DNA from: Bradyrhizobium sp. BTAi1
Lineage (GTDB): Bacteria; Pseudomonadota; Alphaproteobacteria; Rhizobiales; Xanthobacteraceae
Direction: 5' to 3'
DNA length: 64,000 nucleotides
Assembly: GCF_000015165.1 (NCBI RefSeq)
Contig: NC_009485.1
Location: forward strand, 2,954,001-3,018,000
Shown here: positions 1 to 64,000 of the stretch, piece after piece
Layout of the letters: every line of letters starts with the position of its first letter
Position numbering within the stretch: position 1 is the first letter of the stretch
The notes under the pieces: model-generated
The model's database searches: none
The model's input: only the letters and a program-made list of their open reading frames with translations
Told to the model about the DNA's origin: nothing
Made by a program: the position numbers and the translations under genes

Positions 1-136
1 TGAAGGCTGCGATCAGGCCGAGCCCGACCATGGCCCCCTTGCGCTTGACGAGCTGGCGCCAGGCGCGCTGCATTGGCCGTTCGAGCGGGGCGAGGGCGCG
101 GGCGCCTTGCGGTGCTGACAGCATCGTCTCGGCCAT
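1..136 (-). CDS. ABC transporter permease, DppC type (5' part only, cut by window edge)
   Basis: The first 45 codons of an inner-membrane permease of the dipeptide/oligopeptide family run off the left edge. The start is the ATG at 134-136, two bases beyond the stop of the upstream permease, so the two are translationally linked. The visible peptide has a short cytoplasmic lead, a basic stretch (WRQLVKRK) and the beginning of a hydrophobic helix (GAMVGLGLIAAF), the usual N-terminus of DppC/OppC proteins. It would pair with the DppB-like protein next to it. Substrate specificity cannot be read from this fragment. Confidence 0.8.
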   Translation of the reverse strand, partial: MAETMLSAPQGARALAPLERPMQRAWRQLVKRKGAMVGLGLIAAF

Positions 137-137
137 C

Positions 138-1079
138 TCAGCTCCTCAGCCGCGGGTTGACGAGGACGTAGGCGAGATCGGCAATCAGGTTCAGCATGAT
201 GTAGACGGTGGCGGTGACCAGCACGACGCCCTGCACGACGGCGTAGTCGCGATTGAACACGGCATCGACGATCAGCTTGCCGAAGCCGGGGATCGAGAAG
301 ATCTGTTCGGTCAGCACGGCGCCGGACAGCAGCGTGCCGAGCTCGAGCGCCCCCAGCGTGATCACCGGCGTCAAGGCATTGCGCAGCGCGTGACGCAGGA
401 TGACCTGGCGCTCGGAGATGCCCTTGGCGCGCGCGGTGCGGATGTAGTCGCTGCCCAGGACCTGCAGCATCGCGCTGCGGGTGTGACGCATCAGGATCGC
501 GGCGATGGCATTGCCGAGCACGAAGGCTGGCATGATGGTGGCGGCGAGGCTGGCGCGCCAGTCCTCGGCCAGCGGGACATAGCCGGAGGCGGGCAGCCAG
601 CCGAGCTGGATCGAGAACACGAAGATCAGCATGATGCCGAGCCAGAAATTCGGCGTCGAGATGCCCCACAGCGCAAACAGGTTGGCGGCATAGTCCCACG
701 CGGTCCCGCGCTTTACCGCGGAGATGATGCCGGCAGGAATGCCGATCAGGAACGCGATCACGATCGCCATCGATGCGAGCTGCAGCGTCACCGGCAGCTT
801 CTGCAGGATGAGGTCGCGCACCGGCATCTTGATGCGCAGCGACTCGCCGAAATCGCCTGAGAGCACGCCCTTGATCCAGTAGCCATATTGGACGGGCAGC
901 GGCTGATCCAGGCGATATTGCTTGCGGATCTGCTCGATCACAGCCGGATCGCGCTCCTCGCCGGCCATCACGAGGGCAGGATCGCCGGGCAGCAATTGCT
1001 GCAGCGAGAAAATCAGGATCGAGACGAAGATCAGCGTCGGGATGATCTGGGCGAGGCGGCGGGCGAGGAAGGTCAACAT
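138..1079 (-). CDS. ABC transporter permease, DppB type
   Basis: Inner-membrane permease of 313 residues, normal for DppB/OppB. It starts MLTFLARRLAQIIPTLIF, the family's amphipathic lead and first membrane helix. The EAA-type loop lies near GSDYIRTARAKGISERQV, and the C-terminus is of the usual NPRLR form. Longer in-frame starts reach 1265, but that extension is translated palindromic repeat, so I place the start at 1079. It follows a substrate-binding protein gene (1360-2874) and is followed by a DppC-like gene. No ATPase gene for this set is visible; it may lie beyond the left edge, or the set may share the ATPases at 5615-7602. Confidence 0.9.
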   Translation of the reverse strand: MLTFLARRLAQIIPTLIFVSILIFSLQQLLPGDPALVMAGEERDPAVIEQIRKQYRLDQPLPVQYGYWIKGVLSGDFGESLRIKMPVRDLILQKLPVTLQLASMAIVIAFLIGIPAGIISAVKRGTAWDYAANLFALWGISTPNFWLGIMLIFVFSIQLGWLPASGYVPLAEDWRASLAATIMPAFVLGNAIAAILMRHTRSAMLQVLGSDYIRTARAKGISERQVILRHALRNALTPVITLGALELGTLLSGAVLTEQIFSIPGFGKLIVDAVFNRDYAVVQGVVLVTATVYIMLNLIADLAYVLVNPRLRS

Positions 1080-1100
1080 GATGCGCTCGCCTGTCTGCAG

Positions 1101-1189
1101 GTCGTCATGGCCGGGCCTGTCCCGGCCATCCACGTCGTTCGGCACGCTGGGAACGACGCGGATGCCCGGGACGTGCCCGGGCATGACGG
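1101..1189. repeat. Compound palindromic repeat (ATGGCCGGG family)
   Basis: Two hairpins sit back to back. The left has arms ATGGCCGGG and CCCGGCCAT; the right has ATGCCCGGG and CCCGGGCAT. A longer dyad between them uses CGTCGTTC and GAACGACG. It lies in the gap between a binding-protein gene and its permease gene, and looks like a dispersed intergenic repeat rather than a gene. Confidence 0.65.
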
Positions 1190-1277
1190 AGTCACTAATC
1201 GCCAGGATCTTTGGTCGTGACGGCTCTGCATCTTTTTGTGCAAGCGAGGTCGGAATGCGTGGCACTCCCCACCCCAG

Positions 1278-1300
1278 CCCTCCCCCACAAGGGGGGAGGG
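1278..1300. repeat. G-rich stem-loop downstream of a binding-protein gene
   Basis: Inverted repeat with arms CCCTCCCCC and GGGGGGAGGG around a short loop, about 60 bases past the stop of the binding-protein gene at 1360. There is no T-run on the transcribed strand, so it looks more like an intercistronic stabiliser or attenuator than a terminator. Related CCCTCC/GGAGGG repeats recur near 24090 and 26172-26332. Confidence 0.5.
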
Positions 1301-1359
1301 AGCAGAGCGAGCTTGCCGCGCCGGTTGCGCGTTCGAACGAACAGGAGCCGCCCGACCGC

Positions 1360-2874
1360 TCACTTCAGCTTCAGTCCGACCACGCGCAGCAGGCCGTCCG
1401 GCATCGGCTTGAAGCCTTCGAGCCTGGTGGTCTGCGCGAACAGGAACTTGCGGTGATAGAGGTAGAGGATCGGCTCATCCGCCTGCTGCTCGCGCACCAA
1501 GGTCTCGTAAATCGCCTTGCGCTTGGCCATGTCGGACACGAGCCGCGCATCCTCAAGCGCCTTGTCGGCCGCGGCATTGCTCCAGGCGCTGTAGTTCAGC
1601 GCCGCGCCTGAATGCAGGTGGTTGAACGCGTTGCCGTCGGGATCGCTGCGGCCGCTCCATTCGAGCATGAAGGCCTGGTACTCGCCGGCTTCCGCCTGCT
1701 TCAGCGAGGTCGCGAACTCGGTGATGCGGATCTTCAGATCGAAACCAGCCTCGGCGGCCATCGCCTGCAGCACCTGGGCCGCAGCCTCGCTCTCGCTCTC
1801 CTTCGACACCATGAAGTCGACCGCGACCGGCGGCGTCACGCCGGCTTCCTTCAGCAGCGCCTTGGCCTTCTCGACGTCGCGGCCGCGCACCGGGAAGGCG
1901 GTCTGGTAGTACGGATTCTCGGGATTGACGAACTGGTTGCCGGGCTTGAACTCGCCGTTGAAGATCACCTGGTTGAGTGCCTCGCGGTCGATCGCCAAGT
2001 CCAGCGCCTGGCGGACCTTGGCGGACTGACTCAGCGCCCCCTTGGATTTGTCCTTGCCGATGTTGATTGTGAGGCCGCGATAGCCGAGGCTGGTTGCGGT
2101 CGACAGCTTCAGCCGCTTGTCGCTCGTGACATCCTTGATGTCGGTGGCGAGCAGCCGTTCGATCATGTCGAGGCTGCCGGATTTCAGATTGGCCAGCCGC
2201 ACCGTGGCGTCGACGATCGGCTGATAGACGATCTTGTCGATGAAGACGTTGTCCTTGTTCCAGTAGTCGGCGAACTTCTCGAACACGATGCGGTCCTGCT
2301 GGACGCGCTCGACGAACTTGTAGGGGCCGGCGCAGACCGGGCGCAGGCCGAACTTGTCGCCGGCCTCCTTGGCCGCCTTCGGCGACACCATCATCCCGGC
2401 TCGGTCGGTGAGCTGGGCGAGCAGCGGCGAGAACGGCGTCTTCAGCACCAGCTTGATCGTCAGGGGATCGACCACCTCGACATGATCGAGCGAGGCGATC
2501 TCGGGCTTGCGGAACGAGCCGGGCATGCTGAGGTGGCGGTCGAGCGAGAATTTTGCCGCCTCGGCATCGAACGGCTCGCCGTCGTGAAATTTCACGCCGG
2601 GGCGGAGCTTGATCGTGACGTCCTTGCCGTCGGCGGAGGTCTCGTGCGACAGCGCCAGCTGCGGCACGATGTTCAGCTTCTCGTCGATGTCGAACAGCTT
2701 GTCGCAGACAGCGGCGAAGACGATGCGGCCGACATAGGTCCGCGCCATGGTCGGATCGAGAATGTCGGCATCCTCGGCGAGCCCGATGCGCAACGTGGTC
2801 TGTGCCTGCGCGGTCGCCCCGCACGAGGCCATGACAACAGCCGCGGTTGCGGCCAAGCACCAGTTCCTCATCAT
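1360..2874 (-). CDS. Periplasmic peptide-type substrate-binding protein (SBP family 5)
   Basis: Binding protein of about 504 residues for an ABC importer. The start at 2874 has GAGGGG seven bases upstream and yields a Sec signal peptide (MMRNWCLAATAAVVMASCG..AQA). A start at 2919 would put 15 hydrophilic residues in front of the signal. The mature part has the family 5 pattern: ADILDPTMA near the N-terminus, KLRPGVKFHDGEPFDAEAAKFSL near residue 90, and a C-terminal DE-x-LYLYH segment. It lies downstream of a gamma-glutamyltranspeptidase and a DUF1028 gene on the same strand. Di- or oligopeptides or gamma-glutamyl compounds are plausible ligands by inference; the sequence does not settle it. 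Confidence 0.9.
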   Translation of the reverse strand: MMRNWCLAATAAVVMASCGATAQAQTTLRIGLAEDADILDPTMARTYVGRIVFAAVCDKLFDIDEKLNIVPQLALSHETSADGKDVTIKLRPGVKFHDGEPFDAEAAKFSLDRHLSMPGSFRKPEIASLDHVEVVDPLTIKLVLKTPFSPLLAQLTDRAGMMVSPKAAKEAGDKFGLRPVCAGPYKFVERVQQDRIVFEKFADYWNKDNVFIDKIVYQPIVDATVRLANLKSGSLDMIERLLATDIKDVTSDKRLKLSTATSLGYRGLTINIGKDKSKGALSQSAKVRQALDLAIDREALNQVIFNGEFKPGNQFVNPENPYYQTAFPVRGRDVEKAKALLKEAGVTPPVAVDFMVSKESESEAAAQVLQAMAAEAGFDLKIRITEFATSLKQAEAGEYQAFMLEWSGRSDPDGNAFNHLHSGAALNYSAWSNAAADKALEDARLVSDMAKRKAIYETLVREQQADEPILYLYHRKFLFAQTTRLEGFKPMPDGLLRVVGLKLK

Positions 2875-2953
2875 CCGATTACCCCTCGGCCATGCCGCCT
2901 GCGTTGTTGCACCATTCATACCAACCCCGGTGATGCGCCGTCCTTCCGGCCGC

Positions 2954-3664
2954 TCATGTCTGGTTCGCGAGCGCAGCCGCGATGCCGGCGTCGATCGTCG
3001 CGCGATCGGTGATGCCGGCTGGATTCTCGCGCGTCGGCATGAACTGCCGGAACACCGCCCAATGCTTGCGGCTCACGCTCTCCAGCCGTTCGAGCTCGGC
3101 GAGCGGATCGGCATGGTCATCGACGCGCAGATCGAGCTCGGCCCATTCCTCTTTGCCGTGGATGACGAGCGCCGCCGATTGTCTGCCGCGCTTGTCGCCG
3201 CCGGCGGCCTCGCCAGCCTGCATCGCCGCGATCAGGCGCCGGGCGAAGGGGAGAGTGCTGTTCGCGAGAAAGGCGTTCGCGGTCTCGTTCAGCACCTGCG
3301 GACCAGCCAGCATGTTGCCCGCGATCGAGAAGCCCTGGCCTTCGAGATGGCCACACCAGTCGATGCAGTCGTGGCCCGTGTGGGCGGCGATCTGGCCGTT
3401 GCGGTCGAGGATGTGGACTTGCCGGCTCTCGCGGCCGGGATCGGCCGCCGTCAGCAACTGCACGATCTCGCGCGGATGCCGGCCGTCGCGCAGCAGCGTC
3501 GCGCCGTCGATGCCGTAGTACGGATTGACCAGCGCCTGCGTGGCGATGCCGCCGTGGCCCGCGACGATGAACGGAACGCGCGCGCCGACGGCGAAGAAGC
3601 GCGTGGCGACGGCGATGCCGATCTGGCCGGTTGTGTCGTCCTTGGCAATGATCGACCAGGTCAT
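2954..3664 (-). CDS. DUF1028 family protein
   Basis: Protein of 236 residues beginning MTWSIIAKDDTTGQIGIAVATR, the characteristic start of DUF1028 proteins, which have an Ntn-hydrolase-like fold and unproven activity. The start at 3664 is chosen because it falls just past the stop of the gamma-glutamyltranspeptidase gene (3678); longer starts would overlap that gene. Family landmarks include GGIATQALVNPYYG near residue 40 and GNML in the middle. The gene is sandwiched between a gamma-glutamyltranspeptidase and a peptide-binding protein, which suggests a job in hydrolysing or processing imported amide-bonded compounds. That role is inference. Confidence 0.85.
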   Translation of the reverse strand: MTWSIIAKDDTTGQIGIAVATRFFAVGARVPFIVAGHGGIATQALVNPYYGIDGATLLRDGRHPREIVQLLTAADPGRESRQVHILDRNGQIAAHTGHDCIDWCGHLEGQGFSIAGNMLAGPQVLNETANAFLANSTLPFARRLIAAMQAGEAAGGDKRGRQSAALVIHGKEEWAELDLRVDDHADPLAELERLESVSRKHWAVFRQFMPTRENPAGITDRATIDAGIAAALANQT

Positions 3665-3677
3665 CGGCGTCTCGCTG

Positions 3678-5480
3678 TCATCGTCCGGCGGCGTAGCCCT
3701 GCATGCCACGCGGATTGGCGGCGGCGCGACGGCGTCGGCTGACACGCGAGGCCGCGGTGAGGCGGCCCTCCGACCAGTCGGGCCCTACCTCGACGACATG
3801 GCCGCGGCGGCGCAGCTCCTCGACGGTCGTCTTGGGGACGCGGTTCTCGACCACGAGCACGCCGGGCCGCGCGGTGCGTGGCCAGAACGAGATCGGGAAA
3901 TGCTCGGAGTGCCAGGCCGGCGCGTCGATCGCTTCCTGCAGGTTCATGCCGGCATGAACGTGGCGCAGGAAGAACTGCGTGTTCCACTGGTCCTGCTGGT
4001 CGCCGCCGGGCGAGCCCCAGGCGACGTAGGGCTCGCCATCGCGCAGCGCCATGGTCGGCGACAGCGTGGTGCGCGGCCGCTTGCCCGGAACCAGCGCGGC
4101 CGGATGATCCTCCTCGAGCCAGAACATCTGCGCGCGCGTGCCGAGGCAGAAACCGAGCTCGGGGATCACGGGCGAGGATTGCAGCCAGCCGCCGGACGGG
4201 GTCGCTGAGATCATGTTGCCGTCGCGGTCGATAATGTCGAAATGCACGGTGTCGCCGCGCACCTCGCCGAAGCGGCCCACGGTGGGTTCGCCCGAGCCCA
4301 TTGCACCGACGGCCTCGCGATGGCCCTGCGCCTCGCGCAACTGCACCTTGGCGCCGTAGCCGTCGAGCTTGCCAGGGCGCAGCTCCAGCGACGCCTTCTC
4401 GGTGATCAGCTTGCGCCGCTCGTCATTGTACGCATCCGACAGCAGCGTCTGGATCGGGATGTCGGCGAAGTTCGGATCGCCGTAGAACGCCTCGCGATCG
4501 GCGAACGCCAGCTTGGCGGCTTCGATCTGCCAATGGATGAAATCGGGACCGGTCGGGTCGAGACCGTCGAGCGCGAAGCCCTTGAGCAGCGCGAGCTGCT
4601 GCAGCAGCACCGGGCCCTGGCTCCAGACGCCGGCCTTGCAAACGGTGTAGCGGCCGTACTCATAGGTCAGTGGCGCCTCGATGCTCGGCTGCCAGCGCGC
4701 CATGTCGTCGGCGGTCAGCACGCCCTTATGGCGCGTGCCCGAGACGTCCATGACCTCCTGCGTCCGGCAGAAGCGGTCGATCGCCTCGGCGACGAAGCCC
4801 TGCGACCACGCCTTGCGCGCCCGCTCGATCTGCGCGTCGCGGTCGCCGCCCGCGCTCTCGCCTTCGCTGAGGATGCGCGCATAGGTCTCGGCGAGCTGCG
4901 GATTGGTGAACAGCGTGCCTGGCTTCGGTACCTCGCCATGGGGCAGATAGAGCGCTGCTGAAGTCGGCCAATGTGTCTTGAACAGCTGCTCGACGGTCTG
5001 GATGGTCGCCGAGACGCGCTCGACCAGCGGATAGCCGTCGCGCGCGTAACCAATCGCCGGCTCCAGCACGTCGCGCAGCCGCATCGTGCCGTAGTCGCGC
5101 AACAGCAGCATCCAGGACTCGAAGGTGCCGGGCACGCAGGCCGCCAGCAGCCCGGTGCCGGGCACCATGTCGAGGCCTTCGCGCTTGTAGTGCGCGATGG
5201 TGGCGCCTGCTGGCGCCGGGCCCTGACCGCAGATCACCTCGGTGCGTCCGCGCTTCACGTCGTGCAGGATGATCGGCACGTCGCCGCCGGGTCCGTTGAG
5301 ATGCGGCTCGACGACCTGCAGGGTGAAGGCCGCAGCAACGCCGGCGTCGAAGGCATTGCCGCCGCGCTCCAGCATCGCCATGCCCACCGCAGTGGCGAGC
5401 CAATGCGTGGAGGTGACGACGCCGAAGGTGCCGTCGATCTCGGGGCGGGTCGTGAAGGGATCGGGATTGATGAAGCTCAT
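3678..5480 (-). CDS. Gamma-glutamyltranspeptidase-like Ntn hydrolase
   Basis: Protein of 600 residues, close to the usual length for this family. The enzymes cleave themselves to expose a threonine, then transfer or hydrolyse gamma-glutamyl groups such as that of glutathione. The likely cleavage residue is Thr411 in GDTVHFDIIDRDGN, matching the TTHY site of E. coli GGT; the later GSPGGDQQ segment matches its SPGG loop. The start at 5480 follows a purine-rich GAAAGAAAGG. No clear signal peptide follows (MSFINPDPFTTRP), so it may be cytoplasmic, unlike the classical periplasmic enzyme. It sits between two peptide-type uptake systems, so it probably degrades what they import. Confidence 0.88.
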   Translation of the reverse strand: MSFINPDPFTTRPEIDGTFGVVTSTHWLATAVGMAMLERGGNAFDAGVAAAFTLQVVEPHLNGPGGDVPIILHDVKRGRTEVICGQGPAPAGATIAHYKREGLDMVPGTGLLAACVPGTFESWMLLLRDYGTMRLRDVLEPAIGYARDGYPLVERVSATIQTVEQLFKTHWPTSAALYLPHGEVPKPGTLFTNPQLAETYARILSEGESAGGDRDAQIERARKAWSQGFVAEAIDRFCRTQEVMDVSGTRHKGVLTADDMARWQPSIEAPLTYEYGRYTVCKAGVWSQGPVLLQQLALLKGFALDGLDPTGPDFIHWQIEAAKLAFADREAFYGDPNFADIPIQTLLSDAYNDERRKLITEKASLELRPGKLDGYGAKVQLREAQGHREAVGAMGSGEPTVGRFGEVRGDTVHFDIIDRDGNMISATPSGGWLQSSPVIPELGFCLGTRAQMFWLEEDHPAALVPGKRPRTTLSPTMALRDGEPYVAWGSPGGDQQDQWNTQFFLRHVHAGMNLQEAIDAPAWHSEHFPISFWPRTARPGVLVVENRVPKTTVEELRRRGHVVEVGPDWSEGRLTAASRVSRRRRAAANPRGMQGYAAGR

Positions 5481-5510
5481 GGGGCCCTTTCTTTCTATCC
5501 TAAACATTCA

Positions 5511-5592
5511 CCGTCATTGCGAGCGAAGCGAAGCAATCCAGGATTTCGGCGGGACTCTGGATTGCTTCGTCGCTTCGCTCCTCGCAATGACG
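5511..5592. repeat. Palindromic repeat, family A (copy 1)
   Basis: Left arm CCGTCATTGCGAGCGAAGCG.. (5511-5541) and right arm ..GCTCCTCGCAATGACG (5557-5592) are near-inverted copies separated by about 15 bases. The same pair of arms occurs at 18175, 19574, 32626 and 38382, and takes a rearranged form around the GIY-YIG gene at 41990. It fills the gap between the GGT gene and the DppF-like gene. Confidence 0.85.
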
Positions 5593-5614
5593 ACCCCATT
5601 TACATCTGAGGGCT

Positions 5615-6622
5615 TCACGCAACCGATGCCGTCGGAACGGCCGTCGTGACCGGCTGGTTCACCACGTGGCAGGCGACGCCGCCGATCAGCTCCGGGGCCT
5701 GTTGACGGCACAGATCGAACGCCATCGGACAACGCGGGTTGAAGGTGCAGCCCGAAGGCGGATTGATCGGGTTTGGAATCTCGCCCTTGACCGGAATGCG
5801 CTGGCGGCCGGACATCGACAGATCCGGCACCGCGCCGAGCAGCATCTTGGTGTAGGGCATGCGCGGATCGTTGAAGAGCGTGCGTCCTTCCGCGATCTCG
5901 ACGATGCGGCCGAGATACATCACGCCGATGCGGCTCGCCATGTGGCGCACGACCGCGAGATTGTGGCTGATGAACAGATAGGTCAGGCCGAACTTGTCCT
6001 GCAGGTCGCGCATCAGATTGAGGATCTGCGCCTGCACGGACACGTCGAGCGCCGAGGTCGGCTCGTCGCAGACGATGAAGTCGGCCTCGGAGGCGAGGGC
6101 CCGCGCGATCGCGACGCGCTGGCGCTGGCCGCCGGAGAATTCGTGCGGGAATTTCTGCCCGTCATCCGGATGCAGGCCGACCAGGGTCAGCAGCTCGCCG
6201 ACGCGGTCCTTGATCTGGCGCTCGCCCTCGATGACGTTGAAGGCGCGGATCGGCTCGGCGATGATGCTGTCGACGCGGAAGCGCGGATTGAGGCTCGCAT
6301 ACGGATCCTGGAACACCATCTGGATGCGGCGGCGCAGCTTGCGCCGCACCTGGGCCTGGCGCGCTTCGCTCATCGACACGCCGTCGATGATGACCTCGCC
6401 GGAGGTCGGCGCCAGCAACCCGACCACCATGCGCGCGACCGTGGTCTTGCCGGAGCCGGACTCGCCGACCAGCGCGAAGGTCTCGCCCTTCCGAATGCCG
6501 AAGCTGACGCCGTCGACCGCCTTGAGAAACTCCTGCGGCTGCCGCTCGATCACCCGGTTCAGCCAGGGTTTCGACACGTCGAACACCCGGCGCAGATTCC
6601 TGACCTCGACAAAATCGCTCAT
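5615..6622 (-). CDS. Oligopeptide ABC transporter ATP-binding protein, DppF type
   Basis: ATPase of 335 residues that powers the importer from the cytoplasmic face. Visible motifs in order are Walker A GESGSGKT (about residue 53), signature FSGGQRQRVAIARAL, Walker B FIVCDEPTSALD and the switch histidine in FISHNLAVV. The C-terminal oligopeptide-type extension has the Cys-containing CTFNPRCPMAFDLC, as in DppF/OppF. Its ATG overlaps the stop of the DppD-like gene by four bases, so the two ATPases are coupled. It is the last gene of the first transporter operon before a palindromic repeat. Confidence 0.92.
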   Translation of the reverse strand: MSDFVEVRNLRRVFDVSKPWLNRVIERQPQEFLKAVDGVSFGIRKGETFALVGESGSGKTTVARMVVGLLAPTSGEVIIDGVSMSEARQAQVRRKLRRRIQMVFQDPYASLNPRFRVDSIIAEPIRAFNVIEGERQIKDRVGELLTLVGLHPDDGQKFPHEFSGGQRQRVAIARALASEADFIVCDEPTSALDVSVQAQILNLMRDLQDKFGLTYLFISHNLAVVRHMASRIGVMYLGRIVEIAEGRTLFNDPRMPYTKMLLGAVPDLSMSGRQRIPVKGEIPNPINPPSGCTFNPRCPMAFDLCRQQAPELIGGVACHVVNQPVTTAVPTASVA

Positions 6623-7602
6623 GCCGCGGTCTCCGTCGCGCGATCATACAGATGGCAGGCGACTGCCTGCGTGCCCTGGCGCAGCGGCTCCGGCCGGTCG
6701 ACGCGGCAGCGGTCGAAGGCGGAGCTGCAGCGCGGATTGAACGAGCAGCCGGGCGGGATCGCGGACAGCCGCGGCATCGCGCCCGGGATCTGCACCAAGC
6801 GCTTGTCCTCACCCGCGAGCGTCGGGATCGCACCCATCAGGCCCTTGGCGTAGGGGTGCAGCGGGTTTTTGATGACCTCCTGCACCGGGCCGATCTCGGC
6901 GACGCGACCGGCATACATCACGGCGACGCGGTCGCAGGTCTCGGCGATCACGCCCATGTCGTGGGTCACCAGCATCACGGCGGTGCCGTGGTCGCGGCCG
7001 AGCCGCTTGATCAGCGAAATGATCTGCGCCTGCACGGAGACGTCGAGCGCGGTGGTCGGCTCGTCGGCGATGATCAGCTCCGGCTCGGCGCACAGCGCGA
7101 GCGCGATCACGACGCGCTGGCGCATGCCGCCGGAGAATTCGTGCGGATAGCCGTCGATGCGCTTCTCAGGGGCGGGGATTCCGACCTCGGCGAGCAGGTC
7201 GATGGCGCGCTTGCGCGCCTGCTGGTCGGTGAGGTTGGTGTGGGTCTTGATGGTCTCGATGATCTGGTCGCCGACGCGATACAGCGGATTGAGCGAGGTC
7301 AGCGGATCCTGGAAGATCATGCCGATCCGCTTGCCGCGCACCTTGCGCATCTCCTCCGGCGGGAGGTTGTCGATCCGCAGGCCGGACAGCAGGATCTCGC
7401 CGCCCGAGATGCGGCCGGGCGGATCGATCAGGCCGATCACGGCGAGGCCGGTGACGGATTTGCCGGCGCCGGATTCGCCGACCACGCCGAGCACCTCGCC
7501 TTTGGCGATGTCGTAGGAGACGCTGTCGATCGCGCGCAGCATGCCGCGCCTTGTTTCGAACTCGACCTGCAGATTGCGCACGGACAGAACGGGGGCGGTC
7601 AT
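6619..7602 (-). CDS. Oligopeptide ABC transporter ATP-binding protein, DppD type
   Basis: ATPase of 327 residues with Walker A GESGAGKS, signature FSGGMRQRVVIALAL (the methionine is typical of DppD/OppD), Walker B LIIADEPTTALD and switch region LVTHDMGVI. The C-terminal extension carries CSFNPRCSSAFDRC. It forms the heterodimeric motor with the product of 5615-6622, whose start it overlaps. The gene lies 31 bases after the DppC-like permease gene in one minus-strand operon that begins with the binding protein at 11289. Confidence 0.92.
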   Translation of the reverse strand: MTAPVLSVRNLQVEFETRRGMLRAIDSVSYDIAKGEVLGVVGESGAGKSVTGLAVIGLIDPPGRISGGEILLSGLRIDNLPPEEMRKVRGKRIGMIFQDPLTSLNPLYRVGDQIIETIKTHTNLTDQQARKRAIDLLAEVGIPAPEKRIDGYPHEFSGGMRQRVVIALALCAEPELIIADEPTTALDVSVQAQIISLIKRLGRDHGTAVMLVTHDMGVIAETCDRVAVMYAGRVAEIGPVQEVIKNPLHPYAKGLMGAIPTLAGEDKRLVQIPGAMPRLSAIPPGCSFNPRCSSAFDRCRVDRPEPLRQGTQAVACHLYDRATETAA

Positions 7603-7632
7603 CAGGTCAGACCTTCATACGCATGAACGGGA

Positions 7633-8601
7633 TCATCGCAGTTTCGGGTTGAGGGCGTCGCGCAGCCAGTCGCCGAGCAGGTTGATGGCGAGGATCAGCC
7701 CGGCCAGGGCGAGGCCGGGAAAGGCGACGATCCACCATTCGCCGGCGAACAGGTAGTTGTTGCCGATCCGGATCAGGGTTCCGAGCGAGGGCATCGTCTC
7801 CGGCATGCCGGAGCCGAGAAACGACAAGGTCGCCTCGGTGATGATCGCAAGCGCCAGATTGATGGTCGCGATGACGAGCACGGGGCCGGTGGTGTTGGGC
7901 AGCACGTGACGCAGCATGATGACCGGCGCGGGCAGGCCGATCAGTTGCGCGGCGGCGACATAGTCCTTGTTCTTCTCGACCATGACGGAGCTGCGCACCG
8001 TGCGCGCATATTGCACCCAGAACGACAGGCCGATCGCCAGCACGAGGACGGCCAGCATGCTCAACCATTCCAGATGATTGCCGGACACCGATTTGGCGAT
8101 GCCGTTGACCAGGAGCGCGATCAGGATCGGCGGGAAGGTGAGCTGCACGTCGGCGATGCGCATGATCACGGTGTCGACGCGGCCGCCGAAATAGCCGGCG
8201 ATCAGGCCGAGCGCGATGCCGAGCGCGCCGGAGAACACCACGCCGAGAATGCCGACGATCAGCGAGATCCGCAGGCCGTAGAGGATGGCCGAGAGCACGT
8301 CGCGGCCCTGCTCGTCGGTGCCAAGCAAGAACGGGCTCTGGCCGTCGGCGGTCCACAGCGGCGAAATGCGCGAGTTCAGGAGTTGCAGCTGCGCCGGATC
8401 GAACGGATTCTGCGGCGACAGCACGGGCGCAAAGACAGCGAGCAGGAAGAAGATGAGCGTGATCACGGCCGCGACCACCGTCAGCTTCGAACGCCGGAAC
8501 GAATAGAACAGGTCGCTCGCGAGCGCGCGCTTGAGCCAGCCATTCTTGACGGTGTGGGGGGCCTGGACGGGCGTGGGGTGGGGAAGGGCGGCGTCGCTCA
8601 T
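7633..8601 (-). CDS. Oligopeptide ABC transporter permease, DppC type
   Basis: Inner-membrane permease of 322 residues. A cytoplasmic N-terminal stretch is followed by a first helix near residues 37-58 (TVVAAVITLIFFLLAVFAPVLSPQNPFDP), a periplasmic loop containing LLGTDEQGRDVLSAILYGLR (a hallmark of DppC) and the helical core. The coupling loop is near KDYVAAAQLIGLPAPVIMLRHVLPN. It starts two bases after the stop of the DppB-like gene and is followed by the two ATPase genes, giving the classic A-B-C-D-F order of a dpp/gsi-type operon. Confidence 0.92.
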   Translation of the reverse strand: MSDAALPHPTPVQAPHTVKNGWLKRALASDLFYSFRRSKLTVVAAVITLIFFLLAVFAPVLSPQNPFDPAQLQLLNSRISPLWTADGQSPFLLGTDEQGRDVLSAILYGLRISLIVGILGVVFSGALGIALGLIAGYFGGRVDTVIMRIADVQLTFPPILIALLVNGIAKSVSGNHLEWLSMLAVLVLAIGLSFWVQYARTVRSSVMVEKNKDYVAAAQLIGLPAPVIMLRHVLPNTTGPVLVIATINLALAIITEATLSFLGSGMPETMPSLGTLIRIGNNYLFAGEWWIVAFPGLALAGLILAINLLGDWLRDALNPKLR

Positions 8602-8603
8602 GA

Positions 8604-9584
8604 TCAGGCCGGGCGGCTGATGGTCGCGCGCAGGCGCGGATCGACCACGGTGTAGAGGATATCAACCACGAGATTGATGGTGACGAAGATCAGCGACACC
8701 ATCATCAGGTAGGCCGCCATGATCGGGATGTCGACATTCTGCACCGCCTGCACGAACAACAGGCCCATGCCCGGCCATTGGAACACCTGCTCGGTGATGA
8801 TCGAGAACGCGATCACCGAGCCGAATTGCAGGCCGACCACGGTGATGACCGGAACCAGCGTGTTGCGCAGGGCATGGCCGAAATGGATGGCGCGGGTGGT
8901 CAGCCCGCGGGCGCGGGCGAAGCGGATATAGTCGGTGCGCAGCACCTCCAGCATCTCGGCGCGGACCAGCCGCATGATGAGTGTCATCTGGAACAGGCCG
9001 AGCGTGATCGAGGGCATGATCAGCGCCTTCCATCCGGAGGCGGTGAGCAGACCCGTCGTCCACCAACCGATCTTCACGACGTCGCCGCGGCCGAACGAGG
9101 GCAGCCAGCCGAGCGTGACCGAGAACAGATAGATCAGCAGGATACCGATCAGGAAGGTCGGCAGCGAAATGCCGATCAGCGACACCATCTGGAACAGCTT
9201 GGCCATCAGCGAGTCGCGGCGCAGCGCCGAGAACACGCCCATGATGATCCCGAAGAACAGCGCGAGGATGGTCGCGCAGATCGCGAGCTCCAGGGTCGCC
9301 GGCATGCGCTCCTTGAGCAGATCGGAGACCGGCTGCCGGAACTGATAGGACACGCCGAATTTGAACTGCGCGGCGTCGAACAGATAGCGGCCGAACTGCA
9401 CGATGAAAGGATCGTCCAGGCCCAGCGATTCACGGACGCGGGCGCGTTCCGCGGCGGAGGCGTCGATCGGCACGATCTGGCTGACCGGGTCGCCGGCGAA
9501 GCGGAACATGGCGAACGCGATGATCCCGACGGCGATCATGACGCCGATGGCCTGAATTGCTCGGCGAAGCGTGAAGGCGAGCAT
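8604..9584 (-). CDS. Oligopeptide ABC transporter permease, DppB type
   Basis: Permease of 326 residues beginning MLAFTLRRAIQAIGVMIAVGIIAFAMFRFAGDP, a textbook DppB N-terminus with its first membrane helix. The coupling loop is near RTDYIRFARARGLTTRAIHFGHALRN and the C-terminus ends DPRLRATISRPA. The start at 9584 has AAAGGA placed as a ribosome site. It follows the binding-protein gene after a 106-base gap holding a strong stem-loop, and almost abuts the DppC gene. Confidence 0.92.
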   Translation of the reverse strand: MLAFTLRRAIQAIGVMIAVGIIAFAMFRFAGDPVSQIVPIDASAAERARVRESLGLDDPFIVQFGRYLFDAAQFKFGVSYQFRQPVSDLLKERMPATLELAICATILALFFGIIMGVFSALRRDSLMAKLFQMVSLIGISLPTFLIGILLIYLFSVTLGWLPSFGRGDVVKIGWWTTGLLTASGWKALIMPSITLGLFQMTLIMRLVRAEMLEVLRTDYIRFARARGLTTRAIHFGHALRNTLVPVITVVGLQFGSVIAFSIITEQVFQWPGMGLLFVQAVQNVDIPIMAAYLMMVSLIFVTINLVVDILYTVVDPRLRATISRPA

Positions 9585-9641
9585 CTGGTCCTTTCAGTCC
9601 CTTCGATCGCGCGGCGGGTAGCACCTGTCGCGAGAAATGAA

Positions 9642-9675
9642 AAGTCCCGAAAAGCAGTTCTGCTTTCCGGGACTT
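9642..9675. promoter_or_regulatory. Intercistronic stem-loop between binding protein and permease genes
   Basis: Arms AAGTCCCGAAAAGCAG and CTGCTTTCCGGGACTT pair over 16 positions with one mismatch around a two-base loop, 16 bases after the binding-protein stop. Such hairpins typically protect or terminate part of the message so the binding protein is made in excess of the membrane parts. That function is inferred from position and from known binding-protein operons. Confidence 0.7.
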
Positions 9676-9690
9676 GAGATGGTCGGAATC

Positions 9691-11289
9691 CTACTCGGTC
9701 TTGGTGGCCAAGTACATCAGCACGAGGTTGTCGGCGCGCAGCGCAATCTTGACCTTCTTGGACACGCCCCAGGCCACGGCCTGCTGGTGCACCGGGATAT
9801 AGCCGTAGTCCTTGATGCCGATCTCGAACGCCTGCTTGATCAGCTGATTGCGCTTGGCGGCGTCGGTCTCGACCAGGACCTTGTCGGTCAGGGCGTCGAA
9901 CTCCTTGTTGCAGTAATTGCCGAGATTGGCCTCGCCGCGGGTTGGGTCCTTGGGATCCTCGCGGCAGCCCATGATGTCGTGCATCACATTGTGGGCGTCC
10001 ATCGACGACGGGGTCCAGCCGAGCAGGAAGAACGAGGTGTTGTAGCCGCCCGGCTTCAGCACCTTGGCGAAATACTGCGCCTTCGGTTGCGCGTTGAGGT
10101 TCACCTTGACCCCGATCCGGGCGAGCATGCCGACCACCGCCTGGCAGATGGCGGCGTCGTTCACGTAGCGGTCGTTCGGGCAGTCCAGAGCGACTTCGAA
10201 GCCGTCGGGATAGCCGGCCTCTGTCAGCAGTTTCTTGGCGCCGTCCGGATCGTATTTCGGCCTGGTGAACTCCTTGGACAGCGGGAACAGTTCAGGTGCA
10301 ATCATCAGCGCCGACGGCGTCGACAGGCCGCGCATCACGCGGGTCTTGATCAGCTCGACATCAATGGCCTTGTAGAACGCCTCGCGGACACGGATATCCT
10401 TGAACGGGTTCTTGCCCTTGACGTTCGAATAGAGCAGCTCGTCGCGGCTCTCGTCCATGCCGAGGAAGATCGTGCGCAGCTCGGGTCCCTTCAGGACCTG
10501 GGCATTGGGGCTCGAATCGACGCGGCCGATGTCCTGCACCGGCACCGGCTCGATGATGTCGACCTCGCCGGACAGCAGCGCCGCAACGCGGGTGGCGTCC
10601 GAGGAGATGGTGGTGAACACGATCTCCTTGATGTTGTGCTCCGGCTTGCGCCACCAGTTCGGATTGACCTTGAACACCGTCTTCACACCGGGCTGATGGC
10701 TCTCGATGATGAAGGGGCCGGTGCCGTTCTCGTGCAGTGCCGCGTAGCTCGGTGTCGTTGCCGACACCGGGGTCGGCGCGACGGAGTTGTTCTCCTCGCA
10801 CCACTTCTTGCTCATGATGTACCAAGTATCCCATTGCGAGATCAGGATGGGATTGGGCGCATCGAGCTTCACGTCGACGGTGTAGTCGTCGATCTTGACG
10901 AACTTGGCGTCGGGCGGAACGTTGGAGAGGAAGTTCGAGCCGGTGGCGCGAACGCGGTCGGCGGAGAAGATCACGTCATCGGCGGTGAACGGTTCGCCAT
11001 TGTGGAACTTGACGCCCTTGCGCAGGTGGAAACGCCAGCGGGTCGGCTCGGGGGTTTCCCAGCTCTCGGCCAGCGCAGGAATGATCTTGAGATCCTTGTC
11101 ACGGGCGGTGAGACCCTCATAAACGTGGGCGTGGTGCGCGATCGTGGTCGATTCCTTGAAAGTATAGGGATCGAGCGATTTGAGGGTGCCCTGGTTGGCA
11201 TAGCGCAGGGTCTGGGCCGAGGCCGGCAGCCCCGCGAGGCCAACGAGGATGGCGGCCGCCGCAATGAGCAGGGATTTGCGTCCCGACAT
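9691..11289 (-). CDS. Periplasmic peptide-type substrate-binding protein (SBP family 5)
   Basis: First gene of the second peptide-type uptake operon, about 532 residues. The start at 11289 (MSGRKSLLIAAAAILVGLAG..ASA) gives a clean signal peptide and has GGAG upstream; a start 144 bases further up would put a hydrophilic stretch before it. Family 5 landmarks are LKSLDPYTFKES near the mature N-terminus and FHLRKGVKFHNGEPFTADDVIFS. Two cysteines occur in the C-terminal third (LDCPNDRYVNDAAIC). The ligand is unknown. Gene order with 8604-5615 makes one complete importer. Confidence 0.92.
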   Translation of the reverse strand: MSGRKSLLIAAAAILVGLAGLPASAQTLRYANQGTLKSLDPYTFKESTTIAHHAHVYEGLTARDKDLKIIPALAESWETPEPTRWRFHLRKGVKFHNGEPFTADDVIFSADRVRATGSNFLSNVPPDAKFVKIDDYTVDVKLDAPNPILISQWDTWYIMSKKWCEENNSVAPTPVSATTPSYAALHENGTGPFIIESHQPGVKTVFKVNPNWWRKPEHNIKEIVFTTISSDATRVAALLSGEVDIIEPVPVQDIGRVDSSPNAQVLKGPELRTIFLGMDESRDELLYSNVKGKNPFKDIRVREAFYKAIDVELIKTRVMRGLSTPSALMIAPELFPLSKEFTRPKYDPDGAKKLLTEAGYPDGFEVALDCPNDRYVNDAAICQAVVGMLARIGVKVNLNAQPKAQYFAKVLKPGGYNTSFFLLGWTPSSMDAHNVMHDIMGCREDPKDPTRGEANLGNYCNKEFDALTDKVLVETDAAKRNQLIKQAFEIGIKDYGYIPVHQQAVAWGVSKKVKIALRADNLVLMYLATKTE

Positions 11290-11816
11290 ATGTTCAAATT
11301 CTCCGCGTTTGACGCTTGTTTTCTCGGCAGGGACAGATCGCATCCGGCCTGCCTTGTTTGAAGTTCGTGAGTTCTGCAGCGCCTCTTGCACGAACTTCAA
11401 GAAGCAACAGGACGCCGGGCGATGTGCTTGCAAGTCTGATGCCGCACCGGAAGAACTGCTTCCAAGGGCTGCGCCGAGCGGCGCCTTCGGACCCGCGGCA
11501 CCTCGATGTCAGCATGTTGCCAGAGTTCAGCAGCGCCACACAAGTCCGGTTTGTTGAAGCCTAAACGATATGGTTAGTCCTCGCTCGTCCGCGTGCAGCG
11601 CACTCAAGCGTGGATATGCGGTCCTCGGGCCCGGCGGGCCCATGGATTGACCATGCCGCAGGAATTGCGCGGCTGCAGCAAAGCGCCGCTTGCTAGAGAG
11701 GGGCGAGGGCGGTGATACTGCTACCGTTCGCCTTCGGCGACCGGGTCGGTTCTGCCGTGTTGCGGGAAATCGACCGGAGCGCCGACGGGGAGAGCCATGA
11801 ACAGCGCGGAGCGGAA
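11290..11816. other. Intergenic region with inverted repeat upstream of the peptide transport operon
   Basis: A 527-base divergent gap between the binding-protein gene (minus) and the small gene at 11817 (plus). Its clearest structure is the inverted repeat at 11358-11400, listed separately. I see no gene in it; open frames here lack ribosome sites and family resemblance. Confidence 0.6.
11358..11400. promoter_or_regulatory. Perfect 12-bp inverted repeat upstream of the peptide transport operon
   Basis: Arms TTGAAGTTCGTG (11358-11369) and CACGAACTTCAA (11389-11400) are perfectly complementary across 19 bases, about 70 bases upstream of the binding-protein start at 11289. It could be an operator with two half-sites about three helical turns apart, or a leader hairpin. 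The sequence alone does not decide. Confidence 0.5.
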
Positions 11817-12077
11817 ATGAAAGTCAATATCGAGATCGATTGTACACCGCTCGAGGCCCGGCAGTTTTTCGGACTTCCCGATCTTGGCCCGATGCAGGCC
11901 GCCGTGATGGACCGGCTGCAGCAGCAGATGACGAGCAACATCGACAAGCTCACGCCCGAAGCCATTATGCAGAGCTGGTTCACGTTCGATCCGCGGCTTG
12001 CCGAACGGTTCCAGGATCTGATGCTGACCATGACGGGGCTCGGCGGCAGCCGTTCGAACGACAAGAAGTCGGCCTGA
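11817..12077 (+). CDS. Small conserved alphaproteobacterial protein (resembles DUF6489)
   Basis: Protein of 86 residues, MKVNIEIDCTPLEARQFFGL and onward, with a beta-strand start and a helical Gln-rich middle (LQQQM). I recall similar small proteins labelled DUF6489 in Bradyrhizobium and relatives; the function is unknown. The start at 11817 has GGAG six bases upstream, better than the in-frame start at 11712. In Rhizobiales the opening strand and the motif CTPxEARxF-xGLPD are conserved. The downstream neighbour is an epoxide-hydrolase-like gene 171 bases away, so it is probably a separate unit. Confidence 0.75.
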   Translation: MKVNIEIDCTPLEARQFFGLPDLGPMQAAVMDRLQQQMTSNIDKLTPEAIMQSWFTFDPRLAERFQDLMLTMTGLGGSRSNDKKSA

Positions 12078-12150
12078 ATCGAGCCCTCGGCTCGCCTCGG
12101 GGTTTCCGGCATCAGCACGGAGCGGAGCGGGCGCCGCGTCGAGAAGCGAG

Positions 12151-12178
12151 GCCATTACATCGGCGCCATTACATCGGC
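12151..12178. repeat. 14-bp tandem direct repeat
   Basis: GCCATTACATCGGC occurs twice in direct succession in the gap between the small gene at 11817 and the hydrolase gene at 12249. A local duplication is the simplest reading. Confidence 0.8.
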
Positions 12179-12248
12179 GCATGGGCCTGCACCATGCGTG
12201 CGCTGGAGACCGGCGGCAAGCCGGCGATGACAGCTCAGGGGAGGAGCG

Positions 12249-13253
12249 ATGACCGATTCGGCTTGGATGCCGCCGCTGCAATTCGCCACGACGAACGGCA
12301 TTCGCATGGGCTATTACGAGGCCGGCCCTGCGTCCGATCGGCCGCCCTTGATCCTGTGTCACGGCTGGCCGGAGCTCGCATTTTCCTGGCGGCATCAGAT
12401 TAGGGCGCTGGCGGAAGCCGGCATCCGCGTGATCGCGCCCGACCAGCGCGGCTATGGTGCGACCGATCGCCCGGAGGCGGTCGAGGCCTATGACCTCGAA
12501 CAGCTCACGGCCGACCTGGTCGGCCTGCTCGATCATCTGAAGATCGACAAGGCGGTCTTCGTCGGCCACGATTGGGGCGGCTTCGTCGTCTGGCAAATGC
12601 CGCTGCGGCACCCGGACCGCGTCGCCGGCGTGGTCGGCATCAACACGCCGCATCTGCCGCGCGCGCCGGCCGATCCGATTGCGATCATGCGCAAGCGCTT
12701 CGGCGACATGATGTACATCGTGCAGTTCCAGGATCCGGCGCGCGAGCCGGATCGCATCTTTGCGAACCGGGTCGAGCAGACCTTCGATGCCTTCATGCGC
12801 AAGCCTTTGCCGCGTCACGATGCGCCGCCGACCGAGCCGCCCGCCGGCGGCATCGCCGCGCCGCCCTCGCTCAATCTGGCGTTCCCGCAGATGATTGCCG
12901 CCTATGATGCCGCCAAGGATACGCGGCAGCCGATCCTGTCGGAGGCGGAGAAGCGGGTGTTCGTCGAGACGTTCACGCGCACCGGCTTCACGGGCGGCAT
13001 CAACTGGTACCGCAACATGACCCGCAACTGGCAGCGCTCGGAGGGACTCGACCATACGGTCCGCGTGCCGTCGCTGATGATCATGGCGGAGAACGATGCC
13101 GTGCTGCCGCCGTCGGCCGCGGACGGCATGGAGCGACTGGTGCCGGACCTGGAAAAGTATCTCGTCAAGGACAGCGGCCACTGGACCCAGCAGGAGCAGC
13201 CGGCGGAGGTCAGCGCCAAGCTGATCGAATGGCGGCGGCGGAGGTTTGGGTAG
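12249..13253 (+). CDS. Epoxide-hydrolase-like alpha/beta hydrolase
   Basis: Enzyme of 334 residues of the alpha/beta hydrolase fold. The oxyanion motif HGWPE is at residues 39-43 and the nucleophile is Asp108 in GHDWGG, which marks the epoxide hydrolase/dehalogenase branch rather than serine hydrolases. The acid is probably in AENDAVLPP near residue 280 and the base is His in GHWTQQEQP near residue 312, all present. Epoxide hydrolases add water to an epoxide to give a diol. The start at 12249 is backed by GGGGAGGAG directly upstream. It converges on the hydrolase at 13325, and the substrate is unknown. Confidence 0.88.
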   Translation: MTDSAWMPPLQFATTNGIRMGYYEAGPASDRPPLILCHGWPELAFSWRHQIRALAEAGIRVIAPDQRGYGATDRPEAVEAYDLEQLTADLVGLLDHLKIDKAVFVGHDWGGFVVWQMPLRHPDRVAGVVGINTPHLPRAPADPIAIMRKRFGDMMYIVQFQDPAREPDRIFANRVEQTFDAFMRKPLPRHDAPPTEPPAGGIAAPPSLNLAFPQMIAAYDAAKDTRQPILSEAEKRVFVETFTRTGFTGGINWYRNMTRNWQRSEGLDHTVRVPSLMIMAENDAVLPPSAADGMERLVPDLEKYLVKDSGHWTQQEQPAEVSAKLIEWRRRRFG

Positions 13254-13324
13254 GGACGGGACTGCTCGCTGAGTGCCCGCGGTTCCGAGACCGCCGAGCA
13301 CCGATCCTGAGCCGCGTACCGGTT

Positions 13325-14245
13325 CTAAGCCGCCTGCGCGTTTGCGCCGTGGGCGTGCTTGGCGATGGCGTCGATGATCTGCGGCCAGGTCGGGGTCGGG
13401 ATGGCGTGGCCCATCTTCTCGATCATCAACAGCTTGGCATTCGGAATCGACTCCGCGGTGTCCGTGCCGGCGGCATGATGCACCAGCGGATCGACCTTGC
13501 CGTGGATCACGAGCGTGGGCGCCGTCACCTGATGCAGCCGCGGCTTGCGGCTGCCGGAGGCCAGGATCGCGCGGAGCTGGCGGCCGACACCGGCCGGATG
13601 GGGACCGCGGGCGAAGCAGCGTTCCGCCAGCACCACGTCGCGGGCCTCGTCCTCCGGAAACGAGCCGGCGCGCAGCACCTTCCAGGTCTTCTGGAAGCGT
13701 CGGACGTACTCGTCCTTGGTTTTCGGCGGCGGCGCCATCAGCAGCATCGCGACCTCGCGCGTCGGCGGCGGAAGCCGTGGATTGCCGGTCGTCGACATGA
13801 TCGAGGTCAGCGAGCGGAGGCGTTGCGGGAAGTTGAGCGCGATCTCCTGCGCGATCATGCCGCCCATCGAGGCGCCGACCAGATGCGCTGATTTGATGTC
13901 GAGCGCGTCCATCAGGCCGACCGTGTCCTTGGCCATGTCGATGAGCTTGTAGGGCGCCGCGACCGGGATGTTGAAGAAGCGCAGCTTGATCAGCTCGAAC
14001 GGCGTCAGCCGGCGCCCGCCATGCATCTTGCTCGATTGGCCGATGTCGCGGTTGTCGAATCGGATGACGCGGAAGCCGCGGCTTGCGAGCTGTTCGCAGA
14101 ACTCGTCGTACCAGATGATCATCTGGGCGCCGAGTCCCATGATCAGGAGAAGAGGGGGCGCCGCCGGGTCGCCGAAGGTCTCGTAGCAGATGTCGATACC
14201 GTTGGCGCGGGTGATGTGCGGCGGCTGATGGGCGGTTGCAGTCAC
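13325..14245 (-). CDS. Alpha/beta hydrolase with serine nucleophile
   Basis: Protein of 306 residues with Ser126 in the nucleophile elbow GASMGG, an acid in HGKVDPLV and a histidine in GHAIP, so the catalytic triad looks complete. It resembles esterases and lactonase-like hydrolases that act on small esters, but I cannot name the substrate. The start is GTG at 14245, supported by GAGGG five bases upstream; no ATG nearby gives the conserved beginning HITRANGIDICYETFGDP. It is divergent from the PhaE-like gene at 14393. Confidence 0.85.
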   Translation of the reverse strand: MTATAHQPPHITRANGIDICYETFGDPAAPPLLLIMGLGAQMIIWYDEFCEQLASRGFRVIRFDNRDIGQSSKMHGGRRLTPFELIKLRFFNIPVAAPYKLIDMAKDTVGLMDALDIKSAHLVGASMGGMIAQEIALNFPQRLRSLTSIMSTTGNPRLPPPTREVAMLLMAPPPKTKDEYVRRFQKTWKVLRAGSFPEDEARDVVLAERCFARGPHPAGVGRQLRAILASGSRKPRLHQVTAPTLVIHGKVDPLVHHAAGTDTAESIPNAKLLMIEKMGHAIPTPTWPQIIDAIAKHAHGANAQAA

Positions 14246-14392
14246 GTGATCCCTCTTTCAAGGCCAACGAGCCCTCTATGCCATGCTTCCGCGGACCGAG
14301 AGAAGCGGCCGCATGATCCTGCCGCATCGCAGCGAGGGCGTGCTATGATAGGTTGTACTCTGAGTCTTTGTGTGGCCTGAAGGAGCGTGCCG

Positions 14393-15184
14393 ATGGTGAA
14401 TAAATCCGGCGATCCGATCGCGTTCTGGCAACAGATGGTCGGCGAGATGCAGAAGAGCTTCACGGCCTTCACACGGCTGCGACCGATGGGCACGACGTCT
14501 CATCCATCCTCCGACGATTCCGCAACTGGTTCTGGAACCGGACAGAAGCCTATGGCCGATCTCATGGAAAACTACTTCGCCGGCATGAATGTGCCGAGCC
14601 GTGGTCAGCTCACCGCGTTGAATGATCGGCTGGCGTCGATCGAAAGCGAACTGGCCGAGACGCGGGCGCTGTTGAAGGAACTCCTGGCAGCAAAGGCGCC
14701 CGCAGTGGCTCCGCAGCCGGCGGCCGATGTTAGTCCGCAGTTGAATGAGATCAAGGGCTTGCTCGATACGCTTGTCGCCGCATCCAAAGTTCAGCCTCGC
14801 GCGCCGGTCGACCTCACGCCGGAGCTCAATGAGATCAAGGCCTTGCTGGACGGGCTTGTTGCTGCGTCCAAGGCGCCGCCAGCGCCGACCGCGCCTGCGG
14901 TTGATGTGACGCCTCAGCTCGGCGAGATCAGGGGCCTGCTTGACAAGCTCCTCAACGCCACGCGGCCCTCTGACACGGCACCGCTCGAAGCGGAGCTGCG
15001 CGAGATCCGGACGGCGCTGGACGCGTTGCTGAAGGCGTCGCAGCCAGGCGAGGGCGAGCCCACAGCAACCGAGGTGGTTCCGAGAGCGTCGGAGCGGCCT
15101 GGCAAGTCGCGCAACAAGAAGCACGGCGGCGCCCCGGCCGGCTCGGGCGCGCGTCCAGGCAATGACGCGCCGTCCGGCAGCTGA
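14393..15184 (+). CDS. Repeat-containing coiled-coil protein, PhaE-like, beside the phasin gene
   Basis: Protein of 263 residues. The ATG at 14393 has AAGGAG seven bases upstream; the GTG at 14387 is too close to it. Residues 54-100 (LMENYFAGMNVPSR.. then a helical heptad stretch) resemble the tail of PhaE/PHA-synthase-associated proteins. Residues 113-215 hold four imperfect copies of a unit of the form P-x-L-x-E-I-(K/R)-x-L-L-D-x-L-(V/L), spaced by 28-31 residues and separated by Pro/Ala linkers. The C-terminus is basic and disordered. A phasin gene follows 152 bases later, so a place on polyhydroxyalkanoate granules is likely but inferred. Confidence 0.65.
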   Translation: MVNKSGDPIAFWQQMVGEMQKSFTAFTRLRPMGTTSHPSSDDSATGSGTGQKPMADLMENYFAGMNVPSRGQLTALNDRLASIESELAETRALLKELLAAKAPAVAPQPAADVSPQLNEIKGLLDTLVAASKVQPRAPVDLTPELNEIKALLDGLVAASKAPPAPTAPAVDVTPQLGEIRGLLDKLLNATRPSDTAPLEAELREIRTALDALLKASQPGEGEPTATEVVPRASERPGKSRNKKHGGAPAGSGARPGNDAPSGS

Positions 15185-15215
15185 CCGGGCATTCCTCCCT
15201 CCCTTCTGCTTCGCC

Positions 15216-15253
15216 AATGGTGCGTTGCAGCATTAATGTTGCGATGCACCATT
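15216..15253. promoter_or_regulatory. 38-bp imperfect palindrome upstream of phasin gene, candidate PhaR operator
   Basis: The sequence reads AATGGTGCGTTGCAGC.. towards a centre at ATTAAT and back through ..TTGCGATGCACCATT, with a few mismatches. TGC/GCA-rich dyads are the type of site bound by PhaR/AniA repressors in front of phasin genes in alphaproteobacteria. It overlaps the -35 box of the promoter at 15239-15267, which fits repression. No phaR gene lies in the window. Confidence 0.6.
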
Positions 15254-15267
15254 GTTGATGCTATAGT
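15239..15267 (+). promoter_or_regulatory. Sigma70-like promoter of the phasin gene
   Basis: TTGCGA (15239-15244), 17 bases, TATAGT (15262-15267), about 70 bases ahead of the phasin start. The -35 box is inside the palindrome described at 15216. Confidence 0.55.
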
Positions 15268-15336
15268 TGAGTTACTCCGGTTTCATGAGGGACGGAGCGA
15301 GCCCATAGCTCAGATGCATTGAGGATGGAGACAGCC

Positions 15337-15810
15337 ATGAGCGAGACCAACACCGTGTTCGACACCGTCAAGGATGCCTTTGCGCCGGTGACCGACGCGT
15401 TCAAGAACCTGCAGACCATGGAAGTGCCGGAGTCGGCGCGCGAGTTCGTCAAGAAGACCGCGTCGACCGCCAAGGAGCGCGCCGCGGAGGCCCTGGCCGG
15501 CTCCGAGAAGGTGACCTCGGCGATCGAGACCGCCGTGTTCGACGGCGTGACTGAGGCCGGCAAGATCAGCCGCAACATCCAGCAGGCGCTCTACCAGGAC
15601 ACCGAAGCGTTCTTCGACGGCATCGATCGGCTGGCGTCCGCCAAGTCGCTCAGCGAAGCCGTTCAGATCCAGGGTGAACTGGCCCGTGCCCGCGGCGAGG
15701 CGCTCGTCGCCCGCGCCAAGTCGACCAGCGAGTATGTCGGCAAGCTCGTCACCGAGGGGGCCAAGCTCGCCCAGGAGAACATGGCCAAGGCCTACAACAA
15801 GACCGCCTGA
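15337..15810 (+). CDS. Phasin (PHA granule-associated protein)
   Basis: Protein of 157 residues, largely amphipathic helix, with the phasin pattern (FDTVKDAFAPVTDAFKNLQTMEVPESAREFVKKTA, then a second half with VQIQGELARARGEALVARAKS). Phasins coat polyhydroxyalkanoate granules and keep them small. I chose the ATG at 15337, which has GGAG six bases upstream, over the TTG at 15319. A typical rho-independent terminator follows at 15842. An operator-like palindrome overlaps the promoter, as expected for a phasin gene that is repressed until polymer accumulates. Confidence 0.9.
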   Translation: MSETNTVFDTVKDAFAPVTDAFKNLQTMEVPESAREFVKKTASTAKERAAEALAGSEKVTSAIETAVFDGVTEAGKISRNIQQALYQDTEAFFDGIDRLASAKSLSEAVQIQGELARARGEALVARAKSTSEYVGKLVTEGAKLAQENMAKAYNKTA

Positions 15811-15841
15811 TCGCCTCCGGCGCGTCAGCCGATCGACCTCC

Positions 15842-15871
15842 AAGGCCCGCCTCTCGCGGGCCTTTTCTTTT
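15842..15871 (+). terminator. Rho-independent terminator after the phasin gene
   Basis: Stem AAGGCCCGC/GCGGGCCTT with a five-base loop followed by TTCTTTT. It separates the storage-polymer genes from paaX, which starts at 15904. Confidence 0.85.
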
Positions 15872-15903
15872 GTGATCAGGCGAAACCGGCTAAAGCGGAG
15901 GCC

Positions 15904-16785
15904 ATGCCGCAGCCGCTGTCTCGCATCGTCAACCAGCTCAAGAGCGAGCCGTCGCGCACCGGCTCGCTGATCATCACCGTGTTCGGCGACGCCATCGTGC
16001 CGCGCGGCGGCAGTGTCTGGCTCGGCAGCCTGCTCGCCTTCTTCGAGGGGCTGGCCATCGATGGCAGCGTGGTGCGCACGGCGATGTCGCGGCTGACGGC
16101 GGAGGGCTGGTTCGAGCGCAGCAAGAGCGGCCGCCACAGCTTCTATCGCCTGACCCGGCGCGGCGAGCAGACCTTTGCCGGTGCCACCCGGCACATCTAC
16201 GACTCCCCGCCGGCCGAATGGAACGGCAGCTTCGAACTGCTCTTGCTCGGCAGTGCCGATGATCGCGAGCAGGCACGCACCGTGCTGCGCGACGCCGGCT
16301 TCGGCAGCCCGCTGCCCGGGGTGTTCGTGGCTCCCTCCAGCATCGCCGTCCCCGACGCCGTGGAGGGCGCGATCCGGCTGCAGGCCTCCGCCGGATCTGA
16401 CATGGCGCGACGGCTGGTGGCGGAGAGCTGGGCGCTGGAGCGGACGGCGGAGGCCTACCGCAAGTTCAGCGCGTCTTTTGCCCCCCTCAAATCCAGCATC
16501 GAACGCGGCGAGGCGCTGTCGGATGGGCAGGCCTTCACCGCGAGGGTTCTGCTGATCCATCACTATCGCCGCATCGTGCTGCGCGATCCGCTGCTGCCGG
16601 CGGAGCTGCTGCCGGGGAACTGGCCGGGCCGGCAGGCCCGGGCGCTGTGTGGCGAGATCTACCGGCTGCTGCTGCCGGGCTCGGAGCGCTGGCTCGATGC
16701 GCATGCAATCAACGAAGCAGGGCCGCTGCCCGCCGCCGCTGCGGCGCTGCTGCGGCGGTTCGCCGACGTTGATGAGGCGCCCTGA
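15904..16785 (+). CDS. paaX: Phenylacetate operon repressor PaaX
   Basis: Regulator of 293 residues with a winged-helix N-terminal part (RTGSLIITVFGDAIVPRGGSVWLGSL.., VVRTAMSRLTAEGWFERSKSGRHSFYRLT, residues 18-90), followed by the PaaX dimerisation and ligand domains. In known systems PaaX blocks the paa operon until phenylacetyl-CoA binds. It sits directly upstream of paaA in the same orientation, with a long palindrome between them that is a likely binding site. Length and the RRG-E-x-T segment are normal for the family. Confidence 0.9.
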   Translation: MPQPLSRIVNQLKSEPSRTGSLIITVFGDAIVPRGGSVWLGSLLAFFEGLAIDGSVVRTAMSRLTAEGWFERSKSGRHSFYRLTRRGEQTFAGATRHIYDSPPAEWNGSFELLLLGSADDREQARTVLRDAGFGSPLPGVFVAPSSIAVPDAVEGAIRLQASAGSDMARRLVAESWALERTAEAYRKFSASFAPLKSSIERGEALSDGQAFTARVLLIHHYRRIVLRDPLLPAELLPGNWPGRQARALCGEIYRLLLPGSERWLDAHAINEAGPLPAAAAALLRRFADVDEAP

Positions 16786-16829
16786 TATATTACAAAATTC
16801 GATTGCACGAATAAAATTCCGTTATATAT
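16785..16829. promoter_or_regulatory. 45-bp imperfect palindrome upstream of paaA, candidate PaaX operator
   Basis: Symmetric ATATAT ends, an inner AAAATTCG..CGAATAAAATT dyad and a centre near 16807. It is AT-rich against a GC-rich background and covers the promoter at 16803-16830. PaaX encoded next door is the obvious candidate binder; that is inference. Confidence 0.6.
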
Positions 16830-16830
16830 T
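16803..16830 (+). promoter_or_regulatory. Sigma70-like promoter of paaA
   Basis: TTGCAC (16803-16808), 16 bases, TATATT (16825-16830), 34 bases before the paaA start and wholly inside the palindrome. Confidence 0.55.
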
Positions 16831-16863
16831 GGCGGCAACCAAGTCCTGGGAGGACGCCGCCGC

Positions 16864-17853
16864 ATGTACACGCAGGCGCTTAATTCGCCCGAGGAGGGCA
16901 GCCTCGCCGAGGACGCCGTGCGCGCCTCGCGATTTCAGGCCCGTATCGATGCCGAGGAGCGCATCGAGCCGAACGACTGGATGCCGGCGGCCTATCGCAA
17001 GACGCTAGTCCGGCAGATCTCCCAGCACGCCCATTCCGAAATCGTCGGCATGCTGCCCGAGGGCAACTGGATCACGCGCGCGCCGAGCCTGCGCCGCAAG
17101 GCGGCGCTGCTCGCCAAGGTCCAGGACGAATGCGGCCATGGGCTGTATCTCTACGCCGCCGCCGAGACGCTGGGCGCCTCGCGCGAGGAACTGGTCGACG
17201 CGATGCTGGCCGGCAAGGCGAAGTACTCCTCGATCTTCAACTACCCGACCCTGACCTGGGCGGATATCGGCGTGATCGGCTGGCTGGTCGACGGCGCCGC
17301 GATCATGAACCAGATCCCGCTGTGCCGCTGCTCCTATGGACCCTATGCCCGCGCGATGATCCGCGTCTGCAAGGAAGAGTCGTTCCACCAGCGCCAGGGC
17401 TACGAGATCATGCTGACCTTGTGCCGCGGCACGGCCGAGCAGAAGGCCATGGCACAGGATGCGCTGAACCGCTGGTGGTGGCCGGTGCTGATGATGTTCG
17501 GCCCGCCCGACCAGGCCAGCCAGCACAGCGACACGTCGACCAAATGGAAGATCAAGCGCTTCTCCAATGACGAGCTGCGCCAGAAGTTCATCGATGCCAC
17601 CGTGCCGCAGGCGCAATATCTCGGGCTGACCATTCCTGATCCCGAGATGACGCAGGACGAGCAGGGCCACTGGCGGCACGGTCCGATCGACTGGAACGAG
17701 TTCAAGCAGGTGCTGGCCGGCAACGGCCCGTGCAACCGTGACCGGCTGGCGGCGCGCCGCAAGGCGCATGCCGACGGCGCCTGGGTGCGCGAGGCGGCGG
17801 CAGCCTATGCCGAGAAGCGCGCGCGCCGCCAGATGGCGCAAGCTGCCGAATAG
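16864..17853 (+). CDS. paaA: Phenylacetyl-CoA epoxidase catalytic subunit PaaA
   Basis: Catalytic subunit of 329 residues of the diiron enzyme that epoxidises the ring of phenylacetyl-CoA. Ferritin-like iron-ligand segments are visible: [18 protein letters not shown] near residue 90 and [17 protein letters not shown] near residue 170, each giving the E..xxH ligand pattern. The C-terminus is charged ([10 protein letters not shown]). It is the first gene of paaABCDE and directly downstream of the paaX operator region. PaaB, the structural bridge, starts 17 bases later. Confidence 0.97.
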
Positions 17854-17869
17854 GACAGGGGAGAGCGAC

Positions 17870-18157
17870 ATGGCGACGCCGAACACGCCGTTGTGGGAGG
17901 TCTTCATCCGCAGCCGCAACGGGCTCGCGCACAAGCATTGCGGTTCGCTGCATGCGCCTGATGCGACCATGGCGCTGCAGGCCGCGCGCGACCTCTACAC
18001 CCGTCGCGGCGAGGGCCTGTCGATCTGGGTGGTGCCGTCGAGTGCGATCACCGCGTCGGACCCTGCTGACAAGGCCATGATGTTCGAGCCGGCGGAATCG
18101 AAGATCTATCGCCACCCGACATTCTATGAAGTGCCCGAGGAAGTCGGGCATATGTGA
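17870..18157 (+). CDS. paaB: Phenylacetyl-CoA epoxidase subunit PaaB
   Basis: Small subunit of 95 residues, within the usual length. It starts MATPNTPLWEVFIRSRNGLAH, which matches the PaaB pattern, and carries the conserved HKHCGSLHAPD and RRGEGLSIWVVPS segments. PaaB bridges PaaAC heterodimers. The ATG at 17870 has GGGGAGAG upstream. A family A palindrome follows before paaC, so paaB is separated from paaC by 134 bases. Confidence 0.96.
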   Translation: MATPNTPLWEVFIRSRNGLAHKHCGSLHAPDATMALQAARDLYTRRGEGLSIWVVPSSAITASDPADKAMMFEPAESKIYRHPTFYEVPEEVGHM

Positions 18158-18174
18158 TTGTGCGCGGCTGTCAG

Positions 18175-18260
18175 CCGTCATCATTGCGAGCGCAGCGGCG
18201 CAATCCAGACTGCCTGCTCGGATGAATTCCTGGATTGCTTCGCTGCGCTCGCAATGACGG
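18175..18260. repeat. Palindromic repeat, family A (copy 2), between paaB and paaC
   Basis: Left arm CCGTCATCATTGCGAGCGCAG.. (18175-18208) and right arm ..CTGCGCTCGCAATGACGG (18229-18260) around a 20-base spacer. It lies inside the paa operon without touching a reading frame. Confidence 0.85.
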
Positions 18261-18291
18261 ACTCTGTGGCGGGCCTGATCGGATTATAGCT

Positions 18292-19068
18292 ATGACCGCA
18301 CCCTCGATCATCGTCTCGGAAACGCCGCTGGTGCTGTACACGCTGCGCCGGGCTGATGATGCGCTGATCCTGGGGCATCGGCTGTCCGAATGGTGTGGCC
18401 ATGCCCCGATGCTCGAAGAGGACATGGCGCTGTCCAACATGGCGCTCGATCTGATCGGCCAGGCGCGTGAGCTGTATGGCTACGCGGCGAAGGTCGAGGG
18501 GCGCGGTAATGACGAGGACAAGCTCGCTTATCTGCGCGACGTCCGGCAGTACCGCAATCTCCTCTTGGTCGAGCGTCCCAACGGCGACTTCGCGCACACG
18601 ATGGTGCGGCAGCTGTTCTACGCGGCGTTCGCCGATCTCTATTGGCGCGGCATGATGGGCTCGACGGATGCGACCCTGGCGGCGATCGCAGCCAAGTCGG
18701 AGAAGGAATCCGCCTATCATCTGCGCCATGCCAGCGAATGGGTGATCCGGCTTGGCGACGGCACTGATGAGAGCCACGCCCGCGTGCAGGTCGCGGTCGA
18801 CGATCTCTGGGCCTATACTGGCGAGATGTTCGGCGCCGACGATGCTGAGCGCGGCCTGATCGATGCCGGTGTCGCGATCGATCCGACGATGCTGCTGCCG
18901 GAGTGGCTGTCGATCGTCTCGCATGTCGCGCGCGAGGCGACGCTGACCCTGCCGGAAAACGACTGGATGCAGCAGGGCGGCCGCGACGGCCGCCACAGCG
19001 AGCATCTCGGTCATCTGCTCAGCGAGCTGCAATATATGCAGCGCAGCTTCCCCGGTGCGACATGGTAG
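18292..19068 (+). CDS. paaC: Phenylacetyl-CoA epoxidase subunit PaaC
   Basis: Structural ferritin-like subunit of 258 residues that pairs with PaaA. Family segments include LRRADDALILGHRLSEWCGHAPMLEEDMALSNMALDLIGQAR near the N-terminus and AAKSEKESAYHLRHASEWVIRLGDGT in the middle. I place the start at 18292 rather than upstream, because everything before it is palindromic repeat. The ribosome site there is weak, so expression may depend on translation from further up. It overlaps paaD by seven bases. Confidence 0.95.
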   Translation: MTAPSIIVSETPLVLYTLRRADDALILGHRLSEWCGHAPMLEEDMALSNMALDLIGQARELYGYAAKVEGRGNDEDKLAYLRDVRQYRNLLLVERPNGDFAHTMVRQLFYAAFADLYWRGMMGSTDATLAAIAAKSEKESAYHLRHASEWVIRLGDGTDESHARVQVAVDDLWAYTGEMFGADDAERGLIDAGVAIDPTMLLPEWLSIVSHVAREATLTLPENDWMQQGGRDGRHSEHLGHLLSELQYMQRSFPGATW

Positions 19069-19565
19069 TCACGGACCTCAGCCCTGCCGAACTGCGCCAG
19101 CGCGCCTGGGAGGCGGCTGCGTCGGTGGCCGATCCGGAAATTCCGGTGCTGACGATCGACGATCTCGGCGTGCTGCGCGAGGTCGAACTGGTCGGCGATC
19201 GCGTCGACGTCGCGATCACGCCAACCTATTCCGGCTGTCCGGCGATGAACATGATCGCCTTGGAAATCGAGCTCGCGCTGGAGCGCGCCGGTTTCCGTGA
19301 GGCCAGGGTGCGGACCGTGCTGTCGCCGGCCTGGACCACGGACTGGATGAGCGAAGAGGGACGCCGCAAGCTGCGCGACTACGGCATTGCGCCGCCGCAG
19401 CCATCAAGCGGCCGGCGCGCGCTGTTCGGCGTCGCCGAGGTGGCATGCCCGCAATGCGGCTCCGTCGACACCGAGCAACTCGCGGAGTTCGGCTCGACCT
19501 CCTGCAAGGCGCTGTGGCGTTGCAAATCGTGCCGCGAGCCGTTTGATTATTTCAAATGTCACTGA
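19062..19565 (+). CDS. paaD: Phenylacetyl-CoA epoxidase assembly protein PaaD
   Basis: Protein of 167 residues of the DUF59/MIP18 family that helps load iron onto the PaaABC enzyme. The N-terminal SVADPEIPVLTIDDLGVLREV and TPTYSGCPAMNMI (Cys59) are family hallmarks. A C-terminal metal-binding tail has Cys129, Cys132, Cys148, Cys154, Cys157 and Cys166. The ATG lies within the end of paaC (ATGGTAG), so the two are coupled. A second family A palindrome follows before paaE. Confidence 0.94.
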   Translation: MVVTDLSPAELRQRAWEAAASVADPEIPVLTIDDLGVLREVELVGDRVDVAITPTYSGCPAMNMIALEIELALERAGFREARVRTVLSPAWTTDWMSEEGRRKLRDYGIAPPQPSSGRRALFGVAEVACPQCGSVDTEQLAEFGSTSCKALWRCKSCREPFDYFKCH

Positions 19566-19573
19566 TGCCACAT

Positions 19574-19656
19574 CCGTCATCGCGAGCGCAGCGACGCGAT
19601 CCAGGGCTGCGCGTGCAGCTCTGCATTGGTCCGTCGCTTTGCTCCTCGCAATGACG
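19574..19656. repeat. Palindromic repeat, family A (copy 3), between paaD and paaE
   Basis: Left arm CCGTCATCGCGAGCGCAGCG.. (19574-19604) and right arm ..GCTCCTCGCAATGACG (19621-19656). This copy is more diverged: the right arm begins CTGCATTGG instead of CTGGATTG. Its right end is 15 bases from the paaE start. Confidence 0.8.
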
Positions 19657-19670
19657 CGGGGATAGGATCG

Positions 19671-20750
19671 ATGTCGACAACGCCACGCTTCCATCGTCTC
19701 GCCGTTCGTGACTTGCGCCGTGAGGCGCCTGATGCGGTGTCGTTGACCTTTGCCATTCCGAACGAGCTGGCGGCGGACTATCGCTTCGCGCCGGGGCAAT
19801 ATCTCACCCTGAAGACCATGCTCGGCGGCGAGGAGATCCGGCGCTCCTATTCCATCTGCTCGGGCCCTGACGACAACGAGATCCGCATCGCGGTGAAGCG
19901 CGTCGATGGCGGCGCGTTCTCCAGCTTCGTCACCGACGAATTGAAGCGCGGCGACGAGATCGACGTGATGACGCCGACCGGCCGTTTCGGCGTGGCGCTG
20001 CAGCCCGAGGCTGCGCGGACGCATGTCGGTTTTGCGGCGGGATCGGGCATCACGCCGATTTTGTCGATCGTCAAGGCCGTGCTGGCGCGCGAGCCGCACA
20101 GCCGCTTCTTCCTGTTCTACGGCAACCGCACCACCGCCGGCATGCTGTTCCGCGAGCAGCTCGAGGAGCTGAAGGACCGTTTCCTTGAGCGCTTCTCGGT
20201 GTTCCACGTCATCTCCGGCGAGGAGCAGGATCTGCCGATCCTGCACGGCCGGCTCGACGGCGAGAAGGTGCGCATGCTGCTGCGCTCGCTGGTGCCGGCC
20301 GAGAGCGTCGACCACGTCTTCATCTGCGGCCCCACCGGAATGAGCGAGGATATCGAGGTTGCCTGCCGCGCGATGGGCATCGCCGACGAGCGCGTGCATA
20401 TCGAGCGTTTCGTCTCCGGTTCTGGCGGCAAGCCGCGGCCGAAGATGGTCGTGCCCGACTCCGCGCCACCGAAAGCGATTGCCGCCCTGATCATCGACGG
20501 CAAGCGCCGCGAGGTCCCGGTCGCCGACGGCGAAGCCATCCTCGACGCCGCGCTGCGCGCTGGTGTCGACCTGCCGTTCGCTTGCAAAGGCGGCATGTGC
20601 TCCACCTGCCGCGCGAAGCTGGTCGAAGGAAACGCGGAGATGGAGCTGAACTACTCGCTGGAGCCGTGGGAGTTGCAGGCGGGATTTGTGCTGACATGCC
20701 AAGCGAGGCCGGTGACGGAGCGGGTGGTGGTGGACTACGATCATATGTGA
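19671..20750 (+). CDS. paaE: Phenylacetyl-CoA epoxidase reductase PaaE
   Basis: Electron-supplying reductase of 359 residues. An FAD/NADPH module comes first, with RSYSIC at 58-63, GSGITPILS near 124 and an ICGP motif near 218. A plant-type [2Fe-2S] ferredoxin domain follows with ligands Cys305, Cys310, Cys313 and Cys343. It passes electrons from NADPH to the PaaA diiron centre. The ATG at 19671 has AGGA upstream. Last gene of the paaABCDE set; the ligase and thioesterase genes converge from the other strand. Confidence 0.96.
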   Translation: MSTTPRFHRLAVRDLRREAPDAVSLTFAIPNELAADYRFAPGQYLTLKTMLGGEEIRRSYSICSGPDDNEIRIAVKRVDGGAFSSFVTDELKRGDEIDVMTPTGRFGVALQPEAARTHVGFAAGSGITPILSIVKAVLAREPHSRFFLFYGNRTTAGMLFREQLEELKDRFLERFSVFHVISGEEQDLPILHGRLDGEKVRMLLRSLVPAESVDHVFICGPTGMSEDIEVACRAMGIADERVHIERFVSGSGGKPRPKMVVPDSAPPKAIAALIIDGKRREVPVADGEAILDAALRAGVDLPFACKGGMCSTCRAKLVEGNAEMELNYSLEPWELQAGFVLTCQARPVTERVVVDYDHM

Positions 20751-20765
20751 GGAAGCACTTGTGAT

Positions 20766-20849
20766 GGGGCCTCATGGTTCGAGACGCGCCGCGTACGAGA
20801 GTTTCGCCTAGCGTTGGCCCGATCGGCGCGGCGCTCCTCACCAAGAGGG
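20766..20849. repeat. Palindromic repeat, family B (copy with long spacer)
   Basis: Left arm GGCCTCATGGTTCGAGACGC.. and right arm ..GGCGCTCCTCACCAAGAGGG with about 40 bases between, against a few bases in other copies. It lies between the convergent paaE and paaK genes. The right arm carries changes that spoil pairing (ACCAAGAGG for ACCATGAGG). Confidence 0.65.
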
Positions 20850-20930
20850 TCCGGCTCCGATGCCGGCGCTGCACATCGGCCATGAGCAGCGTGCTCATGG
20901 AGAGGGGCTGCTTTGCCGCGCTCCGGTCCG

Positions 20931-22259
20931 CTATCCCGCCGGCCTTCTGTCCTTGATCCGCTTCGCCTTGCCGGCCGAGCGCTCCAGCGTATCGGGCGGG
21001 ACCGCCTTCACCTTTGCCGTCACGCCGATCGTGTTCTTGATGTGGATCGAGATGCGTTCGGCGTGCGCGCCGAGGCCGGTTTCGTCCCAATGTTCGGGGC
21101 GGGATTCCGCGTAGATGGTCAGCTCGTCCATGCGGCCCTCGCGCGTGAGCTCCAGCATGAAATGGCCGCCGCACCATTCGGTGGTGAGCAGGATTTCCTC
21201 GATCTGCGACGGGAACAGATTGACGCCGCGCAGGATGATCATGTCGTCGGAGCGGCCGGTGACCTTCTCCATCCGACGCATGCCCGGCCGCGCGGTGCCC
21301 GGTAGCAGCCGTGTCAGATCGCGGGTGCGATAGCGGATGACTGGGAAGGCCTCCTTGGTCAGCGAGGTGAACACCAATTCTCCCATCTCGCCGTCGGGCA
21401 GCACCTTGCCGGTGTCGGGATCGACAATCTCCGGATAGAAATGATCCTCCCAGATGTGCAAGCCGTCCTTGGTCTCCAGGCATTCCTGCGCCACGCCAGG
21501 GCCGATCACCTCGGACAGGCCGTAGATGTCGGTGGCGTCCATCGCGAAGGCGTCCTCGATTTCGGCGCGCATCGCGTTGGTCCAGGGCTCTGCGCCGAAG
21601 ATGCCGATTTTGAGCGAGCTCTGCCGGGGATCCAGCCCCTGGCGCTTGAACTCGTCGAGGATCGCCAGCATGTAGCTCGGCGTCACCGTGATGATGTCGG
21701 GCCGGAAATCGTTGATCAGCTGCACCTGCCGCTCGGTCATGCCGCCGGAGATCGGCACCACGGTGCAGCCGAGTTCCTCGGCGCCGTAATGGACGCCAAG
21801 CCCGCCGGTGAACAGGCCGTAGCCATAGGCATTGTGAATGATCATGCCGCTGCGGCCGCCGGCGGCGCGGATCGAGCGTGCCATCACGTGAGACCAGGTC
21901 GCGATGTCGTTTCGGGTGTAGCCGACCACGATCGGTTTGCCGGTGGTGCCCGAGGAGGCATGCACCCGCACCAACTGCTCGCGGGGCACGGCGAACATGT
22001 TGAACGGATAATTGTCGCGCAGGTCGGTCTTCACCGTGAACGGAAATTTGGCGAGATCGGCGAGCTCGCGGAAATCCGACGGATGAACGCCGGCCGTGTC
22101 GAAGGCGCGGCGGTAATGCGCGACGTTGTCATAGGCGTGCTTCAGCGACCAGGCGAGGCGTTTTGTCTGCAGCGCCATGATCTCGTCGCGCGAGGCGCGC
22201 TCGGTGGCGTCCATGTCGGGCACATAGCTGCCGGCCGATTGATGCTTGGGCGATGTCAT
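20931..22259 (-). CDS. paaK: Phenylacetate-CoA ligase
   Basis: Enzyme of 442 residues that activates phenylacetate to its CoA thioester using ATP, the entry step of this pathway. The AMP-binding motif HASSGTTGKPIVVGYT is visible near residue 95, with GLSEVIGPGVAQEC in the middle and GRSDDMIILRGVNLFPSQIEE towards the C-terminus, as in PaaK. The start at 22259 has GGAGG ten bases upstream; the longer reading frame upstream runs into the paaI gene. It lies 43 bases after paaI on the same strand. Confidence 0.95.
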   Translation of the reverse strand: MTSPKHQSAGSYVPDMDATERASRDEIMALQTKRLAWSLKHAYDNVAHYRRAFDTAGVHPSDFRELADLAKFPFTVKTDLRDNYPFNMFAVPREQLVRVHASSGTTGKPIVVGYTRNDIATWSHVMARSIRAAGGRSGMIIHNAYGYGLFTGGLGVHYGAEELGCTVVPISGGMTERQVQLINDFRPDIITVTPSYMLAILDEFKRQGLDPRQSSLKIGIFGAEPWTNAMRAEIEDAFAMDATDIYGLSEVIGPGVAQECLETKDGLHIWEDHFYPEIVDPDTGKVLPDGEMGELVFTSLTKEAFPVIRYRTRDLTRLLPGTARPGMRRMEKVTGRSDDMIILRGVNLFPSQIEEILLTTEWCGGHFMLELTREGRMDELTIYAESRPEHWDETGLGAHAERISIHIKNTIGVTAKVKAVPPDTLERSAGKAKRIKDRRPAG

Positions 22260-22302
22260 GGCGTCGGATCCTCCGGCAGGGGCGGGGCGAAAGGAAACTG
22301 CT

Positions 22303-22761
22303 TTAGGTCGCGTTGGCTGTACCAGACGGCACCAGCGCGCCACCGATGCTGCGCGAATGGCCGCGGAATTCAGCAATCACGGTGCCGGCCGCGGTCACGC
22401 GGACGTCGTAAATGCCGGAGCGGCCGCTGCGCGAGATCTCGCTCGCGCTTGCCGTCAGGACATCGCCGAGCTTGCCCGGCCGGATGAAGCTGATGCTGCC
22501 CTGCGCGGCAACGGTGCGGTCATTGTGCGAGTTGCAGGCGAAGGCGAAGGCGGAATCGGCGAGCGTGAAGATGAAGCCGCCATGGGCGATACCATGGCCG
22601 TTCACCATGTGCGGCTGGATCGTCATCTGCAAGGTGGCGCGTCCCGGGCCGATGTCGATGATCTGCATGCCAAGCCCCTGGCTGGCGCGATCGTCCTGCC
22701 ACATCGCGTTGGCGCAGGCGCGGGCGAGCGCGTCAGGGGAGAGCGTCGCGGCGTCGCTCAT
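22303..22761 (-). CDS. paaI: Hydroxyphenylacetyl-CoA thioesterase PaaI
   Basis: Hotdog-fold thioesterase of 152 residues that hydrolyses dead-end CoA intermediates of phenylacetate degradation. The family core NGHGIAHGGFIFTLADSAFAFACN is present with the catalytic Asp in TLADSAF, and QGSISFIRPGKLGDVLTASA follows. The ATG at 22761 is preferred to the GTG at 22767 because GGGAG is eight bases upstream of it. It is first in a two-gene unit with paaK and lies about 80 bases downstream of a perfect palindrome. Confidence 0.92.
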   Translation of the reverse strand: MSDAATLSPDALARACANAMWQDDRASQGLGMQIIDIGPGRATLQMTIQPHMVNGHGIAHGGFIFTLADSAFAFACNSHNDRTVAAQGSISFIRPGKLGDVLTASASEISRSGRSGIYDVRVTAAGTVIAEFRGHSRSIGGALVPSGTANAT

Positions 22762-22840
22762 CGCCACGGCTCCCGGTCTTCAAAGGCCGGTTTCCCCCTC
22801 AAAAGGCGTGCTGGTGAAACCACGGCGTTCTCTCCCGCTG

Positions 22841-22860
22841 ATGCTTGTTGGAACAAGCAT
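22841..22860. promoter_or_regulatory. 20-bp palindrome, candidate operator for paaI-paaK
   Basis: ATGCTTGTT and AACAAGCAT are perfect inverted arms around GG. It lies in the 206-base gap between the divergent paaI and YeeE-like genes, about 80 bases upstream of paaI. The size and symmetry suit a TetR-type site; the binder is not known. Confidence 0.55.
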
Positions 22861-22967
22861 TCTCATCTAGTTAGGGCCGACATCGTGGCAAAGTTTCCGT
22901 GCGCGTCAAGCGAAAGCGGTGCCCGCGTGTCGCCGCCTGTCGATCGCAACCAGAGGGAATTTGACCC

Positions 22968-24041
22968 GTGCCCGAAGCTGCCAACCTCGCCGTGCTCGCC
23001 GGTCTCCTGATCGGCGTGATCTATGGCGTGGTCGGTCTCGTCAGCGGCTTCTGCATGATGAGCAGCCTGCGCGGCTGGTGGGCCGACGGCGACGGTCGTC
23101 TGGTACGAACTTACGCGCTGGCGATGGGGATCGCCATTCTGGTCACCCAGCTTCTCGCGGCCAATGGCGTCGTCGATCTCGGCAAATCGATCTATCTGCA
23201 GCCGACATTCTCGCTGCCGCTGATGCTCGCAGGTGGTGTGCTGTTCGGCTATGGCATGGTGCTCGCCAATGGCTGCGGCTCGCGCGCGCTGGTGCTGCTC
23301 GGCCGCGGCAATCTGCGCTCGTTTGTCGTCGTCATGGTGCTGGCGATCGCGGCCGAGATGACGTTGAAGGGTCTGATCGCACCGTTGCGTATCGCGCTGA
23401 TGCAGGGCTCGCAGACCACGGCGACCGTGACCTCTCTGCCGGCGTTGCTGTCGATTGGCGGCCTGCATGGCGTACCGGCACGGCTGTTGCCGGCGCTCGT
23501 GCTCGGTGGCGGCTTGATGATCTTTGCCTTCGCGCATGCACCATTCCGGCGCGCGCCCGGGCAGATGCTCGCGGGGTTTATCGTCGGCCTGCTGATCGCG
23601 GCGGGCTGGTTTGCGACCGGTCATCTCGGTGCCGACGATTTCAACCCGGTGCCGGTGGCGTCGCTGACCTTTGTCGCGCCGATCGCCGATGGCCTGCAAT
23701 ATGTGATGCTATCGACCGGCTCGACGGTGAATTTCGGCATCGTGACAGTGGCGGGTGTGCTCCTCGGCAGCCTCCTGACGGCCGTCGCCACGCGCCGCTT
23801 CAAGCTCGAAGGTTTTCACTCGCCGCAGCACATGCTGCGCTCGGCCGGCGGCGCCGCGCTGATGGGGATCGGCGGCGTGATGGCGCTGGGCTGCTCGGTC
23901 GGACAGGGGCTCACAGGCCTGTCGACCCTGGCCTTGCCGTCGTTCGTGGCCATTGCCGGGATCATGATCGGCGCGGCCATGGGCCTGCGCGGCGGCTTGC
24001 GCGTGCGGCCGTTGCAGATCGAGCCGAAGGCGGGGCTTTAG
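22968..24041 (+). CDS. YeeE/YedE-type sulfur-compound transporter
   Basis: Membrane protein of 357 residues with about nine or ten predicted helices. It has the cysteine motifs of the YeeE/YedE (DUF395) family: GFCMMSS with Cys29, ANGCGSRALV with Cys103, and GCSVGQGLTG near residue 307. Members carry thiosulfate or similar sulfur species across the inner membrane through cysteine relays. The start is GTG at 22968, with GAGGG ten bases upstream. No sulfurtransferase gene of the TusA type lies next to it, so its partner is not seen here. Confidence 0.88.
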   Translation: MPEAANLAVLAGLLIGVIYGVVGLVSGFCMMSSLRGWWADGDGRLVRTYALAMGIAILVTQLLAANGVVDLGKSIYLQPTFSLPLMLAGGVLFGYGMVLANGCGSRALVLLGRGNLRSFVVVMVLAIAAEMTLKGLIAPLRIALMQGSQTTATVTSLPALLSIGGLHGVPARLLPALVLGGGLMIFAFAHAPFRRAPGQMLAGFIVGLLIAAGWFATGHLGADDFNPVPVASLTFVAPIADGLQYVMLSTGSTVNFGIVTVAGVLLGSLLTAVATRRFKLEGFHSPQHMLRSAGGAALMGIGGVMALGCSVGQGLTGLSTLALPSFVAIAGIMIGAAMGLRGGLRVRPLQIEPKAGL

Positions 24042-24085
24042 TAGGTCTCGACGCCTTTGGCTTGAATGAGATGCTGGCCGCTCAT

Positions 24086-24113
24086 TCACCTCCCCCACCG
24101 GGGAGAGGTGGAC
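24086..24113. repeat. Short CCTCCCC/GGGGAGG inverted repeat
   Basis: CACCTCCCCC and GGGGAGAGGTG pair across a few bases, downstream of the YeeE-like gene and of the convergent fusion gene. It belongs with the CTCTCC-type repeats near 1278 and 26172. Confidence 0.45.
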
Positions 24114-24157
24114 GTCCCTGGACGCGCGACCTCGATCAAGTTCGGGTCGCACGTTGT

Positions 24158-25375
24158 TCACTCCGTGGCACGCGTGACGATGCGGATCTCCGATGTCAGT
24201 GTCCGGTGCACCGGGCATTTGTCGGCGATCTCCATCAGCTTCCTGCGCTGCTCGTCGTCGAGCGCACCGTCGAGGTGGATCTCGCGCTCGAGCTGATCGA
24301 TCAGCCCGACCTTGGTCTCGCACTCGGCGCAGTCCTCCGCATGGATCTTGCTGTGACGCAGGGTGACGGTGATGCGTTCGAGCGGCAGGACTTTGCGATC
24401 GGCATAGAGCCGCAGCGTCATCGAGGTGCAGGCGCCGAGCGCGGCGAGCAGCAGGTCGTAGGGGCCGGGGCCGGAATCCTGGCCGCCGACGGAGAGCGGC
24501 TCGTCGGCGGTGAGATGATGCGGGCCGAGCGCGATGCTCTGCTGCAGCTTGCTCGACCGGGTCTCGCGCACCACCACATCGCGCGGTCCATCCTTGGCGG
24601 CCGGCTCCGCGGCCGCCGGCGCGACATAGCGGCCGGCCCAGCTTGCGATCACCTCGGCGATATAGGCGGCGTCGGTCTTGCTGCTGATGAGATGATCGGC
24701 ATGATCGAGCGAGATGAAGCTTTTCGGATGCTTGGCGGCGACGAAGATGTGGGTGGCGTTGTCGATCCCGACCGTGTCGTCGACGGGCGAGTGCATCACC
24801 AGCAGCGCCTTGTGCAGATGCCTAACCTTGTCGAGCAGGCGCTGCTCGGCGATGTCGTCGAGGAACGAACTGCTGATGCGGAACGGGCGGCCCGCGAGCG
24901 AGACCTCGGCCGTGCCGTCGCGGCGGATCGCGGCGAGACGGTCCTTGAACATCGCGGTGACATGGGCGGGATCTGAGGGCGCCGCGATCGTCACCACGGC
25001 TTTCGCGTCCGGAATGTCGGCCGCCGCGGCCAGCACCGCGGCGCCGCCGAGGCTGTGGCCGATCAGGATGGCGGGCGCCTGTCGCGCTTTGCGCAAATGA
25101 TCGGCGGCGCGGACGAGGTCGGCGATGTTGGAGGAGAATGTCGTGTTGGCGAAGTCGCCCTCGCTGGAGCCGAGGCCGGTGAAGTCGAACCTGAGCACCG
25201 CGATGCCATGGGCCGTCAGCGCCATCGCGATGCGGCGCGCCGCATGCGTGTCCTTGCCGCAGGAGAAGCAATGCGCGAACAGCGCATAGGCGCGCGGCGC
25301 GCCATCAGGAAGGTCGAGCGCTGCGGACAGTCTGTCGCCGCCTGCGCCTTCGAATTGGAAACGTTCGGTGGGCAT
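24158..25375 (-). CDS. Alpha/beta hydrolase fused to an OsmC domain
   Basis: Two-domain protein of 405 residues. Residues 1-250 form an alpha/beta hydrolase with Ser108 in GHSLGG, an acid in HSPVDD and His near DHADHL. Residues 265-405 form an OsmC/Ohr-type domain with the redox cysteines Cys316 (LGACTSMT) and Cys387 (DKCPVHRTL). OsmC proteins reduce organic hydroperoxides, so the hydrolase might release acids from lipid-like peroxides or esters; that link is inference. The fusion is a known architecture. The start at 25375 is preferred because the frame upstream begins only with TTG. Confidence 0.9.
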   Translation of the reverse strand: MPTERFQFEGAGGDRLSAALDLPDGAPRAYALFAHCFSCGKDTHAARRIAMALTAHGIAVLRFDFTGLGSSEGDFANTTFSSNIADLVRAADHLRKARQAPAILIGHSLGGAAVLAAAADIPDAKAVVTIAAPSDPAHVTAMFKDRLAAIRRDGTAEVSLAGRPFRISSSFLDDIAEQRLLDKVRHLHKALLVMHSPVDDTVGIDNATHIFVAAKHPKSFISLDHADHLISSKTDAAYIAEVIASWAGRYVAPAAAEPAAKDGPRDVVVRETRSSKLQQSIALGPHHLTADEPLSVGGQDSGPGPYDLLLAALGACTSMTLRLYADRKVLPLERITVTLRHSKIHAEDCAECETKVGLIDQLEREIHLDGALDDEQRRKLMEIADKCPVHRTLTSEIRIVTRATE

Positions 25376-25683
25376 GATGTGGGTCCCCAATCGCTACGTC
25401 CGCTGGCGGCAATGACGCCGCACCGTCTGGCATCAGGATACACCAGATAGCGTCTGTACGCAGGTATGATGGCGCATTCTCGCGGCTTGCTCGGCCCGAG
25501 CTTTGCGGTTATTGGCCCCTCTGACATCGAGAGGGCGCAGGGAAGGTCGGGAGCCTGCCGCCCCCATGGTCCGCCTGCGGAAAAAATGCAGGCGGCAGAA
25601 CCACAGGTTCTGCTGAGGACATCTGTATGCGATTGGACGGAGGTCAGCCCGGACCCGCAATAGCTCTCGGGAGCAAGCCACGA

Positions 25684-26049
25684 TCACTCCCGCGGCGGCA
25701 ACAGCTCGATCTCCTGTTCACCGTGCCGGATCGCCGTCGGCAGGTCTTGCGCGACAAGATCGGAAATCCATCGGACGAGCGCGGGAAGGGCTTCGTCCTT
25801 CGCCTGCCGGCGAAGTGGGGGCAAGTCCCGCTCGTGCGCGGTGCCGACTTTGATGTTGAGACGCTCATAAGGAATGTCGCCGTCCGGAGGCCGATATCGT
25901 GCATCGAACAGACGCCTGCCGTGGCTGCGAACGAGGTGGACGCGAATGCCGCCGAGATCTCTTGCGGTCAGTGCGGCGAGGATGACGGACGGCTTCAGAA
26001 GATATCCATAGCCTTTCGGTATCTTGCCCGTCTCTGAGGTGAATTCCAT
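25684..26049 (-). CDS. Hypothetical protein
   Basis: Open frame of 121 residues starting MEFTSETGKIPKGYGYLLKPSVILAAL with no signal peptide or membrane helix. The composition is mixed, with many charged residues. I do not recognise a family. An AGAAG stretch lies eight bases upstream of the ATG at 26049. The gene lies alone between repeat-rich gaps. Against it: codon bias cannot be judged by eye, and no conserved motif stands out. Confidence 0.55.
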   Translation of the reverse strand: MEFTSETGKIPKGYGYLLKPSVILAALTARDLGGIRVHLVRSHGRRLFDARYRPPDGDIPYERLNIKVGTAHERDLPPLRRQAKDEALPALVRWISDLVAQDLPTAIRHGEQEIELLPPRE

Positions 26050-26493
26050 GGTTGATCTTCTCTGTCACGCTCGGATACGACCATAACCGTGTTGGACCCC
26101 AGCTCAGAAGCTCATAGAAACTCAGTCCGTAGCAATCACTGAGATCATCAGCACGCTGGTCATGGCTGCGTCCTCTCCCCTTGCGGGAGAGCGCCTGGAG
26201 GACAGAGCCGCAAGCTCCCTTGGGGGAGGGGGATGTCGCCACCAGCGCTGTCCGCCGAGAGCGACCCCTCACCCAACCGAGTGCCTGGATAGGCCGGAGA
26301 TGCCCTCTCCCGCAAGGGGAGAGGGCGCTGTATCGCGCAGTCGCTCTTGGACCTTTGCAACGAACTCGATTGATACGGGAGCAAAGCGAAGCGTGCCCAC
26401 CCTTCTTTGCTTTTCGGCGAAAGACGGTGGGCACGACGCTCCGCGTCTTTGCCCAACCTGCGACTGCGTTGGCTTGGCGTTGAGCGAAGCCGG
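26050..26493. other. Repeat-filled intergenic region
   Basis: A 444-base gap. It holds CCTCTCCCCTTGCGGGAGAG and its inverted partner CCCTCTCCCGCAAGGGGAGAGG (roughly 26172-26332). A second dyad, GTGCCCACC with GGTGGGCACG, lies near 26393-26435. Both look like palindromic intergenic repeats; I see no gene. Confidence 0.65.
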
Positions 26494-27156
26494 TCAGTCC
26501 GAATAGCGCTGCTCGGCCCAGGGATCTCCGCGGTTGTGATAGCCGCGCACTTCCCAATAGCCGGGGGCATCGTGATCGAGGAATTCGATCGCCTTCAGCC
26601 ATTTCGCGCTCTTCCAGAAATACAGATGCGGCACGACGACGCGCACCGGGCCACCATGCTCCTGCGTCAACGGCGCGCCGGACCAGCTGTGCGCGAGCAG
26701 CGCATCCTCAGCAGCGAAATCCGCCAGTGCCAGATTGGTCGTGTAGCCGTCATAGGAATGCAGCACGACGAAGTCCGCCGTGTCGCGCGGCCGGCAGGCG
26801 GCGAGCAGATCGCGCGTCGCCAGCCCCTCCCATTGATTGTCGTAGCGCGACCAGGTCGTCACGCAATGGATGTCGGAGACGAACTGGCGCTGCTCCTGGG
26901 CCAGGAAGGTCGGCATGTCCCAGAACAGCGGATTTTCGACCGCGCCATAGACGTCGAGCCGCCAGCGCTCTGATGTGACCGACGGCGTCAGGCCGAGGTC
27001 CAGCACCGGCCAGTCACGGGTCAGATGCTGACCCGGCGGCAGGCGCTGGTCCTCAGGCCGCGCGATGCGGCCAGTCAGGAACTTGCCCTCGCGCGCCCAG
27101 CGTTCCTTGCTGCGGGTCAGCTTGTTCTCGGGCGGCAGCCCGGACTCGTCAGCCAT
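26494..27156 (-). CDS. Molybdopterin-dependent oxidoreductase, sulfite oxidase-like
   Basis: Protein of 220 residues with the sulfite-oxidase molybdenum domain. The cofactor cysteine is likely Cys98 in DIHCVTTWSR, and family segments include YDNQWEGLATRDLL, LHSYDGYTTNLALADF and the C-terminal LEFLDHDAPGYWEVRGYH (read here as AIEFLDHDAPGYWE). It lacks an obvious signal peptide and any dimerisation domain, so it resembles the short YedY/MsrP-like class. The ATG at 27156 is directly after a short gap from the MHS transporter gene. The substrate is not known. Confidence 0.85.
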   Translation of the reverse strand: MADESGLPPENKLTRSKERWAREGKFLTGRIARPEDQRLPPGQHLTRDWPVLDLGLTPSVTSERWRLDVYGAVENPLFWDMPTFLAQEQRQFVSDIHCVTTWSRYDNQWEGLATRDLLAACRPRDTADFVVLHSYDGYTTNLALADFAAEDALLAHSWSGAPLTQEHGGPVRVVVPHLYFWKSAKWLKAIEFLDHDAPGYWEVRGYHNRGDPWAEQRYSD

Positions 27157-27183
27157 CTCAGCACCTCGTCGGTTCGTGCGGGC

Positions 27184-28506
27184 TTATTCGTGCCTGTGCA
27201 TCGCGGACGCATGCTTGGTGTCGCGCATGGTCGCATAGATGAGCAAAGACAGGAAGATCACGCCCGAGAGATAATAATAGAACCAGGTCTCATGCCCAAT
27301 GCTTTTGAAGTAGAGCGCGATCGCCGGCGCGGTGCCGCCGAACAGCGACACGGTGATCGCGTAGGGCAGGCCGACGCCCAGCGCGCGCACATTGGTCGGG
27401 AATAGCTCCGCCTTGACGACCGCGTTGATCGACGTATAGCCGGCCGTGAAGATCCAGGCGCCGCAGATCAGCAGGAACGCCATGAATGGCTCCTTGGTGG
27501 CCTTCAGCGCGGTCAGGATCGGGATCGTTGCCAAGGTGCCGACGACGCCGAAGAAGATCAACAGCGGCTTGCGGCCGATACGGTCGGAGATCGCGCCATA
27601 GACCGGCTGCAGCACGCAGGCGAACAGCAGCGAGCCGAAGATCACCATGGTTGTCTGATCCTCGGTGAGGCCGACCGACAGCTTCACGAAGGTCTGCATA
27701 TAGGTCGTGAAGGTGTAGAACGCGGCGGTGCCGCCGGCGGTGAGGCCGACGACCAGCAAGAGCTCGCGCGGATATCTGAACAGCGCGGCGATCGAGCCGG
27801 ACGGGCCGACTGTCTTCTTGGCCTCCACGAAGGCTTCGGTCTCGTGCAGATTCCGCCGCATCACCGCGACGAAGATCGCGAGGCCGGCGCCGATAAGGAA
27901 GGGGATGCGCCAGCCCCAGGCCTTCAGCTCGTCGGTCGTCAGAAACACTTTCTGCAGCAGCAGGAGCACGATGATCGCGGTGAGCTGGCCGCCGATCAGC
28001 GTGACATATTGAAAGCTCGAATAGAAGCCGCGGTGCTTGGCGTCGGCGACCTCGGACAGATAGGTGGCGCTGGCGCCATACTCACCGCCGAGGCTCAGGC
28101 CCTCGATCACGCGGGCGAGCGCCAGGATGATCGGTGCGGCGATCCCGATCGTGGCATAGGTCGGCGTCACCGCGATGATCAGCGAGCCGAAGCACATGCA
28201 GAGCACGGAGACCGTCAGCGACAGCCGCCGGCCATAATGGTCGGCGATATAGCCGAACAACCAGCCGCCGAGCGGGCGCATCAGGAAGGTGGCGGCGAAC
28301 ACCACGGCGGCGTTCAACTGCTCGACGACCGGGTCTCTTGACGGGAAGAACGCCGGCGCGAAATACAGCGCAAACGCGGTGTAGGCATAGAAGTCGTACC
28401 ATTCGACCAGGTTACCGGCCGAGCCGATCAGGATCGCCTTGATGCGCCGCTCGACGTCGGTGAACGTCGTGGCTTCGGTGGCAGGCTCGATCGCCTGGTC
28501 TGTCAT
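27184..28506 (-). CDS. MFS transporter, metabolite:H+ symporter (MHS) family
   Basis: Inner-membrane protein of 440 residues with about twelve helices. It shows the MHS-type start AGNLVEWYDFYAYTAFALYF, the major facilitator loop FGYIADHYGRR, and the matching GAISDRIGRKP in the second half. MHS members carry dicarboxylates, alpha-ketoglutarate or osmolytes with protons. GGAG lies seven bases upstream of the ATG at 28506; the frame upstream is longer but has no ribosome site. The downstream neighbour is the sulfite-oxidase-like gene, perhaps in one transcript. Confidence 0.9.
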   Translation of the reverse strand: MTDQAIEPATEATTFTDVERRIKAILIGSAGNLVEWYDFYAYTAFALYFAPAFFPSRDPVVEQLNAAVVFAATFLMRPLGGWLFGYIADHYGRRLSLTVSVLCMCFGSLIIAVTPTYATIGIAAPIILALARVIEGLSLGGEYGASATYLSEVADAKHRGFYSSFQYVTLIGGQLTAIIVLLLLQKVFLTTDELKAWGWRIPFLIGAGLAIFVAVMRRNLHETEAFVEAKKTVGPSGSIAALFRYPRELLLVVGLTAGGTAAFYTFTTYMQTFVKLSVGLTEDQTTMVIFGSLLFACVLQPVYGAISDRIGRKPLLIFFGVVGTLATIPILTALKATKEPFMAFLLICGAWIFTAGYTSINAVVKAELFPTNVRALGVGLPYAITVSLFGGTAPAIALYFKSIGHETWFYYYLSGVIFLSLLIYATMRDTKHASAMHRHE

Positions 28507-28621
28507 ATCCGGTCTCCGGGCAAGCATGATTTGCGGCCCTTCTACGGGAGCCGGCGGGATTGCCAATATGGAGAAAGGGCAGGGGTCCCATGTTCAAGGG
28601 CGTGGGGAACCGGCAACGTCC

Positions 28622-28672
28622 GGGCCTCGCCCTTCGAGACGCCCGCCTTCGGCGGGCTCCTCAGGGTGAGGG
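28622..28672. repeat. Palindromic repeat, family B (ACCCT-type arms)
   Basis: Left arm GGGCCTCGCCCTTCGAGACG.. and right arm ..CTCCTCAGGGTGAGGGG with a short GCCTTCGGC hairpin at the centre. Confidence 0.75.
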
Positions 28673-28786
28673 GGGAGAGTCGTTGCGAGAACAGCGCGAA
28701 ACGCAGGGGGCGCCCCGGTCGCGCGACTCTCTCTACGGGCGCTGCTTACTGCAATCCGCAGCGTCGACATCGAACTCGACCCTCTC

Positions 28787-28814
28787 CATGAACACGCCTC
28801 TCGGCGTGTTCATG
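28787..28814. repeat. Perfect 12-bp inverted repeat with tetraloop
   Basis: CATGAACACGCC, TCTC, GGCGTGTTCATG. No T-run follows on either strand. It sits between family B repeats and no gene start is close. Confidence 0.7.
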
Positions 28815-28841
28815 GTCCGGTGTGCAGTGCCTCGGCTTTTG

Positions 28842-28943
28842 CCCCTCATGGTGAGGAGCGCCGAAGGCGCGTCTCGAACCATGAGGCCACCGTTCGGGCC
28901 TCACCCTTCGAGACGCCGCTGCGCGACTCCTCAGGGTGAGGGG
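28842..28943. repeat. Two adjacent family B palindromes in opposite orientation
   Basis: The first (28842-28888) uses the arm CATGGTGAGG with CGAACCATGAGG. The second (28896-28943) uses CACCCTTCGAG with CAGGGTGAGG. The four-base cores differ between the two but stay complementary within each. Confidence 0.75.
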
Positions 28944-28951
28944 AAGGTTCA

Positions 28952-30373
28952 TCACTTCGGCGCGCGTGGATCGATCGGCGTGGAGGCCGCAACACCGAGA
29001 ATGTCCTCCAGCACCTTGGCGCCGGCGAGCAGTTGGGCATCGGCGCGCGGCGCCGCGATCACCTGCAGGCCGACCGGAAGCCCCGACGCGGTGAAGCCGC
29101 AGGGCAACGACAGCGCCGGACAGCAGGCCAGCGTGATCGCGTAGACGATGCCGAGCCATTGCACGTAGTTGTCGAATTTGTGCCCGGCGCATTCGGCGAC
29201 GTAGCGGTTCTCGACCGGGAAGGGCGGCACGATGGTCGCAGGCGCCAGCAGCAGATCATAGGTCTCGAAGAACCTGACGGCGCGCGCCGTGATCGCGACG
29301 CGCTGCGCCTCGGCGCGCGCGATCTGTGCGACCGTGAGCTTCAGGCCTTCCTCGATGTTCCAGATCACCTCGGGCTTCAACAGGTCACGCTTGGTGCGCA
29401 ACAGCTCGGCCTTGCTCATCGCGAAGTCGAGCGCGCGCAGCACGTGGAAGCATTCATGCGCCTCGCTGAAATCGGGATGCGCCTCCTCGACGATCACGCC
29501 GAGCTCAGTGAAGCGCTGCGCCGCCTTGCGGGTGACCGCGGCGACTTCGGGATCGACCGGCGTGATCCCAAGATCGGGCGAGTAGGCGACGCGCACCGGC
29601 CTCTTGCCGGAGCGGGCCGCGGCCAGGAACGAGGTCGTGGGCGAGGGCAGCGAGATCGGATCGGCGGCGTACTCGCCGCTCATCGCGTCGAGCAGCAGCG
29701 CGAGGTCCTCGACATTGCGGGCCATCGGACCCTGGACGCCGAGATTGCGGTCGACCGCGACAGCCGGCGTATGCGCGACGCGGCCGAAGCTCGGGCGCAG
29801 GCCGACGATGCCGCAGAAGCTCGCGGGATTCCGCAGCGAGCCGCCCATGTCCGAGCCGTGCGCCAGCCACGCCATGCCGGTCGCGAGCGCGACCGCGGCG
29901 CCGCCCGAGGAGCCCGCCGCCGAGCGGGACGTGTCCCAGGGATTGCGCGTCGCGCCGAACACTTCGTTGAAGGTGTTGGCGCCGGCGCCGAATTCCGGCG
30001 TGTTCGACTTGGCGTAGATCACGCCGCCATTGGCTTCGAGATGCGTCACCAGGAGATCGGACTGTTCCGGAATCCGGTCCTTGAAGATCGGCGAGCCCTG
30101 CGTCGTCAGCACGCCCTGAACATCGGTGAGATCCTTGATCGGAACGGGAAGCCCGGCGAGCACCCCGCGCTCGGCGACCGGCTTCTGCATCAGCGCCTTG
30201 GCGTGAGCGCGGGCGCGGTCGAAGCAGAGGGTCGGAAGCGCGTTGACCTTGTCGTCGACAGCTGTGATGCGGGCTTCCAGCGCGTCGAGGCAATCGAGCG
30301 GCGTGATGACGCCGGCCTTCAACTTGTCGACGACGGCGCAGGCGGTCTCACGGATCAATCCCTGGTCGGCCAA
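28952..30373 (-). CDS. Amidase (amidase signature family)
   Basis: Enzyme of 473 residues with a complete Ser-Ser-Lys triad: Lys80 in PVPIKDLTD, cis-Ser155 in AAGSSGGAA and the nucleophile Ser179 in SDMGGSLR. Such enzymes hydrolyse amides, including aryl amides, indoleacetamide or the glutaminyl-tRNA amide. The closest group cannot be named from here, though no GatCAB partner is present. The start is a rare TTG at 30373, supported by AGGAG nine bases upstream; no ATG gives the family's N-terminal region. It may be read with the SDR gene upstream on the same strand. Confidence 0.88.
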   Translation of the reverse strand: MADQGLIRETACAVVDKLKAGVITPLDCLDALEARITAVDDKVNALPTLCFDRARAHAKALMQKPVAERGVLAGLPVPIKDLTDVQGVLTTQGSPIFKDRIPEQSDLLVTHLEANGGVIYAKSNTPEFGAGANTFNEVFGATRNPWDTSRSAAGSSGGAAVALATGMAWLAHGSDMGGSLRNPASFCGIVGLRPSFGRVAHTPAVAVDRNLGVQGPMARNVEDLALLLDAMSGEYAADPISLPSPTTSFLAAARSGKRPVRVAYSPDLGITPVDPEVAAVTRKAAQRFTELGVIVEEAHPDFSEAHECFHVLRALDFAMSKAELLRTKRDLLKPEVIWNIEEGLKLTVAQIARAEAQRVAITARAVRFFETYDLLLAPATIVPPFPVENRYVAECAGHKFDNYVQWLGIVYAITLACCPALSLPCGFTASGLPVGLQVIAAPRADAQLLAGAKVLEDILGVAASTPIDPRAPK

Positions 30374-30452
30374 AGTGCAGTTCTCCTGATTGGAAGCGTC
30401 CCGGCGAAAGCTGGTAGATCACGTTTCGGTCGGCGTGGAAAGGTTGCGGCGA

Positions 30453-31229
30453 TCAACCCCACCCTGCGCTGATGCCGCCGTCGACGGTATAGATCACGCC
30501 CGACGTGTAGCCGGCACGGTCGGATGCCAGGAAGGCCATCAGGTCGGCGATCTCCCTGACATGCGCGGGGCGGCCGAGCGGCAGGCCCTTCTGGAATTCC
30601 GTGTAGCGGCTCTCGTCACCGAATTGCTGTCGCGCGCGGGTCTTCAGCAGGGTGACGTGGCGGTCGGTGCCCACCGGCCCCGGATTGATGCCGACGACGC
30701 GGATGTTGTCGGCGAGGCTCTTGGAGCCGAGCGCCCTGGTGAACGCCATCAGCGCCGCATTGCCGGCGCTGCCGCAGATGTAGTTGGCGTCGAACTTCTC
30801 GCCGGCCGCGCCGATGTCGTTGATGATCACGCCCGATCCGCGTGCCTTCATCTGTGCGTAGACCAGCCTGGTGAGGTTGATGAAGCCGAACACCTTCAAG
30901 TCCCAGGCGTGCCGCCAGGTCGTCTCGTCGATCTTGTCGATCGGCCCGCCCGGAATGTCGCCCGCATTGTTGACGAGGATGTCGATGTCGGCGGCCTCTT
31001 GGGCCAGCCGGGTGACGTCCTCGGATTTGCGCAGATCCACCACATGCGCCGCCGCATCGATCTGATGCTTCGACCTGAGCTGCTCGACCAGCGCGGAGAG
31101 CCGGTCGGCGCTGCGCGCCGCGAGGCGGACGTGGCAGCCTTCCTCGGCGAACACTTCCGCTGCTGCGGCGCCGATGCCCTTGGAGGCGCCGGTGATGAGA
31201 ACGCGCTTGCCGCGCAGATGAAGATCCAT
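30453..31229 (-). CDS. Short-chain dehydrogenase/reductase with atypical active site
   Basis: Rossmann protein of 258 residues with TGASKGIG at 13-20, NNAG at 87-90 and a C-terminal GVIYTVDGG segment. The usual Tyr-x-x-x-Lys reads YICGS here: Tyr150 is present but position 154 is Ser, not Lys. The upstream segment is INDIGAAG, where a catalytic Ser would normally stand. It may therefore bind NAD(P) without standard oxidoreductase chemistry, or use another residue. The start at 31229 is chosen because it precedes the conserved MDLHLRGKRVLITGAS. Confidence 0.87.
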   Translation of the reverse strand: MDLHLRGKRVLITGASKGIGAAAAEVFAEEGCHVRLAARSADRLSALVEQLRSKHQIDAAAHVVDLRKSEDVTRLAQEAADIDILVNNAGDIPGGPIDKIDETTWRHAWDLKVFGFINLTRLVYAQMKARGSGVIINDIGAAGEKFDANYICGSAGNAALMAFTRALGSKSLADNIRVVGINPGPVGTDRHVTLLKTRARQQFGDESRYTEFQKGLPLGRPAHVREIADLMAFLASDRAGYTSGVIYTVDGGISAGWG

Positions 31230-31386
31230 GGAGGTTCTCGCTGAAGGGGAGGAGACCCGATTGTCGGGCGCGTCAGCCATGCGGTCAATCTTGCACCGCA
31301 GCGTTGCGTCGGTCCGCCATTTGGTCCATTCAGGCGATCGACCATTTGAGCCGGGACAGCCGGCGCCCCATCTGAGGATCCGCTCG

Positions 31387-32460
<1,074 letters not shown>

Positions 32461-32475
32461 GAACGACGGTGTGTT

Positions 32476-32593
32476 GTCGCCCCGGCGAACGCGGGGGCCC
32501 ATAACCACCGGCAGACATTTTTCGCACCGGTATCGACCACCGTCTGCTCTCGTTGCATCACGCGGTATGCGTCCCGGCATTCGCCGGGACGAC
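32476..32593. repeat. Palindromic repeat pair, CCCCGGCGAA family
   Basis: Left half GTCGCCCCGGCGAACGCGGG.. and right half ..GTCCCGGCATTCGCCGGGACGAC are inverted copies about 60 bases apart, with mismatches. It follows the tartrate-dehydrogenase-like gene. Confidence 0.65.
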
Positions 32594-32625
32594 AGGGGTA
32601 GTTTAGACGACAGCTCGGACAACGG

Positions 32626-32709
32626 CGTCATTGCCAGGAGCGCAGCGACGAAGCAATCCGGGCGTCGCGGGACGACGGATTGCTTCGCTTCGCTTCGCTC
32701 GCAATGACG
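32626..32709. repeat. Palindromic repeat, family A (copy 4)
   Basis: Left arm CGTCATTGCCAGGAGCGCAG.. (32626-32660) and right arm ..CGCTTCGCTCGCAATGACG (32676-32709), between the dehydrogenase genes at 31387 and 32723. Confidence 0.82.
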
Positions 32710-32722
32710 AAGGGGAGGGTTG

Positions 32723-33634
32723 TTAGGTGCGCGCCACCCTTCGGCAATGCTCCCACGCTGCGTGGATCAGGTTCTCGCTCGCCTCCGGCGTCCGGAACGC
32801 GGAATGCGCCGACAGCGTCACGTTCGGGATTGTCGTCAGGACGTGATTGGCCGGCAGTGGCTCGGTGTTGAAGACGTCCAGGCCGGCGTGGTGGATGTGG
32901 CCGGAGCGCAGCGCGTCGATCATCGCGGCCTCGTCGACGATGGCGGCGCGGGCGGTGTTGACGAAGATCACGCCCTTGCGCATCTGCGCGATGCGCTGGC
33001 GCGACAGGAAGCCGCGGGTCTCGTCGTTGAGCAGCAGATGCAGCGAGACGACGTGGCTCTCTTTCAGCAACGTGTCGAGATCGGTGAACGCCACGCCAGG
33101 ATGGCTCTTCGGCGAGCGGTTCCAGGCGATCACCTTCATGCCGCTGCCGGACGCGATGCGCGCCACCTCGGCGGCGATGCCGCCGAAGCCGATCAGGCCG
33201 AGCGTCTTGCCGGTCAGTTGCATGCCATCGTCACGCAGCCAATTGCCGGCGCGCATCTCGCGATCCATCTGCGCGAGGCCGCGGGCCGCGGCCCACATCA
33301 GCGCAATGGCGGCTTCGGCCACGGCGGTGTCGCCATATCCCTTGATCAGGTGGACGGTGATGCCGAGCTCGGCGAGCTCCTCCGGGTTCATGTAGCTGCG
33401 CGCGCCGGTGCCGAGGAACACGACGTGCTTGAGGCCCGTGCACTGCCGGGCGACATCCGTCGGCAGCGCGGTGTGATCGACCACGCCGATCTCGGCGCCG
33501 TCGAGGATGGCCGGCCAGTCCTCCGGCTTGATGTCCGGGTTGAGATGCACGCGCATCTCGGGATCGCCGGGTTGGCGCTGCCGCTCGAAGATCTCGGCAA
33601 GCGACGAGTTGGCGTCGATGAAAACTCCGCGCAC
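32723..33634 (-). CDS. D-2-hydroxyacid dehydrogenase (NAD-dependent)
   Basis: Enzyme of 303 residues with a Rossmann motif GLIGFGGIAAEVAR near residue 145, the substrate/NAD Arg in NTARAAIVDE, the Glu in AGLDVFNTEPLP and the catalytic His in LSAHSAF, all present. It interconverts 2-hydroxy and 2-keto acids. The start is GTG at 33634 with GGAGG five bases upstream. It may be read in the same direction as the M20 hydrolase gene further upstream, across a family B repeat pair. Confidence 0.88.
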   Translation of the reverse strand: MRGVFIDANSSLAEIFERQRQPGDPEMRVHLNPDIKPEDWPAILDGAEIGVVDHTALPTDVARQCTGLKHVVFLGTGARSYMNPEELAELGITVHLIKGYGDTAVAEAAIALMWAAARGLAQMDREMRAGNWLRDDGMQLTGKTLGLIGFGGIAAEVARIASGSGMKVIAWNRSPKSHPGVAFTDLDTLLKESHVVSLHLLLNDETRGFLSRQRIAQMRKGVIFVNTARAAIVDEAAMIDALRSGHIHHAGLDVFNTEPLPANHVLTTIPNVTLSAHSAFRTPEASENLIHAAWEHCRRVART

Positions 33635-33708
33635 GGATACCTCCTGATGAGCCCCTATTGGACCATGCGGGGCAGGGCGATTGGATGTGGTTTAGCCTGA
33701 AGCGTCTC

Positions 33709-33756
33709 GGGCCTCATGGTTCGAGACGCGCCTTCGGCGCTCCTCACCATGAGGGG
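33709..33756. repeat. Palindromic repeat, family B (ATGGT-type arms)
   Basis: GGGCCTCATGGTTCGAGACG.. and ..CTCCTCACCATGAGGGG around a GCCTTCGGC loop, forming a long hairpin. Confidence 0.78.
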
Positions 33757-33778
33757 AAACTCTTTCACCGCACACTTT

Positions 33779-33827
33779 CCCCTCATCCTGAGGAGCCGCG
33801 CAGCGGCGTCTCGAAGGATGAGGCCCC
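33779..33827. repeat. Palindromic repeat, family B (ATCCT-type arms), opposite orientation
   Basis: CCCCTCATCCTGAGGAGCCG.. and ..TCTCGAAGGATGAGGCCCC. Here ATCCT/AGGAT replaces the ATGGT/ACCAT of the neighbouring copy. Confidence 0.78.
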
Positions 33828-33856
33828 AAAAGAATGCGGCCACAATCGTCAGCCCA

Positions 33857-35107
33857 TCACGACGCCACGCCGGCCAGCGACAGCACTGTGTGCAGCAGCA
33901 CGTTGGCGCCGGCGGCGCAGTCGGACTGGGTCGCATCCTCCAGCTCGTTGTGGCTGATTCCGTCCTTGCAGGGGACGAACACCATCGCCGCCGGCATGAT
34001 GGTGTTCAGATTGCAGGCGTCGTGGCCGGCGCCCGAGGTGATGCGGCGGTGCGCGTAGCCGAGCGCGCCGGCGGCGCGCTCGACGGCGTCGACCAGCTTG
34101 GGGTCGAAATGCGTCGGCGGCTTGCGCCAGACCTGATCGATCGCGATCTCGACCTTCCGCTTCTTCGCAATTTCGCTCGCCGCCGCGCGCAGGCTGGCGT
34201 CGAGCGCTTCAAGCGTGTCGGCATTGGCGCTGCGGCAGTCGATGGTGAAGGCGATCTCGCCGGGGATGACGTTGCGCGAGGGATTGGCGATCACGGCCTC
34301 GCCGATGGTGGCGACCGCATTCGGCCCGAGCTTGAGCGCGATCTGCTCCAAAGTGAGCGCGAATTCGGACAGTGCCAGCAGCGCGTCGCGGCGCAGCGGC
34401 ATCGGCGTCGAGCCGGCATGGCTCTCGAAGCCGGTGACTTTGCCGTCATACCAGAACACGCCCTGGCCGTGATCGACCACGCCGATGGTCTTGTTCTCGG
34501 CCTCCAGGATCGGGCCCTGCTCGATATGCAGCTCGACGAAGCCGGAGAATTTCTGCGTGCCGACCTTGCTCTCGCCGCGATAGCCGATGCCGTCCAGCGC
34601 CTCGCCGACCGTGACGCCGTCCGCATCTTTGCGCGACAGGATGTCCTCGACAGTGAAGTCGCCGACATAGGCTGCGGACGCCATCATCGCCGGTGCGAAG
34701 CGCGAGCCTTCCTCATTGGTCCAGTTGACGATGCACAGCGGCGCGTCGGTCTCGATGCCGGCATCGTTCAGCGTGCGGATCACCTCGAGCGCGCCGAGCG
34801 TTCCCAGGATGCCATCGAACTTGCCGCCGGTCGGCTGGGTGTCGAGATGCGAGCCGAGCCCGACCGGCGGCTTCGACATGTCGCGTCCCTTGCGTAAGCC
34901 GAACATCGAGCCGAGCGTGTCGACGTGAACCTCGAGCCCCGCGTCCTCGCAGGCTTTGCGGAACCAGTCGCGGACCTGCCTGTCCTCCTGGCTCAGGGTC
35001 AGCCGGCGTACGCCGCCCTTCGGCGTGGCACCGAACTTGGCGGTCTCGTGGATACTGTCCCAGAGGCGGGCGGAATCGATCTGCAGATTGGTGACGGCGC
35101 GGCTCAT
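33857..35107 (-). CDS. M20-type Zn hydrolase (allantoate/N-carbamoyl amino acid amidohydrolase class)
   Basis: Enzyme of 416 residues of the M20 metallopeptidase fold in its amidohydrolase branch. Metal ligands are visible as His87 in GSHLDTQPTGGKFDG (with Asp98), the Glu pair in TNEEGSRF, His in ELHIEQGP and the C-terminal His in GISHNELE. The branch includes allantoate amidohydrolase, N-carbamoyl-L-amino acid hydrolase and ureidopropionase. The stop of the preceding LysR gene overlaps the start (ATGA at 35104-35107), so the two are coupled and the substrate is probably the regulator's ligand or a relative. Confidence 0.9.
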   Translation of the reverse strand: MSRAVTNLQIDSARLWDSIHETAKFGATPKGGVRRLTLSQEDRQVRDWFRKACEDAGLEVHVDTLGSMFGLRKGRDMSKPPVGLGSHLDTQPTGGKFDGILGTLGALEVIRTLNDAGIETDAPLCIVNWTNEEGSRFAPAMMASAAYVGDFTVEDILSRKDADGVTVGEALDGIGYRGESKVGTQKFSGFVELHIEQGPILEAENKTIGVVDHGQGVFWYDGKVTGFESHAGSTPMPLRRDALLALSEFALTLEQIALKLGPNAVATIGEAVIANPSRNVIPGEIAFTIDCRSANADTLEALDASLRAAASEIAKKRKVEIAIDQVWRKPPTHFDPKLVDAVERAAGALGYAHRRITSGAGHDACNLNTIMPAAMVFVPCKDGISHNELEDATQSDCAAGANVLLHTVLSLAGVAS

Positions 35108-36066
35108 GCTTGAATTTCCTGTACTCCGGCATCCTGTCCATCGCGCGCCGCGACGATCCCGTCAACCGATGCGGCCGGATGGCTGGCCGTCTGCGCCGTC
35201 CTGGCTGCGAGCTCGGCAACGCGCTCGATCGCGACCATCTCGGGCGATGACAGCCAGCTTGCGGTGAAGGTCAGTGGCGGAATCCGCAGATCCGTTTCTA
35301 GCTCCTGCAAGCGTCCGCTCTCGATCTCGTTGGCGACGATCGCCGCGGGAATCACGGCGACACCGAGGCCCTCGATCGCCATGTGGATGACGGTCGCCAG
35401 CGAGGCGCTGGCGTGCAGCCGCATCGGCGGCAAATGCGGCCGGTTGAACAGAGAGCGCACATTGTCATAGGGCTGGGTGTTGCGCGGGAAGGTGATGATC
35501 GGAAACCGTGCCATCTGCTCGGCCGTGACGAGGCCCTTGCCGAAGCCCAAGGCAGGGCTGGCCAGGAAGCTGATCGGGTAATCGCACAGCACCCGGCTGC
35601 GGATGCCCGACTCCGAGGGCGCCCCCAATGCGAAGGCGAGCTCGATCTCCTGCGCCAGCAGGCGCGCGTGCAGATTGGGCGTGACGTCGACCTCGATCTC
35701 CAGCGAGAGATTGGGATAGCTCTCGTTGACGCTCTTGATCAGCCGCGGCAGCCAGTCATGCACGATGGTCTCGGCCACGCCGAGTCGGAGAACGCCGCGC
35801 ATCGCCGAGCGGTCGCCGACTTCGGCCAGCATCTCCGCACGCAGGCCGATCAGCTTCTCGGCATAGACCAGCATCTGCCGTCCGCTCGCGGTGGGCGAGG
35901 CCACGCGGTGATCGCGGTTGAGCAGCTTGACGCCGAGCTCGCGCTCGAGCTGGGCGATGCGCTGGGAGATCGCGGGCTGGGTGGTATTGAGGCGCTGCGC
36001 CGCGCCGCGGAAGCTGCCCAGCTTCACCACCCAGAGAAATGTCTCGATGGAACGGAAATCCAACAT
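35104..36066 (-). CDS. LysR-type transcriptional regulator
   Basis: Regulator of 320 residues with an N-terminal winged helix (FRSIETFLWVVKLGSFRGAAQRLNTTQPAISQRIAQLERELGVKLLNR, residues 4-52) and a two-lobed ligand domain. It starts at 36066, beside a TTTTA-N11-TAAAA box, and is divergent from a DUF1445 gene. It is co-transcribed with an M20 hydrolase. By the usual LysR arrangement it should control the divergent gene and itself. Confidence 0.92.
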   Translation of the reverse strand: MLDFRSIETFLWVVKLGSFRGAAQRLNTTQPAISQRIAQLERELGVKLLNRDHRVASPTASGRQMLVYAEKLIGLRAEMLAEVGDRSAMRGVLRLGVAETIVHDWLPRLIKSVNESYPNLSLEIEVDVTPNLHARLLAQEIELAFALGAPSESGIRSRVLCDYPISFLASPALGFGKGLVTAEQMARFPIITFPRNTQPYDNVRSLFNRPHLPPMRLHASASLATVIHMAIEGLGVAVIPAAIVANEIESGRLQELETDLRIPPLTFTASWLSSPEMVAIERVAELAARTAQTASHPAASVDGIVAARDGQDAGVQEIQA

Positions 36067-36089
36067 CGGCCCCGCCTCGGATCAATTTG

Positions 36090-36110
36090 TTTTATCGATC
36101 CTGATTAAAA
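36090..36110. promoter_or_regulatory. LysR-type T-N11-A box
   Basis: TTTTA, eleven bases, TAAAA. The dyad sits in the divergent gap between the LysR start (36066) and the DUF1445 start (36171), where LysR regulators normally bind. Confidence 0.6.
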
Positions 36111-36170
36111 ACGAAGATTAGACTTTATAGCATGGCTGATGTTGAGTGAGTTTGTCGAGATATTAGGCAA

Positions 36171-36998
36171 ATGGCTCAAATGACTGTTTCCGCGGCAGTG
36201 CAGCAACAGGCCGGCGAGGCCGGGCTTCTCCCCAGCCACCAGGCCCGTCTGGACTATCGCACCGGCAAGGGCTGGAGCACGGCGGGGGTCGCTAACGGCT
36301 TCGTGCAGGGTAATCTGGCGATTATCCCCGAGCAGTATGCCGGCGCCTTCCACCGCTTCTGCCAGCTCAATCCCAAGCCGTGCCCGATCATCGGCATGTC
36401 CGATCCGGGCAATCCTTTCATTCCGGCGCTCGGCGCTGATCTCGACATCCGTACCGACGTGCCGCGTTATCGCGTCTGGCGTGACGGCGAGATGGTGGAG
36501 GAGCCGACCGATCTGCTGGCGCATTGGCTCGACGATCTCGTCACCTTCGTGCTCGGCTGCTCTTTCTCTTTTGAAGAAGCGCTGATGGCCGACGGCCTGC
36601 CGATCCGCCACATCGAGCAGGGCTGCCGCGTGCCGATGTACCGCACCAACATCGCCTGCACGCCGTCTGGGCCGTTCGCCGGACCCATGGTGGTATCGAT
36701 GCGCCCGTTCAAGCCGGCGCAGGCGATCCGCGCGGTGCAGATCACGACACGCTTTCCCGCCGTGCACGGCGCGCCGGTGCATCTCGGTCATCCCGACCAG
36801 ATCGGGATCGTCGATATCAACAAGCCGGATTATGGTGATCCGGTGCCGGTCGCGGCGGATGAAATCCCTGTATTCTGGGCCTGCGGGGTGACGCCGCAGG
36901 CGGTCATATCAGCGGCCAAGCTGCCCTTCGCCATCACCCACGCACCGGGGCTGATGCTGATCACCGATCTCAAGAACAAGGATCTCGCCGTCCTCTAA
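36171..36998 (+). CDS. DUF1445 family protein (putative hydro-lyase / D-glutamate cyclase-like)
   Basis: Protein of 275 residues with the DUF1445/UPF0317 pattern: [33 protein letters not shown], then [26 protein letters not shown], and the C-terminal [15 protein letters not shown] mammalian relative acts as a D-glutamate cyclase producing 5-oxo-D-proline; bacterial homologues sit next to oxoprolinase genes. The gene is divergent from a LysR regulator and precedes a Liv-type uptake operon by 79 bases. A role in 5-oxoproline, hydantoin or carbamoyl amino acid metabolism is a reasonable guess. Methionine 171 and 180 are both usable starts; I chose the first. Confidence 0.82.
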
Positions 36999-37077
36999 TC
37001 AGGCAGCTATGCCTCCTTTTGAGCTTTCACGCCGACCTCAACTCTTCATCGACGCGCTTTTATCAGAGGATCTTGCC

Positions 37078-38322
37078 ATGACCATCACGCGCCGTAACGT
37101 CCTGCTTGGAGCCACCGCTGCCGCCGCGCTCGGGCCGATTGCTGCCCGTGCCCAGACGTCCGAGGTGAAGATTGGCGTCATCTATCCGTTCTCCGGTGCC
37201 AGCGCCCAGATCGGCGTCGATGCGCAGCGCGCGTTCGAAACCGCGGCCGAGATCATCAACGGCAAGTTCGATTACGATCTCCCGCTCGCCCGTAACGAAG
37301 GCCTGCCGGGCCTCGGCGGCGCCAAGATCAAGCTGGTGTTCGCCGATCACCAGGCCGACCCGCAGAAGGGCCGCGCCGAGGCCGAGCGCCTGATCACGCA
37401 GGAGAAGGTCGCGGCCGTCATCGGCTCCTATCAGAGCGCGGTCGCGGTCACCGCGAGCCAGATCTGCGAGCGCTACCAGATCCCGTATCTGTCGGCCGAC
37501 AATTCCTCGCCGAGCCTGCATCGCCGCGGCCTGAAATATTATTTCCGCGCCGCGCCGCATGACGAGATGTTCTCGCAGGCGATGTTCGACTTCTTCGACG
37601 CGATGAAGAAGAAGGGCACCAAGATCGAGACGCTGGCGCTGTTCCACGAGGACACCATCTTCGGCACGGATTCGAGCAATGCCCAGCTCAAGCTCGCCCA
37701 AGAGCGCGGCTACAAGGTCGTCGCCGACATCAAGTACCGCGCCAACTCGCCGTCGCTGTCGGCCGAGGTGCAGCAGCTCAAGGCGGCCAATGCCGACGTG
37801 CTGATGCCGTCGAGCTACACCACCGACGGCATCCTGCTGGTCAAGACCATGGCCGAGCTCGGCTACAAGCCGAACGCCATCGTGGCGCAGGACGCCGGCT
37901 TCTCGGAGAAGGCGCTGTATGATGCGGTCGGCGACAAGCTCGAAGGCGTGATCTCGCGCGGCTCGTTCTCGCTCGACCTCGCCGCCAAGCGGCCGATGGT
38001 CGGCAAGATCAACGACATGTTCAAGGCGAAGTCGGGCAAGGACTTCAACGACTATTCCTCGCGCCAGTTCATGGGCCTGATTGTGATGGCCGACGCCATC
38101 AACCGCGCCAAGTCGACGGAGGGCGAGAAGATCCGCGACGCACTGGCCGCCACCGACATGCCGGGCGAGGCGACCATCATGCCGTGGAAGCGGGTGAAGT
38201 TCGACGAGAATGGCCAGAACAACGACGCCGATCCGGTGCTGCTGCAATATGTCGGCGGCAAGTTCGTCACTATCTTCCCGACACAGGCCGCCGTGGCCGA
38301 AGCCAGCTGGCCGATGAAATAA
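37078..38322 (+). CDS. Branched-chain amino acid-type ABC substrate-binding protein
   Basis: Periplasmic binding protein of 414 residues of the LivK/type I class. The start at 37078 gives a twin-arginine-like signal (ITRRNVLLGATAAAALGP) that ends near ARAQ. The mature part begins EVKIGVIYPFSGASAQIG, followed by the two-lobed binding domain. The longer in-frame start at 37009 would precede the signal with a non-signal stretch. It is the first gene of a Liv cluster and follows the DUF1445 gene, so an amino acid derivative is the likely ligand. Confidence 0.92.
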   Translation: MTITRRNVLLGATAAAALGPIAARAQTSEVKIGVIYPFSGASAQIGVDAQRAFETAAEIINGKFDYDLPLARNEGLPGLGGAKIKLVFADHQADPQKGRAEAERLITQEKVAAVIGSYQSAVAVTASQICERYQIPYLSADNSSPSLHRRGLKYYFRAAPHDEMFSQAMFDFFDAMKKKGTKIETLALFHEDTIFGTDSSNAQLKLAQERGYKVVADIKYRANSPSLSAEVQQLKAANADVLMPSSYTTDGILLVKTMAELGYKPNAIVAQDAGFSEKALYDAVGDKLEGVISRGSFSLDLAAKRPMVGKINDMFKAKSGKDFNDYSSRQFMGLIVMADAINRAKSTEGEKIRDALAATDMPGEATIMPWKRVKFDENGQNNDADPVLLQYVGGKFVTIFPTQAAVAEASWPMK

Positions 38323-38381
38323 GCGCGCGCAGGGCGCCGGCGGCGCTCTGCATCGGACCATGGCGGAGCATCGGTCGTGCT

Positions 38382-38465
38382 CCGTCATTGCGAGGAGCGT
38401 AGCGACGAAGCAATCCAGGAGCCAGGGAGAAGGTCTGGATTGCTTCGCTTCGCTCGCAATGACGG
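38382..38465. repeat. Palindromic repeat, family A (copy 5), inside the Liv operon
   Basis: Left arm CCGTCATTGCGAGGAGCGTAG.. (38382-38419) and right arm ..CGCTTCGCTCGCAATGACGG (38434-38465). It lies between the binding-protein gene and livH. The right-hand end runs into GGGGGAG, which serves as the ribosome site of livH at 38479. Confidence 0.85.
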
Positions 38466-38478
38466 GGGAGCAAGAGAA

Positions 38479-39357
38479 GTGACGGCAGAAACAATCATTC
38501 AAAGTCTCGCCAGCGGCCTGTTGATGGGCCTGCTCTACGGCCTGATCGCCGTGGGGCTGGCGCTCATCTTCGGCCTGATGGACGTCGTGAACTTCGCCCA
38601 TGGCGAGTTTCTGATGATCGCGATGTACGCGACCTTCTTCCTGTTCGCGTTCTTCGCACTCGATCCATTGTTGTCGGCGCCCCTGGTCGCCGCCGCTTTG
38701 TTCATCTTCGGAGCTGTGGTCTATCTGCTGATCGTGAGATTTGCGGTCCGGGCCAAGGCCAATACCGGCATGGTGCAGATCTTCTCCACCTTCGGCCTCG
38801 CGGTGCTCATGCGTGGCGTCGCGCAGTATTTCTTCACGCCGGACTATCGCAGCATTCCGCACTCCTGGCTGGGCGGCAAGACGATCTCGATCGCCGGAAT
38901 CTACCTGCCGCAGCCGCAGCTGGTCGGCGCGCTGATCGCGATCGCGGCTTTCGCCGGCCTGTACTTCTTCATCCACCGCACCGATTTCGGCCGGGCGCTG
39001 GAAGCAACCCGCGAGGACGCCGGCGCGGTGGCGCTGGTCGGCATCGACAAGAACAAGGTGTTCGCGCTCGGCTGGGGCCTCGGTGCGGCGTTAGTCGGCC
39101 TTGCCGGCGCGGTCATGGCGATCTTCTTCTATGTCTTCCCGGACGTCGGCGCCTCGTTTGCGACCATCGCCTATGTCACGGTGGCGCTCGGCGGCTTCGG
39201 CAGCGTGTTCGGCGCCTTTGCCGGCGGCATCGTGGTCGGTCTTGTCGAGGCCATCACCACCCTGATCCTGCCGCCATCGCTCAAGACGGTCGGCATCTAT
39301 GGCGTCTATCTCCTCGTCGTCTTCATCCGCCCGCGCGGCCTGTTCGGATCGATCTGA
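38479..39357 (+). CDS. livH: Branched-chain amino acid-type ABC permease, LivH
   Basis: Permease of 292 residues with about eight membrane helices. The start is the GTG at 38479 with GGGGGAG upstream; the frame before it is repeat sequence. Family landmarks are LLYGLIAVGLALIFGLMDVVNFAHGEF and, in the cytoplasmic coupling loop, TDFGRALEATREDAGAVALVGIDKNKVFALGW. It forms the channel with LivM and overlaps its start by one base. Confidence 0.93.
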   Translation: MTAETIIQSLASGLLMGLLYGLIAVGLALIFGLMDVVNFAHGEFLMIAMYATFFLFAFFALDPLLSAPLVAAALFIFGAVVYLLIVRFAVRAKANTGMVQIFSTFGLAVLMRGVAQYFFTPDYRSIPHSWLGGKTISIAGIYLPQPQLVGALIAIAAFAGLYFFIHRTDFGRALEATREDAGAVALVGIDKNKVFALGWGLGAALVGLAGAVMAIFFYVFPDVGASFATIAYVTVALGGFGSVFGAFAGGIVVGLVEAITTLILPPSLKTVGIYGVYLLVVFIRPRGLFGSI

Positions 39358-40361
39358 TGGACAAGGCATTCATTCAACGTCGCCGGCGCGACCTCGTCGT
39401 CGCCGCCTTCCTTGCGGCGATCGCCGCGGCCGTGCCGCTGTTCGTCAAGGACGTCTATGTCCAGAACATCATGGTGCTGACCCTGATGTATGCGGCGCTG
39501 TCGCAGAGCTGGAACATCCTGTCCGGCTATTGCGGCCAGATCTCGCTCGGACATGCGCTGTATTTCGGCCTCGGGGCCTATACGACCGCGATCCTGTTCA
39601 CGAAGTTCGGCGTGCTGCCCTGGTTCGGCATGCTCGCCGGCGGTCTGATCTCCGCGCTCATCGCGATGGCGCTCGGCTATCCCTGCTTCCGGCTCGGCGG
39701 CCATTACTTCGTCATTGCCACGATCGTCATCGCCGAAATCACGCTGCTCTTGTTCCAGAACTGGGATTGGGCGGGCGCCGCGCTCGGCATCGACATTCCG
39801 GTGCGGCGCGACTCCTGGCTGACCTTCCAGTTCACCCGCTCGAAGCTGCCATATTTCTACTTCGCGCTGGCGCTCGCCTGCGTCGCCTGGTTCGTCACCT
39901 GGTGGCTCGAGGACTCCAAATGGGGCTATTGGTGGCGCGCGGTGAAGGACAATCCGGTGGCCGCTGAAAGCCTCGGCGTCGACGTGTTCAACTCGAAGAT
40001 GGGCGCCGCGGCCGTCTCGGCCTTCTTGGTCGCGATCGGCGGCAGCTTCTATGCGCAATTCGTCTCCTACATCGACCCAGAGAGTGTCATGGGCTTCCAG
40101 TTCTCGCTGCTGATGGCGCTGCCGGCCGTGCTGGGCGGCATCGGCACGCTGTGGGGACCGATGCTGGGCGCGGTGATCCTGATCCCGCTGACCGAGTTGA
40201 CCCGCTCCTATATCGGCGGCTCCGGCCGCGGCGTCGATCTGATCGTCTATGGCGGCCTGATCATCGCGATCTCGCTGGCGCGGCCGCAAGGGCTCGTCAG
40301 CCTGTTCTCCCGCAAGCCGAAGCCGGCCGCTCAGCCGGCGCGAGAGGCGGTGGCGTCATGA
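39357..40361 (+). CDS. livM: Branched-chain amino acid-type ABC permease, LivM
   Basis: Permease of 334 residues with about nine helices. The segment NILSGYCGQISLGHALYFGLGAYT near residue 55 and the coupling loop KWGYWWRAVKDNPVAAESLGVDVFNSKMGAAAVSAFL near residue 190 are typical of LivM. The start overlaps the last base of the LivH stop. The gene ends with a basic, Pro/Ala-rich tail and shares ATGA with livG at 40358. Confidence 0.93.
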   Translation: MDKAFIQRRRRDLVVAAFLAAIAAAVPLFVKDVYVQNIMVLTLMYAALSQSWNILSGYCGQISLGHALYFGLGAYTTAILFTKFGVLPWFGMLAGGLISALIAMALGYPCFRLGGHYFVIATIVIAEITLLLFQNWDWAGAALGIDIPVRRDSWLTFQFTRSKLPYFYFALALACVAWFVTWWLEDSKWGYWWRAVKDNPVAAESLGVDVFNSKMGAAAVSAFLVAIGGSFYAQFVSYIDPESVMGFQFSLLMALPAVLGGIGTLWGPMLGAVILIPLTELTRSYIGGSGRGVDLIVYGGLIIAISLARPQGLVSLFSRKPKPAAQPAREAVAS

Positions 40362-41072
40362 CCGCGTTGTTGGAAACCCGCAACATCACGCAGCGCTTCT
40401 CGGGTCTGACCGCGAACTCCGATGTCTCGATCTCGGTCGGGCGCGGCGAGATCGTCGGCCTGATCGGTCCGAACGGCGCCGGCAAGTCGACCTTGTTCAA
40501 CCTGATCGCCGGCGCGTTCAAGCCGAGCGAAGGCACGATCCTCTTCGACGGCGAGGATGTCACGGCGCTGCCGGCCGCCGAGCGCTGCCAGCGCGGCATC
40601 GGCCGCACCTTCCAGGTCGTGAAGAGCTTTGAGAGCATGACGGTGATCGAGAACGTCATCGTCGGCTCCCTGGTGCGCAGCACCAACATGCGCGACGCCC
40701 GTCGCAAGGCACATGAGGTGCTGGCCTTCTGCGGCCTCGATGCGCGGGCCGACGTGCTGGCGAGCGACCTCGTGCCGTCGGAGAAGCGGCGGCTCGAAGT
40801 GGCCCGCGCGCTTGCAACCGAGCCGAAGCTGTTGCTGCTCGACGAGGTGCTCACCGGCCTGACCCCGGTCGAATCGCAGAAGGGCGTCGAGCTCGTGCGT
40901 CGTGTGCGCGACACCGGCATCACGGTGCTGATGGTCGAGCACGTCATGGAGATCGTGATGCCGCTGGTCGACCGCGCCATCGTGCTCGACCTCGGCAAGG
41001 TGCTGATCGAAGGCAAGCCCACGGATGTCGTCCGCGATCCCAAAGTCATTTCCGCCTACCTCGGAGACCGCC

Positions 41073-41089
<17 letters not shown>
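40358..41089 (+). CDS. livG: ABC transporter ATP-binding protein, LivG type, with variant signature motif
   Basis: ATPase of 243 residues. Walker A GPNGAGKS is intact and Walker B reads LLLLDEVLTGL. The family signature that normally contains LSGGQ or LSYG is here LVPSEKRRLEVARALA, with no glycine in the core. The H-loop reads VEHVMEIVMP. The variant D-E-V after Walker B is seen in a LivG subset. It is read in the same operon and partners with LivF at 41073, which overlaps it by 17 bases. Confidence 0.9.
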
Positions 41090-41777
<688 letters not shown>

Positions 41778-41856
41778 AGCAATACATTTAATTGCCTGCT
41801 CGGCTTCGTTGTGTTCGCGGTGCGTAGCGAAACCATCGAGAGTCCGGTCCGCGGCC

Positions 41857-41952
41857 CCTGGATCGCGTCGCTGCGCTCGCGATGACGGAGTTTGCGGGGG
41901 ACGGTGGCGCCCACCCCAACCGTCATTGCGAGCGCAGCGAAGCAATCCAGGA
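41857..41952. repeat. Inside-out family A repeat, left direct copy flanking the GIY-YIG gene
   Basis: A right arm (CCTGGATCGCGTCGCTGCGC.. ending GATGACGG, 41857-41888) is followed after about 31 bases by a left arm (CCGTCATTGCGAGCGCAGCG.., 41920-41952). A second copy with the same arm order lies beyond the gene at 42336-42353 and 43626-43702, making a direct repeat of about 96 bases. Confidence 0.8.
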
Positions 41953-41989
41953 CTGTCTGAACAGGAGACGGTCCGATTTGCAGTCAAGG

Positions 41990-42277
41990 TCAGTTCAGCG
42001 TTTCGTAGAGATCGAGCCATTGCGGATTGAGCGCTTCGACCAGCAATAACTTCTTCTTGCGGCTGCCGGACTTGATCTGCTTCTCGCGTTCGATGGCAGC
42101 CATCATCGTTTCGTGCGGCTTGTACCACACCAATACCTTGCAGCCATAGGTTTTGGTAAAGCCGGCAATGAGGCCTTCACGATGCTGGTAGGCCCGTTTC
42201 GGAAGATCGCTCGTCACGCCTACGTAGAGCGTTCCGTTCCGGCCGCTTGCCATGATGTACACGTAGGGATGTTTCAT
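41990..42277 (-). CDS. Small GIY-YIG nuclease
   Basis: Protein of 95 residues that is a single GIY-YIG domain, as in UvrC-C-terminal-like and UPF0213 proteins. The motif pair is VYI at 6-8 and LYVG at 17-20. Further conserved residues Arg28, His32, Glu63 and Asn84 (PKRAYQH, AIEREKQIK, NPQW) are in place, so the nuclease site looks intact. The fold nicks DNA. Start 42277 is used; an upstream in-frame ATG near 42292 is also possible. It lies between two copies of a palindromic repeat, beside an IS, and is isolated from the flanking transport operons. Confidence 0.88.
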   Translation of the reverse strand: MKHPYVYIMASGRNGTLYVGVTSDLPKRAYQHREGLIAGFTKTYGCKVLVWYKPHETMMAAIEREKQIKSGSRKKKLLLVEALNPQWLDLYETLN

Positions 42278-42335
42278 CGGCACACCCAACATCAAGCGGG
42301 GCGGCAGAGTATCACCTGGAGTCTTTTCTGGAGCC

Positions 42336-42353
42336 CCTGGATCGCTTCGCTGC
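42336..42353. repeat. Family A right arm, first part, cut by the IS
   Basis: CCTGGATCGCTTCGCTGC. Removing the IS and one CTGC restores an uninterrupted right arm that continues GCTCGCGATGACGG at 43626. Confidence 0.75.
42350..42353. repeat. Target-site duplication, left copy
   Basis: CTGC, repeated at 43622-43625. Confidence 0.7.
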
Positions 42354-43621
42354 TGTTCAGCCCGGGGACATGGCTTACACCTGTTCGGGGACATAGTTGA
42401 CACTTTTGGGGTCGCGCAAATCGATCGCTGCGATCTGATGCGCGGCAAAGAAAATTCCGAATTTTCCGTCCTGGCTGAGCGGGCGAATAGCGAGCCGCTC
42501 GCTGCGAAAGGCTTGCGGGACTTTCCAGAGCCGTCCCTCGAAACTGACATAGGCCTTGGTGCTCGACACCGAACGGACGATCTCACCCTCGTCGTATTCC
42601 ACCGTCGGAAGGCGATCCGGCATCGTTCGCGGGCTGGGCCGGTAGCGGCTCGCCGGCACATCGAAGTCGAGAGCCTCGTGGGGCCGGTCGAGATTGTAGA
42701 CGGCCCGCCATTCGTCGAGCGCCCGCTGGACGTCGTCAAGGTCCCTGTAGCGCTTGAAGGCAAAGACTTCGGCCTTCAGGCTGCGGTGGAAGCGTTCGTT
42801 CTTGCCGCGGCCCTGAGGATGATACGGCCGGCTGTGGATCGTTCGAATGCCGAGCTTCAGAAGCCAGACCGTCAGCGCGGTCCAGGGGTCTTCGAGAGTA
42901 AAGCCCCAGGGACCACCATTATCGACGAACATCGCATCCGGCAGTCCATAGCGGCGGAACGTCGTCTCCAGATGTCCTTTGACCGTAGAGCCGCGCTCGT
43001 TGTCACACGCCGCCAGGCACACGGAGAAGCGCGAGTGGTCGTCCAGCGCAGTCAGCGGGTGACAGGACACGCCGTTCTCCAGCGCACTGTGCCCCTTGAA
43101 GTCCATCTGCCACAGCTGATTGGGCGCATCCTTCTCGAAACGCCTGTACGGCTGCCCCGGCGTGCCTGCAGGCTCGCTCACGCGATCGTAGCGGCGCAGG
43201 ATGGTGTGCACGGTGGATATCGCCGGGACAGTTTGCCCGTCGCGCGCGAGACGACGTGCGAGCTTGCGCGCGCCCCAGGCCGGGTGAGCGTCGCGCAACG
43301 CGACGATCTGCTGCTCAGTCGCAGCCGCCGTGCGCTCCGGACTCCGATGCGGCCGCCGCGACCGGTCCGCCAGCGTCGTATCGCCGGCGTCATACCGCTG
43401 GATCCATTTGTAGCCGGTCTCGGCGCTGATGCCGAACTGACGGCACAGCTTCCGCCGGTTCACGCCCTCCTGCTTGGCAAGCATCACAAACTCTCGTCGC
43501 TGGTCCATGACAGACACCTCTCGCCACGGCATCGCTCGCCCCTTTGCTTGACGAATCGAGCCGATTTTGAGGTGTCAACCATGTCTCCGAACACCTGTCA
43601 GCCATGTCCCCGGGCTGAACA
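42354..43621 (-). mobile_element. IS481-family insertion sequence, complete
   Basis: A 1268-bp element bounded by imperfect terminal inverted repeats about 50 bp long. Each outer end begins TGTTCAGCCCGGGGACATGG, read inwards. It carries one full-length transposase gene and is flanked by a 4-bp duplication, CTGC. It inserted into the right arm of a family A repeat. Confidence 0.93.
42375..43532 (-). CDS. IS481-family transposase
   Basis: Transposase of 385 residues with a winged-helix DNA-binding region in the first 60 residues (MLAKQEGVNRRKLCRQFGISAETGYKWIQRY) and an integrase core with the catalytic triad Asp144 (WQMDFKG), Asp204 (FVDNGGPWG) and Glu246 (KNERFHR). It is uninterrupted, so the element may be active. 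The stop lies just inside the inner repeat region. The first ATG at 43532 has GGGG-rich sequence upstream; a second at 43508 is possible. Confidence 0.93.
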   Translation of the reverse strand: MPWREVSVMDQRREFVMLAKQEGVNRRKLCRQFGISAETGYKWIQRYDAGDTTLADRSRRPHRSPERTAAATEQQIVALRDAHPAWGARKLARRLARDGQTVPAISTVHTILRRYDRVSEPAGTPGQPYRRFEKDAPNQLWQMDFKGHSALENGVSCHPLTALDDHSRFSVCLAACDNERGSTVKGHLETTFRRYGLPDAMFVDNGGPWGFTLEDPWTALTVWLLKLGIRTIHSRPYHPQGRGKNERFHRSLKAEVFAFKRYRDLDDVQRALDEWRAVYNLDRPHEALDFDVPASRYRPSPRTMPDRLPTVEYDEGEIVRSVSSTKAYVSFEGRLWKVPQAFRSERLAIRPLSQDGKFGIFFAAHQIAAIDLRDPKSVNYVPEQV

Positions 43622-43702
43622 CTGCGCTCGCGATGACGGAGTATGTAGGATCTGCGGTGCCCGCCACAACCGTCATTGCGAGCGCAGCGAAGCAATCCAG
43701 GG
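43622..43702. repeat. Family A right-arm remainder and left arm; right direct copy flanking the GIY-YIG gene
   Basis: Begins with CTGC (the target duplication), continues the right arm GCTCGCGATGACGG (43626-43639), then a 30-base spacer with AGTATGTAGG and a left arm at 43670-43702. It is similar to 41871-41952 throughout, including the spacer ends. Confidence 0.75.
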
Positions 43703-43771
43703 GCCAAGGCCAAGGTCTCGTTGGAGAGGATGTCGAGCGACAACGGTGATCGAGTATTCACCCGTCTTGCC

Positions 43772-44674
43772 TCACACCATCCCCTTGCCCGCATCAGACC
43801 CCTGTCGCCGTTGGCGGGCCTGCAGCACCAGGATCACTGATAGCGCCGCGAAGATGACGACGAAGGACACCGCCGAGGTCAGTGTGCCCAGCGCGTAGAT
43901 GTCGGGCTTGGTCACGGTCGTCGTCAGGCCCTGCAATTCCAGCGGCAGCGTATTCACGGAGCCGATCGCCTGGCTGGAGCGGGCGAGTTCGTCCCAGGAC
44001 AGCGTGAAGCCGAACAGGCCGATGCCGACGACCGAGGGCAGGATGATCGGCAGCACGACGTGGCGGAAGGTCTGCCACGGCGTGGCGCCGAGGTCGCGCG
44101 CGGCTTCCTCGAGCCGGCCATCGAAGCGGTTGAAGATCGCGAACATGATCAGGAGGCCGAACGGCAAGGTCCAGGTCAGATGCGCGCCGAGACCCGACGT
44201 GAACAGGCCCATGGCGGTGGTGTAGCCGTCGGCGAGCCAGCCGAGGCCGACATTGGCGCCGTGCTTGTTGACGAAATCGTCGATCAGGCGGAATTCCAAG
44301 GCGATGCCGAGCGAAGTGATGATCGAGGGCATGATCAGGCTGGCGATCGCGGTGTAGAACAGGATCGAAGCGCCGCGGAACGGCTTGCGGAAGGCCATGC
44401 CGGCGGCCACCGACAGCACCACCGTGATGACCATCACCACCAGGCCGAGCGCCAGCGAGCGCTTGAAGGCCGCGCCGATGTCGACAATGCCGCCGCCGGA
44501 AAACACCTTGCCGAACCAGGTGAGCGACACGCCGTTCATCGGGAACGTCAGGCCGCCATCCGGGCCCTGGAACGACAGGATGTAGATCGCGATCATCGGC
44601 CCGTACAGGAACAGCACATAGGCCGAGAAGAACGCGGCGAGGATGTAGAAGGAGCGGGGACGCTTGTCTCCCAT
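43772..44674 (-). CDS. Polyamine-type ABC permease, PotC class
   Basis: Inner-membrane permease of 300 residues and about six helices. The EAA coupling loop EEAARDLGATPWQTFRHVVLPII is clear near residue 200. It starts at 44674, with AAGGAG inside the end of the upstream permease. It forms the channel with the PotB-like protein. Last gene of a four-gene unit read from 48069; ends just before the region of family A repeats. Confidence 0.91.
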   Translation of the reverse strand: MGDKRPRSFYILAAFFSAYVLFLYGPMIAIYILSFQGPDGGLTFPMNGVSLTWFGKVFSGGGIVDIGAAFKRSLALGLVVMVITVVLSVAAGMAFRKPFRGASILFYTAIASLIMPSIITSLGIALEFRLIDDFVNKHGANVGLGWLADGYTTAMGLFTSGLGAHLTWTLPFGLLIMFAIFNRFDGRLEEAARDLGATPWQTFRHVVLPIILPSVVGIGLFGFTLSWDELARSSQAIGSVNTLPLELQGLTTTVTKPDIYALGTLTSAVSFVVIFAALSVILVLQARQRRQGSDAGKGMV

Positions 44675-44675
44675 C

Positions 44676-45611
44676 TCAGAGCTCCTTGCGCACGTCGACG
44701 ATCCGCGTCAGGGCGGAGATGATGATGATGGTGATGCCGAGCAGGATCACGGCGTTGGCGGCGGCGGCCGGGAATTGCAGCGCCGACAGCCTCGACTCGA
44801 TGATCTTGCCGGCGGAAGCGATCTGCTGGCCGCCCATCACGCCGATGGTCACGAAGTCGCCCATCACGATGGTGATGACGAAGATCGAGCCGATCACGAT
44901 GCCGGGCTTCGACAGCGGAATGACGATGTTGACCAGCGTCTGCCAGCCCGATGCGCCGGCGTCATAGGCGGCCTCGATCAGGCGCTTGTCGATGCGGATC
45001 ATCGAATTGAAGATCGGCACCACCATGAAGAAGGTGAACAGGTGGACCAGCGCCAGCACCACCGAGAATTCGGAGAACAGCAGCCACTCGACCGGCTTGT
45101 TGATAAAGCCTGCGCCGATCAGGCCCTGGTTGACCAGGCCGTTGCGGCCGAGCAGCGGAATCCAGGCGATCATCCGGATCACGTTGGAGGTCCAGAACGG
45201 GATGGTGCATAGCAGTGACAGCACGATCTGCCAGGTCTTGCTGCGGACGTGAAAGGCGAGGAAATAGGCGACCCAGAAGCCGATCAGGAGCGTCAGGCCC
45301 CAGGTCAGCAGGCACAGTTTCAGCGTCTTCAGATAGGTCTTCAGGATCGTGCACAGCTCGGGCAGATTGGCGACGCAGCCCTCGAACGTGTCAGTATAGC
45401 CGCGAAAGCTGAAGGCCGGGATCATCTCATATTCGTTGTAGTCCCACGCGCTGACGATGACGACGAGCACCAGCGGCAAGAGGAAGAACAGCGCGAACAC
45501 CAGCATCATCGGCCCGGCCTGCAGCCAGGCGATCGAGCGCATGGTCAATTTGCGGAGGGCGCCTTCGGCCGGCGCAACGCTGTCGGGCGAAGTTTCGATC
45601 GTCACGGCCAC
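44676..45611 (-). CDS. Polyamine-type ABC permease, PotB class
   Basis: Permease of about 311 residues. Membrane helices start at residues near LQAGPMMLVFALFFLLPLVLVVIVSAW, and the coupling loop is EAAYDAGASGWQTLVNIVIPLSKPG. No ATG with a good ribosome site stands near the first helix. I chose GTG at 45611, with AGG seven bases upstream; ATG at 45542 lacks one. Reading further up would enter the stem-loop at 45659. It lies two bases from the PotC-like start. Confidence 0.83.
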   Translation of the reverse strand: MAVTIETSPDSVAPAEGALRKLTMRSIAWLQAGPMMLVFALFFLLPLVLVVIVSAWDYNEYEMIPAFSFRGYTDTFEGCVANLPELCTILKTYLKTLKLCLLTWGLTLLIGFWVAYFLAFHVRSKTWQIVLSLLCTIPFWTSNVIRMIAWIPLLGRNGLVNQGLIGAGFINKPVEWLLFSEFSVVLALVHLFTFFMVVPIFNSMIRIDKRLIEAAYDAGASGWQTLVNIVIPLSKPGIVIGSIFVITIVMGDFVTIGVMGGQQIASAGKIIESRLSALQFPAAAANAVILLGITIIIISALTRIVDVRKEL

Positions 45612-45658
45612 GGGAATACCTGTCGTCGGGTCGCGAATGCTTGGAGCGGCTGAGAAAG

Positions 45659-45692
45659 GCTGCCGCGCCCACGGGGAGGCGGGCGCGGCAGC
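45659..45692. promoter_or_regulatory. Perfect 12-bp stem-loop between binding protein and permease genes
   Basis: GCTGCCGCGCCC, ten bases, GGGCGCGGCAGC, 14 bases past the binding-protein stop and about 50 bases upstream of the permease start. This matches the layout at 9642-9675. Its likely role is to raise binding-protein message over permease message, by inference. Confidence 0.7.
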
Positions 45693-45705
45693 ATGATCGG
45701 TCACA

Positions 45706-46995
45706 TCAGGCGGCGATGAACTCGTTCCACTTGCGCACCATGTAGTCGTTCTCGTCCATGACGGCGTTCCAGCAGACCACATTGCCCATGCGGTCCTCAT
45801 AGGAGCCGCCGTCGCGCACGGCGCCGGCCTTCTCCATCAGGGTGCCGTCCGGCGCCTTGATGTCGTTCTTCGCCGGCTTGCCTTCCATCCAGTAGCCCCA
45901 CTCGTCCTCGGTCATGTTGGCCTTGGCGGTGGACAGCACGGCCGAGTAGTAGCCCTGGCGATTGAGATAGGCGCCGGCCCAGCCGGACAGGTACCAGTTG
46001 ACGAACTCATAGGCCCAGTCGAGCTTCGGCCCGCCGGCGACGGCTTTGGACACGCAGAAGCCGGAGGCCCAGGAGCGATAGCCTTCCTTGAGCGGCTGGA
46101 ACACGCAGGGGATGCCCATCGAGCGCACCTTAGTGACCGCCGGCGACCACATCGATTGGATCACCGTCTCGCCCGAGGCCATCAGGTTGACCGACTCGTT
46201 GAAGTCCTTCCAGAAGGCGCGGAACTGGCCGGCCTTCTTGGCCTCGGTCAGCACCTTCATGGTCAAGTCGATCTCGGCCTTGGTCATGTTGCCCTTGTCG
46301 GCATATTTGTACTGGCCGGTCGCCTCGACGACGAGGGCGGCGTCCATGATGCCGATCGAGGGGATGTTGAGGATCGAGGCCTTGCCCTTGAACTCGGGGT
46401 TGAGCAGCTCGGCCCAGGACGAGATCGGGCGCTTGATCAGGTCTGGGCGGATGCCGAGCGTATCGGCGTTGTAGACGGTCGGGATGAGCGTGACGTACTC
46501 GGTCGGCGTCGCCGAGAAGGTCTTGGAGTTCGCTCCCTCGAGATAGAGCACCTTCCACGGCGCGGTGCCCTGGCCGCCGATCTTCTTGCCGTTCGGCAGC
46601 TCGCCCTTGGTGAAGACGGGCGTGATATTGTCGAATTCCTTGATCTTGCGCGCATCGAGCGGGAAGATGTTGCCCGAGGGCACCAGCTTCTTGAGCGAGA
46701 AATATTCGGTGTCGAGCACGTCGAACGAGTTCGGCTGGGTGATGACCCGCTTGGTGACGTCGTCGGTCGTGGCAGTGATGTATTCGATCTTGATGCCGGT
46801 GTCGGCGAGGCACTTTTTCGAGATCTCGTCGCCTTCGTTCACCGCGGTGCCGAGATAGCGCAGCACCTTGGGGTCGGCAGCGTGGACATAGGGCGCGCTG
46901 AGCAGCGTGCCTGAGCCGGCGAGACCGGCGACGCCGGCCGCGCCCTTGAGCAGCGAGCGGCGGCTGATGGATGTCTTTTTCGATCGATCAGTCAT
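45706..46995 (-). CDS. Polyamine-type ABC substrate-binding protein
   Basis: Binding protein of about 429 residues, class PotD/PotF. The ATG at 46995 has GGAG six bases upstream and gives a twin-arginine signal (SRRSLLKGAAGVAGLAG..APYVHA). The mature region begins DPKVLRYLGTAVNEGDEI, with a binding-cleft segment FNESVNLMASGETVIQSMW and a C-terminal WNEFIAA. The real ligand could be a polyamine, an amine or a sugar acid. It is second in the operon after the ATPase gene. Confidence 0.9.
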   Translation of the reverse strand: MTDRSKKTSISRRSLLKGAAGVAGLAGSGTLLSAPYVHAADPKVLRYLGTAVNEGDEISKKCLADTGIKIEYITATTDDVTKRVITQPNSFDVLDTEYFSLKKLVPSGNIFPLDARKIKEFDNITPVFTKGELPNGKKIGGQGTAPWKVLYLEGANSKTFSATPTEYVTLIPTVYNADTLGIRPDLIKRPISSWAELLNPEFKGKASILNIPSIGIMDAALVVEATGQYKYADKGNMTKAEIDLTMKVLTEAKKAGQFRAFWKDFNESVNLMASGETVIQSMWSPAVTKVRSMGIPCVFQPLKEGYRSWASGFCVSKAVAGGPKLDWAYEFVNWYLSGWAGAYLNRQGYYSAVLSTAKANMTEDEWGYWMEGKPAKNDIKAPDGTLMEKAGAVRDGGSYEDRMGNVVCWNAVMDENDYMVRKWNEFIAA

Positions 46996-47031
46996 GATCA
47001 TCTCCTTGGGATCAGAACGAGCAGGTGAAAA

Positions 47032-48069
47032 TCAGGCCACGAGTTCGGCAGCCGGCGCGGCCGACGTCGCGGAATGGGGCGTCAGAGCGTCGGCGAGCGC
47101 CGGATTCCAGGTCACGACGACGCGTTCGCCGATCACGTGGGTCTCCGCGTCGAACTGATCGTCGCTGAGCTGGGCCGAGATTTCAGGGCCGCCATCGGTC
47201 GTGACCGCGATGAGCACGTAAGTGCCCTGATATTCGATCTTGCTGATCGTGCCCGGCACAGCCGGGCCGTCGATCGCGGCAGTCGGCGCCTTCAGCTGAA
47301 TGCGGTCGACGCGCACCGCGAAGGTCTCGCCGTTCAGCGGGATCACGTTGTGGCCGCCGATGAAGCGGGCGGCGAATTCGGTGCGCGGATGGTTGAAGAT
47401 CTCGCGCGGGCTGCCCTGCTGCTCGATACGGCCGCCATTCATCAGCACCACGAGATCCGACAGCGCCATCGCCTCGTCCTGGCCGTGGGTGACGTGGATG
47501 AAGGTGAGGCCGAGCTCGCGTTGCAGCCGTTTCAGCTCGGCGCGCATGCGCAAGCGAAGGAACGGATCGAGCGCCGACAAGGGCTCGTCGAGCAGCAGGA
47601 TCTGCGGCGAGGTGATCAGCGCGCGTGCCAGCGCGACGCGCTGCTGCTGGCCGCCGGAGAGCTGCGCCGGCAGCCGGCCGGCATAGCTCTGCATGTCCAC
47701 GAGCTCGAGCAGCTCGCGCGCGCGGGCGTGGCGCTCGGGCTTGGACACGCCCTTCATCTTCAGCGCAAAGGCGACGTTGTCGATCACCGAGAGATGCGGA
47801 AACAGCGCGTAGGACTGGAACATCATCGCGGTGCCGCGCCCGGCGGGCGGCAGCTCGGTGACATTCTTGGCGCCGACGATGATGTCGCCGGAGGTCGCGG
47901 ATTCGTGGCCGGCGATCATGCGCAAGGTCGAGGTCTTGCCGCAGCCGGACGGGCCGAGCAGGCAGCAATAGGAGCCGGCGGGAATCCGCAGGTCGATCGC
48001 GTCGACGGCGGTGACGTGACCGTACATCTTCGTCACCTTCACCAGTTCCAAGCTCGCGCCCGCCGCCAT
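47032..48069 (-). CDS. Polyamine-type ABC ATP-binding protein, PotA class
   Basis: ATPase of 345 residues with Walker A GPSGCGKT, signature LSGGQQQRVALARAL, Walker B LLLDEPLSALD and H-loop THGQDEAMALSD, followed by a C-terminal TOBE-type region. The start at 48069 has GGAGG five bases upstream. Long frames running up to 48420 include sequence without family resemblance. First gene of the unit, and the only ATPase for this transporter. Confidence 0.92.
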   Translation of the reverse strand: MAAGASLELVKVTKMYGHVTAVDAIDLRIPAGSYCCLLGPSGCGKTSTLRMIAGHESATSGDIIVGAKNVTELPPAGRGTAMMFQSYALFPHLSVIDNVAFALKMKGVSKPERHARARELLELVDMQSYAGRLPAQLSGGQQQRVALARALITSPQILLLDEPLSALDPFLRLRMRAELKRLQRELGLTFIHVTHGQDEAMALSDLVVLMNGGRIEQQGSPREIFNHPRTEFAARFIGGHNVIPLNGETFAVRVDRIQLKAPTAAIDGPAVPGTISKIEYQGTYVLIAVTTDGGPEISAQLSDDQFDAETHVIGERVVVTWNPALADALTPHSATSAAPAAELVA

Positions 48070-48564
48070 CCGCCCTCCATATCGCCTGTCGTCAGCAAGA
48101 ACCGGGCATGAGTCATCGTCCGCACGGTCGGGCGCCCGGCTCCCGACGGCGTGGTGTCTGCAACGGATATGCCAAGGGATCGGCGCCCGCGTTGCGCGGT
48201 GCATAAAGAGTGCGCTCAGCCCGCGATGCGTATGCAATTGGCGCGCACGAGCCGTCCGCCCCGGCTGCGGCGACCCGCGCGCCGAGCAAAGACCCAGGAA
48301 AACAGCTGCAACCACGGCGGTGTGGAGGCACTTTGTCCGTTCCCGTCTGTGCATCAGGCGTGTGGAGCGGACGCCGCTGCAATTGATGGTGGAAGATCCG
48401 AACGCGCTCCCGCACCGCAAAAGGGCGGCAGTGCCGGCATCTGCCTATCGATCGAGCGGCCGCTGATGGCCTGCGCAGCCATGTTCTGCCTCAACATTAG
48501 GCATTATTGCCATCCGGAGGCAAGGCGGAACGGCGAGCGACATGGCGGCGCAGGCGTGGCTCGG
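48070..48564. other. Intergenic region upstream of the polyamine-type operon
   Basis: A 495-base gap. It must hold the promoter of the minus-strand ABC operon, but I see no clear -35/-10 pair. A small dyad with GGCA..TGCC around 48500-48510 is downstream of the small gene at 48565. Nothing else stands out. Confidence 0.5.
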
Positions 48565-48777
48565 CTAGCGCAGCACCGCGCGCAATTTGGCCTGGGCGGC
48601 CGCCATCAGCATGCGTTCAGCGATGCCGCGCAATTCGGCGACCCCGATCCGATCGGATTCGGCGAAGATCTCGTAGGACTCGGTCGTGATCGGAAACCAG
48701 CGATAGAAGCGCGCCTCCTCGAACAAAACGCGGGCGGCCGCTTCGATCTCGGCGGGCGATGGTGCAGGGTACTGCAT
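48565..48777 (-). CDS. Small hypothetical protein downstream of otnC
   Basis: Protein of 70 residues, MQYPAPSPAEIEAAARVLFEEARFYRWF and so on, acidic and largely helical, with no signal or membrane segment. It starts 23 bases after the otnC stop on the same strand. GGTGGA lies seven bases upstream of the ATG. I do not recognise a family; a DUF match is possible. The tight spacing suggests a helper or unlinked small protein of the otn unit. Confidence 0.6.
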   Translation of the reverse strand: MQYPAPSPAEIEAAARVLFEEARFYRWFPITTESYEIFAESDRIGVAELRGIAERMLMAAAQAKLRAVLR

Positions 48778-48800
48778 GTGCGTCCACCGGGCCGGTTCGA

Positions 48801-49463
48801 TCAGTGATGATCGGCGTGATCGGGCAGAGTGAGGCCGAACACCTTCACCAGATCGTCGACCTGCTGCGGCGACAGATGCCGCGGATTGAGCCCGCGCAGC
48901 AGCAGATAGAGTTTGGCGGTCTCCTCCAACTCCTCCATCGCGAACACCGCCGCCTCCAGCGTGTCGCCGGACACCACCGGCCCGTGATTGGCGAGCAGCA
49001 CCGAGGCGTATTGGCCGGCGAGGCCCTTGATCGCGTCGGCGACGGCCGGATCCCCGGGGCGATGATAGGGCACCAGCGCCGTCTGGCCGCAGCGCATCAA
49101 ATAATAAGGTGTCAGCGGCGGCAGCGCCATCAGCGGATCGATCTCCGGCAGCATCGAGATTGCCACCGAATGCGTCGAGTGCAGATGCACCACGGCGCGG
49201 GCGGCGGCGCGGGTCTGGTACAGCGCGGTGTGCAGCGGCACCTCCTTGGTCGGCGCGTCGCCCGACATCAGCCTGCCGTTGGCATCGAGGCGCGAGAGCT
49301 TGCCGGGATCGAGGAAGCCGAGCGAGGCGTTGGTCGGCGTCACCAGCCAGCCGCCATCGTCGAGCCGCACGCTGATGTTGCCGGACGAGCCCGGTGTCAG
49401 CCCGCGCTCGAACAGCGAGCGGCCGAACCGGCAGATGGCCTCGCGAATCGCAGTATCCGCCAC
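48801..49463 (-). CDS. otnC: Class II aldolase family, 3-oxo-tetronate 4-phosphate decarboxylase-like (OtnC)
   Basis: Protein of 220 residues of the class II aldolase/adducin family. Zinc ligands are expected in HLHSTHS and the C-terminal NHG segment, and the N-terminal SLFERGLTPGSSGNISVRL is normal. In the otn pathway this enzyme removes CO2 from 3-oxo-tetronate 4-phosphate to give dihydroxyacetone phosphate. The start is GTG at 49463, with AGGAAAG upstream; no ATG lies nearby. It is divergent from ltnD, otnI and otnK, which complete the pathway. Confidence 0.87.
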   Translation of the reverse strand: MADTAIREAICRFGRSLFERGLTPGSSGNISVRLDDGGWLVTPTNASLGFLDPGKLSRLDANGRLMSGDAPTKEVPLHTALYQTRAAARAVVHLHSTHSVAISMLPEIDPLMALPPLTPYYLMRCGQTALVPYHRPGDPAVADAIKGLAGQYASVLLANHGPVVSGDTLEAAVFAMEELEETAKLYLLLRGLNPRHLSPQQVDDLVKVFGLTLPDHADHH

Positions 49464-49501
49464 GGGTCTTTCCTCGTTCCTCACCTCTTGCCGCTTTGTC
49501 T

Positions 49502-49518
49502 CACGCTTTGGCAGCGTG
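49502..49518. promoter_or_regulatory. Inverted repeat in the otnC-ltnD divergent promoter region
   Basis: CACGCT, TTGGC, AGCGTG. A perfect 6-bp dyad between two divergent gene starts (49463 and 49591), plausible as an operator. A looser dyad around CCGG..CCGG lies at 49540-49563. Confidence 0.4.
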
Positions 49519-49590
49519 GCCAAGCCGTGATACCCAGGGACCAGCCGGGTCAACCGGACAGGTTCAGGAAACGCTTCGAGGATTTGCCGC

Positions 49591-50505
49591 ATGCCGCAGC
49601 CATCGCAATTGAACGTCGCCGTGATCGGGCTCGGCTCCATGGGATATGGCATGGCGACCTCGCTCAAGCGTGCCGGCTTCGCGGTGACCGGATGCGACGT
49701 TTCGGCCGATGCCGTGGCGCGGTTCGTCGCCGATGGCGGCAAGGGCGCGAACAGCCCGGCTGAGGCCGCAGCAGGCGCGGACATCGTCGTCAGCGTCGTC
49801 GTCAATGCGGCGCAGACCGAGGCCATTCTGTTCGGCCCCGGCGGCGCGGCCGAGACCATGCCGAAGGACGCCGTGTTCGTCTCCTCCGCGACCATGGACC
49901 CGGATGTCGCGCGTCGCCTCGCCAAACAGCTCGAAGCCACCGGCCGGCACTATCTCGATGCGCCGATCTCCGGCGGCGCGCAGCGTGCCGCGCAAGGCGA
50001 ATTGACCATCCTGGCCTCGGGTAGCCCGGCGGCCTTCGCCAGGGCGCGGCCGGCGCTCGACGCGATGGCCGCCAAGCTCTATGAGCTCGGCGATGCCGCG
50101 GGCCAGGGCGCCGCGTTCAAGATGATCAACCAGTTGCTCGCCGGCGTGCACATCGCAGCCGCCAGCGAGGCGATTGCCTTCGCCGCCAAGCAGGGCCTCG
50201 ACATCCGCAAGGTCTACGAGGTCATCACCGCCTCGGCCGGCAATTCCTGGATGTTCGAGAACCGCATGCCGCACGTGCTCGATGGCGACTACACGCCGCG
50301 CAGCGCGGTCGAGATCTTCGTCAAGGACCTCGGCATCATCCAGGACATGGCACGCAACCACCGCTTCCCGGTGCCGGTCTCGGCCGCGGCGCTGCAGATG
50401 TTCCTGATGACATCGGCCGCCGGCATGGGCCGCGACGATGATGCCTCGGTGGCGCGGATGTATGCGCAGGTCACCGGCACCAAGCTGCCTGGCCAATCCA
50501 ACTAA
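49591..50505 (+). CDS. ltnD: L-threonate dehydrogenase-like (LtnD)
   Basis: NAD-dependent oxidoreductase of 304 residues in the beta-hydroxyacid dehydrogenase family. It starts with the NAD motif VAVIGLGSMGYGMATSLKRAGF near residue 9, has the substrate Ser/Gly region DAPISGGAQRA near residue 123 and the catalytic Lys in GAAFKMINQLL near residue 170. LtnD oxidises L-threonate to 2-oxo-tetronate. The ATG at 49591 has GAGGA eight bases upstream. otnI follows 24 bases later. Related hydroxyacid substrates such as glycerate are a possible alternative. Confidence 0.88.
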   Translation: MPQPSQLNVAVIGLGSMGYGMATSLKRAGFAVTGCDVSADAVARFVADGGKGANSPAEAAAGADIVVSVVVNAAQTEAILFGPGGAAETMPKDAVFVSSATMDPDVARRLAKQLEATGRHYLDAPISGGAQRAAQGELTILASGSPAAFARARPALDAMAAKLYELGDAAGQGAAFKMINQLLAGVHIAAASEAIAFAAKQGLDIRKVYEVITASAGNSWMFENRMPHVLDGDYTPRSAVEIFVKDLGIIQDMARNHRFPVPVSAAALQMFLMTSAAGMGRDDDASVARMYAQVTGTKLPGQSN

Positions 50506-50528
50506 CTGCCTTTCAACGAGCTCGCGCC

Positions 50529-51311
50529 ATGCCCCGTTTCGCCGCCAATCTCTCGATGATGTTCACCGAGCATCCATTCCTCGACCGCTTCGCGGCCGCC
50601 GCGAAGGCCGGCTTCACCGCCGTCGAATTCCTGTTTCCCTATGATCATCCGGCCGAGGAGGTCGGCAAAAGGCTGCGCGACAACGGCCTGACCCAGGCGC
50701 TGTTCAATCTTCCGCCGGGCCATTGGGACGCCGGCGAGAAGGGCTTTGCCGCGCTGCCGGAACGCTTCGACGATCTCAAGGCGAGCCTGGAAACAGCGCT
50801 GCCTTATGCCAAGGCGACCGGCGTGAAGCGGCTGCATCTGATGGCCGGCATTGCCGATCGTCATGATGCGAAGGCGGTGGAGGCCTACTACAAGTCCGTG
50901 GCCTGGGCTGCCGAGTTCTTCGCACCCAACGGCCTCGACGTCGTGATCGAGCCGATCAATCCACGCAACGTGCCCGGCTATTTCCTCAACGATTTCGGTT
51001 TCGCCCGCGATCTCATCCGCGAGCTCAAGATTCCGAACCTGAAGCTGCAATTCGACATCTATCACTGCCAGATCATCCATGGCGACGTCACGATGCGGCT
51101 GCGCGAGATGATGGACATCACCGGCCACATCCAGATCGCCAGCATTCCCTCGCGCAACGAGCCGGATGGCGAGGAGCTGAACTATCCGTTCCTGTTCAAA
51201 GAGCTCGACCGGCTCGGCTATGCCGGCTTCGTCGGCTGCGAGTACAATCCGCGCAGCCGCACCGAGGACGGGCTTGGATGGTTCGCCCCCTACAAGGGAG
51301 TGAAGCCATGA
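50529..51311 (+). CDS. otnI: 2-oxo-tetronate isomerase (OtnI)
   Basis: TIM-barrel isomerase of 260 residues of the hydroxypyruvate isomerase family. Family segments include FAANLSMMFTEHPFLDRFAAAAKAGFTAVEFLFPYD, catalytic Glu positions in VVIEPINPRNVPGYF, and FDIYHCQIIHGDVTMRLREM. OtnI converts 2-oxo- to 3-oxo-tetronate. Its stop overlaps the otnK start (ATGA). The same family includes Hyi, so the exact substrate rests on the neighbouring otn genes. Confidence 0.9.
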   Translation: MPRFAANLSMMFTEHPFLDRFAAAAKAGFTAVEFLFPYDHPAEEVGKRLRDNGLTQALFNLPPGHWDAGEKGFAALPERFDDLKASLETALPYAKATGVKRLHLMAGIADRHDAKAVEAYYKSVAWAAEFFAPNGLDVVIEPINPRNVPGYFLNDFGFARDLIRELKIPNLKLQFDIYHCQIIHGDVTMRLREMMDITGHIQIASIPSRNEPDGEELNYPFLFKELDRLGYAGFVGCEYNPRSRTEDGLGWFAPYKGVKP

Positions 51312-52585
51312 GCCTGAAGCTCGGCTGCATCGCCGACGACTACACTGGCGCCTCCGACCTCGCCAACACCCTGACGCGCGCCGGCCTGCGCACGGTGCAG
51401 ACCATCGGCGTGCCGGCCTCCGACCTTGCGCTGCCCGAGGTCGATGCCGTCGTGGTCTCGCTCAAGAGCCGCTCGATCGAGGCCTCGCAGGCGGTGGCGC
51501 GGTCGCGCGAGGCGGACAGATGGCTGCGTGCACGCGGCGCTGAGCATGTCTTGTTCAAGATCTGCTCGACCTTCGATTCCACCGATGCCGGCAATATCGG
51601 CCCGGTGATGGATGCGCTGGCCGGCGATGCCGGCGATCCGATCGTGCTGGTGACGCCGGCTTTCCCGGAGACGAAACGCACCGTCTATCAGGGCAACCTG
51701 TTCGTCGGCGCCGTGCCGCTCAATGAGAGCCCACTGAAGGATCACCCGCTCAACCCGATGCACGATGCCAATCTGGTGCGTGTGCTCGGCCGCCAGAGCC
51801 GGAGGAGGATCGGCCTGGTCGATCTCGCGACCGTCGTGCACGGGCCGGAGGCGATCGGTCACCGCCTGCAGGAGCTGGCCGGGCAGGATTTTGGCGCGGC
51901 GATCATCGATGCGGTGTTCGATGCCGACCTGACCGCCATCGGCGCGGCTGCATTGAAGAGCAAAGTCTCGGTCGGCGCCTCCGGGATCGGGCTCGGCCTG
52001 GCGCGTGCCCTCGTTGCGGCCGGGCAGGCGCATTCTCACGGCCTGACCCATCACGATGATGCGCCGGTGGGCGGCATGGCGGCCTGCCTCGCCGGCAGCT
52101 GCTCGCAGGCGACGCTGCAGCAGATCGCACAGGCCGAGACGATCATGCCGGTGCTGCATCTCGATGCGGCGGCTCTGGTCGCCGGTCCCGATGAAGCGCA
52201 GCGGGCGATGGTCTGGGCGGGTGAGCGGATCGGCCGTGGTCCGGTGCTGATCGCCTCCAGCGCCACGCCGGATCAGGTCAGCGCCCTCCAGGCCAGGCAC
52301 GGCCGCGAAGCGGCGGGACACGCCATCGAGCAGGCCATGGCCGATCTCGCCGAGGGGCTGATCGAGGCCGGCGTGCGGCGGCTGATTGTCGCCGGGGGCG
52401 AGACCTCCGGCGCGGTCGTTGATCGGCTCAGGATTCCCGGCTTCCTGGTGGGTCCGGAGATCGCCGCCGGCGTGCCCGTGCTGCGCGCGATCGGCGCGGA
52501 GGCCGGCGACATGCTGCTGGCGCTGAAGTCCGGCAATTTCGGCGGACCGCAGTTCTTTGCCGATGCGCTCGGGCTGATGCGCTAG
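51308..52585 (+). CDS. otnK: 3-oxo-tetronate kinase (OtnK, DUF1537 fold)
   Basis: Kinase of 425 residues of the four-carbon acid sugar kinase family. It begins LKLGCIADDYTGASDLANTLTRAG, with the conserved DDxTGA phosphate-binding Asp. The C-terminal AGGETSGAVVDRL is the nucleotide-binding segment. It phosphorylates 3-oxo-tetronate before OtnC removes CO2. It overlaps otnI by four bases. Together with ltnD and the divergent otnC this makes the whole path from threonate to dihydroxyacetone phosphate. Confidence 0.92.
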   Translation: MSLKLGCIADDYTGASDLANTLTRAGLRTVQTIGVPASDLALPEVDAVVVSLKSRSIEASQAVARSREADRWLRARGAEHVLFKICSTFDSTDAGNIGPVMDALAGDAGDPIVLVTPAFPETKRTVYQGNLFVGAVPLNESPLKDHPLNPMHDANLVRVLGRQSRRRIGLVDLATVVHGPEAIGHRLQELAGQDFGAAIIDAVFDADLTAIGAAALKSKVSVGASGIGLGLARALVAAGQAHSHGLTHHDDAPVGGMAACLAGSCSQATLQQIAQAETIMPVLHLDAAALVAGPDEAQRAMVWAGERIGRGPVLIASSATPDQVSALQARHGREAAGHAIEQAMADLAEGLIEAGVRRLIVAGGETSGAVVDRLRIPGFLVGPEIAAGVPVLRAIGAEAGDMLLALKSGNFGGPQFFADALGLMR

Positions 52586-52740
52586 CCGTTCGGCGACCGC
52601 GCGCTGATCCCGATTTCATCATCTGCATCCTTCGTGCGCCGGCCGGCGGCGTGCGAACGCCGGGTTGCCGCCTTAAGCGCCGGAACGCACACAGAAAAAG
52701 CAGAAGTTTTTCACGTGTAATGCACGCCGACACCCGTAAA

Positions 52741-52745
52741 TTAAC
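52741..52745 (+). promoter_or_regulatory. TTAAC box upstream of the first chemoreceptor gene
   Basis: CCGTAAATTAACGG is an inverted repeat with TTAAC at 52741. No CTACGG is found nine bases upstream (the position reads GCCGAC), so this is the weakest of six related sites. Confidence 0.4.
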
Positions 52746-52816
52746 GGTCTCTATGGACCTCACCTCTATACCTTCAGGATGGACCGCGGCGTGATGGTCC
52801 TTCTGTGGGTAGGGCA

Positions 52817-54844
52817 ATGAAACTGAATCGGATCGGCTACAAACTCGGGCTCGCCGGCGCCATCGGCGCCACTCTCGCGGTCGGTATGATCGTAAATCAG
52901 ATGATGGCCGAGAGTGCGGTCAGTGCGGCCAATCAGCGGGCCGAGCGTGCGCGGCGTGTGGTCGAGAGCGTCATGTCCGCCAGCATCAACATGCAGCAGA
53001 CCCAGCTTGCGGGGCGCTCGGCCCGGCTGGCGCGGGTGCCGGCCGATGCCGAGAAGGCGGCCGCCGAGATCCAGCAGTTCTCCACCGGCATGGTCACGGA
53101 TATCGATGGGGCGCTGGCCAATGTCAGCACCGCCGAGAACCGCAACCGGCTGACCCGGCTGAAGGAACTGATGAAGAGCTATGCCGCCGGCGCGGTCGAG
53201 CTGGCGCAGGCCCAACAGGCGCTGCTGCTGCAGATCGACAAGCGCGGCGCGGTGTCTGCCGAATGGAGCAAGGGACTTCAGGCCATCCTGGGCTCGCCGA
53301 CCCTGCCGAACCTGGCGTTTCGTGAGCGCGTCGAGCGGCAGCTGCATGCCGCCGATGCCAAGCTGAACTTCATGCGCTCGCAGGCCTGGCGGTTCGGCGT
53401 CACCGGCGACGCCGGCGCGATTACCCAGCTGAAACAGACGGTACCGATCCTGAAGAGCTCGCTGACCGACGCCCGCATGCTCGCCGACGATCGCGAGATC
53501 CAGGCCGCGATCACCAGGCTCAACGGCATCGCCTCGGACTTCGTCGTCGCCAATGACGAGGTCGTCAAGTTCGAGGGGATCAAGGAGGCGCTGCTGCGCG
53601 ACCGCACTTTGGTTTATCTCGGCGAGGCGAGCGAGCTGATGACGGCGTCCATCCAGGATGCCCGCGCCCGCAATGCCAGCGCCCGATATGATGCCGACGA
53701 GGTGGCGGCGCAGGCGAGCCGCATCACGCAGATCGTCGGGCTGGCGGTGCTGCTCTCGGTGATCTCATCGGTGGTCTTCTCGTTCCTCGGTATCGCGCGG
53801 CCGTTGACCCGGCTGAATGCGGCGCTCGGCGAGATGGCGCGCGGGCGGCTCGACATTGTCATCCCCGGCGCCTCGCGCGGCGACGAGATCGGCGATCTCG
53901 CCAAGACCGTCACCGTGATCCGCGGCAACGCCGAGGAGCAGGCGCGCGCCGAGGCCGAGGCCAAGAACACGCAGGATGCGATGGCTGAGCGCCAGCGCAA
54001 GGCCGACATGCAGCGCCTCGCGCAACAGTTCGAGGCGGCGGTCGGCGAGATCGTGAACACCGTATCGGCCGCATCCGGCCAGCTCGAGCAGTCTGCGACC
54101 ACGTTGACCCAGGCGGCGACACGCTCGCAAGGCCTGACGACGGCCGTTGCCACGGCCTCCGAAGAAGCGACGACCAACGTGCAGTCGGTCGCCTCGGCGA
54201 CCGAGCAGATGGCATCGTCGGTGACCGAGATCAGCCGTCAGGTGCAGGAATCTGCGCGGATCGCCAATGAGGCCGTCGGCCAGGCCCGCACCACCACGGG
54301 TCGTGTGAGCGAGCTGTCGAAGGCGGCAACCCGCATCGGCGACGTCGTCGAGCTGATCAACACCATTGCCGGCCAGACCAACCTGCTGGCGCTCAACGCC
54401 ACCATCGAGGCGGCGCGCGCCGGAGAGGCCGGCCGCGGCTTTGCGGTGGTCGCCTCCGAGGTGAAGGCGCTGGCCGAGCAGACCGCCAAGGCGACCGGTG
54501 AAATCGGTCAGCAGATCTCGAGCATCCAGGTCGCGACCCAGGAGTCGGTCAGCGCGATCAAGGAGATCTCGGCGACGATCGAGAAGCTGTCGGAGATCTC
54601 CTCGACCATCGCGGCGGCGGTGGAAGAGCAGGGCGCGGCGACCCAGGAAATCTCCCGCAATGTGCAGCAGGCCGCCCATGGCACGCAGCAGGTCTCGGCC
54701 AACATCGCCGACGTCGAACGCGGCGCCGCAGAGACCGGATCGGCCTCGGCGCAGGTGCTTGCCGCTGCCCAGGCGCTGTCCGGCGACAGCAGCCGTCTGC
54801 AGCAGGAGGTCGCAAGCTTCCTCGGCTCGGTGCGGGCGGCGTGA
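52817..54844 (+). CDS. Methyl-accepting chemotaxis protein (chemoreceptor 1)
   Basis: Chemoreceptor of 675 residues. A first membrane helix near residues 10-30 is followed by a long helical periplasmic sensor of about 270 residues (possibly HBM-like). TM2 near 305-330 is followed by HAMP, then the signalling domain. The CheA/CheW contact tip is [50 protein letters not shown]. It lacks a CheR-binding C-terminal pentapeptide. The ATG at 52817 is used because its paralogue begins [11 protein letters not shown] at the matching position. Ligand unknown. Confidence 0.93.
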
Positions 54845-54889
54845 TCTGAGATTGCCGCGATCGGCTCAAGCTGGTTTTGATCGTTGAAC

Positions 54890-54926
54890 GAAGGCCGGGG
54901 CGGCGACGCCCCGGCCTTCAACTTTT
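54890..54926 (+). terminator. Rho-independent terminator after chemoreceptor 1
   Basis: Stem GAAGGCCGGGGCG / CGCCCCGGCCTTC, loop GCGA, followed by AACTTTT. Confidence 0.85.
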
Positions 54927-55021
54927 CCGGCCGGGCGGACTGCCTTGCCGAGGCTGTTCCTCCGTAGTCCTACGAAATTTGCGTCAATGTGCCGCGCCGA
55001 AACGGCCCTGTCTCCGTAAAT

Positions 55022-55041
55022 CTCCGGTGCTCGCCGTTAAT
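55022..55041 (+). promoter_or_regulatory. Conserved element, CTCCGG-N9-TTAAT, upstream of chemoreceptor 2
   Basis: CTCCGG at 55022-55027, nine bases, TTAAT at 55037-55041, 108 bases before the start. It is one of five sites with the same spacing; see the others at 57290, 59184, 61122 and 63114. Confidence 0.5.
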
Positions 55042-55148
55042 CTTTCCCGTATGCGCCACGGCCAATTTGTAATTCTCAATTTGTACGCATTGGCGCAGCG
55101 TCCGCACATGAGCGTGATCTTGCAGCGCCCCACCCGGAAGCTGGAAAG

Positions 55149-57173
55149 ATGAAGTTCAATCGTATCGGCTACAAGCTGGGCCTGGCTGGCTTAGGCGGCA
55201 TGCTGCTGGCGGTGGCGGCGCTCGTCAATCAACAGATGTCGCAGAGCGCGGTCGAGCAGGCGACCAAAACCTCGGATCGGCAGCTCGCCATCCGCAAGCT
55301 CGCGCTGACCGCAGACGCCGATCTGCGCAGCCTGCAATTCGTCAATCGCGGCGTGCGGCTCGCACGCAGCGCGGCCGAGGTCGACAAGCTGCTGGAGGAT
55401 GAGCACACGGTCGAAGCGCGCATCAAGACGGGGCTGGAAATGGCGCAGACCACGGCGGTTCGTCCGGCCACCAAGGAGCGCTTCGTCAAGATCCTCGCTC
55501 TGACAGCCGACTACAAGAAGGGCGCGGAGGAGATCGTCAGGATGCAGAAGGAGCTGCTGGCGACCAACCTGCTACGGGATGCGCAGGCCGCCGATTGGAA
55601 CAAGCAATTCGATCACCTGATCAAGCTGCCGGCGCTGAAGGCAGCTCCCGACGCCATCGCGATCGAACGCGACTTGCATGAGCTCAACGCAGCAGGCACG
55701 GCGATCCGCACCAACGCCTGGCGCTATCTTGCGACCGGCGACGTCAAGTCGAAGGACAGCATGATCGCACGCTCCAAGGATCTGGATCAGAGCTTTGTTC
55801 AGCTCTTGGACAAGGTGCCGCCTGCGGGGAAGCCGGACGTCGAAAAGCTGCGAGCGGATCTCAGAGCCTATATCGAGTCGTCAACCAAGGCCGCCTCGCT
55901 GGAGGAAGCCAAGACCAAGCTGCTCGCCGAGCGCATGTTGCCTGCGGCCGAGGAGGCCGGCAAGCTGATGGCCGAGGCCGTCCAGGCCGCCGACCAATTC
56001 TCTCGCGAGGCCAGGGAGCAGGCGGAGGCCGCGGTCGCGAGCGCCACGAAGGTGAACTTCTTGCTCTCGATGGTTCTGGTGCTCGTGCTCGCCGGCTCGG
56101 TTGCGTTCGGCTTCCTCGGCATTTCGCGTCCGATCGTTGCCCTCAACGGCGCGCTCGAGCGCATGGCGTCGGGAGATCTCGACATCCAGATCCCCGGTGC
56201 CGATCGCGGCGACGAGGTCGGCGACATGGCCAAGAATGTCGTGGTCATTCGCGAGAATGCCGAGGCCAAGGCGCGCGCCGAGGCCGAGCAGAAGGCACAG
56301 GCGGATGCGATCGCCGCCGCCCAGCGCAAGCGCGAGATGCATCAGCTCGCCGACTCGTTCGAGCGTTCGGTCGGCCAGATCATCGAGACCGTGTCGTCAG
56401 CCTCGACCGAGCTTGAGGCCTCCGCAGGCTCGCTGACCTCGACGGCTGAACGGTCGCAGCAGATGGCTGTGACCGTGGCGGCCGCGTCCGAGCAGGCCTC
56501 GACCAACGTCCAGTCGGTGGCATCCGCCACCGAGGAACTGTCGTCCTCGGTCACCGAGATCAGCCGCCAGGTGCAGGAATCGGCACGTATGGCCGGCGAG
56601 GCGGTCGACCAGGCCCGCAAGACCAACGAGCAGGTCAGCGAGCTGTCAAAGGCGGCGGCCCGGATCGGCGACGTCGTCGAGCTCATCAACACCATTGCCG
56701 GCCAGACGAACCTCTTGGCGCTCAACGCCACGATCGAGGCGGCGCGCGCCGGCGAGGCCGGCCGAGGCTTCGCCGTCGTCGCCACCGAAGTCAAGGCGCT
56801 GGCCGAGCAGACCTCCAAGGCGACCGGCGAGATTGGCCAGCAGATCGCGAGCATTCAGGCGGCGACGCAGGATTCGGTGAACGCGATCCGGACCATTTCC
56901 GGCACGATCGAGCGTCTGTCGGAGATTTCCTCGACGATCGCAGCCGCCGTCGAGGAGCAGGGCGCCGCGACCCAGGAGATCTCGCGCAACGTTCAGCAGG
57001 CGGCGCAAGGCACGCAGCAGGTCTCGTCCAATGTCACCGAGGTGCAGCGCGGGGCCAGCGAGACGGGCACGGCGTCCTCGCAGGTGTTGTCGGCCGCGCA
57101 GACCCTGTCGACCGACAGCAACCGCCTGAAGCTCGAGGTCAGCCGTTTCCTGGACACGGTGCGTGCCGCGTAG
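55149..57173 (+). CDS. Methyl-accepting chemotaxis protein (chemoreceptor 2)
   Basis: Chemoreceptor of 674 residues, a paralogue of chemoreceptor 1 (same [13 protein letters not shown] start and layout). Helix 1 is at about 10-30 and the sensor is about 270 residues. TM2 is near 305-330 ([24 protein letters not shown]), followed by HAMP and the signalling tip. The two N-termini share their first 16 residues, but the sensor sequences differ widely, so ligands probably differ. GGAAAG is the ribosome site. Confidence 0.93.
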
Positions 57174-57289
57174 TTGAACGCGGCCATCGAAGACAAGTGC
57201 ATGCAGACCAGGGAAGGCCGTGCCGAAAGCTGCGGAGTTCCTCGGTTTGGGTGGGCGTCTTTCCGGCGTACGAAATCATCTCCGTAACC

Positions 57290-57309
57290 CTACGGGGCGC
57301 GATGTTAAC
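57290..57309 (+). promoter_or_regulatory. Conserved element, CTACGG-N9-TTAAC, upstream of chemoreceptor 3
   Basis: CTACGG at 57290-57295 and TTAAC at 57305-57309, inside CCGTA-ACCC-TACGG, an inverted repeat. 109 bases upstream of the start. Confidence 0.6.
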
Positions 57310-57417
57310 GATGTTCCATCGACGGAACGCGCACAATGCAACTCGATTTTAACCACACGGCGGCTGCGCCCGGCGCTCGTAGTCTCGCAGCGAAGGCGCC
57401 GCCTCGAGGGAGTTGCC

Positions 57418-59109
57418 ATGTTCGCCAGCATGTCCATTCGCGCCAAGATCATCTCGGTCGTTGCGCTGCTTCTCATTGTTCTGACCGCAATGGGCCTGCT
57501 CGGCATATCGAGCATGCGCATGATGAATGCCAATACGGTTGACATCACCAGCAATTGGCTGCCGAGCGTGCGTGTTCTCGGTGACCTCCGGGCCGCGACC
57601 ATCACTTACCGGAATGTGGTTCGCGAGCATATGCTGGCTGAGACGCTCGATGAGAAGCTGGCCCAGGAGAAGACGGCGGCCACGGTGCTCGACACCATCA
57701 ACACCGCGGCCAAGTCCTATGAGACGATGATTGCCTTGCCGGAGGAGCGAACGATCTATCAACAATGGAAGGGCGTCTGGGACAAGTACCTTGCCGGCAG
57801 TCAGCAGGTGATGGAGCTGTCGCGCAAGGCGGCGGGGCAGGTGCCGCACGAGGCGCATGTGCTGAACCAGAATACGGTCAACAAGATCGGCCTCGAAGCT
57901 GACGAGGTGTTGCGCAAGAGCATCGAGTTGAACAATGGCGGCGCCGATAGGGCGTCCGCCGACGCGGCTTCGACCTATTCGACATCCTTTGCGATGCTCG
58001 GCGCTATCAATCTCGTGATGCTGATCGTCGGCGTGCTTGTCAGCTTCCTGATGGTGCGAAGCGTATCGCAGGGCATCGTTTCGATCGTGAAGCCGATGCA
58101 GGCTCTTGGCGAGGGCGACCTCTCGGTCGAGATCCCACACCGCGGCGAGAGCACCGAGATGGGGGCGATGGCCAATGCGCTGCAGATCTTCAAGGACGCG
58201 CTGATCGCCAAGAAGGCGGCGGACGAGGCGGCGGCCAAGGACGCCGACGCCAAGATCGAGCGCGGCCGCCGGGTCGATGCGGTGACCCGTCAGTTCGAGG
58301 CCGTGATCGGCGACATCGTCAACACGGTGTTCTCGGCCTCCAGCCAGCTCGAAGCCTCGGCCGGCACCTTGACCTCGACCGCCGACCGTTCGCAGCGGCT
58401 GGCCACGACCGTGGCCTCGGCATCGGAAGAAGCGTCGACCAACGTGCAGTCGGTGGCTTCGGCGACCGAGGAACTGTCGTCGTCGGTGACCGAGATCAGC
58501 CGCCAGGTGCAGGAGTCGGCGCGGATGGCCAGCGAGGCGGTCACGCAAGCGCGCACCACCAATGATCAGGTCGGCGAACTATCGAAGGCCGCCGCCCGCA
58601 TCGGTGACGTCGTCGAACTGATCAACACCATCGCCGGGCAGACCAACCTGCTCGCGCTCAATGCCACCATCGAGGCGGCCCGCGCCGGCGAAGCCGGCAA
58701 GGGATTCGCCGTGGTCGCCACCGAGGTCAAGGCGCTCGCCGAGCAGACGTCGAAGGCGACCGGCGAAATCGGGCAGCAGATTTCCGGCATCCAGGCGGCG
58801 ACACAGGAGTCGGTGAACGCGATCCGCACCATCTCGGCAACGATCGAACGTCTCTCCGAGATCGCCTCGGCGATCGCGGCCGCTGTCGAGGAGCAGGGCG
58901 CCGCAACGCAGGAAATCTCGCGCAACGTGCAACAGGCCGCGCACGGCACCCAGCAGGTCTCGGCCAATATCGCCGATGTGCAGCGCGGCGCCAGCGAAAC
59001 CGGATCGGCGTCGGCCCAGGTTCTGTCAGCGGCAAAATCATTGTCGACCGACAGCAACCGGCTGAAGACCGAGGTGAGCCGCTTCCTGGAGACGGTGCGT
59101 GCGGCTTGA
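57418..59109 (+). CDS. Methyl-accepting chemotaxis protein (chemoreceptor 3, four-helix-bundle sensor)
   Basis: Chemoreceptor of 563 residues. TM1 is near 10-30 and a compact helical sensor of about 155 residues (residues 35-190) fits the 4HB_MCP type. TM2 is at about 191-213, HAMP follows, then the signalling domain ending [16 protein letters not shown] lies six bases upstream of the ATG at 57418; the longer frame upstream runs over the palindromic element. Its sensor is unlike those of receptors 1 and 2. Confidence 0.93.
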
Positions 59110-59183
59110 GCGCGACATATCTGCCATGGCGGATGACCCGCTCACGCGAGCAGCGTGTCACCCGCAACTATGCGGCCGAAATT

Positions 59184-59203
59184 CTACGGAGTAGAAAATT
59201 AAC
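59184..59203 (+). promoter_or_regulatory. Conserved element, CTACGG-N9-TTAAC, upstream of chemoreceptor 4
   Basis: CTACGG at 59184-59189, TTAAC at 59199-59203; CTAC-GGA-GTAG forms a small dyad. 127 bases before the start. Confidence 0.6.
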
Positions 59204-59329
59204 GGAATCTCGGTGTGCTCAGCAGCAGACTTAGCGCGCTTTTCACGCTGCCAATGATGTCGGACAGGGGGTTGGCGGGGCGACCACAGCTTCCGCCTGT
59301 CCATCATCTGGCGCCAGACGAGGTCACCG

Positions 59330-61036
59330 ATGTCGCTGCTGTCCCGCTTTCGTGTGCTCACCAAGATTCTTGCGATCGTCATCCTGATGGCCGGCGTGGC
59401 CGGTACGATCAGCTGGTTCGCCATCGACGCGCTGGCCACCGTGGCCGAAGGCGCCGCCCTGATGAAGTCCGCCGCCAACCGCGCTCTCTTGGCGGCACGC
59501 GCCAATCAGAACGTGATTGCGCTCAACCGCGCCGAGTTCCGCGCCGCGCTCGATCCGCGTAACGAGAATCGCGAGGCGGCGCTGAAGGTGGTCGAGGAGC
59601 AGCGCAAGCAATTCGCCGAGCGCCTGGAGGAGGTCGCCAAGACCAAGGATGATCAGGCGCGCGCCATGATCCCCGATGTCCGGTCGCTCTACGACGAGTA
59701 CGTCAAGGGCATGGAGGAGACGTTCCGCGTCATCACCGCCGCCAAGGACATGCAGATCAGCGAGCAGGCTGAGAAGATGCGCGATGCCGCGCTGAAGAGC
59801 CGCGCCAATTCCGAGAAGCTCCAGTTCAAGATCCGCGATGTCGCCGACCGCTTGAATGCGCGGGTCGAGAATCTGGCCAAGGCCGCGGATGAGCAATATC
59901 AGCAGACCTCGCGCATGCTGATGACGGTGGCCGCGATCGGCATCGTCATCGGCCTGTCGCTCGGCTTCGTCATCGGCCAGTTCGGTATTGCCAAGCCGAT
60001 GCGGGCGCTGGTCGCGGTGCTGCAGCGGATGGCCAAGGGCGAGGAGGTCGCGATCTCGGGCGAAGGCCGCGGTGACGAGATCGGCGAGACCGCCCAGGCC
60101 GTCAACCAGATCAAGATCATGCTGGCCGAGAAGGCGCAGCAGGAGGCCGAGGCCAAGATCGCGATGGACAAGCTGATCGCGGAGAAGCGCCGCGCCGAGA
60201 TGCACCAGATGGCCAATGGCTTCGAGCAGGCGGTCGGTCAGATCGTCGAGACGGTGTCGCATGCGTCGACCGAGCTCGAAGCTTCGGCCTCGTCGCTGAG
60301 TTCGACCGCCGCACGGTCGCAGACGCTCGCCACCACTGTGGCGGCCGCCTCCGAGGAGGCCTCGACCAATGTGCAGTCGGTGGCGTCGGCGACCGAGGAA
60401 ATGTCGTCCTCGGTCACCGAGATCAGCCGCCAGGTGCAGGAATCCGCGCGCATGGCCAGTGACGCCGTCGAGCAGGCGCGCCGCACCAATGAGCGGGTCG
60501 GCGAGCTGTCCAAGGCTGCAACCCGCATCGGCGATGTCGTCGAGCTGATCAACACCATTGCCGGCCAGACCAATTTGCTGGCGCTCAACGCCACGATCGA
60601 GGCGGCGCGCGCCGGTGAGGCGGGCCGCGGCTTTGCGGTGGTCGCCTCGGAGGTCAAGGCGCTGGCCGAGCAGACCGCCAAGGCCACCGGTGAGATCGGC
60701 CAGCAGATCGGCAGCATCCAGGCCGCGACGCAGGAGTCGGTGGGCGCGATCCGGGAGATTTCCGGCACGATCGAGAGGCTGTCGGAGATCTCCTCGGCCA
60801 TCGCCGCCGCGGTGGAAGAGCAGGGCGCCGCGACGCAGGAGATCTCGCGCAACATCCAGCAGGCGGCGATCGGCACCCAGCAGGTCTCGGCGAACATCGC
60901 CGAGGTCAAGCGCGGTGCCGGCGAGACCGGCTCGGCCTCGTCCCAGGTGCTCTCGGCGGCGCAGATGTTGTCTGGCGACAGCAACCGGCTGAAGCTCGAG
61001 GTCGATCGCTTCCTGAACACGGTCCGCGCCGCCTGA
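59330..61036 (+). CDS. Methyl-accepting chemotaxis protein (chemoreceptor 4)
   Basis: Chemoreceptor of 568 residues: TM1 near 10-32 ([23 protein letters not shown]), a helical sensor of about 165 residues, TM2 near 195-220, HAMP at [21 protein letters not shown], and a signalling domain. GAGG lies six bases upstream of the ATG at 59330. It is nearly the same as receptor 5 in its HAMP and signalling parts. Confidence 0.94.
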
Positions 61037-61068
61037 GCGCGACGCTCATCCCCGCCGTTCGTCGACAG

Positions 61069-61097
61069 ACAGGCGTGGCCACAAGGCCGCGTCCTGT
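61069..61097 (+). repeat. Stem-loop after chemoreceptor 4
   Basis: Arms ACAGGCGTGGCC and GGCCGCGTCCTGT around ACAA. No T-run follows; a weak terminator or message-end hairpin. Confidence 0.45.
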
Positions 61098-61121
61098 TCG
61101 TTTCGCCCTCATCTCCGTAGT

Positions 61122-61141
61122 TCACGGGAGAGCAAATTAAC
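61122..61141 (+). promoter_or_regulatory. Conserved element, TCACGG-N9-TTAAC, upstream of chemoreceptor 5
   Basis: TCACGG at 61122-61127 and TTAAC at 61137-61141, inside CCGT-AGTTC-ACGG. 132 bases before the start. Confidence 0.5.
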
Positions 61142-61272
61142 AAAATCGCGGATGTCGAGTTTGTAGGATGGTCTCGTTCCACATCGCCGATGATGCGGGA
61201 GAGACACTGCCGCCGCCTGTCATGGCAGGTCCTCGTCTGCCCATCCGGCACCAGACGAGGTTCATCATAATA

Positions 61273-62979
61273 ATGTCATTTCTTTCGCACTTTCGTGTAC
61301 TGACCAAAATCCTTGCCATCGTCATGCTGATGGCGGCCGTGGCGGTCACGATCAGCTGGTTTGCCATCGCCGCGCTGGAGACGCTGGCCCAGGATGGGAG
61401 CAAGATGGCGGCAGCCGCCAACCGTGCCCTGCACGCGGCGCGGGCGAATCAGAACGTCCTTGCGCTCAGCCGTGCCGAGTTCCGTGCCGCGTTGGATCCT
61501 CATGCGGAGAACCGCGATGCAGCGTTGAAGGTGGTGCAGGAGCAGCGCAAGCTTTTTGCAGAGCACATGGCAGAGGTCTCAAAGACCAATGACGATCAGG
61601 CGCGGGCGATGATTCCAGAGATCCGCAGCGCTTACGCCGAGTATGAGAAGGAGGCGGACGAGACGTTTCGGGTGATCGGCACTGCCAAGGATATGCAGAT
61701 CAGCGAGCAAACCGTCCGGATGCGTGACGCTGCGATGAAGAGCCGGGGGGCGGCCGAGAAGCTCCAGGCCAAGGTCAAGGACGTGGCCGACCGGCTGAAC
61801 GTCCGCGTCGAAAATCTGGCTGGGGAGGCGGAAGTACAATACGAGCAGACCTCCCGCACGCTGATGATCATCGCTGGCGTCGGCACCGTACTCGGCCTGT
61901 CGCTCGGCTTTGTGATCGGGCAGTTCGGCATTGCCAAGCCGATGCGGGCGCTGGTCGCAGTGCTGCAGCGGATGGCCAAGGGCGAGGACGTCGCGATCTC
62001 GGGCGAAGGTCGCGGTGACGAGATCGGCGAGACCGCCCAGGCCGTCAACGAGATCAAGATCATGCTGGCCGAGAAGGCCCGCCAGGAGGCGGAGGCCAAG
62101 GTCGCCATGGACAAGATGATGGCGGAGAAGCGCCGTGCCGACATGCACCAGATGGCCGACAATTTCGAGCAGGCCGTGGGGCAGATCGTCGAGACCGTGT
62201 CCCATGCCTCGACCGAGCTCGAAGCCTCGGCCACCTCGTTGAGCTCGACGGCCGCGCGCTCGCAGACGCTGGCCACCACCGTGGCGTCCGCCTCGCACGA
62301 GGCCTCGACCAATGTGCAGTCGGTGGCGTCGGCGACTGAGGAAATGTCGTCCTCGGTCAACGAGATCAGCCGCCAGGTGCAGGAATCCGCCCGCATGGCC
62401 AGCGATGCCGTCGACCAGGCGCGCCGGACCAATGAGCGTGTCGGCGAGTTGTCCAAGGCCGCGACCCGGATCGGCGACGTCGTCGAACTGATCAACACCA
62501 TTGCGGGCCAGACCAATTTGCTGGCGCTCAACGCCACCATCGAGGCGGCGCGCGCCGGTGAGGCCGGCCGCGGCTTTGCGGTGGTCGCCTCCGAGGTCAA
62601 GGCGCTGGCCGAGCAGACCGCCAAGGCCACCGGCGAGATCGGCCAGCAGATCAGCAGCATCCAGGCCGCGACGCAGGAGTCGGTGGGCGCGATCCGCGAG
62701 ATTTCCGGCACGATCGAGAAGCTGTCGGAAATCTCCTCGACCATCGCCGCCGCGGTGGAGGAGCAGGGCGCCGCGACCCAGGAGATCTCGCGCAACATCC
62801 AGCAGGCGGCGATCGGCACGCAGCAGGTCTCGGCCAATATCTCCGAGGTGCAACGTGGCGCCGGCGAGACCGGATCGGCCTCGTCCCAGGTGCTGTCGGC
62901 AGCGCAGATGCTGTCCGGTGACAGCAACCGGCTGAAGGTCGAGGTCGACCGCTTCCTGAGCACGGTCCGCGCCGCCTGA
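61273..62979 (+). CDS. Methyl-accepting chemotaxis protein (chemoreceptor 5)
   Basis: Chemoreceptor of 568 residues, a tandem paralogue of receptor 4 with matching length and domain positions. The sensor region has many substitutions, while HAMP and signalling parts differ at a few residues. The ATG at 61273 starts [17 protein letters not shown], equivalent to [17 protein letters not shown] of receptor 4, so the longer frame upstream is discounted. The ribosome site is weak. A GGCC-stem hairpin follows the stop. Confidence 0.94.
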
Positions 62980-63016
62980 GCGCGGCGGTCAAGTCGAGTT
63001 TGCTTCGTCGACGAAC

Positions 63017-63042
63017 AAGGCGCGGCCGCAAGGCCGCGCCTT
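63017..63042 (+). repeat. Stem-loop after chemoreceptor 5
   Basis: Perfect arms AAGGCGCGGCC and GGCCGCGCCTT around GCAA; no T-run. It resembles the hairpin after receptor 4. Confidence 0.5.
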
Positions 63043-63113
63043 GCGCGTGAGGCACGCGCCCAGGACACGCCGCGGCCAGTCCGCATCGCAGCGTCAGTTC
63101 CGTCGCGTGGGAA

Positions 63114-63133
63114 CTACGGCCCCAAATATTAAG
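63114..63133 (+). promoter_or_regulatory. Conserved element, CTACGG-N9-TTAAG, upstream of chemoreceptor 6
   Basis: CTACGG at 63114-63119 and TTAAG at 63129-63133, in CCGT..ACGG symmetry with the bases before. 102 bases before the start. Confidence 0.55.
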
Positions 63134-63234
63134 AAGAGTTTCAATTCCTTCTGGCGAATTGTTCGCAGTTTCCCAGTCCGTCCGTCCGCCGCCTGTCCAG
63201 CTGCAGCCGGCACAGCTCCCACAGAGAACAAACG

Positions 63235-64000
63235 ATGCTCACCTTCTTGATGAACATGAAGACGTCGCGCAAGATTGGCGCTGCCTTCCTGATGACGATG
63301 GTCGTGTCCATCATCGCCAGCGTGATCACATGGCAGAACCTCACCACGCTGGCGCAGAACAATTCCTGGACGGTGCATACCTATCAAGTGATGGAGCAGG
63401 CCAAGGCGCTGGTCTCCGCGATGGTCGATGCCGAAACCGGCGTGCGCGGCTTCCTGGTCGGCGGCACCGACAACTTCCTCGAGCCCTACAAGAATTCTGA
63501 TGCCGCCTTCAAGAAGGCACTGACGGAGGTGAAGCAGCTGACCTCCGACAATCCGGCTCAGCAACGCCGCTTCGAGCAGATCGAGAAGGCCGCGACCGGC
63601 TGGCGCCAGGACGTGGCGGAGAAAGAGATCGCGCTGATGCGCAATCCGCAGACCGTACAGGAGGCGCGCAACCTCGAAGCCTCCGGCGCCGGCAAGAAGT
63701 ACATGGATGGTCTTCGCGCGCTGGTGAAGGAAGCGGTCGACGTCGAAGCGGCGTTGCTGCAGACGCGTGCGGACGCGGCCGACGCCGCTCTGGCGTCGTC
63801 GAAGACGGCGATCGTGACCGGCGGCACCGTCATGGCAGTGATCGCGGTGATCGCGCTGCTGGTGCTGAATTCCGCCGTGACCCGCGGCATCACCAGCATG
63901 ACCGCCGCCATGGGGCGGCTGGCCAACAATGATCTCAGCGTGACGATTCCCTATGCCGATCGCCGTGACGAGGTCGGCGAGATGGCCAAGGCCGTGCAGA
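63235..64000 (+). CDS. Methyl-accepting chemotaxis protein with CHASE3 sensor (chemoreceptor 6, 3' end cut by window edge)
   Basis: The first 255 codons are in the window. TM1 is near residues 14-34 (KIGAAFLMTMVVSIIASVITW). A CHASE3 sensor follows, with the hallmark MVDAETGVRGFLVGG near residue 63. TM2 is near 182-204 (VTGGTVMAVIAVIALLVL), and HAMP begins (GITSMTAAMGRLANNDLSV). The reading frame is open to the edge, so the signalling domain lies beyond. It has a third sensor type in the array. The ATG at 63235 has no strong ribosome site. Confidence 0.88.
   Translation, partial: MLTFLMNMKTSRKIGAAFLMTMVVSIIASVITWQNLTTLAQNNSWTVHTYQVMEQAKALVSAMVDAETGVRGFLVGGTDNFLEPYKNSDAAFKKALTEVKQLTSDNPAQQRRFEQIEKAATGWRQDVAEKEIALMRNPQTVQEARNLEASGAGKKYMDGLRALVKEAVDVEAALLQTRADAADAALASSKTAIVTGGTVMAVIAVIALLVLNSAVTRGITSMTAAMGRLANNDLSVTIPYADRRDEVGEMAKAVQ

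Follow-up and report, generated by a model that had tools for sequence, protein, structure and literature searches.

The window, that is, the whole stretch of 64,000 nucleotides analysed here (Bradyrhizobium sp. BTAi1, contig NC_009485.1, positions 2,954,001 to 3,018,000), contains a small GIY-YIG nuclease gene that is framed by inverted arms of a dispersed palindrome, as a preliminary description of this DNA had claimed, and we place the gene at 41990-42277 on the minus strand. In window coordinates, the locus comprises the following features:

41857-41888, minus strand: outer arm on the 3' side of the gene, a copy of CCGTCATTGCGAGCGCAGCGAAGCAATCCAGG
41920-41951, plus strand: arm adjoining the gene on its 3' side (the right arm in gene orientation), a copy of CCGTCATTGCGAGCGCAGCGAAGCAATCCAGG
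41990-42277, minus strand: GIY-YIG nuclease gene, 95 amino acids, PF01541 match with 56.9 bits
42336-42353, minus strand: first piece of the arm on the 5' side of the gene (the left arm in gene orientation), interrupted by an insertion sequence
42354-43621, minus strand: IS481-family insertion sequence inside the arm, not part of the unit
43626-43639, minus strand: second piece of the 5' side arm, on the far side of the insertion sequence
43670-43701, plus strand: outer arm on the 5' side of the gene, a copy of CCGTCATTGCGAGCGCAGCGAAGCAATCCAGG

The copies of CCGTCATTGCGAGCGCAGCGAAGCAATCCAGG at 41857-41888, 41920-41951 and 43670-43701 are exact or near, and both the direct copies around the gene and the further outer arm on each side are present as previously claimed. 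The arm on the 5' side had been described as consisting of two pieces; both pieces are indeed found, and the cause of the split is a later insertion sequence. The latter has inverted ends of 50 nt, is bounded by a CTGC direct repeat (42350-42353 and 43622-43625), and carries a transposase reading frame (42375-43532, minus strand) with matches to rve, HTH_32, LZ_Tnp_IS481 and others. An rve transposase with an IS481 domain, inverted ends and a short target duplication, the characteristics of the IS481 family, are thus all present. Because this element splits the arm, the unit of gene and arms must be older than the insertion. That the gene forms the sole spacer between two arms holds for the window and for many loci of other subfamilies, but it is not the usual layout in the window's own subfamily, in which most relatives carry on each flank, as judged by eye, a whole two-arm element and no single arm.

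A GIY-YIG catalytic domain was assigned to the gene product by a profile search, in which PF01541 was matched with an E value of 2.6e-15 (56.9 bits against a cut-off of 22.6), and the predicted structural model of the protein reached a pLDDT of 88. The best fold match of this model, and the sole one below E 0.001, was the UPF0213 protein 1zg2 (E 4e-4), followed by weaker matches to Slx1 (E 0.028) and I-TevI (E 0.21). The best solved relatives are 1zg2 and 1ywl, which makes UPF0213 proteins the nearest by sequence and by fold; we take the UPF0213-like small GIY-YIG proteins to be of the YhbQ kind. The residues G16, R24, H28, E61 and N80 are invariant in A3, and Y14 is nearly so. The conserved Tyr, Arg, His, Glu and Asn positions are presumably of the catalytic type, and, judged from the residues, they would be compatible with nuclease activity.

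The window also holds short two-arm elements:

1103-1188, plus strand: short two-arm element of another palindrome type, GTCATGGCCGGGC..GGCCATCCACG
5511-5592, plus strand: short two-arm element, gene-less
18175-18260, plus strand: short two-arm element, gene-less
19574-19656, plus strand: short two-arm element, gene-less, with a diverged right arm
32626-32709, plus strand: short two-arm element, gene-less
38382-38465, plus strand: short two-arm element, gene-less

The elements starting at 5511, 18175, 19574, 32626 and 38382 had been described as left arm, short spacer and right arm, and inspection by eye bears this out; the GTCATGGCCGGGC..GGCCATCCACG type is also found beside GIY-YIG genes of other subfamilies. 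A search of the 8.49-Mb genome with up to 3 mismatches gave 134 matches to the arm core and none to its reversed pattern. As this amounts to only about one arm core per 63 kb, an accidental close flanking of a gene on both sides is unlikely. As single-stranded DNA, the window arm alone folds no better than shuffled sequences (z 0.32); two arms of other types do fold better (z -4.82 and -5.50), and so does a composite two-arm element (z -8.76).

Members of the window's subfamily (at least 62% identity) were found in 20 of 98 Bradyrhizobium genomes, in one of which (G079) the match spans residues 1-81 only, and 3 more genomes contain a shorter partial copy; subfamily groups were set by identity and by eye. 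In all 21 subfamily loci obtained from Bradyrhizobium, an arm core lies no more than 300 nt from the gene on one side or both, so the preliminary description's case against a link, in which homologues would be mostly without arms, did not arise. When up to 6 mismatches are allowed, the core lies on both sides in 15 of the 21 loci. The loci outside these 15 include contig ends, the IS-split arm of the window and diverged arms. A family search contributed 12 further members, one of them in Bradyrhizobium, of which ten have the arm motif (up to 7 mismatches) and the remaining two, by eye, longer arm variants. The arm core was absent within 1.5 kb of all 11 loci of other GIY-YIG subfamilies.

The window arm was found in all 98 Bradyrhizobium genomes searched, with only a modest enrichment where the subfamily is present: the median density is 15.5 arms per Mb in the 20 genomes with the subfamily versus 11.4 in the 75 without it (p = 0.03), the 3 of 98 genomes with partial copies being set aside. 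This is nearly the situation of arms equally common without the nuclease, in which the link was to be regarded as chance. The genome comparison, a weak test within the genus, therefore gives no demonstrated dependence of present-day repeat numbers on the nuclease. Remnants that outlive the gene may account for the arms in genomes without the subfamily.

The linkage of gene and repeat extends beyond the window's subfamily. With a scoring script that compares 200 nt on each side of a gene for inverted or direct repeats, matched repeats were found on both flanks of 170 of 204 standalone GIY-YIG loci, or in 101 of 127 site clusters, and the other 34 loci had no matched flank repeat at the threshold. 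Site clusters are sites with shared distal flanks, and they were formed because the locus sets overlap (L032/L068, L062/L091 and L070/L250). The loci are best search matches together with chosen within-genome places and thus a non-random sample; 204 of 209 were scored, with L004, L031, L078, L119 and L260 dropped because of short or N-containing flanks, and L272 is in no count. In the first flank comparison with control ORFs, which used an earlier locus set without the within-genome loci (166 of 170 scored), 134 of the 166 GIY-YIG loci passed the threshold, as did 1 of 142 control ORFs (at least 150 residues, same loci) and none of the shuffled flank pairs, which were scored for inverted matches only. 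Within 18 genomes, matched flanks were found for 49 of 53 GIY-YIG genes, and for 47 of these 49 the gene's own partner flank was the best match when compared with the other GIY-YIG genes examined in the same genome; 15 of 108 cross comparisons within genomes also passed. Chance flanking was rejected in view of the single passing control ORF, the 47 own pairings, and the missing window arm at the 11 loci of other subfamilies. The idea that subfamilies other than the window's have no repeats turned out to be wrong, as the window arm is absent there, but palindromes of other types bound these genes.

Most loci have arms of a common frame, GTC-[AT..hairpin..AT]-CCA, which is present on at least one side in 137 of 207 loci. 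Frame arms of the form TCA[TC]..C[CT]A with a stem flank the gene on both sides in 91 of these 207, and another 46 have such an arm on one side; this test misses the weak-stem arm of the window. In the 91 loci, the left arm lies upstream and the right arm downstream, whereas 15 of the 207 show the opposite polarity at both flanks and 47 show it at one flank. Matched repeats of more than one frame occur among the loci. Protein similarity and arm similarity are correlated (r is 0.55 for 106 loci and 0.81 for 29 Bradyrhizobium loci), and 0 of 999 permutations reached either value; both correlations are uncorrected for shared descent, and the r of 0.81 rests on two protein clusters, takes in orthologous sites and leaves out the window's subfamily. 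Loci with matched repeats span alpha-, beta-, gamma- and delta-proteobacteria and are also found in a Nitrospiraceae MAG, Omnitrophus, an Anaerolineae and a Dehalococcoidales MAG, and GTCATTCC..GGAATCCAG palindromes lie beside GIY-YIG genes in several phyla. A third GIY-YIG subfamily has matched repeats at 6 of 8 genes, and UPF0213-like genes have them at 0 of 9, although the UPF0213-like proteins share domain and size with the proteins described here (17 of the 20 loci of these two groups were scored, as three had no flank left beyond a long reading frame). L273, another small GIY-YIG gene of the window's own genome, was negative for matched flanks as well. Six loci from a plasmid collection are in no count; inspection by eye showed palindromic or repeated stretches close to the gene in five of them and none in the sixth, L333.

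Our data suggest that the GIY-YIG gene together with its inverted pair of hairpin arms probably constitutes one small mobile unit, an idea of the preliminary description that is supported by the matched flanks at 170 of 204 loci, by the own pairing in 47 of 49 cases, by homology that stops at the arm ends in about half of the usable pairs, and by one internal deletion. In the clean cases, the unit consists of left arm, gene and right arm and has a length of about 350-400 bp. We evaluated 43 usable pairs at unrelated sites, in which the genes are 75% or more identical and the more distant flanks share no homology; they are not independent, and the first member was required to have a frame arm on both sides. 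Homology is lost no more than 15 nt from the outer end of each arm in 20 of the 43, before an arm end is reached on at least one side in 19, and past an arm end in 4. A rule by which homology extends exactly up to the arm ends had come from selected pairs and was given up in view of the full count. The clearest pair is L074/L094 (Magnetospirillum aberrantis and a Rhodospirillaceae MAG), in which a stretch of 399 bp that runs from GTCAT to ATGACG is 92% identical and the flanks are unrelated, and L071 behaves in the same way with L235 and L267; in the pair L105/L111 (90% over 376 bp), homology passes the right arm by 16 nt. The few sites read by eye for a target-site duplication of the unit, among them the L074/L094 pair and the Azospirillum sites, showed none, and they included no closely matched empty site with an exact joint. 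On pSymB of Sinorhizobium meliloti Ak57, a full unit lies beside a copy from which most of the gene has been deleted and in which the two arms, the leader and the final codons are preserved. An internally deleted copy with intact arms, as envisaged in the preliminary description, thus exists in this one case. At the same place as the S. meliloti unit, Sinorhizobium sp. K101 has a single fused palindrome.

The main rival of the mobile unit is homing, with which it partly overlaps: the nuclease would cut pre-existing gene-less palindromes, and repair would copy the gene alone into the spacer, with the arms staying put. GIY-YIG is a homing endonuclease family, I-TevI is weakly represented among the fold matches (E 0.21), and the free-standing homing endonucleases of the I-TevI kind have the same catalytic domain and a plausible selfish spread in common with our system, but here the gene is bounded by its own hairpin arms and there are many gene-less copies. 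Two sites could fit homing. The dnaN-recF junction, read by eye at 30 loci, holds either the gene between arms, or a gene-less two-arm element, or a DUF559-like gene, depending on the genome (three of the DUF559-like genes were translated), and at the livF site, the closest of the 98 genomes (G065, 93%) lacks the gene but has a single inside-out arm pair. However, the gene-less dnaN-recF elements are of another arm subtype than the gene-bearing ones, so that the two cannot simply be read as the empty and filled states of a single site. The pairs at unrelated sites that share both arms, with homology ending near the outer ends in 20 of 43, also speak against a transfer of the gene alone, and the sufB-sufC site of Azospirillum does not fit it: as read by eye, A. 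lipoferum has the gene with an element on each side, whereas both gene and arms are missing at this position from A. ramasamyi, A. oryzae and A. thermophilum. A different repeat was seen by eye at this site in strain B510; the Azospirillum joint is undefined, because the empty sites differ around the insertion point. A cognate target allele for the nuclease was not identified at the sites compared. We regard homing as an unlikely explanation.

It is far less probable that the palindromes are ordinary REPs that are moved by a RAYT, a Y1 transposase, with the GIY-YIG gene as a passenger. A Y1_Tnp match is present in 60 of the 98 Bradyrhizobium genomes, and the window's own genome has four; in the latter, a RAYT-like gene (L348) is preceded by a short element of the second type; a frame-type arm was found 243 nt upstream of another RAYT-like gene (L350). 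Yet 38 of the 98 genomes have no Y1_Tnp match (E 0.001), including some that are rich in arms (220 in G022, 228 in G094). Matched flank repeats at RAYT-like loci were seen in 9 of 19 (19 of 20 were scored, L353 being left out), and they are of other kinds, namely TTACGGTGACAGTGCAC in seven and the GTAGGGTGGGC type in two. Furthermore, the arms have the GTC..CCA frame, as opposed to the GTAG/GTGG head of most RAYT REPs. With 38 of 98 arm-bearing genomes devoid of Y1_Tnp, and RAYT-like genes having other repeats, we rejected RAYT as the engine. Hardly credible, finally, is the absence of any mobile unit, with small genes and palindromes gathering in permissive intergenic gaps or palindromes being terminators of the small gene: genes and palindromes are both intergenic and palindromes are abundant, but the control ORFs (longer genes of at least 150 residues) pass in 1 of 142 cases, the small UPF0213-like genes in 0 of 9 and the small GIY-YIG gene L273 not at all, and within individual genomes each gene goes with its own type of arm.

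Returning to the mobile unit, we infer both its movement and the cleavage by the nuclease, and the following mechanism can be proposed. The nuclease would recognise the hairpin of its own arm, with GTC before and CCAG after a variable stem, and would cut at the hairpin base when the DNA is single-stranded or extruded; host repair or replication might then copy the unit to a new place. The hairpin-cutting step is a tentative proposal, to which the pairing with the own arm, the constant edges around a variable stem and the weak fold similarity to Slx1 (E 0.028) have led us. Slx1 acts on branched DNA. Since the window arm alone is a weak hairpin, a cruciform of the whole two-arm element may be the substrate instead. 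GIY-YIG enzymes are known as hydrolytic nucleases, and strand transfer by such an enzyme would therefore be new. The scattered short palindromes would be gene-less relatives that keep both ends, some of them presumably internal deletions, and they may have been moved in trans or left as remnants.

The overall logic of this gene-arm system is REPIN-like. Inverted pairs of REP-like extragenic palindromes with a short spacer and a high copy number were found, and this agrees with the definition of a REPIN as an inverted REP pair with spacer in PMC3116915. As in REPIN/RAYT systems, a small enzyme gene is flanked by its own palindrome type. However, the gene between the arms encodes a GIY-YIG protein and not a Y1 (HUH) transposase, and it often lies between two arms of one unit. 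The palindromes differ as well, with a GTC..CCAG frame (GTC..CCA in 137 of 207 loci) in place of the GTAG/GTGG head that is given in the REP table of PMC2817692. MITEs are similar in that gene-less elements keep both inverted ends of the parent, and one internally deleted copy of this kind was found here (S. meliloti); MITE parents encode a DDE transposase, though, whereas the gene between the arms is a standalone GIY-YIG nuclease. We place the gene-arm system outside the known kinds of mobile element, because neither the enzyme nor the head motif of REPIN/RAYT systems was found.

Our literature search covered open-access publications, with subscription journals outside its scope, and among the matches listed there was no description of a GIY-YIG gene linked to flanking palindromes; open-access papers on GIY-YIG together with REPINs or repetitive extragenic palindromes, or on DUF559 together with inverted repeats, were not found either. 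In the open-access text searched, the arm sequence gave nothing beyond a gonococcal strain table. The main text of the paper on the GIY-YIG superfamily (PMC1564403) does not mention palindromes, flanking or proliferation, and the RepRanger paper (PMC12306157) mentions neither GIY nor Bradyrhizobium. The recurrence of the arrangement in many bacteria points to a type of mobile element, as yet undescribed, as the source of some common short repeats. If true, bacterial mobile elements would gain a new enzyme class, and the abundance of small GIY-YIG genes in these genomes would be explained. For the GTCATTCC..GGAATCCAG palindromes, whose means of spreading we did not find described in the open-access literature, a matched nuclease per palindrome type would offer a candidate engine and a pairing rule.

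With some reserve, we lean towards an even wider view. An entire class of bacterial mobile elements, so far undescribed and ending in co-evolving GTC..CCAG hairpins, would be driven by small standalone nucleases; many common short repeats, the ATTCCC..GGGAAT repeats of Neisseria perhaps among them, would be decayed copies without the gene; and DUF559 proteins would do likewise with CCCTCTCC..GGAGAGGG hairpins (30 DUF559 loci were obtained, 28 submitted and 27 scored). As for Neisseria, we know of no partner gene of dRS3. A GIY-YIG homologue of N. gonorrhoeae, with 63% identity to the composed query, is encoded between ATTCCCGC..GCGGGAAT repeats, which we take to be of the dRS3 type. Like the arms described here, these repeats have GTC..CCAG-like edges, but at this one locus the nearest arms are of opposite polarity, with the right type upstream and the left type downstream of the gene.

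A second palindrome family, CCCTCTCCC..GGGAGAGGG, flanks DUF559-like nuclease genes both at the dnaN–recF junction and at the loci L278–L305, and together these genes and palindromes look like a system parallel to the GIY-YIG one. The nuclease genes are designated DUF559-like, and those at dnaN–recF were recognized as follows.

DUF559-like genes at the dnaN–recF junction, by basis of recognition
L184, L177, L190: DUF559-like gene, from the translated sequence
L175, L178, L181, L186, L189, L198, L201: DUF559-like gene, by eye

At the phylum level, matched flank repeats were present at 13 of the 27 DUF559-like loci scored among L278–L305.

At the sufB–sufC junction, where A. lipoferum carries the GIY-YIG unit, Sphingomonas parapaucimobilis has a DUF559 gene (L339, NZ_CP155753.1 112160-113325) and Azospirillum sp. 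B510 has a CCCCCTCCCCC repeat (L336). The Sphingomonas gene is similar to the DUF559-like genes described above and is itself annotated as DUF559.

Some GIY-YIG genes adjoin tandem arms spaced by about 159–173 bp (L017 at 1840-2513, L008, L009, L015, L021, and L022), and in L014 (G016:C710) two such genes lie in tandem, separated by 518 bp, with an arm after each. In Neisseria gonorrhoeae, ATTCCCGC..GCGGGAAT repeats enclose a GIY-YIG homologue (L328, NZ_CP119142.1 1880519-1883185) for which the record's gene table, itself incomplete, lists no feature; the record is labelled a plasmid, yet its 2.17 Mb correspond to chromosome size. On Planktothrix agardhii plasmid p1 (L332), the GIY-YIG gene is flanked by an MmeI-type enzyme and DISARM drmA, and repeated GTCATTCTGAG stretches lie close to it.

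Among the Bradyrhizobium RAYT-like genes, seven (L350, L352, L354, L356, L361, L363, and L364) share the inverted flank motif TTACGGTGACAGTGCAC, and two (L365 and L367) are accompanied by GTAGGGTGGGC-type repeats.
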